Shown one piece after another: positions 1-63,983 of a stretch of DNA of 63,983 nt. Each line of letters starts with the position of its first letter. The first letter of the stretch is position 1. Position numbers and translations under genes: made by a program. Under the pieces are notes generated by a model that was not told the origin of the DNA, did not search any database, and worked only from the letters and a program-made list of their open reading frames with translations. The stretch comes from Candidatus Bathyarchaeota archaeon (GTDB lineage Archaea; Thermoproteota; Bathyarchaeia; Bathyarchaeales; Bathycorpusculaceae), in the NCBI GenBank assembly GCA_018396875.1, contig JAGTQG010000003.1:4012-67994 (forward strand), written 5' to 3'.

Positions 1-57
1 CGGAATCGGCATGTACCAGACGAACGCCCAGACAAGGAGGAATATGAGTAGGTTCAA
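1..57 (-). CDS. Partial membrane protein, N-terminus only
   Basis: The window edge cuts this gene after 19 codons. Read from a TTG at 57 on the minus strand, the peptide is strongly hydrophobic (MNLLIFLLVWAFVWYMPIP), as in a signal anchor or first membrane helix. A GGTGG lies about six bases ahead of the TTG and suits a ribosome binding site. The family cannot be named. It is divergent from the acyl-CoA dehydrogenase gene. It could be a chance open frame. Confidence 0.35.
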   Translation of the reverse strand, partial: MNLLIFLLVWAFVWYMPIP

Positions 58-121
58 AGCCTTCCACCCGTTAATATATCGTGTGGTTTTGTTAAGAAAG
101 TTTTGCCTTAAAATCTGGCAA

Positions 122-130
122 GTTTTATAT
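122..130 (+). promoter_or_regulatory. TATA box for acyl-CoA dehydrogenase
   Basis: GTTTTATAT lies about 48 bases ahead of the start codon, predicting transcription near 152 and a short leader. Its complement is also TATA-like, so it could serve the divergent partial gene. Called by pattern only. Confidence 0.5.
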
Positions 131-174
131 GCCTTTAAAAGCTAGGTTAGGGCGTCATGGAAAGGTGACTTGTT

Positions 175-1392
175 ATGGTGGATTTTGCCTTCACCGAAGA
201 GCAAGAGCTTTTCCGAAAGGCGGTGCGCGAATGGTGCAGCAAAGAACTAACCCTAGAAAAAGTTAGGGAAATGGACATCAAAGCCGAAATTCCAAGAGAA
301 ATCATCAAAGGCTTGGCGGATTTAGGTCTGCTGCTCATGACAGTGCCAGAAGAACATGGCGGCGCAGGCGCAGACTGGACAACTGCGTGTATTGCGGCTG
401 AAGAGTTAGGCTATGCGGATATTAGCATAGCTGTGCCAGTGCTTTTCTTAGTGGAAACCGCGTGGGGCTTTGTGACGGACAAATACTGCACTGAAAAAGT
501 TAGGGAGGAAGTCATACGGAAAGCCGCCAGAGGCGAAGCGTTTATAGGCATAGCTTCCACCGAAGCTGGCGGAGGCTCAGATGTCGCCGCAATAAGGTCA
601 ACGGGCACAAAGGATGGAGACTACTGGATTTTGAATGGCGAAAAAACATACATAAGCGGGACAGAAGAAGCCAAAAAACTTGGCGGGGGACACTTCACGC
701 TTGTTAGAACCTCGCCACCGCCGCCCGGAGCAGCCCATAGAGGCATGACGGCTTTCTTTCTGCCAATATACGCGCCGGGTGTAGAAGTTGGCAAACGCTT
801 CGAGGAAATGGGACGCATGGCGATTTCCACCGGCAGCATAGTGATGGATAATGTTAGACTGCCAGACGCCTACCGCATAGGCGAGGAAGGCAGAGGCTTC
901 TATTTAACCATGGAAGGCTTCGACAATGCACGGCTGCTTATTGGGGCTACATGCCTCGGCGCAGCCCAAAGAGCCTTAGAGCTGGGAATGCAATACATCA
1001 AGGAACGTAAAGCCTTCGGAAACCCCATCGGCAAATATGAAGGCATCCAGTTTGACTTAGCGGACCTGTGGGCTGAACTGGAAGCGTTGCGGTCGCTTGT
1101 TTATCGGACGGCTTGGATGAACGACCAGAAATACAAACATGGACGTTTCACGCCCTTGGAAGTTACAAAGTATATTTCAGCCGTCAAGCTGAAAGTGCCG
1201 CCCTTCGCTTTCAAGGTTTTCGAACATGTTATGCTCTGGATGGGGGCTTGGGGCTATACTAAAGACTGCCCGCTTGAAATGGGACTGCGAGGCATAATGT
1301 CCTACTATATTGGGGCTGAAGGCGCCATGAACATCCAAAGAATAATCATAGCCAGAGAGCTTCTAGGCAGGGACTACATACCATACAAATAA
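175..1392 (+). CDS. Acyl-CoA dehydrogenase
   Basis: FAD-dependent alpha,beta-dehydrogenation of an acyl-CoA thioester, passing electrons to an electron-transfer flavoprotein. The 405-residue length and the order of an N-terminal helical domain, a middle beta domain (GIASTEAGGGSD, near 124-135) and a C-terminal helical domain are standard for the family. The catalytic base is visible as Glu382, six residues before the conserved IQ of the C-terminal motif. Substrate chain length cannot be read from sequence. No ETF or other beta-oxidation gene is next to it. It is followed after 27 bases by thrC on the same strand. Branched-chain or aromatic acyl-CoA from amino acid breakdown is a plausible substrate (inference). 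Confidence 0.93.
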   Translation: MVDFAFTEEQELFRKAVREWCSKELTLEKVREMDIKAEIPREIIKGLADLGLLLMTVPEEHGGAGADWTTACIAAEELGYADISIAVPVLFLVETAWGFVTDKYCTEKVREEVIRKAARGEAFIGIASTEAGGGSDVAAIRSTGTKDGDYWILNGEKTYISGTEEAKKLGGGHFTLVRTSPPPPGAAHRGMTAFFLPIYAPGVEVGKRFEEMGRMAISTGSIVMDNVRLPDAYRIGEEGRGFYLTMEGFDNARLLIGATCLGAAQRALELGMQYIKERKAFGNPIGKYEGIQFDLADLWAELEALRSLVYRTAWMNDQKYKHGRFTPLEVTKYISAVKLKVPPFAFKVFEHVMLWMGAWGYTKDCPLEMGLRGIMSYYIGAEGAMNIQRIIIARELLGRDYIPYK

Positions 1393-1419
1393 CAACAGTT
1401 TGCGGCGGCGTCTCGCCTG

Positions 1420-2529
1420 ATGAGCTACGAAATTAAATGCATAGCGTGCGGAAAAACAGCAACAAATCTCCTCGATTATAAGTGTAAAGGCTGCGGAGGC
1501 CCCTTAGACATAAAAATCCACAAAGCCTTCAGCAAAAAGGAAATACGCAAAAAAGACTACAGTGTCTGGCGTTACATCCAATTTTTCCCATACATAAATG
1601 CCAAGGAAATCGTCACGCTCGGCGAAGGGTGGACACCGCTTGTCAAGTTTTCTGAAAACGTCTACTTTAAGCTTGAAAATCTTAATCCAACAGGCTCATT
1701 CAAGGACAGGGGCTCCACAGTGCTTTTTTCAACCATCCAAAGAAAAATTAAAAGGCTTGGGGGCTTCATTGCTGAAGACTCTTCTGGAAATGCTGGCGCA
1801 TCAATGGCGGCATATGCAGCCCGCGCTGGACTTAAAGCCAAAATCTATGTTCCAGAAGGCGTTTCTGGACCCAAATTTAACCAGATACTGTTTTATGGTG
1901 CAGAAGTTGTTAAGGTTCCAGGCGCTAGAAGCCATGTTGCAGAGGAAGCCCAAAAGCCGGAGAAAGGAAAATTCTACATTGGACACATACTTCATCCAAT
2001 TTTCCGTGATGGAATAAGAAGCTTAGCCTACGAAATAGCCGAACAGTTTGAGTGGAAAGTTCCAGAGCGTGTTTATCTCCCAGTTTCTGCTGGCACACTT
2101 CTCTTAGGCGTCATCAGCGGATTTAAACATTTGATGGATTCTGGAACAATTAAGGAAAAGCCGAAAATAGTGGCATGTCAAACAAGGCAAGTTTCACCAC
2201 TATACCATCGTTTTAAAGGCTTGCCATACCATCCTCCGGAAAAGGTAACATCCATCGCAGATGCTCTAGTTAGCACAAACCCACCACTTTTAGAGCTTAT
2301 GCATCGGGAATTAGACAATTTTGGCGGCGACGCCGTGATGGTTGAGGAACACGAAATTCTCCAAGCATTTAAAGAGTTGGCTGGCGCCGGCTTTTACGTT
2401 GAGCCTAGCTCAGCCGTGGCTTATGCCGCCTATCAGAAACAATTGCAAGTGGGCGAGGTGTCCCGCGAAGAGAGAACAGTTGTGGTTTTAACGGGGATGG
2501 GGCTTAAAATAGCCTTGAAACCAAGCTGA
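1420..2529 (+). CDS. thrC: Threonine synthase
   Basis: PLP enzyme converting O-phosphohomoserine to threonine. The 369-residue protein opens with a zinc-ribbon-like segment (Cys7, Cys10, Cys22, Cys25), as in many archaeal ThrC proteins. The PLP lysine is Lys95 in the motif GSFKDRG, and a serine/glycine-rich SSGNAG loop follows near residue 122. This is the fold type II short-form enzyme. A related cysteate synthase is possible, because the families are close, but methanogen context is absent here. No other threonine gene adjoins it. Confidence 0.88.
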   Translation: MSYEIKCIACGKTATNLLDYKCKGCGGPLDIKIHKAFSKKEIRKKDYSVWRYIQFFPYINAKEIVTLGEGWTPLVKFSENVYFKLENLNPTGSFKDRGSTVLFSTIQRKIKRLGGFIAEDSSGNAGASMAAYAARAGLKAKIYVPEGVSGPKFNQILFYGAEVVKVPGARSHVAEEAQKPEKGKFYIGHILHPIFRDGIRSLAYEIAEQFEWKVPERVYLPVSAGTLLLGVISGFKHLMDSGTIKEKPKIVACQTRQVSPLYHRFKGLPYHPPEKVTSIADALVSTNPPLLELMHRELDNFGGDAVMVEEHEILQAFKELAGAGFYVEPSSAVAYAAYQKQLQVGEVSREERTVVVLTGMGLKIALKPS

Positions 2530-2550
2530 GGCGACTACCTTTTTAGAAAA

Positions 2551-2559
2551 ATTTATATT
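2551..2559 (+). promoter_or_regulatory. TATA box for thermosome gene
   Basis: ATTTATATT is centred about 47 bases before the TTG start and is preceded by an A-rich BRE-like stretch. The predicted transcript start is near 2582. Between them lies AGGAGG (2590-2595), a strong ribosome binding site that supports the TTG start at 2603. Confidence 0.5.
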
Positions 2560-2602
2560 GTAATGCTGTTTCTCATTGAGTCGCATTTAGGAGGTTGTTG
2601 GT

Positions 2603-4237
2603 TTGTCATCACCCGCACCTGGAATTCCAGTTCTAGTGTTGAAAGAGGGGTCAACCCGTTCAAGGGGCAGGGAAGCCCAACACACTAACATTATGGCGGC
2701 TCGCATAATTGCCGAGACAGTTAAAAGCTCCCTTGGCCCGAAAGGTATGGACAAAATGCTTGTGGATAGTTTTGGCGACGTCACAATAACTAGTGATGGA
2801 CGCACGATTCTTGATGAAATGGATGTTCAGCATCCAGCCGCAAAGATGATGGTGGAGGTGGCTAAAACCCAAGACAATGAGGCTGGAGATGGCACTACAA
2901 CAGCGGTTATTTTGGCTGGCGAATTGTTGGCTAAAGCTGAGGAACTTATAAACAAGAACATTCACCCAACAATCATAATTGACGGTTATAAGAAGGCCAT
3001 GGAGAAAGCCCTCGAAACTATTGAGAAAATCGCCATACCTGTAGACCTAAACTCGACGGAATACTTGAAAAAGGCTGCCATGACTTCGATGGCAAGCAAG
3101 CTTGTCGCCGAACATAAGGAATACTTGGCTGAACTGGCAGTTAGGGCGGTGTTGCAAGTAGCCGAAAAAGAGAATGGTAAATATAAGGTGGATATTGACG
3201 ACGTGAAGGTTGAAAAGAAACCCGGCGAGTCGCTACGGGACACACTATTTGTGAATGGTATAGTTTTAGACAAGGAAGTTGTCCACCCGGGAATGCCCAA
3301 ACGGGTTGAAAACGCGAAGATAGCTCTGCTTGACATGCCACTGGAAATTGAGAAAACAGAGTTTGACGCAAAAATAAACATCGAAAGTCCAGAACAAATG
3401 GAGGCTTTCCTCAAACAAGAGGAAGAAATGTTAAAGGGTATGGTGGAAAAGCTTGCCGCTGTAGGCGCCAATGTGGTTTTATGTCAGAAGGGCATGGACG
3501 ACATGGCGCAACACTTCCTAGCTAGAAAAGGCATTCTCGCAGTTAGGAGAGTTAAAAAGTCGGACATGGAGAAACTCGCCAAAGCCACCGGTGGAAAAAT
3601 AATAACCAATTTGGACGACATGACCCCGGCGGATTTGGGCTTTGCAAGCCTTGTGGAGGAACGCAAAGTCGGCGAAGACAAAATGACCTTCGTGGAAGGA
3701 TGCAAGAACCCGCGTTCAGTTACAATCCTCATTAGAGGCGCGACTGAACGCATAGTGGACGAGGCTGAACGCTCACTGCACGATGCCATCTGCGTGGTTC
3801 GAGACGTTGTTGAAGAACCGAAAGTTTTGGCTGGCGGCGGCGCCCCAGAACTGGAAATCGCCCGAGTATTAAAGAAATTTGCAGAAACTCTTCCCGGCAG
3901 GGAACAGCTTGCCGTGAAAGGCTTCGCAGAAGCTTTAGAGGTTATTCCAGCAACGTTGAGTGAAAACGCTGGTTTAGATCCGATAGACATCCTGTCGGAG
4001 CTCAGGGCGAAACATGAAAAGGGCGAAACGTGGTCTGGAATTGAAGTTGTCTCCGGAAAAGTTCAGGACATGAGGGAAGCCGGTGTCTTCGAACCCATAG
4101 CCGTTAAAAAGCAGGTGATAAAGTCTGCGACCGAAGCAGCCTCAATGATACTGAAAATAGACGACGTTATAGCAGCTGCAAAAGCCAAAATGCCTACAAA
4201 ATTGGCTAAAGGCGCCGAAGGCGAAGGCGAATTTTAG
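2603..4237 (+). CDS. ths: Thermosome subunit (group II chaperonin)
   Basis: ATP-driven protein-folding cage of the archaeal cytoplasm. The 544 residues match the usual subunit length. The equatorial-domain ATP motif GDGTT is at residues 95-99 and the second nucleotide-binding GGGAPE is near residue 412. The start is TTG, chosen because AGGAGG lies just upstream and the family N-terminus begins close to this point. The C-terminal tail is acidic (GAEGEGEF) rather than the GGM repeats of many thermosomes. Hetero-oligomeric partners are not in this window. It is followed by rpoK, 42 bases downstream. Confidence 0.97.
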
Positions 4238-4279
4238 GCGCCGGGGTAATGGAAAACGTCCAAAAAAGAGAAGAAAATT

Positions 4280-4540
4280 TTGATAGGACCCCCTAAACTC
4301 ACCCGTTTCGAAAAGGCTAGAATAGTTGGAGCTAGAGCCCTCCAAATAGCCATGGGAGCCCCAATACTAGTCGAACCGCCGAAAAGCAACGCCAGCCCCA
4401 TAGACATAGCCCTATTAGAGCTTGAGGCAGGTGTTCTGCCGATAACTATTAGGCGGACACTGCCAGATGGCACTTATCAAGATATTCCGTTAAAGTGGCT
4501 TTTGGAAGGCGAAAAGAAGAAAAGCTCTATAGCTTCTTAG
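4280..4540 (+). CDS. rpoK: DNA-directed RNA polymerase subunit K (Rpo6)
   Basis: Small universal polymerase subunit, orthologous to RPB6 and bacterial omega, which clamps the large subunit during assembly. The 86-residue protein carries the family core [21 protein letters not shown] and the later block [15 protein letters not shown]. The start is TTG preceded by AGAGAAG. Its last codons overlap the end of the convergent Mut7-C gene by 4 bases. It probably shares a transcript with the chaperonin gene. Confidence 0.95.
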
Positions 4541-5019
4541 GTTTTCTCTTTTTTAGCCAGCTCTCTTGCAGTTTCGAGGGTTTTCCTAATCCTTGCCCAG
4601 TGGGCACCCTGCCAGTAAATTTGTCCACATTTTGGACATTCCCAAAACTCGTTGTAGTAGGCGTATGTAGTTTCCTCAACTCTCCCTGCAACCTTCTCTT
4701 TAGGGGTTGGTTTAACTTGGGTGTTGCACTTGGGGCATCTGGACTTGGCCATATCAATATCTAGGTTTATGCCGAATTTTTGGGCTATTTTCGCCAAGTT
4801 TTCGGCTTCCGTCTGTCCATCCACGTAGAAGGCGTGTATGCCTTTTGCTGTGGCCTGCTGGTAAAGCTCCAAGTCTCTTGTTAAGAGAATTCTACGCTCT
4901 TTTTTGGCTATAGCCATAAGCTGTGCATCATCTAGCTTGTTGGAGTATTTCACGTTATGCCCAAGCATGCGAAGCCAGCGGGTAAGTTTCCCAAGCATTC
5001 CGTCGGCAATAAACTTCAA
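4537..5019 (-). CDS. Mut7-C RNase domain protein
   Basis: PIN-like predicted ribonuclease (DUF82/Mut7-C family). Acidic residues Asp6, Asp30-Asp31 and Asp49 fit a PIN-type metal site (motif [11 protein letters not shown] at 42-52). Two CxxC pairs (Cys95/Cys98, Cys128/Cys131) form a C-terminal zinc ribbon. The start TTG overlaps the pyrC stop codon (TTGA), so the two genes are translationally coupled. The RNA target is unknown. Length of 160 is normal for the family. Confidence 0.88.
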
Positions 5020-6365
5020 ACACTAAAACCTCCGCCGTAAATTATTTCGCCACACCCAGCGCCGGCGACTATTTCACCTTCATCCATGACTAGTTGCCCG
5101 CCTACAAAGGTTTTAACTGGTTTACCCTTGACATGCTTGCTGTTGAAAGGCGAAAACTTAGCCTTTGAATGAAACTTTGAAGCGTCTATGTGGTGTTTCC
5201 TTTCCAAGTCAACAACCACCAAGTCAGCTTTGCAGTTCTCTTTGATGGCTCCCCGTTTTTCCAGTCTGAAGATTTTAGCAGGGTTTTCAGCCGTCAACTT
5301 GACAACATCCGCCAACTCAAGCATTCCAGCGTTAACGGCGGTGAGCAACAACGGGAGAGTTGTTTCAAGCCCAGGTATGCCTACCTTAACGTCCCAAACA
5401 TTTTGGGCGTTTTTCTCTGCGAACGTGTGAGGCGCATGATCGGAGCCAACGACGTCCACAATTCCACGTCTTAAACCTTCCCAAAGAAAATCCACATTAT
5501 TCCTTTCCCTCAATGGAGGGACGGTTAATGCTTCTGTTCCGATGCGTTTTAAGTCGTCGGCTGAAAGGAATAGGTGGTGTGGTGTAACCTCGCAGGTTAC
5601 AGGTAACCCTGCTTTTTTCGCCTTGTAAACTGTTTCCAAGCCCTTTTTTGTGCTTATGTGGCAGAGGTGCACCTTTGCCTTGGTTTTCTCGGCGATTTTT
5701 ACTACGCGCTTAACAGCTTTGACTTCAGCCTCTTCAGAGTGTGCCTCAAGAAAAGCTTCAATATCGTTGCGTCCTCTTTGTTTAAGTTTTTCCTCCATCT
5801 CTTTCAGAAGTTTTTTGTCTTCAGCGTGCACTGCGATGGGCACTTTGGACGCTACAGCCTTAAAGGCTTCTGTTAAAGCGTTGTCGTCGTCTATGTTTAG
5901 TCCGCCTACTTGCTCGCCCAAGTAAAGTTTGAAGGCTACGACGCCCTCCCGAATTACATCGTTAATCTCTTGTGTTTTCTTTGGAAATTCCGAGTAAAAG
6001 CCCACATTCACTAGGATTTTCGGCCTTGCCAATTCCATCCGCTTCTTCAAGGTTTCAACGTTCATCGTGACAGGTGCATTGTTTGGCATATCCAGAACTG
6101 TTGTGAAACCCCCAGCAGCAGCGGCGGCCGTTCCCGTGTAGAAGTCTTCTTTGTAGGCTTTGCCCTCATCCCGCAAGTGCACATGAACATCGATCAACCC
6201 GGGTAAAACCAGAAACCCGTTAAGGCCTAGCACAGTGTCAGCTCTGGGCATTTGGGCTTCTTTCCCAATTTTATAGATGATGCCCTTTTCGATGGCTATG
6301 CAGCATTCTTGCACTGCGCCGTTCACGTAGGCTTTCAAGTTTTTTAGGACAAGGTCAACAGTCAA
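5016..6365 (-). CDS. pyrC: Dihydroorotase
   Basis: Zinc amidohydrolase closing N-carbamoyl-aspartate to dihydroorotate in UMP synthesis. The first metal ligands are His61 and His63 (DVHVHLRDEG), followed by a GFTTVLDMPN block typical of class I dihydroorotase and a late GSDHAPHT motif around residue 315. The 449-residue length suits dihydroorotase. Hydantoinase and allantoinase are paralogues, but the presence of pyrF, carA and carB within 16 kb supports the pyrimidine role. The start is TTG. It is co-directional with FAU-1, rtcA and cofE upstream. Confidence 0.93.
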   Translation of the reverse strand: MTVDLVLKNLKAYVNGAVQECCIAIEKGIIYKIGKEAQMPRADTVLGLNGFLVLPGLIDVHVHLRDEGKAYKEDFYTGTAAAAAGGFTTVLDMPNNAPVTMNVETLKKRMELARPKILVNVGFYSEFPKKTQEINDVIREGVVAFKLYLGEQVGGLNIDDDNALTEAFKAVASKVPIAVHAEDKKLLKEMEEKLKQRGRNDIEAFLEAHSEEAEVKAVKRVVKIAEKTKAKVHLCHISTKKGLETVYKAKKAGLPVTCEVTPHHLFLSADDLKRIGTEALTVPPLRERNNVDFLWEGLRRGIVDVVGSDHAPHTFAEKNAQNVWDVKVGIPGLETTLPLLLTAVNAGMLELADVVKLTAENPAKIFRLEKRGAIKENCKADLVVVDLERKHHIDASKFHSKAKFSPFNSKHVKGKPVKTFVGGQLVMDEGEIVAGAGCGEIIYGGGFSV

Positions 6366-6416
6366 TGGGTTTTGCTCCCGTTTTTGCTAAAATAAAAGCG
6401 TTTATGATAGATAAAA

Positions 6417-7817
6417 TTAGCCTTGACAAGGCTTGTTTTTGAGGATTTCCTCAACCTCGGCTTTAACCCTTTCATAAACCCTTTTTCCAATCAAGCCTCT
6501 TTCAAGGGCTTCATCTAATTTTTCCATGTCTAAGACTTTGGTTTCGCCGTCTGGGCGGATACAGACGTCAACCTCCAAATCCACATAGCGTAAAGCGTTT
6601 GGATAAACTTCTAATGGCGTGTTTATGTTTATGTAGGCTCCTTTCCACGCGCCGTCCTTCGAGTAATAGTTTGTGGTTACGCGCCACTCGCCTAGCCTTG
6701 TTTTGCTTACTGCTTTGTCGCCAGCCTCCTTTGCAGTGCCAAGCCCATCATAGAAGCCATCCGCCTTCATTGTTCGACTATAGCATATTTCGCTGTTGTT
6801 CAAAGCTTCGAGGACTGCTTGTCCAAGGTGGAAAACTGCGCCGCTGAGCTTCACGTGCTCCACATTCACGGTCATGCCCTCCGCCGGGAATTCGGCGGCT
6901 ATCTGCTCTTCAAAAAGCCTCCTAACCGTGTCACGGTTTTGTCCTTTCTCCAAAAGTTTTTCAGCCATTTCTAGGGCTGCCGAAACCACGCCGCCGCAGC
7001 TCTTGTAGAAGTGGTGTCCATCCAGCGTTGGCGTAACTGAGGCCCTCAACACGTCCAGCTTTTTCTTTGACACGCTTGGAAACTCTACACTCATGAAATA
7101 CAAGCCTTCAATCAGAAGGCAAGGCGCCACCGCCGATGAAGCCCTTTCAGCTAAAAGTTTGGCTTTTTCGACGAGAGCTGCCACCTCACTTTCCAAAACA
7201 TCTTTTGGCTTGTGGGCTGCTGGCTCCCGCCAAATTATGCCCCAGCCCTCTGGTGCCAGCCGTTTTCCTAAAGCGTAAAGCTCAGCCCGTTTGCCGATAT
7301 CCCGAATTTTTAGGCTTACGCCGATTCGGCCGTTTTGGACTAGGATAGCGCAGTTCCCAACAATTTTCAATTGAGCCGTTAAAACTGGAGTTTTTCTGCC
7401 GATGCGTTTCCGCTCAACTTGCACAAACATTTCGCCTTGATTCGGGACGGGGTTTTCCTGTTTAGGGAGAACACCAACAGTCTCGTTTCCAATTTTAACG
7501 TAAATCTTCCGTTCATCCTCGCCGACTATGCAACCCTTATATATGCCGTCAACGCTCACGCTCCATTTTCTCGTTATCACGTCATCGAGGTTTTCATGCA
7601 AAACTGTTCTGAAGGCTTCTATTGCCTTCCCAGTGCCTAGGGCTACAACACCTTGTAGGTCATGTTTGTCTTTAACCTTCAAGTCTGGGGGCTCATTGTT
7701 GTCTGGCAAACCGAAGCGGGCTTTTATGGCTTGGGATGGCTGGACAACTTCAAAGCCGTTTTCCAACAGCAGTTTTGTTAGGGCGGTTGCGTATATGCCC
7801 CTAACCTTCGCCTTCAA
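6417..7817 (-). CDS. FAU-1/AU-1 family RNA-binding protein, RNase E/G-like
   Basis: The 466-residue protein matches the archaeal FAU-1 family: an N-terminal RNase E/G-like beta-rich region with an S1-like segment (around residues 90-175) and a C-terminal DUF402 domain (roughly 330-450, with FYDGLGTAKEAGDKAVSK and YPNALRYVDLEVDV). Thermococcal members bind AU-rich RNA and have been linked to rRNA processing (family knowledge). The gene begins 3 bases after the rtcA stop, so they share a transcript. Together they form an RNA-processing pair. Confidence 0.85.
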   Translation of the reverse strand: MKAKVRGIYATALTKLLLENGFEVVQPSQAIKARFGLPDNNEPPDLKVKDKHDLQGVVALGTGKAIEAFRTVLHENLDDVITRKWSVSVDGIYKGCIVGEDERKIYVKIGNETVGVLPKQENPVPNQGEMFVQVERKRIGRKTPVLTAQLKIVGNCAILVQNGRIGVSLKIRDIGKRAELYALGKRLAPEGWGIIWREPAAHKPKDVLESEVAALVEKAKLLAERASSAVAPCLLIEGLYFMSVEFPSVSKKKLDVLRASVTPTLDGHHFYKSCGGVVSAALEMAEKLLEKGQNRDTVRRLFEEQIAAEFPAEGMTVNVEHVKLSGAVFHLGQAVLEALNNSEICYSRTMKADGFYDGLGTAKEAGDKAVSKTRLGEWRVTTNYYSKDGAWKGAYININTPLEVYPNALRYVDLEVDVCIRPDGETKVLDMEKLDEALERGLIGKRVYERVKAEVEEILKNKPCQG

Positions 7818-7820
7818 GGC

Positions 7821-8873
7821 TCAGCCAACCCTTTCAACCTTGAAGAGGCCATTAACCTTCTCCACTTTAAACTTGACGCCTAGAAAGATTTCAGCCAGCC
7901 AAATGTTTGTTTCCAAATGGTCGGAAAGCTCCCTCGCATAATAGATGGAGTATCCCTTAGCTAGGGCTACGTATGGAACCAGCATGTCAGCTAAGTGCAC
8001 ATCAACAGTTGCTTTTGAACTGATTTCACGGTAAAGTTTTTCAGCCGCCTCAACGCCCACCGCCTCGCTTGTTTTCCCCAGCTCACCTATGGCGTCTGCG
8101 CCTAAAACTGCGCCTTTGTCGGTTTCAGCCCAAAGCACGAGGGAACTGCCCTTCTGCAACGGGTTTGAACGGTCATTCACTATTTGAATGTCGGCGGTTA
8201 AGCCTTTACCACGAAGATAGTTGTTGGCTGCCTCAGCTTGCCGCTCTGCAACCCGCCTGTCCGCCAAGAAAGTGCAGACTGAAACACCTTTAACAGATTT
8301 TAGTTTGCCGAACTCTTCCATGCGAAGAGGTTTAAGTTCTTTGCATGGCTCAACGACAAGTGTGGCTTCACCCATGCCTTTCGGGTAATAGCCATACTTG
8401 TGGACTGTTATGGCTGCGTTTATGCCCATGCGCCTCAAAACGGGGATGAAAACGTTCCGCATATAGTTTATTGTCGGCGAATGGGAAACGTCTGTTCCAC
8501 CCTTCGAGATGTGCAGTTGAACAGTGTTTTCGGCGAAAATGCAAATGGGCAGAACTGTCATAATCAGCATGGGGATGCTTCCAGCAGTGCCGATCTCAGC
8601 CTCAAACCTTCCGCCCTTAACGCGTTTAGGCTTAAACCAAAGCTCTCTAGAGTTTAAAACTGCGCCCTTGACCTCCGCATCGCAAAGCCTAGCCGCCGTC
8701 AAAACAGCCTCCAAGTGTTGTGGTCTCAACCCGGGCTGCGGTCTATTATGCCTAATGTTGAATATGTGGAGCTGCTCCCCCACTATGGAGGCTAGAGCTA
8801 CCGACAGCCTCAATATAGTACCGCTTCCGCTTTTCTGGCTTCCATCAATCTCGATCAATGTGCACAGCCCCAA
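7821..8873 (-). CDS. rtcA: RNA 3'-terminal phosphate cyclase
   Basis: ATP-dependent conversion of RNA 3'-phosphate to a 2',3'-cyclic phosphate through a covalent AMP-histidine. The adenylated histidine is visible in DVHLADMLVPY near the C-terminus (about residue 300), and the N-terminal signature EIDGSQKSGSGTILR is intact. The annotated TTG gives 350 residues; a second TTG at 8858 gives the more typical start MIEIDGS. It begins 4 bases after the cofE stop and is followed by FAU-1. Confidence 0.93.
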   Translation of the reverse strand: MGLCTLIEIDGSQKSGSGTILRLSVALASIVGEQLHIFNIRHNRPQPGLRPQHLEAVLTAARLCDAEVKGAVLNSRELWFKPKRVKGGRFEAEIGTAGSIPMLIMTVLPICIFAENTVQLHISKGGTDVSHSPTINYMRNVFIPVLRRMGINAAITVHKYGYYPKGMGEATLVVEPCKELKPLRMEEFGKLKSVKGVSVCTFLADRRVAERQAEAANNYLRGKGLTADIQIVNDRSNPLQKGSSLVLWAETDKGAVLGADAIGELGKTSEAVGVEAAEKLYREISSKATVDVHLADMLVPYVALAKGYSIYYARELSDHLETNIWLAEIFLGVKFKVEKVNGLFKVERVG

Positions 8874-8877
8874 TCTG

Positions 8878-9774
8878 CTAGGGTAGTTTTGACACGAGCT
8901 TGAACTTGACGCCCTCCCAAACCGCAGCTTTGAGGGTTTCTCTAAACACTTCTCTCGAGTATGTTATGTCTTTGATACCCTTTTCACTTTTCTCATAACG
9001 CAGTCCCCTTATTATCGCTACTGGTGTAGCCTCACCAGTCTGCCCCAAAACCATATTTGCAGCTGCTGAAACCAAATCTGCCAAGTTATCAACTCCTCCA
9101 AACTTTGGTTTTCCATAAAGGTCCCTGCCGCCAAAGCCTCTTTTAACAGGGTTAATGCCGCAGCATCCTATCGCAATATCCACGGAGCCGAACTTGTCCA
9201 ACTTCCACTCTGTATCTGCAATAACAACAGCCACATCTTTCCCCGTCAGCCTCTTCACCCCCGACCTGATGGCTTTGGCTGATTCATCTGGGTCTACGGG
9301 CGGAGCAGTACAATGTCCCGGCGGAGCATTTGAAAAGTCTATTCCACCCCAGCTTAACAGTTTACCGTTCACGTCTATAAGGAAGAGATACGGATGTTCC
9401 TCGATGACTCTGAGTGCTTCTTCGGCGTTGGCGGCGTGTTCAGCGAAGAAAACCCAAAACTTTCGGGCAAACTTTTCCACGGGAATAATCGCAACAATCC
9501 TGCCAGCTTTTAGGTATAACTCCATGACCTCCGGCGGAGTTTTATAGAATTTCGAGAGACGCTGAGCTTTGCGGGACGGCTTAACATCTGCAAGATTGTA
9601 GACTCGCCCCTCAGCCTTTGAAACAATTTTGGATGTCACAACAATTATGTCGCCTTCAGCTATTCCACCAATCTGCTTTTCAGCTTCCTCGACAATTAAC
9701 TTTGAAAGGTCCGTTCCACGGCAAATTTCCCCGTTTATCTTTAGCCCGTAAATTTCGATTTTTCCAACCATCAA
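8878..9774 (-). CDS. cofE: Coenzyme F420-0:L-glutamate ligase
   Basis: GTP-dependent addition of glutamate to the lactate side chain of F420-0, the last step of F420 synthesis. The 298 residues carry family landmarks DIIVVTSKIVSKAEG (about 42-56), the aspartate-rich PPGHCTAPPVDPDESA and the VVIADTEW block. ATG at 9771 is the likelier start than the adjacent TTG at 9774. The gene implies that this organism makes F420 although no other F420 gene is in the window. It heads a minus-strand run with rtcA, FAU-1, pyrC and Mut7-C. Confidence 0.93.
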   Translation of the reverse strand: MMVGKIEIYGLKINGEICRGTDLSKLIVEEAEKQIGGIAEGDIIVVTSKIVSKAEGRVYNLADVKPSRKAQRLSKFYKTPPEVMELYLKAGRIVAIIPVEKFARKFWVFFAEHAANAEEALRVIEEHPYLFLIDVNGKLLSWGGIDFSNAPPGHCTAPPVDPDESAKAIRSGVKRLTGKDVAVVIADTEWKLDKFGSVDIAIGCCGINPVKRGFGGRDLYGKPKFGGVDNLADLVSAAANMVLGQTGEATPVAIIRGLRYEKSEKGIKDITYSREVFRETLKAAVWEGVKFKLVSKLP

Positions 9775-9835
9775 CTGCTAACTGATAAATACTACGTAGA
9801 ATAAGTTTTAGTCGAAAAGTGAGGCATGAATCATC

Positions 9836-10243
9836 ATGAGCGAAAATAAAGAATACCTTGAAAAACTTGCAGAAAAAGTTGAGGAACTCCTCATAGTCCT
9901 AAACAACATAGCCGAAGACCTAAGAATAGTTGCAGCTTCATTGAAGTCCATAGCCGTAGCCCAGCTTGGACAACAAAAACCAGCTCCAACACCGACAACA
10001 GCGCCAGAACAGCCTCCAGCCGAGAAGCCTTTAGGTGTAGAGGACGTTAAGATGATGTTCCCAGAAGACTTGGAAGGACTTTTAAACTTTGAGGACAAAG
10101 GCGAATACATCAAGATCACGCCTCGCCAGTATTTGGGCGCAGAAAACTTCGCCAAAATAGCCCAAATAGTGCGCGGCGCGGGCGGCGACTACATAAGCGC
10201 TGGAAAAGACAGCCACTTCCGCATACCAAAAATTAGGTATTAA
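9836..10243 (+). CDS. Conserved-looking hypothetical protein, coiled coil plus C-terminal domain
   Basis: I do not recognise the family. The 135-residue protein has three parts: an N-terminal acidic coiled coil (about 1-45), a Pro/Ala/Thr-rich linker (about 46-65, PAPTPTTAPEQPPAEKP) and a compact C-terminal part (about 66-135, with KITPRQYLGAENFAKIAQIVRGAGG and HFRIPK). That layout resembles an oligomerising tether joined to a small domain. It has its own upstream region and stands alone on the plus strand. No function is assigned. Confidence 0.75.
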   Translation: MSENKEYLEKLAEKVEELLIVLNNIAEDLRIVAASLKSIAVAQLGQQKPAPTPTTAPEQPPAEKPLGVEDVKMMFPEDLEGLLNFEDKGEYIKITPRQYLGAENFAKIAQIVRGAGGDYISAGKDSHFRIPKIRY

Positions 10244-10250
10244 TCAAGAT

Positions 10251-10526
10251 CTAGTATCTGATTTCGAAATCCTTGAACTCGCCCCTGAAATCCTCCCACC
10301 TAACTTCTACGCCTGTAACCCTTGCGCCTGGCGGTCCATGCCTGCAGAACTCTATAAGCTGTTTTACGGCTTCTTCCTCGCCTTCGAAGACGGCTTCCAC
10401 TCTGCCGTCTGGAAGGTTGCGAACCCAGCCCTTCACGCCACGCATTTTGGCTTCCCGTCTAGTCTCATGTCTGAAAAACACGCCTTGAACGCGTCCGCTC
10501 ACATACACGTGGGCTCTAACCTTCAT
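10251..10526 (-). CDS. acyP: Acylphosphatase
   Basis: Small hydrolase of carboxyl-phosphate bonds. It has the family signature [16 protein letters not shown] with the substrate-binding arginine, and the catalytic asparagine sits in [10 protein letters not shown] chose the ATG at 10526 (91 residues, starting MKVRAHVY) rather than the open frame start at 10541, because GGTGG lies four bases upstream of it and the family begins here. It is convergent with the coiled-coil protein gene, ending 7 bases from it. Confidence 0.93.
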
Positions 10527-10671
10527 AGAGCCACCCATCACCCGCTTATGGTATCAACATTGTAGGTTTTAGGCGTTCACTTTAACTTAACTCTCTCCAC
10601 GGGTCGCCTTTAACAATGCGCCACTGGCTTTTTAAAGCGAAAAAAGGAGCGAGTTTCTGGAGGCTGAAGGT

Positions 10672-11001
10672 TTGGAGCCAAACCATGGGAAACTTTTGGT
10701 ATACGCTCCGAAAACATCGTCTTGCAGGGAAAGGCTGAAAGTGGTGAGGGCGGCTGTCGAGAAAACCGCAAAAACATTGAACTTAGACTTTGAAGTTGTA
10801 GCGTTTAAGGGCAACACGCCCATATACGTGTACTACAAAGATGGTGCCTTAGAACCCGTACCGCTTTACTGCGACAGCGAAAGCACAAAAAACCTTGAGC
10901 AAGTGTGCAGTGCACTGCGGAGCATGATGTTTGTTTTGTCCTTTCACCCAAAATACTCCGCTTTGAAGCGTGTCAGAAGGGTAATTATGAGGTTTTCCTA
11001 A
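10672..11001 (+). CDS. Hypothetical protein
   Basis: Unrecognised protein of 109 residues starting at TTG. It is basic at the C-terminus and has a mixed alpha/beta pattern (KLLVYAPKTSSCRERLKVVRAAVEKTAKTL, shown here only as its opening third: KLLVYAPKTSS then CRERLKVV). A TATA-like TTTTTAAAG lies near 10631. Its 3' end overlaps the convergent gene at 10985 by 17 bases. No domain can be named and no neighbour suggests a role. Confidence 0.6.
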   Translation: MEPNHGKLLVYAPKTSSCRERLKVVRAAVEKTAKTLNLDFEVVAFKGNTPIYVYYKDGALEPVPLYCDSESTKNLEQVCSALRSMMFVLSFHPKYSALKRVRRVIMRFS

Positions 11002-11320
11002 ACTTTATGGACTGGTTTTCAAGGGTTATCTCATAAACTTGGTTAACATCGAAGTCTATGCCTAGGCTTTCATACTCCTCCTCAGTTAAAAACAGTATAA
11101 TCTTTGGAACCGTGAACTGCGCCTTCGCCGGAAAAATGGGCAGTTGCTGTTGTAAAGCTTGAAAAACCTCTTGGACAACCCTAGCCTCCTCACTTTGGGG
11201 TTTAATGACAAACTGCGGTGCTGGACGCTCCTCGACAAGCTCTATACGTTTCCCAAGGTTCCCATCCAAATCGCGGATAGACTCAATCCTGTTCACTCTA
11301 ACCTGAAACATTCGCATCAC
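10985..11320 (-). CDS. Small conserved protein, possibly arcadin-1-like
   Basis: 111 residues beginning MMRMFQVRVNRIESIRD. A conserved-looking C-terminal segment reads FLTEEEYESLGIDFDVNQVYEI. The pattern of an N-terminal beta segment, a Gln-rich middle and this tail reminds me of the arcadin-1 family linked to crenactin filaments in TACK archaea. I hold this weakly: no crenactin gene is nearby. The start may be the second or third methionine. Confidence 0.6.
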   Translation of the reverse strand: MMRMFQVRVNRIESIRDLDGNLGKRIELVEERPAPQFVIKPQSEEARVVQEVFQALQQQLPIFPAKAQFTVPKIILFLTEEEYESLGIDFDVNQVYEITLENQSIKFRKTS

Positions 11321-11458
11321 AAAAGGAAAGAGGCGACACTCCTATTTAGGGATTAACCCTTTGAGTCGCCCTTCACGCTATGTATACCGCTGGACATTAT
11401 TGCGCTTTTGATAGTTTTGTTTAAGGTTGAGGAGCCCGAAAAACGGGAGGCTTAGAGG

Positions 11459-12673
11459 TTATTCCATTTCTATGGTGGCTGGCGGTTTAGGTGTAACATC
11501 ATAGTAAACCGCTGAAACATTTGGACATTTTGCGAGGATGTTTTCAGCCGTTTTTTCCAGCGTTTTCCATGGGATTTCTGAAACCTCTGCTGTTAGAAAG
11601 TCTCTTGTTTGAACGGCTCTTATGCTTATGATGTAAGGCTTTTTTTCCGCCAGTTCGTCCACTGCGTAGAGCACTCTCGTGATTGCGGGGTTTTCGCTGA
11701 TTATTTTCGCCTGCAGAGAAACAAGCCTTGAAATTGGCACTTGGAAGACTTTACCGTCAAGTGTTTCAACCTTTACGCCGACAATTTTGCCGTAGCGCCG
11801 TTTGCCCCCTTCCACGCCTGTGGCTTTGTCTCTGAAGACTTTCAAGTGCACGTTTCTTGAAGGCACGTTTAAAAGTCTCGCCACCGTTTCCCGCACATGG
11901 GCTGCGGAAGGCTCTTGGGCCTCTTCGTTGTCAATTATGGCGGCGAAGTATTGGCTTGGCTTGTGCTCTGCAAGCAAACCTTCAACAATGGTTGTCGCCT
12001 TTTTGAGGGTTTCAAGCTTGTCTAGACGGATTTCGCCAACAACCCGCACCGACAGTCCCGGACCGGGAAACGGCTGTCTCTCGGAAACCTCTGGCGGCAA
12101 GCCCAAGTATCTAGCAACCATACGCACTTGTTCCTTATAAAGCGCAAGCAAGGGCTCAACGACTTTGAAGCCAAACTTTTCCACGGGGTTTATGCCGATC
12201 TGTTCGAGAACGTTGTGCTGGGTTTTCACTCCGCCAACTGTTTCCACAATGTCGGCACGGATTGTTCCCTGAACTAGGATGGAGCAGCCCTCTTTTTTGG
12301 CGGTTTCGCTCAAAACGTTGTAGAAGGTTTCGCGGAACTTTTTGCGTTTTTCCTCCGCATCTCTCAAGCCTTTCATAGCGTTTAAAAAGCGTTCACGAAC
12401 ATCCACAATCTTCACTGGCACGTTGAAGGGCTCCTTTGAAAGGATTTCCGCCACCCTTTCCGGTTCGCCTTCCCGCATGAAGGCGTCATCCAAAATCACG
12501 CAGACAAGGTTTTCGCCTATCGCCTTCCGCGTTAAAACGGCGCATGTTGTGCTGTCGACGCCGCCGGAAACAGCCACCAACGCTTTTTGATTGCCTATAG
12601 CTCTGCGTATGGCTTCAACTTGGGTTTCAACGAATTTTTGGGGGTTAAAACTCTCCATATAAAATGGCTCCAT
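11459..12673 (-). CDS. guaA: GMP synthase, ATP-pyrophosphatase subunit with insertion
   Basis: Amination of XMP to GMP, working with a separate glutamine amidotransferase subunit as in most archaea. The pyrophosphatase loop SGGVDS is at residues 36-41 and the family motifs FPGPGLSVR (202-210) and KPPATIE at the C-terminus are intact. At 404 residues it is about 90 longer than euryarchaeal B subunits. The excess maps to about 247-340, inside the dimerisation domain, between QYFAA and KPYIISIRAV. The amidotransferase subunit is not in the window. The ATG at 12658 is an alternative start. Confidence 0.92.
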   Translation of the reverse strand: MEPFYMESFNPQKFVETQVEAIRRAIGNQKALVAVSGGVDSTTCAVLTRKAIGENLVCVILDDAFMREGEPERVAEILSKEPFNVPVKIVDVRERFLNAMKGLRDAEEKRKKFRETFYNVLSETAKKEGCSILVQGTIRADIVETVGGVKTQHNVLEQIGINPVEKFGFKVVEPLLALYKEQVRMVARYLGLPPEVSERQPFPGPGLSVRVVGEIRLDKLETLKKATTIVEGLLAEHKPSQYFAAIIDNEEAQEPSAAHVRETVARLLNVPSRNVHLKVFRDKATGVEGGKRRYGKIVGVKVETLDGKVFQVPISRLVSLQAKIISENPAITRVLYAVDELAEKKPYIISIRAVQTRDFLTAEVSEIPWKTLEKTAENILAKCPNVSAVYYDVTPKPPATIEME

Positions 12674-12674
12674 T

Positions 12675-13121
12675 TTAGGTGATTAGCTGGTTTAACGCTT
12701 CGCGACTCACGTATCTACCACCTCTTGGTATCTTTTGGACATTTAAAACCTTTTTCAACACGTCCATTGAAACCGGGGGTTCAAGCTCCCGGAAATTTGT
12801 GAACCTAATGAAGGTGGCTTTCTCTCTGCCCCCTAGAAGCCTTGCATAACTCTCAAAAGAGTCTAGGCATGTTTCCTCGCCATACATTTTCCAAAGCTCA
12901 GGGGCTTCGCCGGTCACTCGCTCCAAAAAGTCGGCTACGCCTCTAATCTGCATGAGGGGCCGTTTGATGTAAAAGAGTAGTTTCTCAGTGTAGAGGGGTC
13001 CTACATGGTTTCGACGAACAAAAGCGTGGACTTTTTTGCCGCTTTTCGCTCTTTGGCAGAGTTTTTCCCACCATTTCACGTCAGAAATCAAAATGAAGCC
13101 GTAATGCTCTTCTGTTGGCAA
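12675..13121 (-). CDS. ASCH/PUA-like domain protein
   Basis: Predicted RNA-binding beta-barrel of the ASCH/EVE group, judged from the short N-terminal strand EHYGFILISDVKWWEKLC and the mid-protein HVGPLYTEKLLFYIK, where a PUA-like fold is expected. I chose TTG at 13121 (148 residues, MPTEEHYGF). The frame stays open upstream to 13406, but those 95 residues are serine/arginine-rich and unlike a folded protein. The stop lies just before guaA, so they are likely co-transcribed. The RNA target is unknown. Confidence 0.65.
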   Translation of the reverse strand: MPTEEHYGFILISDVKWWEKLCQRAKSGKKVHAFVRRNHVGPLYTEKLLFYIKRPLMQIRGVADFLERVTGEAPELWKMYGEETCLDSFESYARLLGGREKATFIRFTNFRELEPPVSMDVLKKVLNVQKIPRGGRYVSREALNQLIT

Positions 13122-13395
13122 AGCTGCATCACCAAGGCTGCAACACTTTTGAGGTATTTGACTCGAAAAATAACGCTTTCGGCTAAGAAAGGCCCGTCGA
13201 ATCTCCAACTTTAACGGGTAGGATGCAAATCCTAAAAGGGAAGCTTTGCCAAATTTTGAAAGAGACTTTAAAAAGCAGAGTCGCGGAGAAATCGAAAAAC
13301 CTCGTTTATGACTGTTCAAGCCTGTTAAAGTTTTTCTGCAATCCAACCTTAATACAACTTGCCTTCTAGAAAGCGAAACCGACGGGGTTCCCAAA

Positions 13396-13758
13396 ATGGA
13401 AGACAAACAATTGAAAGATTTGAGGGCTTTGTCCGATGCGTTGAAAGAGCTGAACGAAAGCTACAATGACTTCTTATGCTCCATGAAGGACACTGTGCTG
13501 AATGTGAAAAATGCGAAAAAAGTTTGGCACGACGGACAAAAGCCTTGGCTAATAAAGCTTGGTCTAGCCTTAATAGTCTTTCCGGAACCAGTTGTAAGCG
13601 ATGTTCTAGGCACCCTTTTGATAGCCGCTGGAACTGTTCAGGAGGGGTTGCGGCGCCGCGCCCTCCACGTGGAGGATATACCCAAAACTTTCAAGAAGGT
13701 TTTGAAGGAGCTTCAGACAACGCAAGAAAGCGTCAGGCTTTCTGGAAGGTTTGGTTAA
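13396..13758 (+). CDS. Hypothetical small membrane-associated protein
   Basis: Unrecognised protein of 120 residues. A charged N-terminal helix (about 1-45) is followed by a hydrophobic stretch of about 30 residues (WLIKLGLALIVFPEPVVSDV and on to AAG) that could be a re-entrant or two short membrane helices broken by Pro, then an amphipathic tail. It is divergent from the ASCH-like gene and is followed after about 50 bases by the ribbon-helix-helix gene. Confidence 0.65.
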   Translation: MEDKQLKDLRALSDALKELNESYNDFLCSMKDTVLNVKNAKKVWHDGQKPWLIKLGLALIVFPEPVVSDVLGTLLIAAGTVQEGLRRRALHVEDIPKTFKKVLKELQTTQESVRLSGRFG

Positions 13759-13810
13759 ACTCTTATATTCATAGCATGTTATAAGCATAACATGTTTGCG
13801 GGGTGAAAGC

Positions 13811-13963
13811 GTGAAGCTCGTAACAGTCCTATTACCCGAAGCCTATTTAGAGGGTTTAGACGAGCTTGTTAGGGCGAACATGTATCCAAGCAGGAGCGCC
13901 GCCATAAGGTCGGCGGTTAGAGACTTGCTCAAAAAGGAGCTTTGGGAGAGAAGGGAAAGATAG
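13811..13963 (+). CDS. Ribbon-helix-helix DNA-binding protein
   Basis: A 50-residue CopG/Arc-type repressor. It starts at GTG with GGGGTGAAAG just upstream. The beta strand is KLVTVLLPEAYLEGLDELV and the two helices follow (YPSRSAAIRSAVRDLLKKEL), with the S-R-S-A turn typical of the fold. It has no toxin-like partner: the next gene, pyrF, is convergent. It could regulate itself or the membrane protein gene ahead of it (inference). Confidence 0.8.
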   Translation: MKLVTVLLPEAYLEGLDELVRANMYPSRSAAIRSAVRDLLKKELWERRER

Positions 13964-13980
13964 CCTAAAACAGCCTTGTC

Positions 13981-14763
13981 CTAATAGCGCGTGGTTAAAC
14001 ACTGCCACGCAAGATTCCTAATCTTTTCGGCTGATTCTGCCGGATTATCCGCCATCGTTATAGCTCGCCCAACAATAAGGAAGCGGGTGCCAGCCCGCAG
14101 CGCCGCCTCAATTATTCCGCCTTGAGGCCCTATGCCCGGCGAGTATATAGGGATTCTTCCATCCAACACTTCGTTAATCTCCCTTATCTTTTCAGGGTAT
14201 GTGGCTCCGACAATAACGCCGTCTGCACCCCATTTCAGCGCCTTCAACGCGAACAAGTAATATTGGGGTTTGCTCCATCCAGTTTCGGTGTCTATAACCA
14301 TTTGACCATAGCCCTCACTGGCGCCCTTGTGGCTCATGTATGTTAAGAGTAGCACGCCCTTCTGCATTTTCTTGGCTGTTTCGAAAACTGGTTTTATGCC
14401 TTCCTCCCACCCCACGAAGGGATTAGCTATTAAAGCGTCAAACCCCGCCGTGAAATAGTATTCGGCGATAACGCGGTTTGTGTCGCCTATATCATTAATC
14501 TTTGAGTCCACTATTGCCACAAGCCCCTTTTCATGGGCTTTTTGCAGAAGCCTCTGCAAACCATCAAAAAGTCCAAGCGGCAGAATTAGATGATAATTGA
14601 TTTTCACGGCACAGATATAGGGGTGAACTGTCTCCAAAATCTTTTCTGCCCTTTCAAGAAGGGCTTGGCGGTTTTGGGGTTTTTCGAAGGGAAGGTCCAA
14701 GGCCAAAACAATGTTTGTTTGCTTGTTTCGGGCTGTTTCCTCTATTTTTTCACGGAAAGCCAA
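13981..14763 (-). CDS. pyrF: Orotidine 5'-phosphate decarboxylase
   Basis: Final step of UMP synthesis. The catalytic Lys/Asp array is seen in DSKINDIGDTN (about residues 88-98), and the phosphate-binding part in PGIGPQGG and FLIVGRAIT near the C-terminus. At 260 residues it is longer than the compact 210-230-residue archaeal forms, with an extended helical N-terminus and a longer lid region after LLLTYMSHKGA. It begins 12 bases after the B3/B4 gene stop on the same strand, so co-transcription is likely. Confidence 0.93.
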   Translation of the reverse strand: MAFREKIEETARNKQTNIVLALDLPFEKPQNRQALLERAEKILETVHPYICAVKINYHLILPLGLFDGLQRLLQKAHEKGLVAIVDSKINDIGDTNRVIAEYYFTAGFDALIANPFVGWEEGIKPVFETAKKMQKGVLLLTYMSHKGASEGYGQMVIDTETGWSKPQYYLFALKALKWGADGVIVGATYPEKIREINEVLDGRIPIYSPGIGPQGGIIEAALRAGTRFLIVGRAITMADNPAESAEKIRNLAWQCLTTRY

Positions 14764-14775
14764 GCTTGGGGCACC

Positions 14776-15477
14776 CTAGACTTGTTTGGGTGTGGGGCTA
14801 AAAACTTTTACTGTTTGAATTTCGCCTCCGCAAACCGTCTTGATATACTCTAAAGCCGTTCGGACAGCCTCCTCCAACTGTTGTGGGGTTACGCCCGGCG
14901 CTCCATAGCCAACCAATAGGACGTTCTTTGTTTTCATGGTTATTTTTGTCTGGTCAGCATCCCTATGCGGGTAAATGCACAGCACACTTTTTGCGTCGGC
15001 TAAAACAAGCATATTGCTTTTGAGGGCTATGGGCTTGTCCATGCCTATTCCGGTAAAGGGTTCGCCTTCCTCTGCGAAACGCACATTAAAAGGTGGATTA
15101 AGCGTGTCCATGTCAAAGCCGCTTATGGGGATCATTGTTTTCATCGAAGCCAAATTGTAGGCGTCCACAGCGGTCGAAATTGTTGGCAGCTCTCCGCCGC
15201 GCAAAACACGCCGCAGCAACGCCTCGCCAGACGGTCTTGTCTTCGTTGGGTCTATGCCAAGTTTCCAGTAAAAGTCTCGGTAGGCGCGTACAACTGGGTC
15301 GTCTTTAAGCCTTTCAATGTCGTGTTTTGCTTTGACTTCAGCGTAAACCGCTTGTTTAAGTTTGCGGATTTTCTCGTTTTCCCTTTCAACGACCACGTTG
15401 CTTATTGTGCCTATGCACAAGGCGAGTTGGGGGAATTTGGCTGCCACCTCGGCGCACCAGTAGACTTGGATTTGCAT
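14776..15477 (-). CDS. B3/B4 tRNA-binding domain protein
   Basis: Free-standing homologue of the B3/B4 domain of phenylalanyl-tRNA synthetase beta, a group that includes tRNA-editing-like proteins. Key blocks are FYWKLGIDPTKTRPSGEAL and PTISTAVDAYNLAS. I prefer ATG at 15477 (233 residues) to the frame opening at 15537, since family members start near this strand and it leaves an AT-rich shared promoter (TTAAATAT) with the divergent transporter. Editing activity is not demonstrated. Confidence 0.82.
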   Translation of the reverse strand: MQIQVYWCAEVAAKFPQLALCIGTISNVVVERENEKIRKLKQAVYAEVKAKHDIERLKDDPVVRAYRDFYWKLGIDPTKTRPSGEALLRRVLRGGELPTISTAVDAYNLASMKTMIPISGFDMDTLNPPFNVRFAEEGEPFTGIGMDKPIALKSNMLVLADAKSVLCIYPHRDADQTKITMKTKNVLLVGYGAPGVTPQQLEEAVRTALEYIKTVCGGEIQTVKVFSPTPKQV

Positions 15478-15535
15478 TTCGATGCAAGCCTCGTTGAAAA
15501 TGTTAAATATCCATAAGATTTTACGTTTTTCCTCC

Positions 15536-16432
15536 ATGATAGGCGAGTTTGCAGCCCTCGGCGCAGCCCTATGCTGGACTTTTTCAGCCGTGTTTTACCG
15601 ACGGGCTTTGGCTTCAACTTCGCCTATCCAAGCTAACACCGTGCGGTGTCTTGGAACAAGCCTTGTCTTAATCATCGTTATGGTTGTTTTGGGAAAAATT
15701 GGGGTTTTATCTGGACTGCCAATGCAAGTGCTGTTTCTTACGTGCTTCAGCGGCGTCATCGGTTTAGGGGTTGGCGACACCCTCTACATGTCAAGCTTAA
15801 AAACCATAGGCGTTTCAAGAGCTGTCCCAATAACATGCACCTACCCGCTTTTCAATCTTGTTTGGGCTTATCTTTTGGCTGGTGAAACCATAACCATCCC
15901 AGTGGCGGCTGGAGCATTCACAATAGTTTTGGGAGTCTGGCTTTTAACAAGCGAAAAAACGGACAAGGTCAATAACAAAGCTGTTGGGAAACAGCAGATG
16001 CGTGGAGTGGGGTTCGCCTTATCCACGGCCATAGCTTGGTCCATAAGCATTTCAATGATTAATCTCGCCGTAAAAAACGCTCAAAGCATTGAGCAAGCCT
16101 ACACAGTGAACACTGTTCGGCTTTTAGCGGTTGCGGTGCTGCTTTTCGCCTATTCACTGGTCAGCAAAAGGGAATTCGCCTTCATAAAGGTTGGATGGCG
16201 GAACGCGGCACTGCTTTTGTGCGGCGGCTTAATAGCCATAGGTTTAGGATGGTTCTTTTTAACCTACAGCTTCCTCCACATACCGGAATCACAAGCAGTT
16301 CCAATTTCCTCCACAACACCCCTGTTTTCAACATTGGCCGGTGTGGCACTCCTCCACGAAAAAGTGACAGCCAAAATATTTTTAGGCTCCGTGCTCGTCG
16401 TCGCCGGAATCTTCATAGTGTTCATGGCCTAA
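15536..16432 (+). CDS. EamA/DMT family transporter
   Basis: Integral membrane transporter of the drug/metabolite superfamily. The 298 residues hold ten predicted helices arranged as two five-helix EamA repeats (about 3-135 and 160-297), each ending in a conserved small-residue helix such as SAVPITCTYPLF-type and QAVPISSTTPLF. I placed the start at the ATG at 15536, directly before the first helix (MIGEFAALGAALCW). An alternative upstream ATG at 15482 adds 18 residues. The substrate is unknown. Confidence 0.85.
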   Translation: MIGEFAALGAALCWTFSAVFYRRALASTSPIQANTVRCLGTSLVLIIVMVVLGKIGVLSGLPMQVLFLTCFSGVIGLGVGDTLYMSSLKTIGVSRAVPITCTYPLFNLVWAYLLAGETITIPVAAGAFTIVLGVWLLTSEKTDKVNNKAVGKQQMRGVGFALSTAIAWSISISMINLAVKNAQSIEQAYTVNTVRLLAVAVLLFAYSLVSKREFAFIKVGWRNAALLLCGGLIAIGLGWFFLTYSFLHIPESQAVPISSTTPLFSTLAGVALLHEKVTAKIFLGSVLVVAGIFIVFMA

Positions 16433-16460
16433 CAGGCTTTGCAATAGACTTGTGAAAAAG

Positions 16461-16468
16461 GTTTATAT
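16461..16468 (+). promoter_or_regulatory. TATA box for carAB transcript
   Basis: GTTTATAT preceded by GAAAAAG (BRE-like). The predicted start of transcription is 16489 plus or minus 3, which would leave about 185 bases before carA. That is long for an archaeal leader. Confidence 0.55.
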
Positions 16469-16476
16469 GGTTGAAC

Positions 16477-16525
16477 CTTGAATCCTCGGTGTGGGTCGTG
16501 GAGACCCAACTTAGTGAGATTCAAG
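16477..16525 (+). promoter_or_regulatory. Nested inverted repeat upstream of carA
   Basis: CTTGAATC (16477-16484) is exactly complementary to GATTCAAG (16518-16525). Inside it, TGGGTC (16492-16497) pairs with GACCCA (16503-16508) over a five-base loop. It lies at or just after the predicted transcription start of carAB, so it may act as a DNA operator, or as an RNA hairpin if the true start is further upstream. Confidence 0.4.
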
Positions 16526-16689
16526 AGATTTCTAAAAAACGAAGTAGAAACAGCCTCCTTCTTCTGGAATCGAAGAAAAAATTGCTGGGAAACTCCTATA
16601 AATCCGAATTTGGACGCTTCAGCCGAAACAAAGCCAGCATTTTGGAAAACAGATCAGCGGCGGTGGTTATGAAAAATGAGCAACGGTAG
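16489..16689 (+). CDS. Possible leaderless leader ORF before carA
   Basis: An open frame of 66 codons starts at GTG 16489, right at the predicted transcript 5' end, and overlaps the carA start by 14 bases. The peptide is charged and amphipathic with a leucine run (SLLLLESKKKLLG). Archaeal leaderless translation would allow its use and its overlap could couple it to carA. It could equally be chance. No homologue is recognised. Confidence 0.25.
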   Translation: MWVVETQLSEIQEISKKRSRNSLLLLESKKKLLGNSYKSEFGRFSRNKASILENRSAAVVMKNEQR

Positions 16690-17788
16690 CCGCAGCGGAA
16701 GGAGGGCTGTTCTAGTCCTTGAAGACGGCTCCATCTTCTTCGGCGAGGGCTTTGGGGCTGTAGGCGAAGCCCAAGGTGAACTTGTCTTTAACACTGGGAT
16801 GACAGGTTACGTGGAAGCCTTAACCGACCCATCCTACGCTGGGCAGATTTTAATGATGACATACCCGCTTGTTGGAAATTATGGCGTATGCCTGGAAGAC
16901 TTTGAATCTGATGGCATAAAAGTGGAAGGCTTCGTAGTTAGAGAGGCATGCACAACTCCAAGCAACTGGCGGTCCGAAAAGTCTTTGCCAGAATTCCTCG
17001 AAGAACATGGAGTGCCCGGAATACAAGGCGTCGACACAAGGATGCTTACAAAGAAACTCCGCGTTTACGGGACAATGAAGAGCACGCTTGTCGTCTACGA
17101 GGGGAAAGACGACCCGAACATTCAGGAACTGGTTGAAAAAACGAGAAGGCAGCCAGCCATAACCGAAATTGACGTAGTGCCAAAAGTATGCATCAAAGAG
17201 CCAAAAATGATAGAAGCTGGACACAGCCTAAACGTGGTTTTAATTGACTGCGGCGTAAAATGGAGCATAATCCGCCTACTACAAAACTTTGCAAACATAA
17301 TACTGGTTCCATATAACACGCCAGCCGAAAAAATCCTCGAATACGACCCAGATGGCGTGTTGATTTCCAACGGTCCAGGCGACCCGATAAGGGTTAAGGA
17401 AACCATTGAAACTGCAAGAAAACTTGTTGGAAAAGTTGTTTTGTACGGCATCTGCCTAGGCCACCAAATAATATCGCTGGCTTTAGGCGCAAAAACCTAC
17501 AAGCTTAAGTTTGGCCATCGGGGGGCAAACCAGCCGGTTAAGGATTTCGAAACGGGACGGGTTTTCATATCAACCCAGAATCACGGGTTCGCCGTGGACA
17601 AGGAAACCCTTGAAAAGGCTGGTCTAGTTTTGACCCAGATAAACTTGAACGACAACACCGTGGAAGGCGTCAAACACAAGGAACTGCCAATAAAAGCTGT
17701 GCAATATCATCCTGAAGCTGGCCCCGGCCCCCATGACACATTCTTCTTCTTTGAAGACTTTGCCAAAACAATGAGGGAGTATACATAA
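16676..17788 (+). CDS. carA: Carbamoyl-phosphate synthase, small subunit
   Basis: Glutamine amidotransferase subunit feeding ammonia to CarB for pyrimidine and arginine synthesis. The N-terminal CPSase small domain starts with [15 protein letters not shown]. The class I amidotransferase domain carries nucleophile Cys260 in GICLGHQ and the His-Glu pair in [12 protein letters not shown] near residue 345. Length 370 is typical. The stop overlaps the carB ATG by one base (TAATG), so the subunits are coupled. A GGTGG lies 10 bases ahead of the start. Confidence 0.96.
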
Positions 17789-20700
17789 TGCCGAAGAGAA
17801 CGGACATTCATAAAATTTTGATAATTGGTTCAGGCCCCATAGTGATCGGGCAGGCATGCGAGTTTGATTATTCTGGAAGTCAAGCGTGCAAAGCCTTGAG
17901 GGAAGAGGGCTATCAGGTTGTGCTGGTGAACTCTAACCCGGCCACAATAATGACGGACCCGGAGATGGCGGATAAAGTCTACATTGAACCATTAACCGTT
18001 GAGGTTTTAACGGAAATCATTAATAGGGAACGCCCAGACGCCCTGCTTCCAACCCTCGGTGGACAGACAGGCCTAAATTTGGCTGCGGAGCTTGCTGAAA
18101 GGGGCATTCTGGACCGTTACGGCGTGGAATTGATTGGAGCGAAGCTTGAAGCAATCAAACGGGGCGAGGACCGCCTTTTGTTCAAGGAAACCATGGAGAA
18201 CATTGGTATTCCAATCCCGAAAAGCGCACCAGCCTACTCAGTTGAAGAAGCGTTGAAAATCGCTGAAGAGATAGGTTACCCTGTCATAATAAGGCCAGCT
18301 TTCACCCTCGGAGGAACGGGTGGAGGAGTAGCCTACAACAAGGAAGATCTCGTCCAAATAGTTTCTAGGGGCTTGGCTTACAGTCGCATAGGTCAAGTCC
18401 TAGTAGAAGAGTCGGTGGTTGGATGGAAGGAATATGAGCTGGAGGTTATGCGAGACTCAGCTGACAACGTGGTCATAGTATGCTCCATAGAAAACATGGA
18501 TCCCATGGGCATCCACACAGGAGACAGCATCACCGTGGCACCAGCCCAAACCTTGACTGACAAGGAATATCAGACGCTAAGGGATGCTGCCATCAAAATT
18601 ATACGGGCTGTCGGCGTAGAAACTGGTGGGTCAAACATACAGTTTGCAGTTCACCCGAAAAACGGCCGCTTTGTAGCCATAGAAATCAACCCACGTGTGT
18701 CAAGAAGTTCAGCCCTTGCGTCAAAAGCCACAGGTTTTCCAATAGCCAAGATTGCCGCCAAACTTGCCGTGGGCTTAACCCTCGACGAGATTCCAAACGA
18801 CATTACAAAGAAGACACCAGCCTCTTTTGAGCCGACAATCGACTACGTGGTGGTTAAGGTTCCAAGATGGCCCTTTGACAAGTTTCCCGACGCTGACAAG
18901 ACGCTGACAACCCAGATGAAGTCTGTTGGCGAGGTTATGGCCATAGGCCGCACCTTCGAAGAAGCCCTCCAAAAGGCGATTAGGTCGCTGGAAATTGGCC
19001 GCTACGGACTTGGAGCCGACGGAAAAGACGAGCCTATGCCGGATGTTAAAACCCTGAGGGATTATTTGAGGATTCCAACTCACAAGCGGGTTTTCTACAT
19101 AAGGCAAGCTATAAAGAGCGGCATGAGCATAGACGAAATCTACAACCTAACATGGATTGACAAGTGGTTCCTTTATAAAATCAAAAACATTGTCGAAATG
19201 GAGGAAGAAATCGCAAAATACACCATTGAAACAATTCCGAGGGAAGTTTTACTTAAGGCCAAGCGATTAGGCTTCTCAGACAAACAAATAGCTCACCTTC
19301 TGGGCACGGATGAACTCACCGTCAGGGCGTTAAGAAAGAGGCTTGGAATTGTTCCCACATACAAAATGGTGGATACCTGCGCAGCGGAGTTCGAGGCTGA
19401 AACCCCCTATTACTATTCGACCTACGAAGATGAGGACGAGGTTAGAAGCGCTGGGAAAAAGAAAATTGTGATCTTAGGCTCTGGACCCAACAGAATTGGC
19501 CAAGGAATAGAGTTTGACTACTGTTGTGTTCACGCTGTTAAGGCTTTGAGGGAAGAGGGCTATGAAACCATAATGGTGAACTGCAACCCGGAAACCGTGA
19601 GCACGGACTTTGACACTGCGGATAAACTCTACTTTGAACCGTTAACCTTTGAGGACGTGATGAACATTATTGAGAGGGAAAAACCCGAAGGCGTCATAGT
19701 GCAGTTTGGAGGGCAGACACCGCTTAATTTGGCAATACCCCTAGAGAAGCAGGGTGTTCGCATTCTTGGAACACCTCCGGACGGCATAGATAAGGCTGAG
19801 GATAGAAAGCGGTTCGCCGAATTTGTAGAGAAACTTGGAATACCACAGCCTCCAAACGGGACAGCCATGAGCGTAGAGGAAGCCAAACAAGTGGCAAGGC
19901 GTTTAGGCTACCCGGTGCTTATCAGGCCATCTTACGTGCTTGGCGGGCGAGCCATGGACATAATTTATGACGAGGAAACTTTGCTGAAGTTCATTGGCGA
20001 AGCCATAGAGGTTTCCCCGGAGCATCCGGTTTTAATTGACAAGTTTTTGGAAGACGCCATTGAAACCGAGATTGACGCAGTATGTGACGGCGAAAACGTC
20101 TACATAGGCGGAGTTATGGAGCACATTCAAGAGGCAGGGGTGCACTCCGGAGACGCTGCCTGTGTTTTGCCGCCTTTCAGCCTAAGCGAACAAGTCGTTC
20201 AAACAATGATAGATTACACCCGCAAACTGGCCAAAGAGTTGGGCGTGGTGGGTCTAATAAACGTCCAGTTCGCGGTCAAAAACGGAACAGTTTATGTGCT
20301 TGAGGCTAACCCTCGCGCCTCCAGAACTGTGCCTTTTGTAAGTAAGGCTACTGGTGTCCCGATGGCGAAAATTGCCGCCAAGGTTATGGTTGGCAGAAAG
20401 CTTAGAGAATTGGGCGTTGCTGAAACTCCAAGGGTTAACCATGTAGCCGTTAAGGAGGCCGTGTTTCCTTTTGCAAAGCTTCCAGGTGTGGATGTGGTGC
20501 TTGGGCCGGAAATGAGGTCCACCGGCGAAGTTATGGGCATGGACTGTGACCTTGGAATGGCCTATTATAAGGCAGAGTTAGCCGCTGAAACCAAATTGCC
20601 CATAAGCGGGACGGTTTTCATAAGCGTTAGAGATGAAGACAAGTTGCGCATAGTTCCAGTAGCCAAGAAACTGGCTAGGCTTGGCTTTAGGATTTTGGCG

Positions 20701-21057
20701 ACTCGTGGAACCGCTGAGGCGTTAACCTTAATGGGAGTTGAAGCTGAAGTCGTTCCAAAAGTCAGTGAGGGACAACCAAACATTATCGACTACATTAAGG
20801 CTGGAAAAATCAACCTAATAATTAACGTGCCGAAGGGCAAGGGACCCAAAGATGACGAATTTCACATCAGGAGGACAGCTGTTGAATTTAAAACACCTTA
20901 CATAACCACTGTTGCCGCAGCTCACGCAGCTGTTTTGGCTGTTGAACAGGTTAGGGAGGGCTCATTTACAATAAAGTCTTTGCAAGAATATCACAGCGCT
21001 GTTGCGAAAGGCGAGTTGGCGCCACAATTGCAAGTCCGCAAGTTTTCATGGCGTTAA
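17788..21057 (+). CDS. carB: Carbamoyl-phosphate synthase, large subunit
   Basis: The 1089 residues hold the two homologous ATP-grasp halves: carboxyphosphate formation (about 1-400) and carbamoyl phosphate formation (about 560-940), each starting with an [14 protein letters not shown] motif. An oligomerisation region lies between them and a C-terminal MGS-like allosteric domain (about 945-1085) follows. The full length argues for a complete CarAB as in bacteria rather than carbamate kinase use. Located with pyrF and pyrC, it suggests a pyrimidine role; no arginine gene is present here. Confidence 0.97.
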
Positions 21058-21062
21058 CAATT

Positions 21063-21082
21063 CCACGTTTTCTTAAACGTGG
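21063..21082 (+). terminator. Perfect hairpin directly after carB
   Basis: CCACGTTT and AAACGTGG form a perfect 8-bp stem with loop TCTT, beginning 5 bases past the carB stop. No T-run follows immediately; a TTTT appears only at 21097. It may stabilise the mRNA 3' end, end transcription, or be a DNA operator for the XRE gene promoter that starts about 15 bases downstream. Confidence 0.5.
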
Positions 21083-21096
21083 CTGGAGCGGTACAG

Positions 21097-21104
21097 TTTT
21101 ATAT
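21097..21104 (+). promoter_or_regulatory. TATA box for XRE regulator gene
   Basis: TTTTATAT lies about 50 bases ahead of the ATG at 21154, predicting a transcript start near 21127. The 8-bp hairpin 21063-21082 sits immediately upstream, where an activator or repressor would bind. Confidence 0.45.
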
Positions 21105-21153
21105 TTGCATGTTTATGGGTGAAGATTGGGCGGACTGAAGGAAAGGCGTTTAC

Positions 21154-21921
21154 ATGTCTGTATCTCCAAGCGTTCGCGAGGTTCTTGCTAGGCGAATTGC
21201 CGGCGAGATTATTCTCTCAAACAAGCCGGGTGCCACCATGCGGAAGTGGCGGGAGCTTTTCGGCATTTCGCAGACAACCCTTTCAGATAAGATGATGCTT
21301 TCGCCCTCCGTGATAAGTGATTACGAAAGCGGGAGACGGAAAAGCCCCGGCACAAAGTTTGTGCGACGTTTTGTCTGGGCATTGCTGAAGATTGACGAGG
21401 AGAGGGGTAGCCGTTTCATCCGCGAGTTCGCCAAGCTTACGAGTTCGCCGAGCATGGCGGTTGTTGATTTGCGGGAGTTCCCCATCCCCGTGCGGGTTGA
21501 ATACTTGTGTAAAGCCATTAAAGGCGAAGTTGTGGCGTGTCCAAGTCCACCAGTTAAAGAGGTTTTTGGCTACACAGTTGTAGATGCAAAGAAAACTGTT
21601 GAAACGCTTTCTGGTTTTGAGTATGCTCAATTGTTCGGCGCCACAACTGAACGGGCGCTGGTTTTCACGAACATTGGGAATGAAAACTCGCCCATGATGC
21701 TCGTGCGCATGAGCAGCCTAAAACCGCGGATTGTCGTTTATCACGGTGTTAAACCTGACGAGTATTCGGTTAGGCTTGCGGAGTACGACCACATACCCCT
21801 AATCTATTCGGCGCTGCCAACCGTCGAACAGCTTGTGAAGTCGCTTAGGAAACTGTACCGTGTTGCGTTACGCGTGAAACTTGGCAGAGCGGTCCGCCCA
21901 CCCCCAAAAGTAAGCACATAA
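21154..21921 (+). CDS. XRE-type transcriptional regulator (COG1709-like)
   Basis: The 255-residue protein has a helix-turn-helix at about residues 28-75 (FGISQTTLSDKMMLSPSVISDYESGRR) and a long C-terminal sensory region (about 105-250) with conserved-looking blocks VRVEYLCKAIKGEV and RIVVYHGVKPDEY. This layout is that of a widespread archaeal predicted regulator. A ligand is not known. It stands alone between carB and a DUF72 gene, with its own promoter. Confidence 0.85.
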   Translation: MSVSPSVREVLARRIAGEIILSNKPGATMRKWRELFGISQTTLSDKMMLSPSVISDYESGRRKSPGTKFVRRFVWALLKIDEERGSRFIREFAKLTSSPSMAVVDLREFPIPVRVEYLCKAIKGEVVACPSPPVKEVFGYTVVDAKKTVETLSGFEYAQLFGATTERALVFTNIGNENSPMMLVRMSSLKPRIVVYHGVKPDEYSVRLAEYDHIPLIYSALPTVEQLVKSLRKLYRVALRVKLGRAVRPPPKVST

Positions 21922-21947
21922 ACCGCACGTGATGGAAGGCGCAAGCC

Positions 21948-22862
21948 TTGATTAAAGTTGGGTGTTGCGGCTTCCCAACTTCGATGAAACGTTACTTCGA
22001 AAACTACAGCCTCGTCGAACTGAACAGCACTTTCTACGAGTATCCGAAGCTGGAAACCCTCCGGGGATGGCGAGAAAAAGCCCCGGAAAATTTTGAGTTT
22101 ACGGTTAAAGCCCACCAAGACATAAGCCACAAAGCCAAAATGCAACTGGACGAGGCAAGCAGACAAGCCTTCGAAACCATGAAACAAATATGTAAAACAT
22201 TAAACGCAAAAATACTGCTGATACAGACGCCTGGCTCCTTCCGTCCAGACAAGCTTGGCGAAGCAGAAAAGTTCTTTGCAGGCGTGAACCGTAAAGACTT
22301 AACCCTTGTCTGGGAAACCCGTGGACCAGAATGGGAAAAGCCAGAAGTCATGGAAAAGCTGAGCCAAGTTTTAAGCCGTCTAAATGTGGTGCATGTAACC
22401 GATCCATTCCGAGTTCTTCCAGCCTACACAAGCCAAACAGTCTATTTCAGACTGCACGGTTTGGGCAAAGAGCTCTACTATTACCAGTACACAGATGAGG
22501 AGTTGCTGTGGCTCGGCGAAACCGCCAAAAAGTTTGAGGCGAAAGGCAAAACGGTTTACTTGCTCTTCAACAACCTCGCCATGTTCGAGGATGGCTTACG
22601 CTTCATGCAATACCTTTCAACGGGAAAATTCCCAAAAATAACGGGCTCCGTGGGACTCGAATCCATAAAAAGCGTGATTGAGAAGACTCGCTATCCCGCC
22701 GCCAAAAGCATGCTCGTCAAGAAGGTTGGCTGGAGACTTGTGGAAATCGAGGAGGGCAAACAGGTTAGGCTTGAAGAGTTGCTGGCGGAGTTGCCATCAA
22801 AAACCTACAAAAGTGTAGACGAGGTTCTAAAAGAGTTGAAGGCTGCCAGAAAGTTGGATTAA
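21948..22862 (+). CDS. DUF72 domain protein
   Basis: TIM-barrel protein of the DUF72 (YecE-like) family, whose biochemical role is unknown. Recognised by KVGCCGFPTS near the N-terminus, NSTFYEYP (about 27-34), the FTVKAHQDISH strand and VYFRLHG in the middle. Length 304 is slightly above the usual 240-280, with extra basic C-terminal sequence (KTYKSVDEVLKELKAARKLD). It ends 4 bases from the convergent uracil-DNA glycosylase gene. Confidence 0.88.
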   Translation: MIKVGCCGFPTSMKRYFENYSLVELNSTFYEYPKLETLRGWREKAPENFEFTVKAHQDISHKAKMQLDEASRQAFETMKQICKTLNAKILLIQTPGSFRPDKLGEAEKFFAGVNRKDLTLVWETRGPEWEKPEVMEKLSQVLSRLNVVHVTDPFRVLPAYTSQTVYFRLHGLGKELYYYQYTDEELLWLGETAKKFEAKGKTVYLLFNNLAMFEDGLRFMQYLSTGKFPKITGSVGLESIKSVIEKTRYPAAKSMLVKKVGWRLVEIEEGKQVRLEELLAELPSKTYKSVDEVLKELKAARKLD

Positions 22863-22866
22863 GCGG

Positions 22867-23466
22867 CTAAGCCAATCCTAACTCGTGAAGTTTAGCCCTT
22901 AACATCCTAAAATCCTCGATAAGCATCTGCTTATATTTAGCGCTATAGAGCCCCGCCGCCGGATGCAAAGTTGGAAAAACCACAACAGTCAAACCTAAAA
23001 CGTTTGCTTGGTAAAACTTTCCTCTGACTTCTGTTATGCCATTGAAGGGCAACCCAGCCTTAGCGAAAATGTAAGCCGTTGAGTAATTTCCAAGCGTGAC
23101 AATAAGCCTTGGCTGGATAGCCCTTATCTGCCTATCCAAAAACGGCGTGCAAGCCTCAATCTCAGCGGGGGCTGGTTCACGGTTTCCGGGCGGACGGCAC
23201 TTCAAAACGTTCCCAATGAAGACTTGACCTCGCAGCAGACCAGCCTCAGCCAACAAGCTGTCCAAAAATTTCCCAGCAGCCCCAACGAAAGGTCTGCCCT
23301 TAATGTCTTCCCAGTATCCCGGAGCCTCCCCAATAAACATCACCTTAGCGTTTGGATTGCCCTCGCCTGGAACCGCGTTTTTACGGTTTCTCCAAAGGCT
23401 ACACTTTGTACAAGCTTTGATCTCCGAGGCAACGGCTTCTAAAACAGACGCCCTTGACAAGTTCAT
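22867..23466 (-). CDS. udg: Uracil-DNA glycosylase, family 4
   Basis: Removes uracil from DNA in base-excision repair. Four cysteines that ligate the [4Fe-4S] cluster are visible (CTKCSLW near residue 18, KCRPPGN about 88, ACTPF about 105), together with the catalytic motif GEAPG and the late TLHPAAGLYS block. 199 residues is standard. It follows the broken epimerase gene by 14 bases. Cytosine deamination repair at elevated temperature is the usual role in archaea. Confidence 0.95.
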   Translation of the reverse strand: MNLSRASVLEAVASEIKACTKCSLWRNRKNAVPGEGNPNAKVMFIGEAPGYWEDIKGRPFVGAAGKFLDSLLAEAGLLRGQVFIGNVLKCRPPGNREPAPAEIEACTPFLDRQIRAIQPRLIVTLGNYSTAYIFAKAGLPFNGITEVRGKFYQANVLGLTVVVFPTLHPAAGLYSAKYKQMLIEDFRMLRAKLHELGLA

Positions 23467-23480
23467 GCCTTCCAGCCGGT

Positions 23481-24217
23481 TTAGTGGCAGATGCTTGTTG
23501 TGAATTTTGGTTTCCAGCCAAGAATCTCTCTTATCCTTCTAGTTGAAACTATGGGTTCGCAAGCCACATTGAAAACTTGACCATAGGCTTTGCTGTTTAA
23601 TGTTGCCAAAATGAAAGCTTGAACTACATCTTTAACGTGTATCTCGCCTTCTCCCGGCGGTTCGAAAACATATCCAATCCTTAGGGCGGTTACTGGCAAC
23701 CCGTATTCGCTGGAATATAGGAGGCACAAGCGTTCCGTTGCAAGTTTCATTATTGCATAGGCTGGTCTAGGGTCTCCTTTGAAAAGTTCTGGTTTACAGA
23801 CGCTTTCTTCATCTACAACTTCCACATTTCCATCTCCATAAACTGCAGTGCTGCTTGCAAACAAAAAGTGTTTAACACCTCCAGACTTTGCTTCCTCTAG
23901 GAGATTTAGGGTTCCCCTAATGTTAACATCAAACAAGTCTGCCAAGGGAACTTCATGCCTCCATGTGGCTCCGTCCCAATTCAAGGCTAAATGGTAAACC
24001 ACGTCTACGCCTTTAACAGCCTGCCTTACAATATTTCTGTCAGCCATACCACCATGTAAATCGTCGCTTCAACACCGAGGAACTCCAGATTATCCTTGCA
24101 ATCCACCAGTTCTCCGTATTGGATGTCGAGAACTCTGACAATCCAACCGTTATTCAGCAAGGCACGTACAAGCCTAGAACCAATAAAACCTCCTCCACCA
24201 GCAACAAGTGCTCTCAT
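23481..24217 (-). pseudogene. NAD-dependent epimerase/dehydratase, frameshifted
   Basis: Extended short-chain dehydrogenase split over two frames. The N-terminal piece (24217 to about 24065) carries the NAD-binding GGGGFIGSRL motif; the rest (about 24062 to 23481) carries YxxxK in YAIMKLATERL and ends WKPKFTTSICH. The join is at 24062-24071, where one base appears to be missing. The combined product would be about 245 residues against about 300 for the family. The gap is in the substrate-binding region after LRIGYVF, where a direct step to GEIHVKDVVQA occurs. Either a decaying gene or a sequencing error plus a short variant. Confidence 0.75.
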
Positions 24218-24531
24218 CGTGGTCCCATTTCACTTCTGGTAATAACGGAAATATTATTTTCGCCATTTGAAACGCAAAGTATGCCATGGCATCAACTGCC
24301 TTTAGCGACAGCCATCTCCATAAATGAGCCACAAGAGAAGGAGGATTAACAAAAATCTATGAGGGGCTAGGCGTTATTGGTTGACAAAACAGTCAAAATT
24401 CATGAGAAACCCTAGAGGGGAGGGGGTAGACACTTTAAACTGTTTCACGCAACCATTTTCCCTTCGCCCCAACCTGAAATCCTAGAGGGGCTATCAATTT
24501 TGCAGTTCGCCGTCAGCAACAAAATTGACGT
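24218..24531. other. Non-coding interval with short repeats
   Basis: About 310 bases without a convincing gene. It contains a 12-base palindrome ATGCCATGGCAT (24281-24292), two copies of CCTAGAGGGG (24411-24420 and 24481-24490), two copies of GAGGGGCTA (24361-24369 and 24485-24493), and an inverted repeat next to the DUF1805 stop. It could hold a structured RNA, or repeated protein binding sites. Confidence 0.45.
24494..24528 (-). terminator. Inverted repeat after DUF1805 gene
   Basis: TCAATTTTG (24494-24502) and CAAAATTGA (24520-24528) form a perfect 9-bp stem with a 17-base loop, starting 4 bases beyond the stop codon of the minus-strand DUF1805 gene. Position suggests a 3'-end structure or terminator. 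Confidence 0.45.
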
Positions 24532-24837
24532 CTAAAGCATACGGGTTAAGGCTTCTGCGCCCCGCATTCCGGGCTGTATGCCTAGGCTTTTGGCTTTTGT
24601 CGTGGCGGCTTTAACCTCAGCGTTTAAAACATCTTCGAAGGTTTTTACACCGCTGACCATGGCGGCAGCCACGCCTAGGCGTTCCGCCGCTTCGATGTTT
24701 AGGAAACCGCACATGACGAAGCCTTTCTCCGCCACAACAAGCAGTAAAGGAGGCGATTCTGGAAGCTCAACCTTGACGCCTAAACAAGCCTTGTCGCCAA
24801 CTTTAACCGAAGCCACATTAATCAAAGTTTGCGTCAC
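24532..24837 (-). CDS. DUF1805 domain protein
   Basis: Small YunC-like protein of 101 residues. The family pattern is visible: a beta-rich N-terminus (GDKACLGVKVELPESPPLLLVVAEKGFVMC in part), then GFLNIEAAERLGVAAAMVSGV and a C-terminal helix ending GAEALTRML. Function is unknown. It is divergent from the CDP-alcohol phosphatidyltransferase gene, 60 bases away. Confidence 0.85.
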   Translation of the reverse strand: MTQTLINVASVKVGDKACLGVKVELPESPPLLLVVAEKGFVMCGFLNIEAAERLGVAAAMVSGVKTFEDVLNAEVKAATTKAKSLGIQPGMRGAEALTRML

Positions 24838-24897
24838 CTCTCTGTCAAGAAGTTGTAATTCTTAAATAAGGATTGCCACAGAAAAGAAGCGAGCAAG

Positions 24898-25515
24898 ATG
24901 TTGACAAAACTTAAGATGAAAGTGCAGTCAGCCATAAAAGCGCAAGCAAAGGCCGCAAGCAGAATAGGGTTAACACCAAACCTCATAAGCGCGTTAGGCA
25001 TAGTTTTCGCGTTTCTATCCGCACTAGCCTACGCAAATGGACGGCAAAACATCCCTTTAGCTGTTGTTTTGCTATTGCTTTCAGGATACTGCGACATGCT
25101 GGACGGCGCCTTGGCGAGACTATGCCAAAAAACAACATCCTTCGGCGGCTTTCTAGACTCGCTTTTAGACAGGTATGCAGACGCCACTATCTATGTTGGC
25201 ATAATGCTAGGCGGGCTTTGCACACTTCACTGGGGACTAGCAGCGTTAATAGGCTCATTGCTGGTGAGCTACGCCCGCGCCAGAGCCGAAGCCGCCGGCG
25301 TAAAAATGGAGGGGGTTGGCTTAGCTGAAAGAGCTGAACGGCTTATAATAATCGCGGTGGCAAGTATACTTGAAATTTTCTGGAAAGGCGCCCTAGAAGC
25401 TGGCATAATAGTGTTGGCGGTGCTTACAAACCTAACAGTAGTCCAGAGGGGCTACCACACTCATAAAGCCTTAAGGGAAAGAAGAGGAAATGAAGCCCTA
25501 AACCTTCTTGCCTAA
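24898..25515 (+). CDS. CDP-alcohol phosphatidyltransferase family protein
   Basis: Membrane enzyme joining a CDP-archaeol-type lipid to an alcohol head group. The catalytic motif D-x2-DG-x2-AR-x8-G-x3-D-x3-D is complete (CDMLDGALARLCQKTTSFGG then FLDSLLDR, about residues 65-92). Several hydrophobic helices flank it in a 205-residue protein. The likely head group is inositol phosphate, as in archaeal archaetidylinositol phosphate synthase, but glycerol phosphate or serine cannot be excluded. Its last 18 bases overlap the convergent S26e gene. Confidence 0.88.
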   Translation: MLTKLKMKVQSAIKAQAKAASRIGLTPNLISALGIVFAFLSALAYANGRQNIPLAVVLLLLSGYCDMLDGALARLCQKTTSFGGFLDSLLDRYADATIYVGIMLGGLCTLHWGLAALIGSLLVSYARARAEAAGVKMEGVGLAERAERLIIIAVASILEIFWKGALEAGIIVLAVLTNLTVVQRGYHTHKALRERRGNEALNLLA

Positions 25516-25794
25516 GCCAGTGCGAAGCTTACGTTCCTCTCTAGCGCGAACCTTCACAATACCATAATGCACAGCGCACGAAACACAATAATACTTGGTG
25601 TCCACAGGTGCAGAAATGAAAGCGCCTTTTTGGCGAAGCTCCCTAGCCAAAGCTGGATCCACTAGGGTAAACCGTCGCGTAACCTTTTTGGCTTTATCCC
25701 TAGGTATAAGCTGACCGCAGTTTGCACAGTGAACGAAGTCGCTTCTCCCCTTCGAACCCTTCGACCTTCCACGGCTCTTCCGCTTGTAAGGCAT
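25498..25794 (-). CDS. rps26e: Ribosomal protein S26e
   Basis: Small-subunit ribosomal protein of eukaryotes and of many TACK archaea, mostly missing from Euryarchaeota. The 98-residue protein has a basic N-terminus (MPYKRKSRGRSKGSKGR) and two zinc CxxC pairs (CANCGQ, CVSCAVH). Its presence is the best single lineage clue in this window. It ends inside the convergent phosphatidyltransferase gene. Confidence 0.95.
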   Translation of the reverse strand: MPYKRKSRGRSKGSKGRSDFVHCANCGQLIPRDKAKKVTRRFTLVDPALARELRQKGAFISAPVDTKYYCVSCAVHYGIVKVRAREERKLRTGLGKKV

Positions 25795-25845
25795 AACCCA
25801 AACATCTCACTAAATCCTTTTCAACAATGAAATTGCTGTCCTTGC

Positions 25846-26736
25846 TTATATATCTGTCCTCAGCTTAAGCAAATAGGCAATGTTAGCCTTCGAATCAATC
25901 CTTGGAATTATTTTGCCCTTTGAAGACGTGAAAAGCGTTGTGACACCCGGACCGTGCCCGGACGTTACACAGTTCGTGTGGACAACTATGCCGACTGAAA
26001 CTGCGCCTTTGCGATAGATCCGCCCATAAGAGTGGTCTGCGTCCAAAATTGCCACCAAGTCGCCGAGCCGCAAGTCGTCAAGCCCGTACTCGCGGCGAGT
26101 CGCCTCATCAAAAAGCTGGATGTCATAGTCGCCAGAATACGTCTGGTTTGCGCCAAGCCCCGAACCCATAATCGCCGCAGGAATCACATGGGTAACTGGA
26201 ACCTCAAGCTTGTCATCCACCGGTTTGGGGTTTATGGCCTCCAGGAAGCGGGGGTCCATATTCATGACTTTTATGTCTGGAAAATCTAGAAGCTTTAAGC
26301 CGACGCCGAAAGCCTTCACGAGAACCTTGTCGCCCAACATAAGCTTGTCGAGAACTTCTGGCTGAAAGTCTACGAGCACATGCTCGATGCCGCCATGCTT
26401 GCCGGTGACAACCCCCTTCGCGCCTTTTGCATCGCCGGAAACAACAACAGCCTCGTTCCCAACGCATGAAAGCACGTTCAAAGCTGTGTTTGCACCCTGC
26501 CCATACCGCGGATCGTTCTCTTTGTTTTCTATGCTTACACCCGGCTCAACGTGATCTGCCTCCCAGCCACAAGCCGGGTCGCCCACTCGCACATTATAGG
26601 TTATGCCGCCAACACCAGGCAAAACCATTGGAACACCTTCAGCTGAAATGTTGTACACGCTTCTCCCGTACACGGGACTGGCTACCTCGCCTACCACCGA
26701 AATTTTAACAAGCCTATCAACATTTGTTCTGAGCAT
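25846..26736 (-). CDS. DUF4438 domain protein
   Basis: Protein of unknown function found in thermophilic archaea and bacteria. It is recognised by the glycine-rich blocks GVPMVLPGVGGITYNV and GDYDIQLFDE and by DHSYGRIYRKGAVSVGIVVH near the C-terminus. At 296 residues it has the normal length. It begins at TTG or ATG near 26736 and is divergent from the CBS-domain operon. Confidence 0.88.
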   Translation of the reverse strand: MLRTNVDRLVKISVVGEVASPVYGRSVYNISAEGVPMVLPGVGGITYNVRVGDPACGWEADHVEPGVSIENKENDPRYGQGANTALNVLSCVGNEAVVVSGDAKGAKGVVTGKHGGIEHVLVDFQPEVLDKLMLGDKVLVKAFGVGLKLLDFPDIKVMNMDPRFLEAINPKPVDDKLEVPVTHVIPAAIMGSGLGANQTYSGDYDIQLFDEATRREYGLDDLRLGDLVAILDADHSYGRIYRKGAVSVGIVVHTNCVTSGHGPGVTTLFTSSKGKIIPRIDSKANIAYLLKLRTDI

Positions 26737-26827
26737 ACAAATCTCTCCAACATCGGGTTAAAGACGGCGAACGCAAAATAATAAGCTTCCCCTTCCGGGA
26801 AAACGTGTGGTATATGGAATATGACAA

Positions 26828-26836
26828 GTTTTAAAT
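26828..26836 (+). promoter_or_regulatory. TATA box for CBS-domain operon
   Basis: GTTTTAAAT, preceded by GACAA, lies about 73 bases before the first CBS gene. The predicted transcript start is near 26860, giving a leader of about 45 bases. Confidence 0.45.
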
Positions 26837-26904
26837 GCCACTTTCTAATTTCTGGTTGAGTGAGCAGCTAACGCCGAAGAAGAAGGCTAGCCGGTTGGAA
26901 AAGG

Positions 26905-27507
26905 ATGGCTGAAATAGGTTTAAGACCAAAAATGCTTGTAAGAGACGTCATGAGCAGCCCAGTCATAACAGTGGAAGAAGAAGCCGCAGTGGTCCACGTT
27001 GCAGAACTTATGGAAAAACATGAGCTGGGCTGCATAATAGTGGTTAATAAAGAAGGGAAACCCATAGGAATAATAACCGAAAGAGACCTTGTCACGAGGG
27101 TGCTTGCCAAAAATCTCAAACCAGACTCTGTTAAGGCTAGGGACGTGATGACCTCGCCTCTGATAACCGTAGAACCAGGCGAAACAATAAACGAAGCAGC
27201 CAGAAAAATGAGCAGACTAAACATCAGAAGGCTCGGTGTCGTTTACAAAGGCGAACTGGTCGGGCTGATTTCAAGCAAAGACATTTTGGCAGTAATGCCG
27301 GAGCTCATAGAAACCATATACGAAAAAGCCTTGATAGAGGGAGAGAACATGGCGCAAGCCACATCAGAAGAAGAAACAAGCGAAGAGGAGGAAGCAGCCT
27401 TAAGCGGGTATTGCGACCGCTGCGGGGGATGGTCAGACAACCTAAAAGAGGTAGATGGTGCTTTTCTGTGCGAGGACTGCCGAGCAGAGTTAGTTGAAGA
27501 AGAGTGA
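26905..27507 (+). CDS. Two-CBS protein with C-terminal zinc ribbon
   Basis: A pair of CBS motifs (about 13-65 and 78-130) makes one Bateman module, which commonly binds adenosine nucleotides or SAM. The key strand-helix pattern VGLISSKDIL ends the second. After an acidic linker (TSEEETSEEEEAA) comes a zinc ribbon with CDRCGGW and CEDC (about 170-195). The zinc end suggests contact with nucleic acid or a protein partner. Its stop overlaps the next CBS gene (GTGA), so translation is coupled. Confidence 0.9.
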   Translation: MAEIGLRPKMLVRDVMSSPVITVEEEAAVVHVAELMEKHELGCIIVVNKEGKPIGIITERDLVTRVLAKNLKPDSVKARDVMTSPLITVEPGETINEAARKMSRLNIRRLGVVYKGELVGLISSKDILAVMPELIETIYEKALIEGENMAQATSEEETSEEEEAALSGYCDRCGGWSDNLKEVDGAFLCEDCRAELVEEE

Positions 27508-28307
27508 AAAGGGGAGATTGCTTGCGTGTCGGAGAAATAGCCAACCAAAAGCACCCATCCATTTATGAAGATGAGCTTGCCACAAAAGCCCGCGCCCTAA
27601 TCCGCGACTTCTCCCTAAGAATTCTCCCAGTGGTGAACGCTGAAAAAAGGCTTATGGGAGTTGTTTCCAGAGCCTCGATAATGACAATATCCTCATCGGT
27701 TTCGCCAATAAAAGTTAAAGGGATAATGGCAAACCCAAAACACTCAGCCACCATGGAAGACGACGCCTACCAAACAGTCCGCGAAATGATACGCCTAGAC
27801 GAATGGTGCATACCAGTTGTAAACAACCACACGGAAAAACTTTTGAAAGGAGTCCTAGGGCTGGAAAACTTTATAGAAAACATCATAAAAATAAGCCCGG
27901 AAAAATTGGCTAAACCAGTCTCCGAAATAATGTCAACAAAAGTTTTCGCATGCACTCCGGAAGACGAAATAGACAATGTTTGGCGACTGATGCAAGAAAA
28001 GGCTCTAGCCGGACTCCCCGTGATAGCTAAAGACAAGCTTGTGGGCATTGTGACACAAAAGGACCTCCTCGAAAGCGGAGCCCTATTACCTACATTCGAG
28101 TCTCATAAGGGCAGACATCGAACACCGGCAAAAATTTCAGCAGTAATGAAGACAAACGTTATAGCCGTGCAACCTTCCATAAAGGCGATTCGCGTCGCAA
28201 AAATAATGGTTTCAAAGGACATTGGCCGTGTTCCAGTTGTTGACAAAGATGGAAAACTGGTAGGTATAGTGGACCGTGAAGACATAGTCAGACTTATTGT
28301 GAAGTAA
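27504..28307 (+). CDS. Four-CBS-domain protein
   Basis: 267 residues consisting almost only of four CBS motifs (about 14-60, 75-130, 138-188 and 210-265), that is, two Bateman modules. No catalytic or DNA-binding domain is visible. The fourth repeat (GRVPVVDKDGKLVGIVDRED) is the closest to consensus; the first is more diverged and starts abruptly at HPSIYEDE. The start is GTG inside the preceding stop codon. Likely a ligand-sensing subunit acting with its operon neighbours. Confidence 0.9.
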   Translation: MKRGDCLRVGEIANQKHPSIYEDELATKARALIRDFSLRILPVVNAEKRLMGVVSRASIMTISSSVSPIKVKGIMANPKHSATMEDDAYQTVREMIRLDEWCIPVVNNHTEKLLKGVLGLENFIENIIKISPEKLAKPVSEIMSTKVFACTPEDEIDNVWRLMQEKALAGLPVIAKDKLVGIVTQKDLLESGALLPTFESHKGRHRTPAKISAVMKTNVIAVQPSIKAIRVAKIMVSKDIGRVPVVDKDGKLVGIVDREDIVRLIVK

Positions 28308-28328
28308 CGGTGAAGGTGGAGACGAAAA

Positions 28329-29237
28329 ATGAGTAGGGAAACTTTTAGGCGAACTTTGAGAGATAAGGGCCCAGTCTCACTTAAAAGCTCAACGGCTAAA
28401 AAACGGGAAGGAGAAATACTCCACATCGCCAAAAGCCCCGTCGTAACAATGGCACCTACAACCCCCATCTACGACGCTATCAAGATAATGGCAAAGGAAG
28501 GATTCCGAAGAATCCCCATAGCCGACCCGGGAACAAAAACCTTAGTGGGGATAGTCACAGCAACAGACATAGTTGATTATCTTGGCGGAGGCAAAAAGTT
28601 TGAAATAGTTCAACAAAAGTTTTCTGGAAACATCTTCAAAGCCCTAAACGAGTCAATAAAATTGGTAATGACCCAGAAGGTTTTCGCCGTCAAAACAACT
28701 TCAGGAATAAGCGATGCAATACGGATAATGAAGGAGAAAAACGTTGGCGGTTTACCTGTTGTCGACGAAGAAAACCGTATTAGGGCGATAATAACCGAAA
28801 GGGACATAGCGCGCATGTTCGCTGGACGCATAAGCGGGGTTAAAGTCTCAGAGCTCATGACAAGCCAGGTGGTAACCGCTTTACCCCAAACAACAATTTT
28901 CGAAGCAGAGAAAAACATGGTTACCCACGGCTTTAGGAGACTCCCAATAGTTGCCGACGGCAAAGTAGTCGGCATAATAACAGCCATGGATATAATACGC
29001 TTTTTCGGCACCGGCGAGGCTTTCAAACATCTCAAGTCTGGAATGATAACCCAAGTGCTGAACACCCTAGCACTTCAAATAGCCACAAAGGAAGTCTTAA
29101 CCATCGAACCGAACGCGGATGTGGGACAGGCAGCAGAAATAATGAGAGAGAAAAACATCGGCGCGTTGCCCGTAGTCCAAAATGGAAAGCTTGTGGGCAT
29201 AATAACTGAAAGGGACTTCTTCAAAATAATAGAATAG
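28329..29237 (+). CDS. Four-CBS-domain protein
   Basis: 302 residues with a basic N-terminal extension (about 1-35, RETFRRTLRDKGP) followed by four CBS motifs (about 37-88, 108-160, 172-222 and 245-300). Each repeat ends in GI-(I/V)-T-x-x-D-like strands such as VGIVTATDIV and VGIITERDF. It lies 21 bases after the second CBS gene and 18 bases before trm5, so the four genes form one transcription unit. Function is unproven. Confidence 0.9.
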   Translation: MSRETFRRTLRDKGPVSLKSSTAKKREGEILHIAKSPVVTMAPTTPIYDAIKIMAKEGFRRIPIADPGTKTLVGIVTATDIVDYLGGGKKFEIVQQKFSGNIFKALNESIKLVMTQKVFAVKTTSGISDAIRIMKEKNVGGLPVVDEENRIRAIITERDIARMFAGRISGVKVSELMTSQVVTALPQTTIFEAEKNMVTHGFRRLPIVADGKVVGIITAMDIIRFFGTGEAFKHLKSGMITQVLNTLALQIATKEVLTIEPNADVGQAAEIMREKNIGALPVVQNGKLVGIITERDFFKIIE

Positions 29238-29255
29238 CAACCAAAGGCGCTTGAA

Positions 29256-30326
29256 GTGTCAAAAACTGCGCCTTGCCTTAAAGTGCCGAAGGTTTACGGC
29301 GAGAAGATTATAACAACAGCCTACAAACTCGGGATAATTGACAAGGAACTGGAGATACAAAGGAACAGCACTTACATCTATGTGCCATTGACAAGAAAAC
29401 CCCAAGTAGACGAGCTTGAAAAACTTAAGGAGCATAGCTCAATCATAGAGGTTTCAACGTGCATTTTTCCCGAAAGGCGGAAACAGCCCAAAACAATCCA
29501 TGAAGTTTTAGAGGACAAAATGCCACCACACTTATTGGCTTGTCTTCCCCGGGCTATGGACTTTGTCGGCGACATAGCCATAGTTGAGATTCCGCCAGAA
29601 CTTGAAGCCTACAAGGCGGAGATAGGAAACGCCATACTACAAGTGCATAAGAATGTGCGAACGGTCTTAGCTAAGGCTGGAGCCATTAAGGGCGAGCACC
29701 GCCTAAGAGAGTTCACAGTTATCGCTGGACAAGCCAAAACAGAAACCATCCACAAGGAACATGGATGCATATTTTATATAGACTTGGCGAGAGCCTACTT
29801 TTCGCCCCGTTTATCCAGCGAGCACATGCGAGTAGCATCCGCCGTCAAGGAAGGCGAAACCATCATAGACATGTTCAGCGGAGTCGGACCCTTTGCCATA
29901 CTTATCGCAAAAACACATGTAAACGTTAAGGTCTACGCCATAGACATAAACCCAAACGCCATTGAATTCCTCAAGAAGAATGTTAGGCTAAACCGCGTCG
30001 ACAGTAAAGTCCACCCAATACTTGGCGACGCTAGGCAAGTTGTTAAACAGCAACTCCGCGGAGCCGCAGACCGCGTTATAATGAATCTGCCGGAAAAAGC
30101 AATAGAATTTACAGGAACCGCTTGTGAAGCACTAAAACCTGAAGGTGGAATAATCCACTTCTACAGTTTCGTTAAAGGCTCAGAAGGTCTAGAAAATTTG
30201 AAAGCCCAGTTTACAGCAGAAGTGCAGAAAAGTGGACGTAACGTCAAGAAAATCCTTTACTCAAGGTTTGTCCGTGAAACAGCCCCTTACGAGTGGCAAG
30301 CAGTCATAGACGCTGAAGTGCATTAA
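29256..30326 (+). CDS. trm5: tRNA (guanine-37-N1)-methyltransferase Trm5
   Basis: SAM-dependent methylation of G37 in tRNA, needed for wyosine bases and frame maintenance. The Rossmann domain has DMFSGVGPFAI (about 204-214) and catalytic-region motif NLPEKA (about 275). The N-terminal extension with D1-like fold (KVYGEKIITTAYKLGI) marks archaeal Trm5b-type enzymes of about 350 residues. GTG start. It ends overlapping the convergent DUF371 gene by 4 bases. Confidence 0.93.
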   Translation: MSKTAPCLKVPKVYGEKIITTAYKLGIIDKELEIQRNSTYIYVPLTRKPQVDELEKLKEHSSIIEVSTCIFPERRKQPKTIHEVLEDKMPPHLLACLPRAMDFVGDIAIVEIPPELEAYKAEIGNAILQVHKNVRTVLAKAGAIKGEHRLREFTVIAGQAKTETIHKEHGCIFYIDLARAYFSPRLSSEHMRVASAVKEGETIIDMFSGVGPFAILIAKTHVNVKVYAIDINPNAIEFLKKNVRLNRVDSKVHPILGDARQVVKQQLRGAADRVIMNLPEKAIEFTGTACEALKPEGGIIHFYSFVKGSEGLENLKAQFTAEVQKSGRNVKKILYSRFVRETAPYEWQAVIDAEVH

Positions 30327-30748
30327 ACCTCAACGGTTATGGTTATTTCCACCTTTTGCGAGGGGTTCTGAAGCGCCGCCACCAAACTCCTTGAAAGGTT
30401 GCATGCCGCTTTGTTCGCCTTTATCGCCAACGTTCTACTGCAAACGTAGTCGCTTTTCCTAACAACCAAATCCGTAGGATGCCCCAAAACAAGCCTCGAA
30501 CACCCGAATGCGGATATAGACTCAGTTATCCCACCAGCGTCTATTTGAATGAAAACTTTCGCTCCATCCCTACGCAAAAGCTCCTTAAACTCGGGTTTAA
30601 AGTCTGGAAAGCCTTTGTCGGCTGAAACCACAACAATACAGTCCCCCTTAATGGACAGTTCTTTCTCCTTTGTTATCTCAAGCGTGGTTGGATGAGTAGC
30701 TCTAATATTCTTATGACCAAAACCCGTTATGAATTCAGACATTCGCAT
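30323..30748 (-). CDS. DUF371 domain protein
   Basis: Archaeal protein of unknown function, 141 residues. The family pattern is clear: GHKNIRATHPTTLEITKE at the start, SADKGFPDF in the middle and LVLGHPTDLVVRKSDYVC towards the end. It lies 20 bases downstream of a GNAT gene on the same strand and is convergent with trm5. Confidence 0.88.
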   Translation of the reverse strand: MRMSEFITGFGHKNIRATHPTTLEITKEKELSIKGDCIVVVSADKGFPDFKPEFKELLRRDGAKVFIQIDAGGITESISAFGCSRLVLGHPTDLVVRKSDYVCSRTLAIKANKAACNLSRSLVAALQNPSQKVEITITVEV

Positions 30749-30768
30749 ACAAAAGTCTCCTAAACGGT

Positions 30769-31227
30769 TTACAGCTCTAGCTTCAAAATTATTGCATCAT
30801 GTCCAACCCCAAAGTAATCTTGCTGAAAACCACATATACGAAAACCAAATTTATAGTAAAAGGGTATAGCTGAAGCACACTTGTAGTGGACCTCAGCAAA
30901 AACAAATTTAACATTTCTACGCCTTAAAGCATGCAGCTCCTCCCTCAGAAGTTTCTCACCAACACCCTTTCCTTGAAACTTTTCGTCAACAGCGATGTCT
31001 TCTATAACAGCCATAACACCATGAAACTGTGCTTGCACATATCCAATAACATGTTCGTTCAAAACAGCGACAAATGAAAGATCAGGATGCTCTTCAAGCA
31101 CGCTTGCAATATGTTCCTTATAAGTTTCCTTGGCTACATGAGGGTTCGCCAAAAGTGCAAGTTCCAAAACCTCCGGCAAATCGCGCTCAGCCATCGTTCG
31201 AATGTGAACTTCGGACACTCTGCGCAC
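30769..31227 (-). CDS. GNAT N-acetyltransferase
   Basis: RimI-like acetyltransferase of 152 residues. The acetyl-CoA loop is Q-G-K-G-V-G within EKFQGKGVGEKLL (about 92-104), followed by the NFAEVHYKC-type strand (FVFAEVHYKCASAIPFYYKF). It sits in tandem with a second GNAT gene, 11 bases away. N-terminal protein acetylation is the commonest role for archaeal relatives; substrate unknown. Confidence 0.88.
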   Translation of the reverse strand: MRRVSEVHIRTMAERDLPEVLELALLANPHVAKETYKEHIASVLEEHPDLSFVAVLNEHVIGYVQAQFHGVMAVIEDIAVDEKFQGKGVGEKLLREELHALRRRNVKFVFAEVHYKCASAIPFYYKFGFRICGFQQDYFGVGHDAIILKLEL

Positions 31228-31238
31228 ATCCCAAAGGG

Positions 31239-31685
31239 CTACAGTTCTTTTGCAAGATAAACAGCAGTTTTCCCACTCTCGTAAAGTTTATCGTTATAAC
31301 CGCACACCCTGAAACCATTTTTCAAATAAAGGTTTAAAGCGGGAACATTGTCAACCGTAGTGTCAAACATGAGAACTCTCGCCTCTTTCTCTCTTGCAAA
31401 ATCCTCCATAGCCTTCAACAATAAAGTCCCAACGCCTCTTCGTCTACAACCTACGTCCACAAGAAGATTTATGGCGTAAGCGCTTCTATTCCACTTGTAA
31501 AAGTGGACTCTTGAAAAACCAATTACTTTACCATCGTCTTCCGCCACAAACATTTTGTATTCTTCATTTGGATTTTTAACAGTGAAAAGTGCTTCTAAAT
31601 CCTCGTTTACAATTTCGTCGTTATTTTTAATAAGCACTTTTATTGCTGACAAGTCCTTTATTGTGGCTTGTCGAATCTCCACCAT
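31239..31685 (-). CDS. GNAT N-acetyltransferase
   Basis: 148-residue GNAT protein, only distantly similar to its neighbour. The acetyl-CoA motif is RRRGVGTLLL (about 84-93) and the C-terminal strand-helix is VPALNLYLKNGF. It starts one base after the end of the winged-helix gene (GTG/ATG overlap region at 31685-31687), implying co-expression of all four minus-strand genes 30323-32652. Confidence 0.88.
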   Translation of the reverse strand: MVEIRQATIKDLSAIKVLIKNNDEIVNEDLEALFTVKNPNEEYKMFVAEDDGKVIGFSRVHFYKWNRSAYAINLLVDVGCRRRGVGTLLLKAMEDFAREKEARVLMFDTTVDNVPALNLYLKNGFRVCGYNDKLYESGKTAVYLAKEL

Positions 31686-31686
31686 T

Positions 31687-32652
31687 TCACTCCAGAACCT
31701 CCACTGAATCTACTTTACCGTCACCGTCCAAATCAAGACCTTGGATAACAGTTGCAAAGGGCTCGTCATCCCTATACTTCTCCAGCGTTTTATCCCAAAA
31801 GTTTGTCAACGCCAACACACATGCTTTCGTGCCAACAGCCTTATTCCCAGCCAAAACTATAACCCGCTTACCAGAATCCCATGGATTAACAATTTTTGCC
31901 ACAAGCCCAACACTGTCAGCTGTATAAACCCTTCCAGTCTTTGTAGAAACAAGTCCGCCAAACAAGAAACCTTGCTCAGACGGTTGCATGTTAAACCTTA
32001 TAGGCAAGTAGTCGTTAAGCTCCTGAGTCAACAAATTTGTTCCCGGACCACCAACAAGGATCAGGTTGTTTTTCTCTTCCTTCTCAGCCTTAACGTCCAC
32101 ATCCAATTTAACAATAAACTCTTCAGGCATGCGTGCAAACTGCCCCAAAAAGAAGGCTAAATGTGAGGCGTAGTGTCCATCCCTAGCGCTTGTTCTGAAA
32201 GGCCCGTGGGGCAAAGGGCTGCCAACGACTATTTTTCCGTCAAAAACTCCGTTCTCTCGTAAAAACTCGCGGAAAAACTTTTGCAGAGGCTCGCTCACCC
32301 ATGCTGGTGCAGCATATTCGATAGTTTTATATCCGTAGGAGGTTTCCACACCAAAAGCGGTTGAACTTGCACGATAATATTTGGCTATGGCGCCTTTCTT
32401 GCTTTCCTGCCTTGTAACAGCTACGACGCCAGCCTTAACAAGTTTCCTAATATGATAGTAAACCTTCTGTTCATGAACACCGAGCTCCCGAGCTATCTGA
32501 AGCGGATACATTTCCTTTTCAGAAAGCATAACTAAAATTTTCCAGCTAAGCCTGCCCAAAACCAACTTCAACTTTTGAGGGTCCTCAAAAACCATAATTT
32601 CCTTAACCATACGCTTTTTTCCATCATCATAAAGCAACAATTTTCTAGCCAT
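31687..32652 (-). CDS. Winged-helix protein with S-layer-like region and Ca-binding tail
   Basis: 321 residues with an N-terminal ArsR-type winged helix (about 30-95: LSWKILVMLSEKEMYPLQIA then HEQKVYYHIRKLVKAG) and a long C-terminal region (about 120-320) whose blocks VGGPGTNLLTQELNDYLPI and VIVLAGNKAVGT resemble archaeal extracellular or S-layer-associated domains. It ends with DLDGDGKVDSVE, a D-x-D-x-D-G EF-hand/dockerin-like calcium loop. No membrane helix is obvious. The mixture of a DNA-binding head and a Ca-loop tail is unusual. Confidence 0.8.
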   Translation of the reverse strand: MARKLLLYDDGKKRMVKEIMVFEDPQKLKLVLGRLSWKILVMLSEKEMYPLQIARELGVHEQKVYYHIRKLVKAGVVAVTRQESKKGAIAKYYRASSTAFGVETSYGYKTIEYAAPAWVSEPLQKFFREFLRENGVFDGKIVVGSPLPHGPFRTSARDGHYASHLAFFLGQFARMPEEFIVKLDVDVKAEKEEKNNLILVGGPGTNLLTQELNDYLPIRFNMQPSEQGFLFGGLVSTKTGRVYTADSVGLVAKIVNPWDSGKRVIVLAGNKAVGTKACVLALTNFWDKTLEKYRDDEPFATVIQGLDLDGDGKVDSVEVLE

Positions 32653-32775
32653 GGTAACTCACTAGCCATAAAGACGCAACTATTATTAAAATCTTAATTA
32701 CAGTAGTCGAGCAGTAAAACTGGAAAATTTAACTATCACCATCACCCACAAAAGTTTCTATAAGCTGGGCGCATA

Positions 32776-33768
32776 ATGATTGGATGCTACGTCACCGGAA
32801 TCCTTCCAAGACCAAAAAAGCTAATCGAAGTCACAAGAGCCTACGACAGAAAAAAAGTCGACAAAGAGACGCTAGAGAAGGCTTTCCAAGAAGCAACAAA
32901 AGAAGTCATTGAAGCTCAAGTTCAAGCAGAGTTAAGCTACATAACCGACGGCATGCTCAAGTGGCAAGACTTACTGAGACCGTTTACTGAAAACCTAGAA
33001 GGTTTAGCCGTTGGAAGTCTTGCTCGATGGTTCAACAATAACGCTTTCTACAGAAAACCAGTGATCCTCGACACCATTAGGAGAACAAAAAATATAGTTG
33101 CCTCGATAACATACATCCAGTTTTTACCAAAAGACCTCCCATGGAAAGCTATATTGCCGGCACCCTACACGTTTGCAAAACTTTCAGAAAACAAGTTTTA
33201 CAAAAACGAAAGAGAAGTAATGTTTGCGTACGCCGAAGCGATAAGGGAGGAAATCAAAAACTTAGCGGAAATCGGCTTTCAGTATATCCAGCTAAGCGAT
33301 CCAGCACTTGTCTACAATCCCTTAAAAGAGAAAATTCCGAAGGATATGCTGGTGGATGTTAAAGAGGCCCTAAGAACAGCCATGAAAAACGCGAAAGTAA
33401 GATCATGTTTACACACTTTTTTCGGCGATTTCTCAGAAATTCTGCCAGAAGCCTTGGACTTTCCAGTCAACGACCTTGGAATAGACATGTACGAAACTAA
33501 CGTTGACAAGCTTAAGGAATACACTTTTGACGGTAAAGGTGTTGCATTGGGACTTCTGGACGCCAGAGGCTCCCTAATAGAGGATGAAGATGAGCTCTTA
33601 AGAGTTGTTAACGAGCTAACAGAAACCATTTCCTCAAAAACTTGTGATATTTTCGTTTGTCCAAACTGTGACTTAGAGTTTCTGCCATGGGAAAAAGCTA
33701 GAGAAAAAATAGAGGTTATGAGCCGTGTCGCAAAAACTCTAAAAGCGAGGATGCACGCCCATGGATAA
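32776..33768 (+). CDS. Core MetE-like methionine synthase (first of pair)
   Basis: Zinc methyltransferase barrel related to the C-terminal half of cobalamin-independent MetE, with no N-terminal folate domain. At 330 residues it fits the folate-independent archaeal and bacterial core-MetE groups. Zinc ligands appear as His in SCLHTFFGDF (about 212), Glu in ARGSLIEDEDE and Cys in VCPNCDLEFLPWEKA (about 300). It overlaps the next paralogue by 8 bases. The methyl donor may be a corrinoid protein (inference). Confidence 0.82.
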   Translation: MIGCYVTGILPRPKKLIEVTRAYDRKKVDKETLEKAFQEATKEVIEAQVQAELSYITDGMLKWQDLLRPFTENLEGLAVGSLARWFNNNAFYRKPVILDTIRRTKNIVASITYIQFLPKDLPWKAILPAPYTFAKLSENKFYKNEREVMFAYAEAIREEIKNLAEIGFQYIQLSDPALVYNPLKEKIPKDMLVDVKEALRTAMKNAKVRSCLHTFFGDFSEILPEALDFPVNDLGIDMYETNVDKLKEYTFDGKGVALGLLDARGSLIEDEDELLRVVNELTETISSKTCDIFVCPNCDLEFLPWEKAREKIEVMSRVAKTLKARMHAHG

Positions 33769-34918
33769 GATTTTCCCAACACAGGAAATAGGGAGCTTAG
33801 CCAAACCAGCGTGGAGGGTCAAAGCCTACAGAGGAGAACCTCTTTCACAGGAGGAGATTTCAGAAGCCATCGAGTGGGGGCGAAAATTAGGCGTAGAGGA
33901 CACTGAGGCTCTTGCCAAAATTTTGAAAAAACGTGAAAAAACGGTTGAAGATAGAAAGGCAGTGCTGCAATGGTCTGCGCTTTACGCTATACGCCTTTTT
34001 GAAACCGCCGGGCTGGACATTATTTTTGATGGAGAGCAGTGGCGTTCAGAAATGTACGAGCATGTTATCCGCAACACGGAAGGCTTTGAATTCTTGGGAT
34101 ACGTCAAATCCTTTGATTACAGATACTTTAACAAAGCCGCATGCATAAGCAAACCAAAATATGTCAAACCATTCTACTTGGACGAATTTCTCTTTACAAA
34201 AGAAAACACTAGAAAAATTATCAAGGTGCCGTTCACAGGACCGTACACGCTTGTAGACTGGACTTTTAATGAATATTATGAGAAAAAAGCCGCAAGCCAA
34301 GCAAGAGATTTCAAGCAAAGGAAAGCCTCTGCCAGAAGAGAGTTTCTTTTTGACCTTGTGAAGGAGGTCGTAAGACCTGAAATAGCAAAGCTAATAGAAG
34401 CTGGAGCCACATGGATTCAAATAGACGAACCAGCAGCAACCACAAACCCTTCCAATGAAGAGATGCAACTTTTTGTAGAAGCTTTCAACGAAACTGTAAG
34501 AGGGTTTAACTGCACCTTCAGCCTCCACAACTGTTACAGCAACTATGAAGTGCTAGCCAAATATGCCAGTCAACTGCGAAACTGTAGCCAGCTAGCCCTA
34601 GAATTCGCCAACAGAGACAGCACACAACTAGGAACGGACAACAAAGTAAGAGTTGGCTACAGAGAACTCAAAATATTTGAGGAACAAGGTTACCATGGAA
34701 ACTATGGATTAGGTGTAATAGATGTGCACACAGACTTCATTGAACCACCAGAACTTGTCAGGGATAGAATACTATACGCTGCAAAAATAGTGGGGGACCC
34801 AGGCAGAATTTTCGTCAGCACAGACTGCGGTCTAAGAACCCGAAAATGGGAGGTAAGCTTTGCAAAATTGAAAAACATGGTTTTGGGTGCCGAACTTGCA
34901 AGAATGACTTTACAATGA
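33761..34918 (+). CDS. Core MetE-like methionine synthase (second of pair)
   Basis: Paralogue of the preceding gene, 385 residues, with the same barrel and zinc motifs: SLHNCYSNYE (His and Cys region, about 250), VIDVHTDFIEPPEL and STDCGLRTRKWE (Cys about 350). The substrate-binding WIQIDEPAATTNPS block matches MetE. It is longer at the N-terminus (about 1-60). The 8-base overlap with the first gene implies a stoichiometric pair, possibly a heteromer or a two-step methyl transfer. Confidence 0.82.
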   Translation: MDKIFPTQEIGSLAKPAWRVKAYRGEPLSQEEISEAIEWGRKLGVEDTEALAKILKKREKTVEDRKAVLQWSALYAIRLFETAGLDIIFDGEQWRSEMYEHVIRNTEGFEFLGYVKSFDYRYFNKAACISKPKYVKPFYLDEFLFTKENTRKIIKVPFTGPYTLVDWTFNEYYEKKAASQARDFKQRKASARREFLFDLVKEVVRPEIAKLIEAGATWIQIDEPAATTNPSNEEMQLFVEAFNETVRGFNCTFSLHNCYSNYEVLAKYASQLRNCSQLALEFANRDSTQLGTDNKVRVGYRELKIFEEQGYHGNYGLGVIDVHTDFIEPPELVRDRILYAAKIVGDPGRIFVSTDCGLRTRKWEVSFAKLKNMVLGAELARMTLQ

Positions 34919-34986
34919 ACTCTTACAAAAACTTTTCAAATAATCAAGAAACAAACAAAAATAAACACCGTTTAAAATCGAGCCAA

Positions 34987-35034
34987 AATGGAAAAGCATT
35001 TTTACAAAATTTTTAGATTGAAAATTTTTCCATT
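34987..35034 (+). promoter_or_regulatory. Inverted repeat ahead of glmS promoter
   Basis: AATGGAAAA (34987-34995) is the exact complement of TTTTCCATT (35026-35034), 30 bases apart, ending 2 bases before the TATA region AAATATTTATT. It could be an operator for glmS or the 3' structure of the MetE transcript. Confidence 0.35.
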
Positions 35035-35036
35035 AA

Positions 35037-35045
35037 AAATATTTA
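35037..35045 (+). promoter_or_regulatory. TATA box for glmS
   Basis: AAATATTTA in a very AT-rich stretch, about 64 bases before the TTG start. The expected leader of about 35 bases contains CTTGA-N6-TCAAG (35070-35085 region), a small hairpin. Confidence 0.4.
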
Positions 35046-35104
35046 TTAAAACAAAAACCCAGATACGAGGCTTGAAGTAAGTCAAGAAAGACGAGGCAAC
35101 AAAA

Positions 35105-36934
35105 TTGTGTGGAATATTCGGCTGCATTATTAAAGATGGAAACGCTGCGCCAATAATACATCAAGCTTTAAAAAGGTTGGAATACCGAGGCTACGACTCA
35201 GTTGGCGAGGCAACGGTACATGAAGGAAAACTTTACATAAAAAAGGACAGCGGCAAAATAGACGAAGTCCATAGAATCCACAACCTCGACGACTTGCCCG
35301 GAAACATTGGCATAGGCCATACAAGATGGGCAACTCACGGAGCCCCCCTACAAGTTAACGCACACCCGCATATGGATTGCACGGGTCAAATAGCAGTTGT
35401 TCATAATGGCATTATCGAAAATTTTGCCGAGTTAAAACTTGAACTGGAGAATAAAGGACACGTTTTCGTTTCAAAGACAGACACTGAAGTCATCGCCCAC
35501 CTAGTAGAGGACGCTTTAAAAAACAATCCGTTCCTGAGTCTCGCGGACGCTGTTCTCGACGCTGTGCGAAAAATTGAGGGCTCATACGCCATTGCGGTGA
35601 TCTCGCCAAAAGAGCCCGATAAAATTGTGTGCGCAAGAAACGAAAGCCCTCTTGTCCTAGGACTGGCAAACAATGCAATATACTGCGCTTCGGACATTCC
35701 AGCCTTTCTGCCATTAACTAACAAAACAGTTGTAATAGAGGACGGGGAGCTTGTAATTCTATCCCTAGAAGGCTTCGAGATAAAGAAAATCGCAGATGCA
35801 AGCCCCGTGATACGGGAACCAAAAATAGTGGACTGGACCCCTGAGATGGCTGTCAAACAGGGTTATCCCCACTTCATGTTAAAGGAGATTCACGAACAGC
35901 CAGCTTGCTTACGAAACACCCTACGTCTCCAAGAGCATTATCTAGATTTAATGGCGACATTTTTAGACCGAGCCAAAGAAGTTTTTCTCGTCGCTTGTGG
36001 AACATCTTACCATGCATGTTTAGCAGCTTCCTACATGTTTTCTAAACTCGCCTACTTGGCTACGTACCCGGTTATCGCGTCAGAATTCATAGAGCAACAT
36101 GGCAAATCCGTAAACATTGACAGCACAATTCTTGCAGTAAGCCAGTCCGGCGAAACCGCAGATACCATTGCAGCTGTAAACGCTGCACGCCAGAGGGCAG
36201 CCACAGTTTTAGGATTGACAAATGTTATTGGCTCAACATTAACGAGAATCTCACGGGTTTACATATGCCAGCAGTCCGGACCAGAAATAGGCGTTGCTGC
36301 CACAAAAACCTTCACGGCTCAACTTTTAGTTCTTGCACAACTAGCCCTCAGACTTGCCAAAAAGAGGGGAAAAATATCCCAAGATGAAATGGACTTTATA
36401 GAGGCTAAATTGAAAAAACTTCCAAGCATTGTCGAAACAGTAATAACAACTCAAGAGGAGAAAGTTAAAGCCATAGCGAAAAAATACAAAGACGCAAAGG
36501 TCTTCTTCTTTTTAGGGCGGGGAATCAGCACCGCCACCGCCTACGAAGGCAGACTTAAGCTCATGGAAATAGCTTACGTTCCTTCAATAGCATTTCCAGC
36601 GGGCGAAAGCAAACACGGTCCAATAAGCTTAGTGGAAGAAGGCTTCCCGGTGGTTTTCATATGCCCTAGGGATGATACTCGCAAAACCATTATAGGAAAC
36701 ATCATGGAAATGAAAGCGCGAGGAGCCTCCATAATAGCCATAATAGAGGAAGGAGACGAGGAGATAAAACGCCTTGCCGACGACCATATAGAAATCCCGA
36801 AGGGTGTTCCAGATGTTCTATCGCCCATACCATTCGTCGTTCCATTGCAGCTTCTGGCATACTACATGGCTGTGGAGAAAGGATACGACCCAGACAAGCC
36901 TAGAAACCTGGCAAAATCGGTGACTGTAAAATAA
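35105..36934 (+). CDS. glmS: Glutamine-fructose-6-phosphate aminotransferase (isomerising)
   Basis: First step of UDP-GlcNAc synthesis, needed for N-glycans. The TTG start gives Cys2 as the N-terminal nucleophile (CGIFG) after Met removal. The Ntn amidotransferase domain (about 1-225) has GHTRWATHG, and two SIS isomerase domains follow (about 290-420 and 460-590; GTSYHACLAA, SQSGETADT). The C-terminal lysine (SVTVK, usually -SVTVE) region is intact at residue 609. A GAGGCAAC sits just before the start. Confidence 0.96.
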   Translation: MCGIFGCIIKDGNAAPIIHQALKRLEYRGYDSVGEATVHEGKLYIKKDSGKIDEVHRIHNLDDLPGNIGIGHTRWATHGAPLQVNAHPHMDCTGQIAVVHNGIIENFAELKLELENKGHVFVSKTDTEVIAHLVEDALKNNPFLSLADAVLDAVRKIEGSYAIAVISPKEPDKIVCARNESPLVLGLANNAIYCASDIPAFLPLTNKTVVIEDGELVILSLEGFEIKKIADASPVIREPKIVDWTPEMAVKQGYPHFMLKEIHEQPACLRNTLRLQEHYLDLMATFLDRAKEVFLVACGTSYHACLAASYMFSKLAYLATYPVIASEFIEQHGKSVNIDSTILAVSQSGETADTIAAVNAARQRAATVLGLTNVIGSTLTRISRVYICQQSGPEIGVAATKTFTAQLLVLAQLALRLAKKRGKISQDEMDFIEAKLKKLPSIVETVITTQEEKVKAIAKKYKDAKVFFFLGRGISTATAYEGRLKLMEIAYVPSIAFPAGESKHGPISLVEEGFPVVFICPRDDTRKTIIGNIMEMKARGASIIAIIEEGDEEIKRLADDHIEIPKGVPDVLSPIPFVVPLQLLAYYMAVEKGYDPDKPRNLAKSVTVK

Positions 36935-36991
36935 AGTTTTCAAGCCTTAAGCTACAAATGTGTTTAAATCTCCTTTTAGCTAATACTTGGC

Positions 36992-37709
36992 TTGGTGTAT
37001 TATTTGGAGAGAGACTGGGAAAGACTTATTGAAAACTTGATAAGGGAAGGAGTTCTCCGCAGTCCAAGAGTAATTAAAGCTTTGCGCTCCGTGCCAAGAG
37101 CAAAATTCCTGCCGGAAAATATGCAACAATACAGCGCAGTAGATACACCCCTTCCAATTGGGTTTGGGCAGACGGTTTCAGCGCCACATAGCTTCAGCAA
37201 TATGCTGGGCTAGGCGAAACATGGTAGCCATCATGAATGAAGCCCTCCAATTGGAAGTGGGTCACAAAGTCCTTGAAGTTGGAGCCGGCTCGGGGTGGCA
37301 TGCCGCTACAATAGCGGAGATAGTGGCACCCAGCGACGCTCCCAGAAGCGAGTGGGGGCATGTATACACTGTGGAAATTATTGAAGGCTTAGCTGAGTTT
37401 GCCAGAAAAAATATAATGCGAGCAGGATACGGAGATCGTGTAACAATAATATGCGCTGACGGCTCCATGGGATATCCAGAAAAAGCACCATATGATAGAA
37501 TCTTAGTAACAGCTGCCGCGCCAGACATACCGCAACCATTAATTGAACAGCTAAAAACAGGAGGAATCATGCTTATTCCCGTCGGAAGTATACACTTCTT
37601 CCAAAACTTGATAAAAGTAACAAAAAATGTTGATGGAAAAATTAGAAAGGAAAATCTCGGCGGAGTAGCCTTTGTACCTTTAACCGGACGATATGGGCAC
37701 AAAATTTAG
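36992..37709 (+). CDS. pcm: Protein-L-isoaspartate O-methyltransferase, interrupted by putative intron
   Basis: SAM-dependent repair of isoaspartyl residues in aged proteins. The frame from GTG 36992 encodes the family N-terminus to FGQTVSAPH. A TAG then stops it at 37211. The frame resumes at the conserved MVAIMNEAL with the SAM motif LEVGAGSGWHAA and runs to 37709. Exactly 31 bases (37188-37218) separate the parts. Removing them gives 228 residues, a normal length, with SAPHMVA intact. The insert folds like a splicing motif (see the next entry). Promoter-like GTGTTTAAAT is at 36961-36970. Without splicing or bypass this would be a pseudogene. Confidence 0.85.
37182..37220 (+). other. Bulge-helix-bulge-like hairpin with 31-nt putative intron
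   Basis: CGCC (37182-37185) pairs with GGCG (37213-37216) as a 4-bp central helix. A 3-base bulge ACA (37186-37188) follows on the 5' side, then stem TAGC/GCTA (37189-37192 with 37209-37212), a small internal loop, stem CAGC/GCTG and a 5-base loop. A 3-base run AAA (37217-37219) forms the other bulge. Cuts after the second base of each bulge excise 37188-37218 and join CAC-ATG in frame. The outer helix is weak (only G37181-C37220), so this is a relaxed form of the motif. Confidence 0.7.
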
Positions 37710-37739
37710 GAAAATCTTCTAAACTTTTTGGATTATTGT

Positions 37740-39392
37740 CTAGTTTTTAATCAGCACACCAACAAGGGCTGCGACCGCTCCAAACTCTGTGAAAGCAATA
37801 GCAGAGAAAATGGCTAGTGTATGTAAGACGTTTGAAAAACCGATGATGAAACAGGCCAGCATGGGTGTTAAGCAAAGAATAATTCCAGGGATAAGCACCA
37901 TTATGAAAGTGGATAGATTGGTGTAAAGGCTGCTGGGCGCCAGCTTCACATTCCAAAACTTTCTTACAAGTAGGAGCAGTTCTATCATACAGCCAGCAGC
38001 CACAGAAACAGCTTGCATCATCCCAAAAGATGTGATGTGTACGAGCTCCCTCCTCAAGTACAAAAGTACAACTGTTAACACAATTACACAACCAACATAT
38101 GTTAAAGTTGACAAGAATGTCTTCGCCGCCACCACAGTTCTCCTTTTCAATGGTAAACTTCGCGTATAAGCTGAGGCCAATGTCTCAGCTGAAAACAACA
38201 TCGGAGTCACCATGAGCGCCAGAAGCGAAACTCCAGCCAAAAAGCCAAGAACAAATTCCGAGCTTATATTTGAAAGACTTAGAAGAGATAAAACACTAAT
38301 TACAGTTTGCAAAGCGGGCAACATTAAAATGCTTGCGTAGGAGGGTGATCTAGAGGCCACCCTCAGATCCTTAATAATGAGCCCAAGAAAAGCGGATCTA
38401 GGTCGGATAAAAAGGTCCTTAACAAAAGTTTTAGAGGCAACTATGATTCCACTTGAACCAATGCGTTTAATTGCCAACCCCAGATAGTTTAGCCCAAAAT
38501 ATCCTAAAATTGCGTGCAAAGTTGTGGAAAAAATCAAAACAACAGCGGTCACTGGGTTAATTTTATGGGGGAGAACTGCAAAAGCGACGGTGAAACCTAA
38601 CGAGAATGGGTATACCAAAGTAAGTGTAAAAGAGTAAGCAGCGGACAACTGCGCCAAAGAGTGAGCAAGAGCCTGCAAAATTTGTGTTGCAAAATTCATA
38701 ATTAGGTAAATCCCAAGAGAGGGGAAGACCCATATAAGCATGTAGATAAATCGCATAACAGTCTTATACTTCGAGCTTCCCCCTCCACCAACAATTTTTG
38801 AGTAAAAAAGTTTTGCTAAGCCAATGGTTAAAGCTAAAGCAAAAATTACTGTAAGAGTCACAACAAACAAAGCGGCTAAGCCTCCAAAAAACGAGTTCAC
38901 AACAACAGAAAACGCCACGGGAAAAACTATTAGGGAAGTTATCAACGGTATGTCAAAAATTCTTAAGAAGGATAGCAGCGCAATTTTGGAGACATCTTTT
39001 CGCGAAATTGGAAGGCTACTTAAAAATTCGAAGGCCTTCGTTGCCACAAGCGAAGTTACAGCCTGAAGCCCAAGCATTACTAGAAGGAAAAATAGGGACG
39101 CCATAAAAACCGAAACGCACCCAACAATGGCTAATTCCTCAGCCAGCTTTAACCCCCAAACAAAGTATGACCAGTAGCCCAGTGGCATAACTGCTAGAAA
39201 AGCCACAAAAATTGTTACAATAATCTTGCTAATCAACATATTCATTTCAGTCTGCCTTGCCATCTTACCAATTTTCTCGTTGTCCATTCGAGGGAGGGTT
39301 GCGCCTAAGCGGAGGGAGAAAAGTGATTGAAAGCATATCTCCCTATAAACTATGCTGGAGACTTTCCACAGCTCCAAAAATTTTTTCGTCAA
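37740..39392 (-). CDS. ABC-2-type exporter permease
   Basis: Large integral membrane protein of 550 residues with about 12 hydrophobic helices, arranged as two groups of six separated by a cytoplasmic linker around FVKDLFIRPRSAFLGLIIKDL (about 320-340). It begins at TTG immediately after the ATPase stop codon (TGA-TTG), so translation is coupled. An ATG at codon 36 is an alternative start. The substrate is unknown; antimicrobial or lipid export would be typical of the family. Confidence 0.8.
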   Translation of the reverse strand: MTKKFLELWKVSSIVYREICFQSLFSLRLGATLPRMDNEKIGKMARQTEMNMLISKIIVTIFVAFLAVMPLGYWSYFVWGLKLAEELAIVGCVSVFMASLFFLLVMLGLQAVTSLVATKAFEFLSSLPISRKDVSKIALLSFLRIFDIPLITSLIVFPVAFSVVVNSFFGGLAALFVVTLTVIFALALTIGLAKLFYSKIVGGGGSSKYKTVMRFIYMLIWVFPSLGIYLIMNFATQILQALAHSLAQLSAAYSFTLTLVYPFSLGFTVAFAVLPHKINPVTAVVLIFSTTLHAILGYFGLNYLGLAIKRIGSSGIIVASKTFVKDLFIRPRSAFLGLIIKDLRVASRSPSYASILMLPALQTVISVLSLLSLSNISSEFVLGFLAGVSLLALMVTPMLFSAETLASAYTRSLPLKRRTVVAAKTFLSTLTYVGCVIVLTVVLLYLRRELVHITSFGMMQAVSVAAGCMIELLLLVRKFWNVKLAPSSLYTNLSTFIMVLIPGIILCLTPMLACFIIGFSNVLHTLAIFSAIAFTEFGAVAALVGVLIKN

Positions 39393-40163
39393 TCATCCTT
39401 CCCCTAAAGCTGCAATTAAATCCCTTATTCCAGCCTCCTGTTGGGTAACTTTAAGGAATACGTCCTCCAAGGAGCTTTCCGCGCTTCGAATAAGCTGTCT
39501 AAGCTCGCCTACGGTTCCTTCGCCCACAAGTTTGCCCTTGTTGATGATTCCAACTCTATGGCAGATTTTCTCGGCAACTTCCATTATGTGCGTTGAAAAG
39601 ACAATAGCCCCGCCCCTGTTTGCGTGACGGACTATAAGTTCTTTTAAGATTCTGGAAGAGCGGGCATCCAGCCCTATAAGAGGTTCATCCAATATTAAAA
39701 GCGGTGGTTCATGCAGAAGAGCCGCAATAACAGACACTTTGCGTTTTGTCCCCATGGAAAGCGTGGCGATTGGAGTATCAAAATATTCTGTGAGCTCAAA
39801 GGCCGAGACAAGCTTGTGGAGTCTAAGGTTGACATCTCTATCTAAACCTCTTACAGAGGCAATAAACTCGAAGAATTCACGCGGAGAAAGCGACTCTAAA
39901 AGTATGGTCTCCTCTGGGACGTAGCCTATAAGCTTTTTAACTTCAATCTCGTCGGAAATGGGCTTTCCAAAGACTTCAACTTTGCCGTAAGTTGGCTCTA
40001 GTATTCCGGCTAAAACCTTTAAAGTGCTGCTTTTTCCGGCTCCGTTTGGGCCTAGCAAGCCGTAGATTTCTCCGCGTTTAATTTTAAAACTTAAACCGTC
40101 CACAGCCTTGGTGGAGCCGTACATTACGCACAAGCCGTCAACATTAACAGCAAGTTCGCTCAT
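39393..40163 (-). CDS. ABC transporter ATP-binding protein (exporter type)
   Basis: Nucleotide-binding subunit paired with the following permease. Walker A GPNGAGKS (about residues 38-45), signature LSMGTKRKVS and Walker B LLILDEPLIGLD are present; the H-loop is in FSTHIMEVAE. I set the start at ATG 40163 (256 residues), with GAGG just ahead, rather than 40190. This is the CcmA/NatA-like subfamily. Confidence 0.92.
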   Translation of the reverse strand: MSELAVNVDGLCVMYGSTKAVDGLSFKIKRGEIYGLLGPNGAGKSSTLKVLAGILEPTYGKVEVFGKPISDEIEVKKLIGYVPEETILLESLSPREFFEFIASVRGLDRDVNLRLHKLVSAFELTEYFDTPIATLSMGTKRKVSVIAALLHEPPLLILDEPLIGLDARSSRILKELIVRHANRGGAIVFSTHIMEVAEKICHRVGIINKGKLVGEGTVGELRQLIRSAESSLEDVFLKVTQQEAGIRDLIAALGEG

Positions 40164-40205
40164 TCTTATTCCTCTAAAGGTTTTCGGCAAGCTGGGACTT
40201 AAGGT

Positions 40206-41594
40206 TTAGTTTACCGGTTCAAATCTCGCTGTAAAGTGTCCCAACAACTTGGGAGCATAGACTCGCTTTAAACCCTTTATCTGGTCCCTTTTTTGGTACA
40301 GCCTTATCAGACTCTCAGCCACATATTTCAAATGATTGTCCGTGTAAACCCTTCTTGGTATTGAAAGCCGCACCAGTTCCATGCGTGCTGGGACAAACTT
40401 GCCAGTTGTATCGTCAATTTTTCCAAAACATGAGCTCCCAAGCTCCACAGCTCTGACACCAGCCTCGATGTAGAGCTGGATAACTAAAGCTTGCCCTGGA
40501 AACTGCTCCGGTGGAATATGCGGCAGAAATTTCTTGGCATCTATATACACGGCATGCCCACCGGGAGGCTCCACTATAGGAACACCACCATCTCGCAGTA
40601 AGCTTGCAAAATACTCGACTTGCCTATGCCTATATGCTTGGTACTCCTCGTCTATTGCCTCATACAAGCCTATAGCCATCGCTTCAAGTTCTCTACAGGC
40701 TAAACCACCGTATGTTATGAATCCTTCAATTATTATGGCTAAGTTCCTGAATTTCTCATAAAGCTCCTCGATGTTTGTGCATAAAAAGCCACCAATGTTT
40801 GTAAGAGCCTCTTTTTTGCCGCTGAAAGTGCAACCATCAGCATATGAAAAAATTTCCCTTGCAATCTCCTTTATGCTTTTATTTCTATAACCCTCTTCAC
40901 GCATTTTGATAAAGTAACAGTTCTCAGCAAACCGGCAAGCATCTATGAAAAACGGAATTCCATATTTCCTAGCAATCTCACTGACCTCTCGTATATTCTG
41001 CATCGAAACGGGCTGTCCGCCCGCACTGTTGTTAGTTATCGTGAGCATTATAAGTGGAATCTTTTCTGGAGTTTTCTCTTTTATAAATCGCTCAAGTTTT
41101 TCAACATCCATGTTGCCTTTAAATGGCAAATCTTTCTGAGTGTCGTAGGCTTCTTCTACCACAAGGTTAACTGGGATACCTCCTCTCAAAAGCACATTAG
41201 CTTCTGTTGTGTCAAAGTGCATATTGTTGGGAACATAACACCCGGGAGAAACCATAGTTGAAAAAAGTATGTTTTCAGCCGCCCGCCCTTGATGGACGGG
41301 GACAAAATATTTGAAGCCAAAGATATCCTTAATTGCCTTTTCCAATGAGTAAAAGCTTTCGCTTCCAGCGTACGCTTGCCTTGTTTTAATCATTCCAGCC
41401 CACTGCTCATCGCTCATAGCTGAGGTTCCGCTATCCGTTAGAAGATCAATAAAAACGTCTTCAGCCCTAAGCATGAAAACGTTGTAACCAGCTTCTCTGA
41501 TAAGTTTCTCTCTAACTTCCCGCGGATGAAGCCTTATCCTTTCAACCATTTTTATCCGGAAAGGCTCGGGCAAACTAGGTAACATTTCATCCAT
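40206..41594 (-). CDS. tnaA: Tryptophanase-like beta-eliminating lyase
   Basis: PLP lyase of the tryptophanase/tyrosine phenol-lyase family, 462 residues. The PLP lysine is in TFSGKKEAL (about 258-266). Overall it looks like tyrosine phenol-lyase, but three positions that set specificity match tryptophanase: Asp in HFDTTEA, no Arg in VRAVELGSS (phenol-lyase has ERG), and His in LGHFTARF (phenol-lyase has Phe). The likely reaction is tryptophan to indole, pyruvate and ammonia, an energy-yielding amino acid breakdown. A polar amino acid importer lies 1.1 kb away. Confidence 0.9.
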   Translation of the reverse strand: MDEMLPSLPEPFRIKMVERIRLHPREVREKLIREAGYNVFMLRAEDVFIDLLTDSGTSAMSDEQWAGMIKTRQAYAGSESFYSLEKAIKDIFGFKYFVPVHQGRAAENILFSTMVSPGCYVPNNMHFDTTEANVLLRGGIPVNLVVEEAYDTQKDLPFKGNMDVEKLERFIKEKTPEKIPLIMLTITNNSAGGQPVSMQNIREVSEIARKYGIPFFIDACRFAENCYFIKMREEGYRNKSIKEIAREIFSYADGCTFSGKKEALTNIGGFLCTNIEELYEKFRNLAIIIEGFITYGGLACRELEAMAIGLYEAIDEEYQAYRHRQVEYFASLLRDGGVPIVEPPGGHAVYIDAKKFLPHIPPEQFPGQALVIQLYIEAGVRAVELGSSCFGKIDDTTGKFVPARMELVRLSIPRRVYTDNHLKYVAESLIRLYQKRDQIKGLKRVYAPKLLGHFTARFEPVN

Positions 41595-41656
41595 AACAAT
41601 TTCTCCCGACGTCTTCTAGACCCGGTATAACCAACAATTACAAATAAAAGTTTAGA

Positions 41657-42691
41657 TTACCCAAACCACTTCTCCAACGTTGTTTTACCCTTAAGCTTCA
41701 CATAGCCCCTATGAATTTTCTCAACAGCCTTTCGCACACGGTCTTCAGAGAAATCCCTTTCGCCACACAAAAAGTCCACAACACCTTCAACGTCAGGCTC
41801 TTTCCACTCTATTTTATAACTATCAGTAACCTTGGGATGCAGAAAAATCTCCTTAATTTGACGAGGGTCCACGGGAAACTCTGCATCTTTGATATGGGGC
41901 AAAGCGTTTTCTAAGCTTCCGTATTCTTTGATAAGTTTCAAGGCGGTTTTAGGTCCAAGTCCCTTTATGCCTTCGGGGTTAAAGTCTGTTCCCACGAGTA
42001 TCCCTATGTCAATAAGCTGTTCATGGGTGATACCGCATTCTTTTAGAACACGGTCTAATTCTACAACTTCCGGCACAACCTCAACATAGACGTTTTTGCC
42101 CGGCAGCTTTCTCCGACCAGAAATAGTGACGTTTCTCACAAGTCTTGGAGCGCCAAAAAGCAAACTATCATAGTCCTGGCTTGCGCAGAAGTCTGCATCC
42201 CCACGTCTGACAACATGAGCTGCTTGGGCTTCACCTTCGCTTGGTGCTTGGATCCACGGAATCCCCAGCAAATCTAACAGGCGTTTACTATCCTCAGCCA
42301 TATAGTCTTTAAGACTAGCAGTGGCTTGCGCGTACATTCGCGCCTCTTCAATTTTCCCCTCTCTTAAAGCCTGCTCATACTTAACCAAGGCTTCCTCTTT
42401 GGCTTTCATACGCCTCTTAATTTCAGCCTCCTTCAAAGCTGGTGGGGTGCCATCAAAAACGTATATTGGCTTAATTCCTAATTCCACAAGGTTGCTTGTC
42501 CTATAAAGTAGACCACTCAAATGGCTTGTAATGCGTCCACTATTATCCTTTAAAGGAGTACCATTAGGTTGCCGTATTATTGCCAAAAACTGATAGAGCG
42601 CGTTGTAAGCGTCAATTGCAATGGATTTGCCACTTAAATCCTCAAGCTTGATGGGGGTTTTAGGAACCAAATCACGAAGGTTAACGCCCAA
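41657..42691 (-). CDS. fen: Flap endonuclease 1
   Basis: Structure-specific 5' nuclease of Okazaki fragment maturation and repair. The 344 residues hold the N domain (1-105; IAIDAYNALYQ with Asp27), the I domain (about 120-265; APSEGEAQAAHV carrying catalytic Glu residues, and CASQDYDSLLFG) and the helix-hairpin-helix GLGPKTALKL. The C-terminal KTTLEKWFG is a PCNA-interacting peptide. The start is GTG/ATG before GVNLRDLVPK. Confidence 0.96.
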   Translation of the reverse strand: MGVNLRDLVPKTPIKLEDLSGKSIAIDAYNALYQFLAIIRQPNGTPLKDNSGRITSHLSGLLYRTSNLVELGIKPIYVFDGTPPALKEAEIKRRMKAKEEALVKYEQALREGKIEEARMYAQATASLKDYMAEDSKRLLDLLGIPWIQAPSEGEAQAAHVVRRGDADFCASQDYDSLLFGAPRLVRNVTISGRRKLPGKNVYVEVVPEVVELDRVLKECGITHEQLIDIGILVGTDFNPEGIKGLGPKTALKLIKEYGSLENALPHIKDAEFPVDPRQIKEIFLHPKVTDSYKIEWKEPDVEGVVDFLCGERDFSEDRVRKAVEKIHRGYVKLKGKTTLEKWFG

Positions 42692-42742
42692 ATTTCAATA
42701 CGCCCAGTTTAAAATCTACAAATTAACAATAAAAGTTTTACA

Positions 42743-43405
42743 TTAGACAGAAATTTCAATCCCGGGAATCCTCACCCGTTCATACACTTTGTCCGCTATT
42801 TTTGTGACAACAGTAACCCAAGCAAGATAGATAATGGCGATGACAAGATATGTTTCGATATATCGGAAATATATCGAAGCAATCCTGCGACCAGTGGAAG
42901 TCAACTCTGGTACACCAAGAATAAGTAATGCTGCGGTGCTCTTTGTTAAAGAACAAAACTCGTTGCTCCACGCGGGTATAACCAGTCTTAAAGCTTGAGG
43001 AAGAATAACATAAAAAATTGCTTTGGTTTTTGAAAGTCCCAGTGAGAGAGCTGCCATCATTTGATCCTCAGAAATGACAGCTATAGCCCCTTTGATGTAT
43101 CCTTTCTGATACGCTGCACTGTTCAAAGCAAAGACAACAAGCCCAACAGTAAAGGCATCAAAAGTGGTGTTAAGCAAGGAGGGAATAGTGAAATAAAAAA
43201 AGAACAACTGAACTATGATTGGACTTCCCCTGAAAAATTCAGTATAAGCGCCGATAAATAGAGACACGACTTTTCCTCCATACAAGTCACCGATAGCTAA
43301 AAGAACTCCTAATGCAAGCCCCGCAAACACGCCAAAAAGCGTAATCTCCACGGTAACAATGAATCCCCGCAAAATCTCCCACAGATATTGCAGTAGAAAG
43401 TCCAT
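42743..43405 (-). CDS. Polar amino acid ABC transporter permease
   Basis: 220-residue HisM/GlnP-type permease with five to six helices. The EAA-type loop is seen in MMAALSLGLSKTKAIFYVILPQALRLVIPAW, quoted here only as AALSLGLSKTKAIF then LPQALRL. It starts 2 bases after the ATPase stop. It probably forms a heterodimer with the second permease at 44157. Confidence 0.92.
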   Translation of the reverse strand: MDFLLQYLWEILRGFIVTVEITLFGVFAGLALGVLLAIGDLYGGKVVSLFIGAYTEFFRGSPIIVQLFFFYFTIPSLLNTTFDAFTVGLVVFALNSAAYQKGYIKGAIAVISEDQMMAALSLGLSKTKAIFYVILPQALRLVIPAWSNEFCSLTKSTAALLILGVPELTSTGRRIASIYFRYIETYLVIAIIYLAWVTVVTKIADKVYERVRIPGIEISV

Positions 43406-43407
43406 TT

Positions 43408-44160
43408 TTACTCTCTTCTTGTCCGCTTAATAAGCCGCATCATGAATTTCCTTGCTCTTTCGCTCGTAGGATTAGTAAAGAAGTGTTCAGGTGTTCCAGT
43501 CTCAACTATTGTTCCTTCGTCGAAAAATATCATTTCGTCGGCGACTTCCCTAGCGAAAGGCATCTCGTGACTAACTATCAACATAGTTGTTCCCTTTTTG
43601 GCTAAGTCTCTTAGGGTGTCTATTACCTCGCCTGTTAACTCTGGATCCAAGGCCGACGTAGGCTCATCAAGCAGTATAATGTCCGGGTTTCTTGCTAAAG
43701 CTCTCGCTATCCCCACGCGTTGTTGCTGCCCACCAGAAAGCTGGGCGGGGTAATAATTCGCCCACTTCTCCATTTTAACCTCTTCAAGGGCTTTCATAGC
43801 CCTTCTTCGAGCTTCTTCCTTCGGCAATTTTAACACATGTCTTAGAGCTAGTTCAACGTTTCCTAAAGCTGTCAAATGATGGAAAAGGTATATGTGTTGG
43901 AAAACAAAGCCTATTCTTGCCCTAGCTTTGTTCAAGTCGACACCGTGCTTTGTTAGGCATTCGCCTCTCAGAAAAACGTCCCCTTTCGTTGGGGGTGTTA
44001 GCATAGCCAAGCATCTAAGAAGCGTACTTTTTCCGGAACCACTTGGTCCAAAGATTAATTTTATTTCACCTTCCCTAATCTGCAAGGAGACATCTCTTAC
44101 CGCTACAACGTCCTTGTAGATTTTCCAGAGATTTTTACATTCCATTACTATGTCAGTCAT
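43408..44160 (-). CDS. Polar amino acid ABC transporter ATP-binding protein
   Basis: GlnQ-type ATPase, 250 residues. Walker A GPSGSGKST, signature LSGGQQQRVGIARAL, Walker B IILLDEPTSALDP and H-loop VSHEMPFAREVAD are all present. I chose ATG 44160, which overlaps the permease stop as ATGA, rather than the longer frame from 44202, because the 4-base coupling overlap is typical and the family begins close to this Met. Confidence 0.94.
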   Translation of the reverse strand: MTDIVMECKNLWKIYKDVVAVRDVSLQIREGEIKLIFGPSGSGKSTLLRCLAMLTPPTKGDVFLRGECLTKHGVDLNKARARIGFVFQHIYLFHHLTALGNVELALRHVLKLPKEEARRRAMKALEEVKMEKWANYYPAQLSGGQQQRVGIARALARNPDIILLDEPTSALDPELTGEVIDTLRDLAKKGTTMLIVSHEMPFAREVADEMIFFDEGTIVETGTPEHFFTNPTSERARKFMMRLIKRTRRE

Positions 44161-44822
44161 CTTCGCTCTAACCCCAATTGTTTCTTCTTCAGATTCCCCC
44201 ATCTATCAAGAAACGTGGCTATTGGAAACGTCAACAAAATGTAAAGGAGAGCCGAGAAGATGTAGGGGGTAACGGTATCTAGAGTTGCCTTTCTAATCCA
44301 ATCCGTGTAAGCCATCATTTCGATTGCACCAATGAGATAAGCATAAGCTGAATCCTTAACAAGGAGGGCGTATTCGCTTCCAAGTCCTGGTGTAGAGTAA
44401 ATAACAACTTGGGGCAGCATTACAAAAAGAATTGATTTTGGTTTCGAAAGCCCAAGAGACATTGCAGCTACCAGTTGCTCGTCTCCCACGCCTCTTATTG
44501 CTCCTCTAAAAATTTGGGACTGATTCGCGGCGCTCCTCAATCCTAAAACAAAATTTGCAGTAAAGAAGACATTTTTGAAGGGGAAGGGGAAGTATAATCC
44601 AAAGCCAAAAAAGAACATAAACATAAGTACCAGTTCTGGTACTCCTCTGAAAAACTTTTCAAAGGCATCTATAAAAATCTGAACACTTTTCGATCCATAG
44701 ACGCGTAGGAAGGAAAGGGGTAACCCCACAAAAAGCCCTATAAAAAAAGAAGTTATTGAGATAGCTATTGTGGAAGGTACCCCATTTAGTATGAGCATCA
44801 ATTGTTGAAGCGGGTCCAACAC
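44157..44822 (-). CDS. Polar amino acid ABC transporter permease
   Basis: 221-residue partner permease. The conserved cytoplasmic loop is in VAAMSLGLSKPKSILFVMLPQ. It follows the substrate-binding protein gene by 17 bases and overlaps the ATPase gene. Both permeases differ clearly from each other, so a heterodimeric channel is likely. Confidence 0.92.
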   Translation of the reverse strand: MLDPLQQLMLILNGVPSTIAISITSFFIGLFVGLPLSFLRVYGSKSVQIFIDAFEKFFRGVPELVLMFMFFFGFGLYFPFPFKNVFFTANFVLGLRSAANQSQIFRGAIRGVGDEQLVAAMSLGLSKPKSILFVMLPQVVIYSTPGLGSEYALLVKDSAYAYLIGAIEMMAYTDWIRKATLDTVTPYIFSALLYILLTFPIATFLDRWGNLKKKQLGLERR

Positions 44823-44839
44823 CCAATCACGCTAGAGAT

Positions 44840-45670
44840 TTAGTAACATTTCCATTTTTGCTTTAACTGGTCTAATTTCGCAGACGCTATAAGCTCTGCA
44901 AGCACACCATTTATCTTTGCTACGAGTATATCAGCATCCTTATGAGCTACAAAGGCAACCGGGTAATACGGCCGTCTATAAATGACAACTATGGGCTCCT
45001 CACCTTTCTGTTCAGCCTCGAGTATCCAGTTAGAGGTGATCGGTGTCTCTGCGTAAACGCAGTCGATGACGCCTCTCTTCATATCCTCAAGCGCCAAAAG
45101 AAAATCTTGATAAGTCCGCAAAGCATTCGGTGCCACTTCTTGTAACTCCTGTTCTTGAGTTGTCCCCGACTGCGTTCCACACTTTAGTCCTAAAGTAACT
45201 AAACTTGAAAGGGAATCTAATTCAGTTATCCCTAAAGCTTCAGCCCTACTCTTCAACATGATAACTTGACCCTCAGTGATGCTGTGAGGCATTGTAAACT
45301 GGACAGCTTCAAGCCTTTCGGGTGTCACTGAAAAACCGCTAACACCAAGGTCTATATCCATAGCCTGCACCGAAGGAATTATGGCATCAAAATGCATGTT
45401 AACCCATTCAACCGTCAAGTCCAGCTCATCTGCAATCATTTCCATTAACTCAATTTCAAAGCCAATAATACGTCCATTTTCATCCAAAAACTCGTAGGGC
45501 GGCCAACCTGGTTCTGTGCCAACTCTGATTTTACCCGTTTTGGTAACCCTTTCCCAAATGGGGTCTTCAGGACCAGATGGCCTTGGTAGGATATGTGGAC
45601 TTAGATACAAGCCTGCAACAAATGCTATGATTACAATTATGATAACTCCGATAGTGGTTGTGTACTTCAC
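44840..45670 (-). CDS. Amino acid ABC transporter substrate-binding protein
   Basis: 276-residue extracellular solute-binding protein family 3. An N-terminal hydrophobic helix (about 7-28) anchors or exports it; no lipobox cysteine is visible. The core begins KIRVGTEPGWPPYEF and has GFEIELMEMIADELDL and GVSGFSVTPERLEAVQFT, which are the ligand-binding loops. A glutamine, histidine, arginine or aromatic ligand cannot be told apart. It is the first gene of the importer operon. Confidence 0.93.
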   Translation of the reverse strand: MKYTTTIGVIIIVIIAFVAGLYLSPHILPRPSGPEDPIWERVTKTGKIRVGTEPGWPPYEFLDENGRIIGFEIELMEMIADELDLTVEWVNMHFDAIIPSVQAMDIDLGVSGFSVTPERLEAVQFTMPHSITEGQVIMLKSRAEALGITELDSLSSLVTLGLKCGTQSGTTQEQELQEVAPNALRTYQDFLLALEDMKRGVIDCVYAETPITSNWILEAEQKGEEPIVVIYRRPYYPVAFVAHKDADILVAKINGVLAELIASAKLDQLKQKWKCY

Positions 45671-45707
45671 TTTACATCCTCCTAAATTTTCCGTTTTAGA
45701 CTTACAC

Positions 45708-45740
45708 GTTATATATTTAAACTTAATGGTCTAAACTTAA
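45708..45740 (-). promoter_or_regulatory. TATA box with two direct repeats for importer operon
   Basis: On the plus strand TAAACTTAA occurs at 45718-45726 and again at 45732-45740, 14 bases apart. They sit just upstream of the minus-strand TATA (45709-45717). A degraded third copy (TAGACTTAC) is at 45697-45705. The spacing suggests a dimeric or cooperative regulator bound at the importer promoter. Confidence 0.5.
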
Positions 45741-45825
45741 CATTTTGGGCACCTCTCATCGCAACCACATAGGATATAAGGAAGCACGACAATTTACAAC
45801 CATTAAATCAATGAGGGAAGAATGA

Positions 45826-46014
45826 ATGGCTGAAAAAGTAACCACAATAACATTGGTCACATGTACAAGCTGCGGCAAGCCCATTCCACCTGGAGCTGAA
45901 GCTACAAAGTTTCTTTGCCCAAACTGTGGAGAAATTTTGATAAGACGATGCAAAAAATGTCGAAAGTTTGGTCGCCCTTACAGGTGTCCAAAATGTGGTT
46001 TTACAGGCCCGTAA
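45826..46014 (+). CDS. Zinc-ribbon protein
   Basis: 62 residues carrying eight cysteines in four CxxC pairs (CTSCGK, CPNCGE, CKKC, CPKCGF), giving two zinc ribbons. This matches the small archaeal HVO_2753-type zinc-finger proteins. A GAGGGA site lies ahead of the ATG. It begins 12 bases before the aEF-1beta gene, and the pairing of this protein with EF-1beta is common in archaea. Confidence 0.88.
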
Positions 46015-46026
46015 GGAGGTGAAAGG

Positions 46027-46302
46027 GTGGGTAGTGTCGTAATCACATATAAGATTTTCCCGACTGATACAACCGTTAGTTTTGATGATTTAAAAAAGAA
46101 AATTGAGGCTTCTCTTCCCGAGTTTGCCACAATATACGGGTATGGTGAGGAACCTATAGCTTTTGGCTTGAATGCCTTGCTGTGTGCCATCAAAATTCCA
46201 GAAGACAAAACTGGGGTTCTGGAGGAACTTGAAAAAAGGCTTGAGCAGATAAGCGAGATAAGCCAAGTGCAAACGTTGATGGTTAGAAGAGTGAGTCGGT
46301 AA
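46027..46302 (+). CDS. ef1b: Elongation factor 1-beta
   Basis: Nucleotide exchange factor for aEF-1alpha. The 91-residue length and the patterns VVITYKIFPTDTTVSFDDL, IAFGLNALLCAIKIPED and EISQVQTLMVRRVSR are diagnostic. GTG start with GGAGGTGAAAGG upstream, a strong ribosome binding site. Co-transcribed with the zinc-ribbon gene. Confidence 0.96.
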   Translation: MGSVVITYKIFPTDTTVSFDDLKKKIEASLPEFATIYGYGEEPIAFGLNALLCAIKIPEDKTGVLEELEKRLEQISEISQVQTLMVRRVSR

Positions 46303-46303
46303 A

Positions 46304-46320
46304 GGGTTAAACCTTTATAT
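46304..46320 (+). promoter_or_regulatory. Promoter for CDC48 gene
   Basis: TTTATAT (46314-46320) lies 52 bases before the GTG start. It is overlapped by AAAGG-GTTAAA-CCTTT, a small inverted repeat that could be an operator or simply part of the BRE. Confidence 0.4.
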
Positions 46321-46371
46321 GGGAACTATATTGTTTCGAAACAGAGCAACCTAATTATGGAAGTGTTTTGA

Positions 46372-48555
46372 GTGAGTGAGAAAGTAAATGAAGTTCAGCT
46401 ACGCGTCGGGGACGCGAGACAGAGAGACGTAGGGAGGGGAATAGCGCGCATAGACCAGAGAACAATGCAGAAACTGGGCATAAGTGCGGGCGATGTCATA
46501 GAAATAGTGGGCAAAAGAACAACATCGGCTATAGCGTGGCCTGCATACAGCGAAGACCAAAACCGTGACATTATACGCATAGACGGATTTACAAGGAAAA
46601 ATGCAGGGGTAGCTATCAACGAATATGTTATAGTGAGGCCTGCAAAAGTCAAAGAAGCCTTGAACGTTACATTGGCACCCGTTGACATGCGCTTAAACGT
46701 GGACGAAGACTTCACAAACTTTGTTAAAAACCGTTTGATGGAAAGAACACTCGTCGAAGGAGACACAACCCTTGTCATGATGCTTGGACACGCTATACCG
46801 TTTGTTGTAACAAAAACTCGACCCCACGGCATAGTTAAGGTCACGGCTGACACAAAATTGACGATTCTAAGTGAACCTGCTCCGGAAGGAAAAGGTGTGC
46901 CCAGAACTACTTATGAGGATATAGGAGGGTTGCATGAAGAGATTCAAAGAGTAAGGGAGATGGTAGAGCTTCCACTTAGGCATCCAGAGCTATTTCAGAG
47001 ACTTGGCATAGAACCACCAAAGGGAGTGTTGCTCCACGGACCACCTGGATGTGGCAAGACATTGCTAGCCAGAGCTGTGGCAAACGAGTCAGAAGCTAAC
47101 TTCTTCAGCATAAATGGACCAGAAATAATGAGCAAGTTTTACGGGGAATCTGAAGCACGTCTCAGAGAAATCTTCCAGCAAGCCCAGCAAAACGCTCCAA
47201 GCATCATATTCATTGATGAGTTGGATGCAATAGCACCGAAGCGTGAAGAGGTAACAGGTGAGGTGGAAAGGAGAGTTGTAGCACAACTCTTGGCTTTAAT
47301 GGACGGCTTATCCGGTAGAGGAAACGTCATAGTCATAGGTGCAACAAATAGACCAAACGCACTAGACCCTGCTCTTCGACGTCCAGGAAGATTTGACAGA
47401 GAAATCGAAATAGGCGTACCTGACAAACAGGGCAGATATGAGATTCTGCAAATCCACACACGTGGGATGCCTCTGGCCGAGGATGTAGATCTTAAAAAGC
47501 TCGCCGAAATGACTCATGGATATACCGGCGCTGATTTAGCGGCTCTTTGCAGAGAAACGGCGATGAAAGCGTTGAGGCGGTACTTGCCACAGATAAACCT
47601 TGAAGAAGAACGTATACCACCCGAAGTTCTAGAAAGGATGGAGGTTAAAATGGAGGACTTCTTAAACGCTTACAAGGAAATTACGCCCACGGCCATGAGG
47701 GAAGTATACATTGAAGTGCCGGCAGTTCACTGGGACGACATAGGAGGACTGGAAGATGTAAAACAAGAGCTTAAGGAAGCTGTTGAGTGGCCTCTTAAAC
47801 ACCCGGAAATCTTCAAGAGAATGGGGATAAAGCCTCCAAAGGGAATACTGTTGTATGGTCCCCCCGGCTGTGGTAAAACACTTTTGGCTAAGGCTGTCGC
47901 AACGGAAAGCGAAGCCAACTTCATAACAGTGAAAGGTCCAGAAGTATTCTCAAAATGGGTTGGAGAATCAGAGAAAGCCATAAGAGAGGTGTTTAGAAAA
48001 GCCAGAATGGCGGCTCCAGCAGTAATATTCTTTGATGAAATAGATTCCCTTGTGCCTCGCAGAGGACTAGGATTCGCTGACAGCGGTGTAACAGAGCGGG
48101 TAATAAGCCAGCTACTCACGGAGATGGACGGCATAGTAACACTGGAAGATGTCGTCGTAATAGCAGCGACAAACAGACCAGACATGGTTGATCCAGCAGT
48201 GCTCCGTCCAGGAAGATTTGACAGACTAATATACGTACCAGAACCAGACGAGAAGGGACGTCTCCAAATATTCAGGATTTATACAAAGAACATGCCTTTG
48301 GCAAAAGATGTGAACCTAGAAGCCTTAGCCGCTATGACTAAGTATTATTCGGGCGCAGACATAGAAGCAGTGTGCAGAGAAGCAGCCATGATGGCTTTGA
48401 GAAGAGACATAAACGCAAAAGAAGTTACAATGAAAGATTTTGAAGAAGCTTTGAAGAGAATAGGTCCATCTATAACCCCCGACATGGAAAAATGGTACAG
48501 GAGTTTCATGCAGCAAATCAGACAAGTGCAAAAGCCGGCTACACCTGTGGCTTAG
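46372..48555 (+). CDS. CDC48/VAT AAA+ ATPase
   Basis: Hexameric unfoldase handling proteins for the proteasome. The 727 residues comprise the N domain (about 1-180, double-psi barrel with [19 protein letters not shown]), D1 with Walker A GPPGCGKT and Walker [13 protein letters not shown], and D2 with GPPGCGKT and [12 protein letters not shown]. The tail is short (QKPATPVA) and lacks the HbYX motif that docks to the 20S proteasome. GTG start. A winged-helix gene follows after 10 bases. Confidence 0.96.
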
Positions 48556-48565
48556 AGGGAAAAAC

Positions 48566-48793
48566 ATGCCAATGAAAATTTGGAAGCCGCATCCACCCCA
48601 TTATGCAATACTAGAAGTTCTCAGAAAGAAGGGAGCCATGACGGACAGCGAACTATTTGAGTATATAGCAGCAGAATACAAAGACATGGGGTTTAGAGAT
48701 TTTAACCAATTACTGTTACGCCTTGAAATTGCAGGAAAAATACGCACAACATCACTTGCTCGTGGAAAAAAGAGAGTTGAACTTATAACGTAA
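48566..48793 (+). CDS. Winged-helix-like small protein
   Basis: 75 residues. The pattern of three helices followed by a beta wing (ILEVLRKKGAMTDSELFEYI, then LLLRLEIAGKIRTTSLARGKKRVEL) indicates a winged-helix fold. It is packed tightly behind CDC48 in what appears to be one transcript. Whether it binds DNA or acts as a protein adaptor is not known. Confidence 0.78.
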   Translation: MPMKIWKPHPPHYAILEVLRKKGAMTDSELFEYIAAEYKDMGFRDFNQLLLRLEIAGKIRTTSLARGKKRVELIT

Positions 48794-48819
48794 CGCACTA
48801 ACAGCAACGTGTTTAGTAC

Positions 48820-50073
48820 ATGGAAAATTTTTCAGACGTAATAATTGTTGGAGGGGGACCCAGTGGCTCTTTTTGTGCTTTTAATCTTGCAAAAAGAAAA
48901 ATCGAAGTAACCATCTTTGAAGAACACAGCGAGGTTGGTGTTCCATGCCATTGTGCAGGACATTTAAGCATAAACGGTTTGAAAAATCTTGGGCTTTATC
49001 CACTGCCCAAAGAAGTTGTTGAAAACACTTTTTCGGGTGTCAAAATCTACTCGCCAAAAGGACTTGAATTTTCCATAAGGTTTAACTCACCACTAACATG
49101 CGTTGTCAACCGTGCATTGTTCGACAAATATGTTGCAAGCTTAGCTGAAAAATCAGGCGCTTATTTCTCTTTAAAGTCAAGAGTTGAGCGTCTAATAAAA
49201 GATGAAGGCGCCGCAAAAGGCGTTGAGGTAAAAGTGAACGGTAAGACCGCCAAAGCTTATGGAAAGGTGATTGTGGACGCTGAAGGAACATCTTACAGGG
49301 TTCTAAGGCAGACAGGATTGTTTCCACCAGATAGGTTTGTCAACTGTATTAACGCTGAAGTTGAAAATGTAAGAGATATAGAGTTAGACACCGTCGAAAT
49401 TTTCCTTGGAAATGCTTATGCGCCTGGTTTTTATGCGTGGCTTATCCCCCTCGAGAGAGACAAAGCAAAAGTTGGGCTTGGCGCCAGAATGGGAAATCCA
49501 AAATCACTTCTCCAGAAGTTAATGCATAAACATCCAGCTGCTTCAAGAAAGTTAAGAAAAGCAAAAATCTTGCATAAGAGCTTTCACCCAATACCATTAA
49601 GTGGACCTGTGAAGGCTTACTCTGACGGTTTTCTTGCAATCGGGGATGCTGCAGCCCAAGTGAAACCTACAACGGGTGGTGGACTAGTATTTGGGTTAAA
49701 TTGTGCAAAAATCGCAGCAGATGTCGTAGCAGAAGCCATAAAACAAGACGACTACTCGGCGAAGTTTTTGAGTGTTTATCAACGGCGTTTTATGAAACTT
49801 TTGAACTTTGACTTGAAAATAATGAAGGGGGCTAGAAAGACACTTGACAATGTTTCAGATGAAAAATTGGATGACATCCTAGAATTTTGTAACAGAATTC
49901 ATGCAAACTTAGACTTTTCAGATTTAAGAGAAATAGACTTTCAGGGACGAACGCTTCTCAGCGCATGGCGAAAACCAAGGCTATTAACAGCGCTCACATA
50001 CTTCCTAGTTAGCAGCTTAGCTGAAAACTTAAAACATTATCAAGTCAAACAAGTAAATAATCTAAATGGTTGA
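48820..50073 (+). CDS. Geranylgeranyl reductase family protein
   Basis: FAD-dependent saturation of the isoprenoid chains of archaeal membrane lipids. The dinucleotide motif is IIVGGGPSGSFCAFNLAKR (about 8-26), then the cysteine-containing VPCHCAGHLS, the substrate motif FYAWLIPLERD (about 205-215) and GDAAAQVKPTTGGG (about 280). The 417 residues are normal for the family. It may act on geranylgeranyl diphosphate or on digeranylgeranyl glycerol lipids. Confidence 0.9.
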   Translation: MENFSDVIIVGGGPSGSFCAFNLAKRKIEVTIFEEHSEVGVPCHCAGHLSINGLKNLGLYPLPKEVVENTFSGVKIYSPKGLEFSIRFNSPLTCVVNRALFDKYVASLAEKSGAYFSLKSRVERLIKDEGAAKGVEVKVNGKTAKAYGKVIVDAEGTSYRVLRQTGLFPPDRFVNCINAEVENVRDIELDTVEIFLGNAYAPGFYAWLIPLERDKAKVGLGARMGNPKSLLQKLMHKHPAASRKLRKAKILHKSFHPIPLSGPVKAYSDGFLAIGDAAAQVKPTTGGGLVFGLNCAKIAADVVAEAIKQDDYSAKFLSVYQRRFMKLLNFDLKIMKGARKTLDNVSDEKLDDILEFCNRIHANLDFSDLREIDFQGRTLLSAWRKPRLLTALTYFLVSSLAENLKHYQVKQVNNLNG

Positions 50074-50079
50074 AGCTCT

Positions 50080-50442
50080 GTGAGCGAGTTTCGTTATAAG
50101 CAAGTCATAGTCTTTCGAACAGATTTGAAGATGAGCAAGGGCAAAATCGCAGCTCAAGCTGGACACGCAGCTGTTTCGGCTGCCGAAGAAGCCAGAAGAC
50201 ATCATAAAGATTGGTTTGATGCATGGTTGGATGAAGGGCAATGCAAAGTGGTTGTGAAAGTCAAAAGTGTAGAAGAACTTCTTGAACTAGAAAAGAAAGC
50301 AAAAAACCTGGGACTCCCTCATGCGCTAATTGCAGACCGAGGACTCACTGAAATCCCACCAGGGACGATAACATGCTTGGGAATAGGCCCGGCGCCAGCT
50401 GAAAAAGTGGATGAAATAACTGGAAAACTTCCACTCCTTTAA
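50080..50442 (+). CDS. pth2: Peptidyl-tRNA hydrolase Pth2
   Basis: Rescues tRNA from stalled peptidyl-tRNA. The 120-residue archaeal/eukaryotic form is recognised by KMSKGKIAAQAGHAAVSA (catalytic-site lysine and histidine) and DRGLTEIPPGTITCLGIGPA. GTG start 7 bases after the reductase. It is followed closely by truD, and the two often adjoin in archaea. Confidence 0.95.
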   Translation: MSEFRYKQVIVFRTDLKMSKGKIAAQAGHAAVSAAEEARRHHKDWFDAWLDEGQCKVVVKVKSVEELLELEKKAKNLGLPHALIADRGLTEIPPGTITCLGIGPAPAEKVDEITGKLPLL

Positions 50443-50450
50443 TTTGAGGT

Positions 50451-51836
50451 TTGCAATTGTTTGTTTCAAAGCTGGAAAAAAGCCTCGGGATTGAAGTTTA
50501 CATCACTAGTTCCAGAGGTATTGGGGGAGTCATTAAACGCTTTCCCGAAGACTTTTTAGTAGAAGAAATTCTACGAGACGGCAGAAAAGCGGAAGTTGAA
50601 ACATCAAAAATAAAGGGGTACACACCACAGAAAAAAAGCGCGCAACAGCGATTCCTACTCTGTGTTTTGGTTAAGAGAAACTGGGATAATTTTCAAGCGA
50701 TCAAAGCTGTTGCACGTCAGTTAGGCATAAGCATGCGTCAGATAAGCATCGCTGGGATAAAAGATGCTGAAGCCCTCACTGCACAGCACATAGCCATAGA
50801 AAACGTGAACGCTGATGAAGTTAAAAAGGTGCAAATTAAGAATTTAGAGGTTCTACCGGTAGGCTATTTGCATGTGAAGCTTTCCCCTTACTACCTTCTT
50901 GGAAATTCATTTACTATCACCGTGCGCGCCGTAAGCCACACAAAAACAGAGATACAAAGGCGAGCATTAAACGTAGTTGAGGAACTTCAGGCATTAGGTG
51001 GTATGCCAAACTTTTATGGACACCAGCGCTTTGGCACGATCCGCCCCATAACACATTTAGTTGGAAAAGCGCTGGTCAAAGGGAACATCTACCAAGCTGC
51101 TATGCTTTTTCTTGCAAAACCAAGCCCCCATGAACATCCACAGTCTAGGGAAGCAAGAGAAGAATTATGGGAAACAAAAAACTTTAAAAAAGCTATGGAA
51201 TGCTTTCCAAAAAATCTTCATTATGAACGGTTGATGTTGAAGCACTTGGTGAAAAAACCAAAAGATTTCGTGGGAGCTTTTAGAAGACTGCCGTTAAAAT
51301 TGCGGAGACTTTTTCCACAAGCTTATCAAGCTTATCTTTTCAATAAGATCTTAAGCAGAAGAATAAATCAAGGTTTACCAATAAACAGGGCTGAAAACGG
51401 CGACTATGTCATAGAAGTCGAGTCTTCAGGGCTTCCTAACCCGCTAAAATACTATGTTGTGAATCAAGAATCAAAAGATGAAGTAAACAAAATGATGGAG
51501 TCTGGGAAAATGCTGCTAGCCATTCCATTAGCTGGTTTCAAACAAGCACTCTCCAAAGGAGTTCAAGGAGAAATTGAGAAGGCTGTCCTGGAAGAAGAGG
51601 GAATTTCGCTGGAAAACTTCAAAATAAAGGGAATGCCGGAGTTAAGCCTGAAAGGTGGTTTGCGTCCGGCGCTTGTACACATAAAAGATTTTTCTCTGCG
51701 TGAAGTTTCCAAAGATGAGGTTAATAAACAAAAGCGGAAGGCAGTTATGAGCTTCATGCTTTACAGAGGCGCGTATGCCACAATTCTCTTAAGGGAGATT
51801 ATGAAACCACGCAACCCGCTTAAGGCTGGTTTTTAG
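50451..51836 (+). CDS. truD: tRNA pseudouridine-13 synthase TruD
   Basis: Isomerises U13 in tRNA. The N-terminal IKRFPEDFLVEEI (about 26-38) and the catalytic motif AGIKDAEALTAQ (about 100-111, Asp104) are intact. The TRUD insertion domain lies between about 170 and 360. At 461 residues it is in the usual archaeal range. TTG start. Its last 17 bases overlap the convergent DHH phosphoesterase gene. Confidence 0.95.
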   Translation: MQLFVSKLEKSLGIEVYITSSRGIGGVIKRFPEDFLVEEILRDGRKAEVETSKIKGYTPQKKSAQQRFLLCVLVKRNWDNFQAIKAVARQLGISMRQISIAGIKDAEALTAQHIAIENVNADEVKKVQIKNLEVLPVGYLHVKLSPYYLLGNSFTITVRAVSHTKTEIQRRALNVVEELQALGGMPNFYGHQRFGTIRPITHLVGKALVKGNIYQAAMLFLAKPSPHEHPQSREAREELWETKNFKKAMECFPKNLHYERLMLKHLVKKPKDFVGAFRRLPLKLRRLFPQAYQAYLFNKILSRRINQGLPINRAENGDYVIEVESSGLPNPLKYYVVNQESKDEVNKMMESGKMLLAIPLAGFKQALSKGVQGEIEKAVLEEEGISLENFKIKGMPELSLKGGLRPALVHIKDFSLREVSKDEVNKQKRKAVMSFMLYRGAYATILLREIMKPRNPLKAGF

Positions 51837-53022
51837 ACTTAATTTTCAGAGCACACTCCGCATTCTCTAAGAACTCAGCCTTCCTGGTCGCTGGCAAAAC
51901 AACATTTGCAGCATATTGGTGGCCGTCAGCCATTCCAAAACCTTTGGACGCTACTTCTAAAAGATCAACAGCCCCGGGAAGCTTTCCTTGATCAATCATT
52001 TCCTGCATGGGCTTTGGAACTCTGACAGAAGCTTTAACGAAGTTTTCTTTAAGTTTTCCCCATTTTGGTATCTCTGGGGGTACGTTGACAAAACCAAGAA
52101 TGTATTTGTCAGGCTTTATTAAACGTGTTTGGTAGGATAAAAAGGAGCAGAACTGCCCAATTACTTTTGTTCCCATGCCTTGGTACATGTCTCCTGCGTC
52201 AAACCATTGGATATGTTCGGTCTCTTTAAGCCCCTCACGATAAAGTCTCCCCAAAAGTTTTCGATTAACGTTCTTTCGCCTCTCCTCCAAAACGTTTATT
52301 TTATTCTCTAAAGCCTCATCGATTCCATCGAGACATGCTTTTATTCCCATATCTGGGCCATCCTCGTAATAGCCAACGGCTCCAAGAATCTGAAGTTTCG
52401 AAAAGAGAATGTCAACTTTAACATTTAACCGGGAGATTTCAAGGCTTTTACCCACTTTTTTGACAACACCGTTTTCTAAGGTTTCTTGCAAAACCATACT
52501 GTTTAAGGCTTTAAATTCCCCCGGAATTTCGCTGCTTCCAACAAGAGCCAGATAGCCCAAATCGCTGTTTGCGCTGTTTAGTTCTTTTGCAAAAAGATAG
52601 CAGCATGTAGCTCCAGAAAAATCTGTTTCGCCTTTAAATCCAAAATGCTCCAAGTTTAAATCTAAAACCATACTATCATTTGATTGTTTCGGGTCGTGGT
52701 GGTCGAGAATTATAGTTAAGTTTCGACCACAGTTTAATTCTGAAATTAAGTCAGCATGGGATGATCCAATATCAGCATAAAAAAGGACTAAGCCTTCTTT
52801 TGAATGCAGATCGGCTATAACTTCCCTGTAAACCTTTTCTAAACAGAAGGTTTCCGTGAGTAGCCCTTCACGTTCCAACGCCTTTTTCACTATCGCAGCA
52901 GAACATAAACCATCAGCATCATCATGGTGAACAATTAGGGCCCTATCTGGCTTCCTTTCCCTTAACAGAGTAATCACGTAATTAGCCTTTTGTTTAAAAC
53001 CTTGCATAGACATACCGTTCAC
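51820..53022 (-). CDS. DHH-family phosphoesterase (RecJ-like)
   Basis: Predicted nuclease or phosphodiesterase of 400 residues. Metal-binding motifs are HHDDADGLCSA (about 37-47), DIGSSH and ILDHHDP (DHH at about 113-115). The C-terminal DHHA1-like part includes SKGFGMADGHQYAANVV with a G-H motif. This places it in the archaeal RecJ-like/GAN group acting on DNA or RNA. The GTG start overlaps the stop of the XRE-CBS gene (GTGA), so the two are co-translated. Confidence 0.88.
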   Translation of the reverse strand: MNGMSMQGFKQKANYVITLLRERKPDRALIVHHDDADGLCSAAIVKKALEREGLLTETFCLEKVYREVIADLHSKEGLVLFYADIGSSHADLISELNCGRNLTIILDHHDPKQSNDSMVLDLNLEHFGFKGETDFSGATCCYLFAKELNSANSDLGYLALVGSSEIPGEFKALNSMVLQETLENGVVKKVGKSLEISRLNVKVDILFSKLQILGAVGYYEDGPDMGIKACLDGIDEALENKINVLEERRKNVNRKLLGRLYREGLKETEHIQWFDAGDMYQGMGTKVIGQFCSFLSYQTRLIKPDKYILGFVNVPPEIPKWGKLKENFVKASVRVPKPMQEMIDQGKLPGAVDLLEVASKGFGMADGHQYAANVVLPATRKAEFLENAECALKIKSKNQP

Positions 53023-53552
53023 CCGATAGTTTTTAGAAGATCAGAACGGGTAATTATGCCGACGATTTTCTTCCCTCTCGCCACCAAGACACCTTGCCGC
53101 CTCTCAAGTAAAGGACGAATTGTACTTATACTTGTGTCCTCAGAAACTATTGGTAATGGCGGATCCATAACGTTTTCAACCTTTTCTTCCGCTATGTTTG
53201 ATCCGAGCTTCCGTATTATTCCCTCTTCAGTCACCGTGCCAACCACCTCGGTTCCCTTGAGCACTGGCACTTGGGATATGGCGTGCCGCACCATTATCTC
53301 GCTGACCTTCAAAACGCTGTCGCTGGGTTTCGCGAAAATCACCCCGCGCGTCATTATATCTTTGCATTTCTTCTCTCCACTTTCTGTTAAAACCCTCAAG
53401 ATTTTGTTAACTGTTGAAAGTCTGGGATCAACTCTTCCCTGCTCTATTTTCGCTATATGCGCTTGCGAAACACCAACGAGTTCCGCAAGTTTTTTCTGGG
53501 TTAGTTTCGCCTCAAGTCTTAATTTTTTAATTGTGGAACCAGTTATGATCAA
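53019..53552 (-). CDS. XRE helix-turn-helix regulator with two CBS motifs
   Basis: Ligand-responsive repressor or activator. The N-terminal HTH (about 4-50: TQKKLAELVGVSQAHIAKIE) is followed by two CBS motifs (about 68-115 and 125-175), which in archaeal relatives bind SAM, AMP or ATP. I chose TTG 53552, preceded by GGTGGT, giving 177 residues; the frame opens at 53588. It is divergent from the methionine adenosyltransferase gene and shares a palindromic promoter with it. Confidence 0.9.
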   Translation of the reverse strand: MIITGSTIKKLRLEAKLTQKKLAELVGVSQAHIAKIEQGRVDPRLSTVNKILRVLTESGEKKCKDIMTRGVIFAKPSDSVLKVSEIMVRHAISQVPVLKGTEVVGTVTEEGIIRKLGSNIAEEKVENVMDPPLPIVSEDTSISTIRPLLERRQGVLVARGKKIVGIITRSDLLKTIG

Positions 53553-53591
53553 AATATAACCACCGGTTATTTCCAAATACAAAATCAATAC

Positions 53592-53610
53592 AGCAAAGTA
53601 TATATTTGCT
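53592..53610. promoter_or_regulatory. Palindromic operator over a shared TATA box
   Basis: AGCAAA-GTATATA-TTTGCT is a 6-bp perfect inverted repeat with TATATA at its centre. Its position suits the TATA box of the MAT gene (transcript start near 53628) and that of the regulator on the other strand (near 53575). A regulator bound here would block both promoters. Confidence 0.6.
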
Positions 53611-53651
53611 TTCCCATATACAACTCAAAACTCATCCACTGGAGGTCAAAA

Positions 53652-54863
53652 TTGAGGAACATAATAGTTGAAAGGCTGAAACAAACACCTCTCGAAAAAC
53701 AGAGGCTTGAAATTGTTGAAAGAAAAGGCTTGGGCCACCCAGACTACATTTGCGATGCCATCATGGAGCAAATTTCTCTCCACCTAAGCAGAGAATACAT
53801 GAAAAAAACAGGCACAATACTGCATCATAACGCAGACAAATCCCTTCTTGTGGCCGGACAGGCTGAAGTTAGATTTGGAGGAGGCTGCATAAAACAACCG
53901 ATGCTTTTCATTTTCGGTGATAGAGCCACGACAGAGTTTGACGGCGTAAAAATAGATGTTGAAGAAATAGCCATAAACACTGCGAAGGAATGGTTTAGGA
54001 AAAACCTGCGTTTTGTAGATCCCGAAAAACATGTAAAATATCAAGTAGAGCTAAAACCAGGTTCAGCTGGTCTTGTCGACATCTTTAGACGTAAAGGGAA
54101 AGTGCTGCCCGCCAATGACACTTCTGCAGCTGTCGGCTACGCTCCAATGACCAGAACGGAAAAAATAGTCTTGAAAACGGAGCAGTTTCTAAACTCGAGG
54201 GAATTTAAACAACGTTTCCCAGAATCTGGTGAAGACATAAAGGTTATGGGATATCGAAACAATAACAACCTTAACCTCACAATTTCAATGGCTTTTGTAG
54301 ACCGTTACGTGTACGGCGAAGAAGACTACTTTGAGAAAAAGGCTAAAATTCTGGAAGAAGTCAACAAGTTTGTAAGGTCTAACACAGACTTTGAGAACAT
54401 AAACATTCAACTGAACACTTTAGATGCCCGCGGTAGAGGAGTTGACGGAGTTTACTTAACCGTTTTAGGAACCAGCGCAGACAGCGGAGATTCAGGACAA
54501 GTTGGCAGAGGCAACCGGGTGAATGGCTTAATTTCGCTAAACAGACCGTTCTGCTCGGAGGCTGCCGCTGGGAAAAATCCGGTGAGCCACGTCGGAAAAA
54601 TTTACAATGTTCTAACATTTAGGGTTGCCCAGCATGTTTATGAGGAAACACCTGAGCTTGAAGAGGTTTATATATGGCTTCTAAGTGAAATCGGAAGACC
54701 CATAGATCAACCCGCTGTGGCTGCAGCGCAAGTCGTAATGAAAGACGATAACTCTTCCATAGACAAGGTTAGAAGTAAAATAGCTGCAATCTTGGAGTAT
54801 GAGCTTGAGAACATCGATAAATTCTGCGCAGAGTTAGCCGAAGGAAAAATACCTATTTGCTAA
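53652..54863 (+). CDS. mat: Methionine adenosyltransferase, archaeal type
   Basis: Makes SAM from methionine and ATP. The 403 residues match the archaeal family, which is only distantly related to MetK. Diagnostic parts are ERKGLGHPDYICDAIMEQ (about 24-41), HHNADKSLLVAGQAEVRFGGG and DSGDSGQVGRGNRVNGL (about 275-291). TTG start with GGAGG 8 bases upstream. A CBS regulator is divergent, suggesting SAM-responsive control (inference). Confidence 0.96.
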   Translation: MRNIIVERLKQTPLEKQRLEIVERKGLGHPDYICDAIMEQISLHLSREYMKKTGTILHHNADKSLLVAGQAEVRFGGGCIKQPMLFIFGDRATTEFDGVKIDVEEIAINTAKEWFRKNLRFVDPEKHVKYQVELKPGSAGLVDIFRRKGKVLPANDTSAAVGYAPMTRTEKIVLKTEQFLNSREFKQRFPESGEDIKVMGYRNNNNLNLTISMAFVDRYVYGEEDYFEKKAKILEEVNKFVRSNTDFENINIQLNTLDARGRGVDGVYLTVLGTSADSGDSGQVGRGNRVNGLISLNRPFCSEAAAGKNPVSHVGKIYNVLTFRVAQHVYEETPELEEVYIWLLSEIGRPIDQPAVAAAQVVMKDDNSSIDKVRSKIAAILEYELENIDKFCAELAEGKIPIC

Positions 54864-55004
54864 CGGTTTTCTTACCGAACTAACAGATAAACGGGTACTG
54901 ATGGCCGTGCAACGTGAATTTTGAATTCTTATTCAGAATGTTAATCCAAAATTGAATAGTTTTATTAACTCCATACGTGACAAACAGAGAAAGGGCGATT
55001 AACG

Positions 55005-55379
55005 ATGGAGACTGAGCTTGAAGAGACTTTGATGAGCGATGCTTCAGTAGAAAAAATTGAGAATGAAGAGGAACAGCCGATTGAAGGAGAATGCGTGCAA
55101 ACTGAAGAGGCCGACGTTGAGAAGGAAGAGCAAAAAAGAGAGGAACAGGAGGATAGAAGTAGTTTTGTGCATGGTTTGTCTGTGGGTTTGGGAATTGGAT
55201 GCATTGCAACGTTTGTAATAATGTGGATTACTGTGTTCTTTTCTCCAATGCTGCCGTCAACAATAACCTATGAATCATTATTGTCGGTGTTCATTTATCC
55301 ACTGATATATTTGCTGGCGGTTGGTCTTGTAGCGTTAACAGCAGGCATCGTAAGAGAATATTACGTTAGAAAGGAATAA
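55005..55379 (+). CDS. Hypothetical two-helix membrane protein with acidic N-terminus
   Basis: Unrecognised protein of 124 residues. Residues about 1-50 are highly acidic (glutamate-rich, no aromatic core). Two hydrophobic helices follow (about 58-80 and 90-115), ending in REYYVRKE. The acidic part likely faces the cytoplasm. It is encoded alone with its own AT-rich promoter region near 54960. Confidence 0.7.
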   Translation: METELEETLMSDASVEKIENEEEQPIEGECVQTEEADVEKEEQKREEQEDRSSFVHGLSVGLGIGCIATFVIMWITVFFSPMLPSTITYESLLSVFIYPLIYLLAVGLVALTAGIVREYYVRKE

Positions 55380-55445
55380 ACACTTTTAAATCACGTTTCG
55401 GTTCAACTCTAGATAATTTTATAGCCTAAAAATCCAGCTTTAATT

Positions 55446-56084
55446 GTGAAACTTATGTCCTACAAATTTAAGCAGATCCTAGAAAAGATCGCAAGGGAAA
55501 AAGCACCAGGTCCAGCTCCAACTTTTTCAGCACTACATTTGTTGCAGGCTATGGAGCTTGTTGCAGAAAAACCCGTTGGACGAACAAAACTTTCAGAGGA
55601 GTTGAACATAGGGGAGGGGGTTGCCCGCACCCTCATCACTCGTTTAAAGGAAGCTGGTTTGATTTCAACATCAAAAGTTGGATGTAGTCTAACAACGAGA
55701 GGACGAAAGCTATTAGAAGAGTATCGAAAGCTCGTGGCCAAACAAGTTAGGATTGAAAAATGCGAGCTGATGAATGCAAAATACAACTTTGCGATTTTAA
55801 TAAAAAACCGTGGACACAAAGTTAAAACGGGAATGGAGCAACGTGATGCTGCCGTCAAAATAGGGGCAAAATGGGCGGTAACTATTGTCTTTAAGGATGG
55901 CCGTCTTACAATTCCAATGGTAAGTGAGGATTTTTTGAGAGATTACCCCAAAACTGCGGAACAAGTTGCCAAACTCATGCAGCCCGAGGAAAACGACGTA
56001 ATAATAATCAGTGGCGCTGACTCTCCAGACGTGGCTAGGCATGGGGTAACCGCTGCTGCTTGGACGCTTCTCGATGATTGTTAA
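55446..56084 (+). CDS. DUF4443 regulator-like protein
   Basis: 212 residues with an N-terminal winged helix (about 25-80: GRTKLSEELNIGEGVARTLITRLKEAG shown in part by its first twenty residues GRTKLSEELNIGEGVARTLI) and a C-terminal DUF4443 domain (about 100-210; RDAAVKIGAKWAVTIVFKDG, IISGADSPDVARHG). An MTA/riboflavin-kinase-like archaeal regulator is a possible relative. The ligand is unknown. Convergent with the GPN GTPase gene. Confidence 0.83.
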   Translation: MKLMSYKFKQILEKIAREKAPGPAPTFSALHLLQAMELVAEKPVGRTKLSEELNIGEGVARTLITRLKEAGLISTSKVGCSLTTRGRKLLEEYRKLVAKQVRIEKCELMNAKYNFAILIKNRGHKVKTGMEQRDAAVKIGAKWAVTIVFKDGRLTIPMVSEDFLRDYPKTAEQVAKLMQPEENDVIIISGADSPDVARHGVTAAAWTLLDDC

Positions 56085-56089
56085 AAACG

Positions 56090-56851
56090 TCAGTACGTGT
56101 ATTTTTCTCCGCCAGCAAGCACACGTTCCAACGCCATGTTAAAGTTAACCATTCCCTCGTTAGTTTTGGCTGAGACTGGAACAAGCAGGAACCTTAAACC
56201 AAGTTGGTGTATGGCTTTCATCATATTCCTGCTCAAGAGTCGCTTTGTCCCTTCAAGTTTCTGCTCAATCGCGTCTTCTAAAGCTTTTGGATTTGCAGAC
56301 CAATCCACAATTTTGTTAACATCCTCCTCAGAAAGCAAGTCACATTTGGAAAGCACATGAATTTGCGGCAAAAGAAAACGGTTGTAGACAGCTGCTGACA
56401 GAAATAGGTTTGAAACATAATTTAGAGGGTTAAGCGAAAAAACAGCATCAAAGAGATAAACTATGGCTTTTGGTTCCTTCGTGAGTTCATGGGCTATATA
56501 GGGTCCACTAGCTCTAAAAGCAAATAATTCCATCTGCCCTGGAGTGTCAACCAGAACAATATCAGATTTTAAATCTTCAATTTCTTTTGAAAGATTTTCA
56601 ACTTCTTCCGCTAATAGATCAGCAGCCATTATTAAGGCGCCGTTTGGCCCTAGTCCATATTGGTCCATGAGCTCTTCTATGTTTACATAATCCCTAGCGT
56701 CAACGTCAGGCGTGTAAGGCAGATTTAAAGCACCAGGATCCAGGTTCACGGTGGCAACATCTTGTTTTGAAAGTCTTAACCATTCGCTGAAGGCCGCGGT
56801 GAGCAGAGACTTTCCAGACCCAGCGGTTCCAATAATAAACACAATGAACAT
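56090..56851 (-). CDS. GPN-loop GTPase
   Basis: Archaeal homologue of the eukaryotic GPN1-3 GTPases linked to RNA polymerase assembly. P-loop GTAGSGKS (about 8-15), the Gly-Pro-Asn motif in YGLGPNGALIMAADLL (about 67-82) and VDTPGQMELF are present. I set the start at ATG 56851 (253 residues), because the P-loop then falls at the usual position and AGGGGA lies upstream; the frame is open to 57001. Confidence 0.93.
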   Translation of the reverse strand: MFIVFIIGTAGSGKSLLTAAFSEWLRLSKQDVATVNLDPGALNLPYTPDVDARDYVNIEELMDQYGLGPNGALIMAADLLAEEVENLSKEIEDLKSDIVLVDTPGQMELFAFRASGPYIAHELTKEPKAIVYLFDAVFSLNPLNYVSNLFLSAAVYNRFLLPQIHVLSKCDLLSEEDVNKIVDWSANPKALEDAIEQKLEGTKRLLSRNMMKAIHQLGLRFLLVPVSAKTNEGMVNFNMALERVLAGGEKYTY

Positions 56852-56924
56852 CTTAAATTTCCCCTGATCATGGATAAATTTCTGCGTATAGATTGCAGAC
56901 AAAGAGTAGACTAAAAATTTTTCT

Positions 56925-58058
56925 TTAACGTTCGCCGCCAGAAAGCGTTGGTTCTTCAATTTTATGGGAACTTTGAGATGAAAAGAGAAATATAACGCCA
57001 ACGCAAACTAGAATCAAGGTTATTGCACAGATTGCTATAAAAAATGTGGGTAAGATTATTACAGTCACTACGGGGCTATCGGCTCCTGAAAATTCATCAT
57101 CTCCGGACCAGCTGGCTCTGAATTGGCATATGCCAGCCTCTTTTGAAATCCACGTACATGAAAATTTTCCCTCAGCGTCTGTATATGTTGTGGCTAATAC
57201 GTTCCAAGGAGAGCTGCCTACTTTGAAGTATATTGTTACCGATTTGTTCTGTAGTTTGGGTGTTAACTGCCCCAAAAGAGTAAGCGTGCTTCCTTGTACG
57301 CCAAAATTTGATGGAATAGTTAAAGACACCGTTGACGGTTGTAGCTGCTTGTAGCTTGCTGAAACTTGTTGAGGTGCCCATTCTTCGCAGTTTTTAAGCG
57401 GAATTATTTGGCATTCAGCCCTTAATAGGTCATCGGGACATTCGCCGACTCTCCATCCATTTATCCAGTTATCTCCAGTGCACTCAGCCACATAGAAGCG
57501 ACTACCGTTATAGGTGACAAAGTGGGCAGCCGCCCTGACATATTTTGGTGGAGTGGGAAGACAAACCCCAATATTCATATGCGCATGATTAGGATAATAT
57601 AGAAGTACAACATCCAATCCTCCCGCCTTCATGATTGAGGCTGCAACATAGCTAAATAGGTCGCAGTCTCCAATGTTGTCGACCATTGTTTCAATTGGAT
57701 ATTTAGCGGGTGACATAGCCTTGTAGGGTATTTGGTGCACAATCATTAGAACACCGTTTGCAAAATCTTCAGGAGTGCTATATATCTCCCATAATTTGTC
57801 CGCAATGGGCTTTAGTGGAAAAGGTGTAACGAATTTGGCGAAATCTTCAATAGAAATTTGGCTGTGATCCATTCCACGATAATACTCGTAAAGCGATTGT
57901 GGAATAGCAACGTATAACCTGTATTGTTCTGAACTATTGAAGCTTTGCAGAAGGGAATAGGACACGGTGTAACAGTTGGTGGAGTAGCAAGAGGGTATGT
58001 ACAGGACCGCAACAACTATTGTCGTAATTGTAAACGTTGTAAGGAACTTTTGTTTCAT
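56925..58058 (-). CDS. Secreted transglutaminase-like protein, membrane-anchored
   Basis: 377 residues: signal peptide (about 1-24), a transglutaminase-like/cysteine peptidase-type domain (about 60-225) with Cys in NIGDCDLFSYVAAS and His in NHAHMNIGV, an Ig-like beta domain (about 240-335; TIPSNFGVQGSTLTLLGQLT) and a C-terminal membrane helix (about 340-362) with a short cytoplasmic tail. A third triad member could be Asp in CTGDNWINGW. Surface protein processing or cross-linking is possible. Partners are not known. Confidence 0.82.
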   Translation of the reverse strand: MKQKFLTTFTITTIVVAVLYIPSCYSTNCYTVSYSLLQSFNSSEQYRLYVAIPQSLYEYYRGMDHSQISIEDFAKFVTPFPLKPIADKLWEIYSTPEDFANGVLMIVHQIPYKAMSPAKYPIETMVDNIGDCDLFSYVAASIMKAGGLDVVLLYYPNHAHMNIGVCLPTPPKYVRAAAHFVTYNGSRFYVAECTGDNWINGWRVGECPDDLLRAECQIIPLKNCEEWAPQQVSASYKQLQPSTVSLTIPSNFGVQGSTLTLLGQLTPKLQNKSVTIYFKVGSSPWNVLATTYTDAEGKFSCTWISKEAGICQFRASWSGDDEFSGADSPVVTVIILPTFFIAICAITLILVCVGVIFLFSSQSSHKIEEPTLSGGER

Positions 58059-58212
58059 TCGTCATAGATTTTCAAATTCAAATTAATTGCTCTTATGAAA
58101 CCTTAATCATTAACTAAAACAAGGATTGATGATTGGTTGCTCTGGACCCGGATTTGCAATCATTAAATATCAGAGTCTAGCCTGCTCCTCATTGCAACCA
58201 TGAGAACTCATG
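58059..58212. other. Intergenic interval with a near-palindrome
   Basis: Holds CATGAG-AA-CTCATG (58199-58212), touching the stop codon of the CinA-like gene, and a stretch on the minus strand with GGTTGC...GCAACCA that looks partly tRNA-like but does not fold as a tRNA. No gene seen. Confidence 0.35.
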
Positions 58213-59034
58213 TTAAGGGGCTTTAAAAGTTTTAACTTTTCCGCCCTTTTCTTTTATCAGTTCTGAAAGCTGAATGATAGCCTTACCCAAACGATCCTTC
58301 GCAATTTTTGAGTCCTTAGCGGTGGTTGAAAAGTGTATTTCAATGTAAGGCTTTTTCTCCTCGCCTTTTGGGTGGGATTTAATGTAAACGTATGGGTTGT
58401 CATGCATAGTCAAGTCAATTAAAGGCGCCAAAGTGGACTCCATAATGTTTTCTGCATAAACGCTTGCCTCAAAAAACATTGAATCTCCAGCCTCCTTTTT
58501 AAGCAAAGCAGCGATTGATTCCTCAAAAATGGCTTCCATTTCAGCTGGAACACCAGGTAACGCAATTATGTCCGTTCCCTCAATGCTTAGACGTACTCCA
58601 GGAGCTGTACCCACGGGATTTGGCAGGGGATCAGCCCCTTTTGGGAGTTTTGCCATCTTAATTCTGTGAGGAGTCAACTCTGCAGAGTCAAGTCTACCGG
58701 CTTTGGCGTATGCTTCATACTTTTCCTTAACCATTTGTAAGGCCTTGTCATTGAGCTCCAAATTGCGATTTAGGGCTTTTGCTATTCCTTCTAATGTTTT
58801 ATCATCAAACGTCGGACCCAAGCCTCCAGTAGTTATAATGAAACGGGGTTTCCTTTCTAGGGCCTCGCGTGTTGCGCTGGCAATCTCGTTTACATCGTCA
58901 CCTACAACGGTTATTCTACGAACACTCAAGCCCAAAGATGTAATTCGCTTAGCCAACCAATGAGCATTCGTGTTCAGGGTTTTGCCAATTAGAAGTTCGT
59001 TACCAACGCAGATTATTTCAACCTGTGTGCCCAT
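58213..59034 (-). CDS. CinA-like molybdopterin-binding domain protein
   Basis: 273 residues. Molybdopterin-binding fold of the CinA/MoaB group: VEIICVGNELLIGKTLNTNA (about 4-23), TTGGLGPTFDDKT (about 66-78) and PNPVGTAPG (about 133-141). Archaeal members are often called nicotinamide mononucleotide deamidase-related, but that activity belongs to the separate C-terminal domain of bacterial CinA, which is missing here. The role is therefore uncertain. Confidence 0.88.
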   Translation of the reverse strand: MGTQVEIICVGNELLIGKTLNTNAHWLAKRITSLGLSVRRITVVGDDVNEIASATREALERKPRFIITTGGLGPTFDDKTLEGIAKALNRNLELNDKALQMVKEKYEAYAKAGRLDSAELTPHRIKMAKLPKGADPLPNPVGTAPGVRLSIEGTDIIALPGVPAEMEAIFEESIAALLKKEAGDSMFFEASVYAENIMESTLAPLIDLTMHDNPYVYIKSHPKGEEKKPYIEIHFSTTAKDSKIAKDRLGKAIIQLSELIKEKGGKVKTFKAP

Positions 59035-59206
59035 ATTCCTCGCTCTGATTTACACATTGACAAAAATAACTTTTCTTTTTATTTTTGTGTTTAGCTCGCC
59101 CTACTTTTTACGGTAATATGGTTGGTTTTTTGTGGTAATGCGGCTGTTGCTCAATAAGAAAATGTTTACACCATACGCTGAGTAATAACGAATCTCTTTT
59201 GTGAGA

Positions 59207-59416
59207 TTATTTTTTCTTGCTGCTTAGCCACCATTTCAGATATTCTTTTCTTCGCCTTTCTTTTTCTTCTTCATCACTTTCGGTCGAAGGGTGTAGTTTT
59301 TCTTTTAGTTCGATGAGTTCTTGTTGGGTGACTGATAGTCCGCAGCTTTGGCATACGTAATGCTTGGTGGAAGCTATGTAACGCATTTCTCCACCACATT
59401 CTGGACAATAGGGCAT
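59207..59416 (-). CDS. Small zinc-ribbon protein
   Basis: 69 residues: a zinc ribbon (CPECGGEM and CQSCGLS, about 4-27) followed by a highly charged helix (EEEKERRRKEYLKWW). A widespread archaeal pattern without assigned function. It has its own upstream gap of 64 bases from the radical SAM gene. Confidence 0.8.
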   Translation of the reverse strand: MPYCPECGGEMRYIASTKHYVCQSCGLSVTQQELIELKEKLHPSTESDEEEKERRRKEYLKWWLSSKKK

Positions 59417-59480
59417 TTTTAATCACTATCTGCACTAGAGAAGAAAAGCCTACCAGAAATAGCTTTCGATTGGAGCTAGC

Positions 59481-60584
59481 TCACGTTATGAAATTTGTTA
59501 AGCCCGCCTCGACTGCGAGTTTTACTGCTTTATCCATTTCCTCCCTTGTTAATCTCCGTCGCAGTTCTGGAACCTCGTAGGCCCGCCATTCTGGTCTGTA
59601 CTGAAACATTACGTTTACACGTGTTTCTTTGCCTAAATTCTTGGCTATCCAGTTTAGCGTTGGCTTTGTGCAACATTCAAGATGACCCGGCAAAACCAAA
59701 ACTCGAATTATGAGTTCGCCATACTTGCTGGCGATTAAGTGATTGTCTGTGCAAACCTCCCAATATTTTGGAGCGCTTGAAATTCTTTCGGCGCAGTATC
59801 CGGGACCATATTTGAAGTCCAAGAGGTATACGTCGGCAAAACCCGCCAAAAGTTTGGCTGTTTCTGGGCTGTAATAGGTGTTTGAGTTCCAAACCACTGG
59901 AATGTTAACTTTGACTTGCTTAAACGTCTCAAGCCACTGTTCAAGCCAAGGGGTGGGTTCCCCACCAACAAGGTTTGCGTTTCGGCAACCACTCCTACGT
60001 AGAGCCTCAACTTCATCTGCTAATCTTTCCGGAGTGTAAACTTCGCCTCTCTCTATCCACTGCGATATTGTCCAGTTTTGGCAGTGCTTACACCGCATCG
60101 TGCAACCCATCGTAAAAATAGTTCCAGAAGGAACAAGCTCCGGCTCCTCACCCATGTGCTCAAAAATGCTTGAAACAGTAATGCTTGCACCGCATCCACA
60201 AAAGCCCCGTTCGCCTTCAAGCCTGTTCACTCCGCATCTTCTAATACAAAAATGACATTTTTCAAGTATGCGCCTTGCTATCTCAATCTTAAGGTCCAAG
60301 TAAGACTTTTCTGGAGTTGGCAAGCTTTCCAGGGTTTTCTCCTTCGCATCCAAAGCCCTTTCAAGTTTATAGAATTCGTCAGTGAGCGCTTCATGCTTTC
60401 GCCATAGCTCTTCTGTGGAATCTTCTTCCTTAAAATCCGCGGGAAGTTTTTTGGCTATCTGAAATTTAGCGGGCTTTTTGTTTTGCATTACAGCGAAATA
60501 TCTAGCTAAACTTTTCCTAGCCTTTTCATCGCTCAACACAGCCACGGCATCTGGACGTAAAATCCTCCACATAAGAGCCACCAT
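59481..60584 (-). CDS. Radical SAM protein, PflA-like (COG1313 type)
   Basis: 367 residues. The cluster motif CTMRCKHC (CxxxCxxC, about residues 170-177) follows an N-terminal cysteine-rich segment CHFCIRRCGVNRLEGERGFCGCG, quoted in part as CHFCIRRC. A helical N-terminal extension (about 1-110) is present. It resembles uncharacterised proteins related to pyruvate-formate-lyase activases. It lies 20 bases after the amrS gene on the same strand. The target is not known. Confidence 0.85.
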   Translation of the reverse strand: MVALMWRILRPDAVAVLSDEKARKSLARYFAVMQNKKPAKFQIAKKLPADFKEEDSTEELWRKHEALTDEFYKLERALDAKEKTLESLPTPEKSYLDLKIEIARRILEKCHFCIRRCGVNRLEGERGFCGCGASITVSSIFEHMGEEPELVPSGTIFTMGCTMRCKHCQNWTISQWIERGEVYTPERLADEVEALRRSGCRNANLVGGEPTPWLEQWLETFKQVKVNIPVVWNSNTYYSPETAKLLAGFADVYLLDFKYGPGYCAERISSAPKYWEVCTDNHLIASKYGELIIRVLVLPGHLECCTKPTLNWIAKNLGKETRVNVMFQYRPEWRAYEVPELRRRLTREEMDKAVKLAVEAGLTNFIT

Positions 60585-60603
60585 GTGTTATTGAAGGAGA
60601 ATT

Positions 60604-61653
60604 TTAAAACAGTGCGTAGGGGTAGGCGTAACCGCTTGGGTGCAACTTTCCTTTTATTGGGATTTCCCGTCCACACACGGGACAACGCATGTCCTTTGTC
60701 AAATTCCATTTAGTAATCTCGAAACTGAAACGCTTAATCAAAAGCTCGTTACAGTTTGGGCAATAAGTGTTTTCAGCGGGGTGCCCAGGCACATTGCCAA
60801 TGTAAACAAAGTTTAAGCCAACACTTTTAGCCGCCGCGTAAGCCTTCTCCAACGTTTGAATAGGCGTTGAAGGAATATCTGTAAGCTTATAATCTGGGTG
60901 AAAGCGAAGCAAATGGAAAGGTGTGTCTGCACCTAGATTCTCCTTAATCCATAACGCAAGCTTTACAATATGATCTATTGAATCACCTATTTTTGGCACC
61001 ACAAGATTCGTGATTTCAATGTGAATTCCCTGTCGCTTCATTTCCTTTAAACATTCGAAAATAGGGTCAACAGATGGAACTAAAGAAAACGTTTTGTAAA
61101 AATCCGGGTCACCACCGCCCTTAAAGTCCACAGTTGCAGCATCAAGATAAGGCGCAATGGTTTTTACGGCTTCAGGCGTCATGTAACCATTTGTAACAAA
61201 GGTGTTGAAAAAACCTACTTGATGGGCAAGTTTTGCAGTTTCGTAGGCGTATTCAAAAAATATTGTTGGCTCCGTGTATGTGTAGCTTATTCCTTGGCAA
61301 CCGTTATCTCTAGTGGCCTTCACAACCTCTTCCGGAGGAAAGTTCCTTCCTGAAATCTGTTTTTCCTGACTTATCATCCAGTTGTCACAGAACTGGCAGC
61401 GAAAGTTACACCCAACGGTGGCTATTGACATAACAGATGCCCCTGGGTTAAAGTGTGAAAGAGGTTTTTTCTCGATTGGATCGACACAAGCGGATATGGC
61501 TTTCCCATAGACAAGCGAGTAAAGAACACCACCTTCGTTTTTTCTAACAAGACAAAAACCTGTCCCACCATCCTTTATTACACATCTCCTGCCGCATAAG
61601 TTGCACTTAACCTCCTTGTTTTTAAGACGCTCATAAAGCATTGCCTCACGCAT
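60604..61653 (-). CDS. amrS: AmmeMemoRadiSam system radical SAM enzyme
   Basis: 349 residues. Radical SAM motif CNFRCQFC (about 83-90), N-terminal cysteines CNLCGRRC, and C-terminal zinc ribbon (CPNCNELL and CPVCGREI, about 297 and 326). The GISYTYTEPTIFFEYAYE block is diagnostic. Its usual partners AMMECR1 and Memo are not in this window. Starts 2 bases after the ArsR regulator, so the two share a transcript. Confidence 0.92.
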   Translation of the reverse strand: MREAMLYERLKNKEVKCNLCGRRCVIKDGGTGFCLVRKNEGGVLYSLVYGKAISACVDPIEKKPLSHFNPGASVMSIATVGCNFRCQFCDNWMISQEKQISGRNFPPEEVVKATRDNGCQGISYTYTEPTIFFEYAYETAKLAHQVGFFNTFVTNGYMTPEAVKTIAPYLDAATVDFKGGGDPDFYKTFSLVPSVDPIFECLKEMKRQGIHIEITNLVVPKIGDSIDHIVKLALWIKENLGADTPFHLLRFHPDYKLTDIPSTPIQTLEKAYAAAKSVGLNFVYIGNVPGHPAENTYCPNCNELLIKRFSFEITKWNLTKDMRCPVCGREIPIKGKLHPSGYAYPYALF

Positions 61654-61655
61654 GG

Positions 61656-61943
61656 CTATTCCTCCAAAACATGAAAGCCATTGCCGTTAAAACCAATTTT
61701 AATTGCTTTCCTAGAAGCCCTAAACCCCTTTTTGTGACCATTAGTTGTTATAAGACCAGCCTCCCGAAGCTTTTTCAAATGAAAAGATATGGTGGTCGCT
61801 GAAACCGATTTCGATAAAATTTTCTCTATGTCGCTGATGGTTTGAGCTTTAGGATACTTTCTTAGCAGATACTGAAATATTTTAGTCCGCGTAGGATCAC
61901 TCAAAGCCTCACATATTTTATGTCCATCAAATTGTTTCCCCAT
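61656..61943 (-). CDS. ArsR-family winged-helix regulator
   Basis: 95-residue repressor-like protein with a winged helix (about 10-75: ALSDPTRTKIFQYLLRKYP, SATTISFHLKKLREAGL). No clear metal-binding cysteines are present, so it probably senses something else. First gene of an operon with amrS and the second radical SAM gene. It lies just after an AT-rich palindrome that could be its own operator. Confidence 0.88.
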   Translation of the reverse strand: MGKQFDGHKICEALSDPTRTKIFQYLLRKYPKAQTISDIEKILSKSVSATTISFHLKKLREAGLITTNGHKKGFRASRKAIKIGFNGNGFHVLEE

Positions 61944-61961
61944 TCCAATTCACTATTTTCA

Positions 61962-61977
61962 TATTAAAATATTAATA
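61962..61977 (-). promoter_or_regulatory. Palindrome over promoter of ArsR-amrS operon
   Basis: TATTAA-AATA-TTAATA is a 6-bp perfect inverted repeat, 19-34 bases upstream of the ArsR start codon, where the TATA box of this minus-strand operon should be. Autoregulation by ArsR is a natural reading. Confidence 0.45.
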
Positions 61978-62014
61978 CATTTAAGCTTTCCGAGGCATGC
62001 GCACTTAACCCACG

Positions 62015-62617
62015 TTATGTTTTGCTTGCTTTTATTTCAAAAACAAAGGGTGCCGTGAACGTTTTAATATCCAATTCTACACCAAGCAAGCCCTCCAAGA
62101 AACCAGCCCAGATTTCAGGTTCACCAATGAAAGGTGCTTTAATCATTATGTACTTGTCCTTAACATAGAAATCTCCAAAGCCTTGAACACGCAAGCGTTT
62201 AAAGACTTCCAGCCATTTTTCCAAGTCTGTTGCTCTGATGCCGAGAGTCGCCTCTATATACACTTTTGAGGCCTCTCCCATTTTTCGTCCAACTTCCCGC
62301 CACTTCTCTTTTGGGATATTATGGACCAAAATGTTCACAAGCTCAACGTTTAGGAAAACTATACGGCTTATCCCACAATAATACTCGCCTGGAAAACGCC
62401 AATCATAAATCATCATACTCCTATAAATATCCAGCATTTTAGAAATCAAAGGTTTTATACCTGGCTCTTTTCCTTCGCGAATTAGTTTGTCAATGAATTC
62501 CCGCTCCTCTTCGTCAAGAATTATTGTTGTTCTCTTTGCCGATCCTTTACCAATACCCAAAATTTCACCAACTCTTTTACCATTCTCTTTGCGCGTACAT
62601 GGTATATTTCTTGGCAT
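62015..62617 (-). CDS. Hypothetical protein with ribbon-helix-helix-like N-terminus
   Basis: 200 residues. The N-terminal part (about 26-65: KRTTIILDEEEREFIDKLI) has the strand-helix-helix pattern of RHH DNA-binding proteins. The remainder (about 75-195) is an alpha/beta domain with WREVGRKMGEASKVYIEATLG and GFGDFYVKDKYIMIKAPF, faintly like V4R/heme-NO-type ligand domains. It would make a ligand-sensing repressor, but this is a guess. Divergent from nothing; upstream of the ArsR operon on the same strand. Confidence 0.72.
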   Translation of the reverse strand: MPRNIPCTRKENGKRVGEILGIGKGSAKRTTIILDEEEREFIDKLIREGKEPGIKPLISKMLDIYRSMMIYDWRFPGEYYCGISRIVFLNVELVNILVHNIPKEKWREVGRKMGEASKVYIEATLGIRATDLEKWLEVFKRLRVQGFGDFYVKDKYIMIKAPFIGEPEIWAGFLEGLLGVELDIKTFTAPFVFEIKASKT

Positions 62618-62741
62618 ATCTTATATGTTTTGTTTCCAGAAAATAACCCAACATTTAAAGCTCTCCGATACAACTATCATAATTGCCGATGAAGAACCTA
62701 AACGCTGAAAAAGGATGATGCACCCTGGGGTATCTGAGGCC

Positions 62742-62996
62742 TTAAGAGATTAACTTTCTTCTGACAAGAAAAACTAGTAGACTGAAGCCAACCAAGAAAA
62801 GAAGAAAGCCCGTGGACATAGACAATGCATAATCCAGGTCTAGTCCCCGCCACAAGACAAGAACTGCATACGTTGGTCCCCCGAACATTAGAATTGCCGC
62901 AAGCAATACGAGAAAAGTCTTCCATAGTTTTGAATTTAAATTTAATGTTTGTTTTTCTTTGATGTTCAAGCCCTTCATCCATCCGACAGTAGACAT
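62742..62996 (-). CDS. Hypothetical two-helix membrane protein
   Basis: 84 residues with two hydrophobic segments (about 27-48 and 58-79) and a basic end (VRRKLIS). Encoded 21 bases after the PAC2 gene on the same strand. No family recognised. Confidence 0.6.
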   Translation of the reverse strand: MSTVGWMKGLNIKEKQTLNLNSKLWKTFLVLLAAILMFGGPTYAVLVLWRGLDLDYALSMSTGFLLFLVGFSLLVFLVRRKLIS

Positions 62997-63017
62997 TTCA
63001 CTAAAACGAGTTTTTAT

Positions 63018-63689
63018 TTATAACCCTTCCTTCACTTCATTTCCCAAAGCCTTCATTAAAAACTTGAAAACTGAAAAGCCTGCTCCGCGATCTGCCCTAA
63101 AACCTGTGGTTGCCCCCAAAAGACACACACCTTCCATGCCGCGTTCCTTGGCCATCCCAAGCATCAGTCCAGTGGCGCCGACTATCCTACCCTTCGCATA
63201 CAAAATGGCACCCTTCTCCATAAATTCAATAGCCAATCTTGGAGAAGTGGCTGCAACATACACTAGCCCAGCATCTTCTACGGATGGAACGCCGCCCAAT
63301 GTTATTATGAAGTTACAGCCATGTTTGGTTATGAAGTTAAGCACTCCACTGCAGAGCTCGTAATGGGCAACAACATCCTCAAAAGATGGTTGCGCATCCC
63401 CAGTCATAATAATAAAGTCGTTCTTATCCATCGGAGCCGCATAAAACTCATATTTTGGCAAACGGCAAACACCGTCAGAATCAACCGAAACATAGTCTGG
63501 AAAATAGGGCGCATACATCTCAGCAAAAGGCTTAGCCCCACAAAACTTTATCAAAAGATGAGCAGCAATCTTGCCAACATTTCCAAAACCAGGCAAGCCC
63601 TGAACAAAAATTGGATTCTCAAGCACGGGATTGAAAATCTCGCGGAAATAGGGTTTATCCATAGCTCCGCCCATCAACAAAAAGCCCAA
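63018..63689 (-). CDS. PAC2 family proteasome assembly chaperone-like protein
   Basis: 223 residues of the PAC2/DUF75 family. Family blocks are FVQGLPGFGNVGKIAAHLL (about 28-46), IIMTGDAQPS and FIITLGGVPS (about 140). Related to the eukaryotic 20S assembly chaperone, but archaeal function is not settled. The probable start is the ATG giving MDKPYFREIF, 9 codons in. It may share a transcript with the membrane protein gene. Confidence 0.88.
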   Translation of the reverse strand: MGFLLMGGAMDKPYFREIFNPVLENPIFVQGLPGFGNVGKIAAHLLIKFCGAKPFAEMYAPYFPDYVSVDSDGVCRLPKYEFYAAPMDKNDFIIMTGDAQPSFEDVVAHYELCSGVLNFITKHGCNFIITLGGVPSVEDAGLVYVAATSPRLAIEFMEKGAILYAKGRIVGATGLMLGMAKERGMEGVCLLGATTGFRADRGAGFSVFKFLMKALGNEVKEGL

Positions 63690-63753
63690 TCAAGATAAAA
63701 AGGTTTTAGTTTTCCCTAAAAGGATTTAAGAGAGTTTTGTTCAGCATACAAGT

Positions 63754-63832
63754 AGCGGGGTGGGGTAGCCAGGATTAACCCGCTGGGCTCATAACCCAGA
63801 GATCGGTCGTTCAAATCGACCCCCCGCTACCA
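63754..63832 (+). tRNA. Initiator tRNA-Met (CAT)
   Basis: A full cloverleaf: acceptor AGCGGGG with CCCCGCT, D arm, anticodon loop CTCATAA on a stem ending in three G-C pairs (GGG/CCC), T arm GGTCG-TTCAAAT-CGACC, discriminator A and encoded CCA. The A1-U72 pair and the three G-C pairs mark the archaeal initiator. No intron is in the anticodon loop. TATA-like AGAGTTTTG is upstream at 63731. Confidence 0.97.
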
Positions 63833-63883
63833 CTTTAAACGCAAAAACTGTTTACTAAAACAAAGAAAAGGAGGGTTGTGGAT

Positions 63884-63983
63884 TTAAAATGTACAGGCTA
63901 TTCTGCAGCCTTTAGGTATTTTGGCTAGGTTTGCAAACCCGCCGATGTACCACACGTTAAAGTCGGCGTCGTATAGCCAGACA
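63884..63983 (-). CDS. Partial gene, C-terminal end only
   Basis: The last 32 codons of a gene entering from the right. The end of the protein reads LYDADFNVWYIGGFANLAKI then PKGCRIACTF and a TAA stop at 63884. A hydrophobic, tryptophan-containing tail. The family cannot be identified from this piece. It is convergent with tRNA-Met. Confidence 0.5.
   Translation of the reverse strand, partial: VWLYDADFNVWYIGGFANLAKIPKGCRIACTF

Follow-up and report, generated by a model that had tools for sequence, protein, structure and literature searches.

A 31-nt insert (positions 37188-37218) interrupts the pcm gene in the window, by which is meant the whole stretch of 63,983 nucleotides of Candidatus Bathyarchaeota archaeon DNA that was analysed, and comparison with related genomes makes it very probable that the insert is a pre-mRNA intron, excised by EndA and ligated by RtcB, probably ancestral and repeatedly lost. 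In the mechanism proposed, the pcm transcript would fold as a bulge-helix-bulge (BHB) in which CGCC, closing exon 1, pairs with GGCG, closing the intron, an EndA of the (alpha-beta)2 type would cut behind the second base of both 3-nt bulges, and RtcB would join the exons to give a single 228-residue protein-L-isoaspartate O-methyltransferase with the conserved APHMVAIM. We infer from sequence that cleavage and ligation of the transcript take place in the cell. Because an intron at the same codon is found in more than 110 related genomes, a second archaeal mRNA intron besides that of cbf5, and a very old one, almost certainly exists.

The interrupted pcm gene and the fold of its insert

The open reading frame listing shows the pcm frame of the window broken at SAPH|MVAIM, exactly where an earlier note on this DNA had placed the break, and all of the coordinates given there, including those of the in-frame TAG, were confirmed. 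The insert length is not a multiple of three; the exon-1 frame (36992-37213) closes at this TAG (37211-37213), and exon 2 lies in another frame, running from ATG 37221 to a stop at 37709. The features are as follows.

36992 to 37187, plus strand: pcm exon 1, 66 codons including the first base of the His codon (open reading frame; PF01135 positions 4-66); start codon TTG 36992 as listed, with GTG 36995 or TTG 37004 also possible
37182 to 37185, plus strand: central helix, 5' strand CGCC, exonic, its second base the wobble base of an Ala codon; pairs with 37213-37216
37186 to 37188, plus strand: 5' bulge ACA, predicted cut after 37187
37188 to 37218, plus strand: predicted BHB intron, 31 nt (frame break, fold, homologous inserts in 102 distinct variants, unique cut register)
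37189 to 37212, plus strand: intron-internal hairpin TAGC..CAGC-AATAT-GCTG..GCTA; six varying pairs, every one with changes on both sides
37213 to 37216, plus strand: central helix, 3' strand GGCG, intronic; pairs with 37182-37185
37217 to 37219, plus strand: 3' bulge AAA, predicted cut after 37218
37219 to 37709, plus strand: pcm exon 2, beginning with A and C of the His codon, then Met (PF01135 positions 61-208); stop TAG 37707-37709

Joining the exons gives the predicted junction GCGCCAC|ACATGGTA. The two pieces match the Pfam profile PF01135 separately, at 4-66 and 61-208, and the joined 228-residue enzyme that the note had anticipated matches it from 4 to 208 (E 1.2e-66). At the junction the joined product aligns gap-free with Pcm of Pyrococcus furiosus (1jg1), which has an identical and uninterrupted SAPHMVAIM.

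The BHB-like fold described in the note was likewise reproduced exactly in its helices, bulges and 5-nt loop, which closes the stems TAGC/GCTA and CAGC/GCTG in the window. In the 38-nt core the BHB is the minimum free energy fold (z = -3.9), with none of 200 shuffles equally stable. It has the 4-bp central helix and the two opposed 3-nt bulges at the exon-intron boundaries by which archaeal BHB motifs are recognized, and in the crystal structure of Xue et al. 2006 the EndA cut reportedly falls after the second bulge base. The minimum free energy fold of the window insert in its 86-nt context is also a BHB, in which the outer exon-exon helix of the strict hBHBh' form is present but interrupted, so that the outer helix is less weak than had been claimed; since it is imperfect, cleavage may depend on an EndA of crenarchaeal type with its relaxed specificity. 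No credible Rfam match, including to the catalytic (group I/II) intron families, was found in 36800-37900.

Coding register and covariation in related genes

Across 102 distinct pcm variants the intron varies from 20 to 48 nt and differs in sequence, with its shape kept. All three length phases are present (44/30/28), and each of the 30 introns whose length is a multiple of three contains a stop, so that read-through is impossible in any of the variants. Cuts after the second base of each 3-nt bulge restore Ala-Pro-His-Met in 102/102 variants, and sliding the register by one base leaves APHM in only 8 or 75 of them; as a coding register, the cuts at 37187/37188 and 37218/37219 that the note proposed are thus the only ones that serve throughout. 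The window by itself leaves the cut uncertain by one base, 37188 and 37219 both being A, and it is the 27 variants with a third 5'-bulge base other than A that resolve it to the canonical position. The 5' bulge is ACA in 70 variants, ACT in 16, TCT in nine, TCA in five and ACG in two, its middle C invariant; in the 3' bulge the first two bases vary and the third is A in all 102. The Pro codon is always CCA or CCT where the intron is present, and also CCC or CCG where it is absent (Fisher p 1e-4, uncorrected for kinship).

The paired positions covary. In a MAFFT alignment, which is not fitted to structure, 99.1% of the cells in the eight core pairs are paired and 31 are double-change cells (0/500 shuffles). 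A model-fitted alignment of 75 sequences, which is biased towards the structure, gave 97.2% of cells paired and 162 double-change cells against 43 +/- 11 after shuffling (0/500), and pairing on it fell to 26-42% when the partners were slid. The central helix is fully paired in 101/102 variants, L141 having one mismatch: it is CGCC/GGCG in 94, CACC/GGTG in seven and CGCC/GACG in one. The CACC/GGTG form ties a synonymous exon wobble base (Ala) to an intron base with no change to the protein, and this compensatory exon-intron change occurs on several separate branches of the tree.

These data bear on the ways in which the gene might be expressed, or fail to be, with its RNA uncut. In programmed ribosomal bypass, the ribosome would take off at the codon that follows Pro, hop over the hairpin and come down ahead of Met; a hairpin does lie here between two frames of one protein, and phage T4 gene 60 is arranged likewise. 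However, the in-frame codon next to Pro changes from species to species (CAT, CAC, CTC, CAG, CGC and CAA among others) and no landing codon matches it, the lengths span 20-48 nt in all phases, and conservation tracks BHB geometry, including the base pair by which a synonymous position of the exon is coupled to the intron, all of which makes bypass highly improbable. It is just as hard to credit that pcm is truly split or decayed, as two polypeptides with a hairpin between them or as a pseudogene: without splicing, exon 1 does end within the insert or beyond it, and exon 2 does open with ATG, but the protein sequence of each half is conserved (identity among named Bathyarchaeota is about 68-92% for exon 2), and the split His codon, which would have no meaning if the gene were divided, is C..AC in all 102 variants and is fused in relatives. 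An assembly or sequencing artefact, conceivable for a window drawn from a draft genome of 41 contigs, is already refuted to the point of near impossibility by the presence of homologous inserts that covary in over 100 genomes, each assembled independently. Bypass and pseudogene, which the note had kept as alternatives, and the assembly error that it named as a possible refutation are effectively removed by register, covariation and intronless fused relatives, and EndA-dependent splicing is the reading followed below.

Distribution and history of the pcm intron

A search of 257 genomes of the class Bathyarchaeia with a covariance model (R2) gave matches in 111 (best E 2e-20); only two genomes gave an additional match outside pcm, and these two matches (L119, L120; E 2e-4, 5e-4) lie in other genes and were judged to be chance. 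Outside the class, seven genomes had matches, six of them in pcm, and these six represent two other classes of the phylum (5/7 and 1/1 genomes). The seventh match, the weak L139 (G439:C1), lies outside pcm and is probably chance. At the same codon the loci show C[G/A]CC and a bulge of three bases, then the hairpin, then GG[C/T]G and a second three-base bulge ahead of C-ATG; independent assemblies have the insert too, among them contigs whose titles call them chromosome (CP070714, CP070826). Since the same insert with the same geometry recurs in over 110 other genomes, that of the window is far beyond chance.

The introns at the extremes of length are those of L146 and L147 (G071, G072; family f10), at 20 nt, very short for a protein-gene intron, in a family where 21-22 nt is usual, and those of L114, L121 and L115, at 46-48 nt, with a larger, G+C-rich hairpin.

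Alignment of related pcm genes, proposed in the note as a check, brought out both intron-bearing and intronless relatives. When Pfam and R2 results were compared for a set of 61 relatives, in many of which pcm is broken at the same PF01135 position (about 59-67), the intron was found in 46, an uninterrupted pcm in 11 and no pcm orthologue in four. The intronless relatives carry the exact fused sequence, with PH-M joined at the insertion point. The four genomes without an orthologue are G013, G038, G045 and G053, the first from genus g11, many members of which are also without a model match; loss of the gene may have followed or replaced intron loss in some genomes.

A tree of 115 Pcm proteins was rooted on Hyperthermus; outside Bathyarchaeia only intron-bearing genes were collected, through sampling by covariance model. 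Intronless genes are surrounded by intron-bearing ones, and the fewest intron changes on the tree number eight, three of them forced by well-supported branches. Probably, then, Bathyarchaeia and at least two other classes inherited the intron from a common ancestor, and it was probably lost later, precisely and several times, a direction short of proven because of this sampling outside Bathyarchaeia. The losses are precise to the single base, which is what copying of spliced RNA would lead one to expect; Yokobori et al. 2009 suggested such copying for loss of the cbf5 intron (PMC2738675).

Splicing machinery and comparison with known introns

The source genome encodes a catalytic EndA subunit (GPGLEHAPF motif, His and Lys conserved), whose K39-P40-K41 align with K44-P45-R46 of the crenarchaea-specific loop in Aeropyrum, the loop residues used for comparison being those of PMC12397907. 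It also encodes another protein of the EndA type, in which the catalytic His is missing, and the pair fits, by sequence, a broad-specificity (alpha-beta)2 enzyme of one catalytic and one structural subunit. An RtcB ligase is encoded as well (E 4e-180). A positive control for the pcm intron is supplied by cbf5 of the same genome (L217, G000:C39:6000-7300), in which a 31-nt BHB intron splits, at GTL-D-P, the catalytic GTLDP motif, the classic crenarchaeal intron position. Among 21 Bathyarchaeia cbf5 genes inspected, 17 (the source and 16/20 relatives) have a BHB intron of 18-33 nt: it is present in L217, L214, L215, L218-L222 and L225-L233, and absent from L212, L213, L223 and L224.

A scan of nearly the whole source genome for further frame-restoring BHB motifs recovered cbf5 and missed pcm, its other hits looking like gene junctions; having missed pcm itself, the scan is too insensitive to exclude more such introns. 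At L296:8404-8499, ARAGORN called a tRNA with an unreadable two-base anticodon, which may be an intron-containing tRNA. It is a tentative thought, and on balance a doubtful one, that EndA-dependent pre-mRNA splicing forms a regular layer of expression in Bathyarchaeia and neighbouring classes, with at least two old introns (pcm, cbf5) and perhaps more kept because splicing efficiency regulates enzymes; such regulation would follow from the unspliced pcm transcript giving no more than an inactive piece of some 70 residues.

Literature searches, with subscription papers and preprints outside their coverage, found no published pcm intron for the gene or the lineage. The pcm intron is old and widely conserved rather than an oddity of one genome. 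If spliced as predicted, it makes archaeal mRNA splicing older and broader than cbf5, being a second mRNA intron that more than 110 genomes carry in a group which is itself widespread, accounts for the broken-looking pcm of many Bathyarchaeia genomes, a warning for gene callers, and offers a natural series of intron losses, together with exon-intron covariation, for testing the co-evolution of EndA substrates and codons.

In Haloferax, EndA acts on the HVO_1309 mRNA, as proposed for pcm, although we know of no reading-frame restoration there, unlike that predicted for pcm. HVO_1309 was reported as a newly identified EndA cleavage substrate, and one mRNA was counted among known BHB carriers, in a 2020 paper (PMC7714728). 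Archaeal pre-tRNA and pre-rRNA introns have in common with the pcm intron a 4-bp central helix, two 3-nt bulges and, as predicted for pcm, cuts within them by the same enzymes, whereas the pcm intron lies in an mRNA, where the exon strand of the helix is constrained by its codons as well. The closest likeness is to the cbf5 pre-mRNA intron, reportedly described in Sulfolobales and Desulfurococcales by Watanabe 2002 and Yoshinari 2006. That intron (Yokobori 2009, PMC2738675), like the one in pcm, is a short BHB inside a conserved codon, frame-breaking and subject to lineage-specific losses; it is an EndA substrate, as the pcm intron is predicted to be. The pcm intron, its splicing being inferred, differs in gene, in codon, in its occurrence in Bathyarchaeia and two further classes, and in lengths down to 20 nt. 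The kind of intron is thus already known, and pcm adds to it a new gene and a new lineage.
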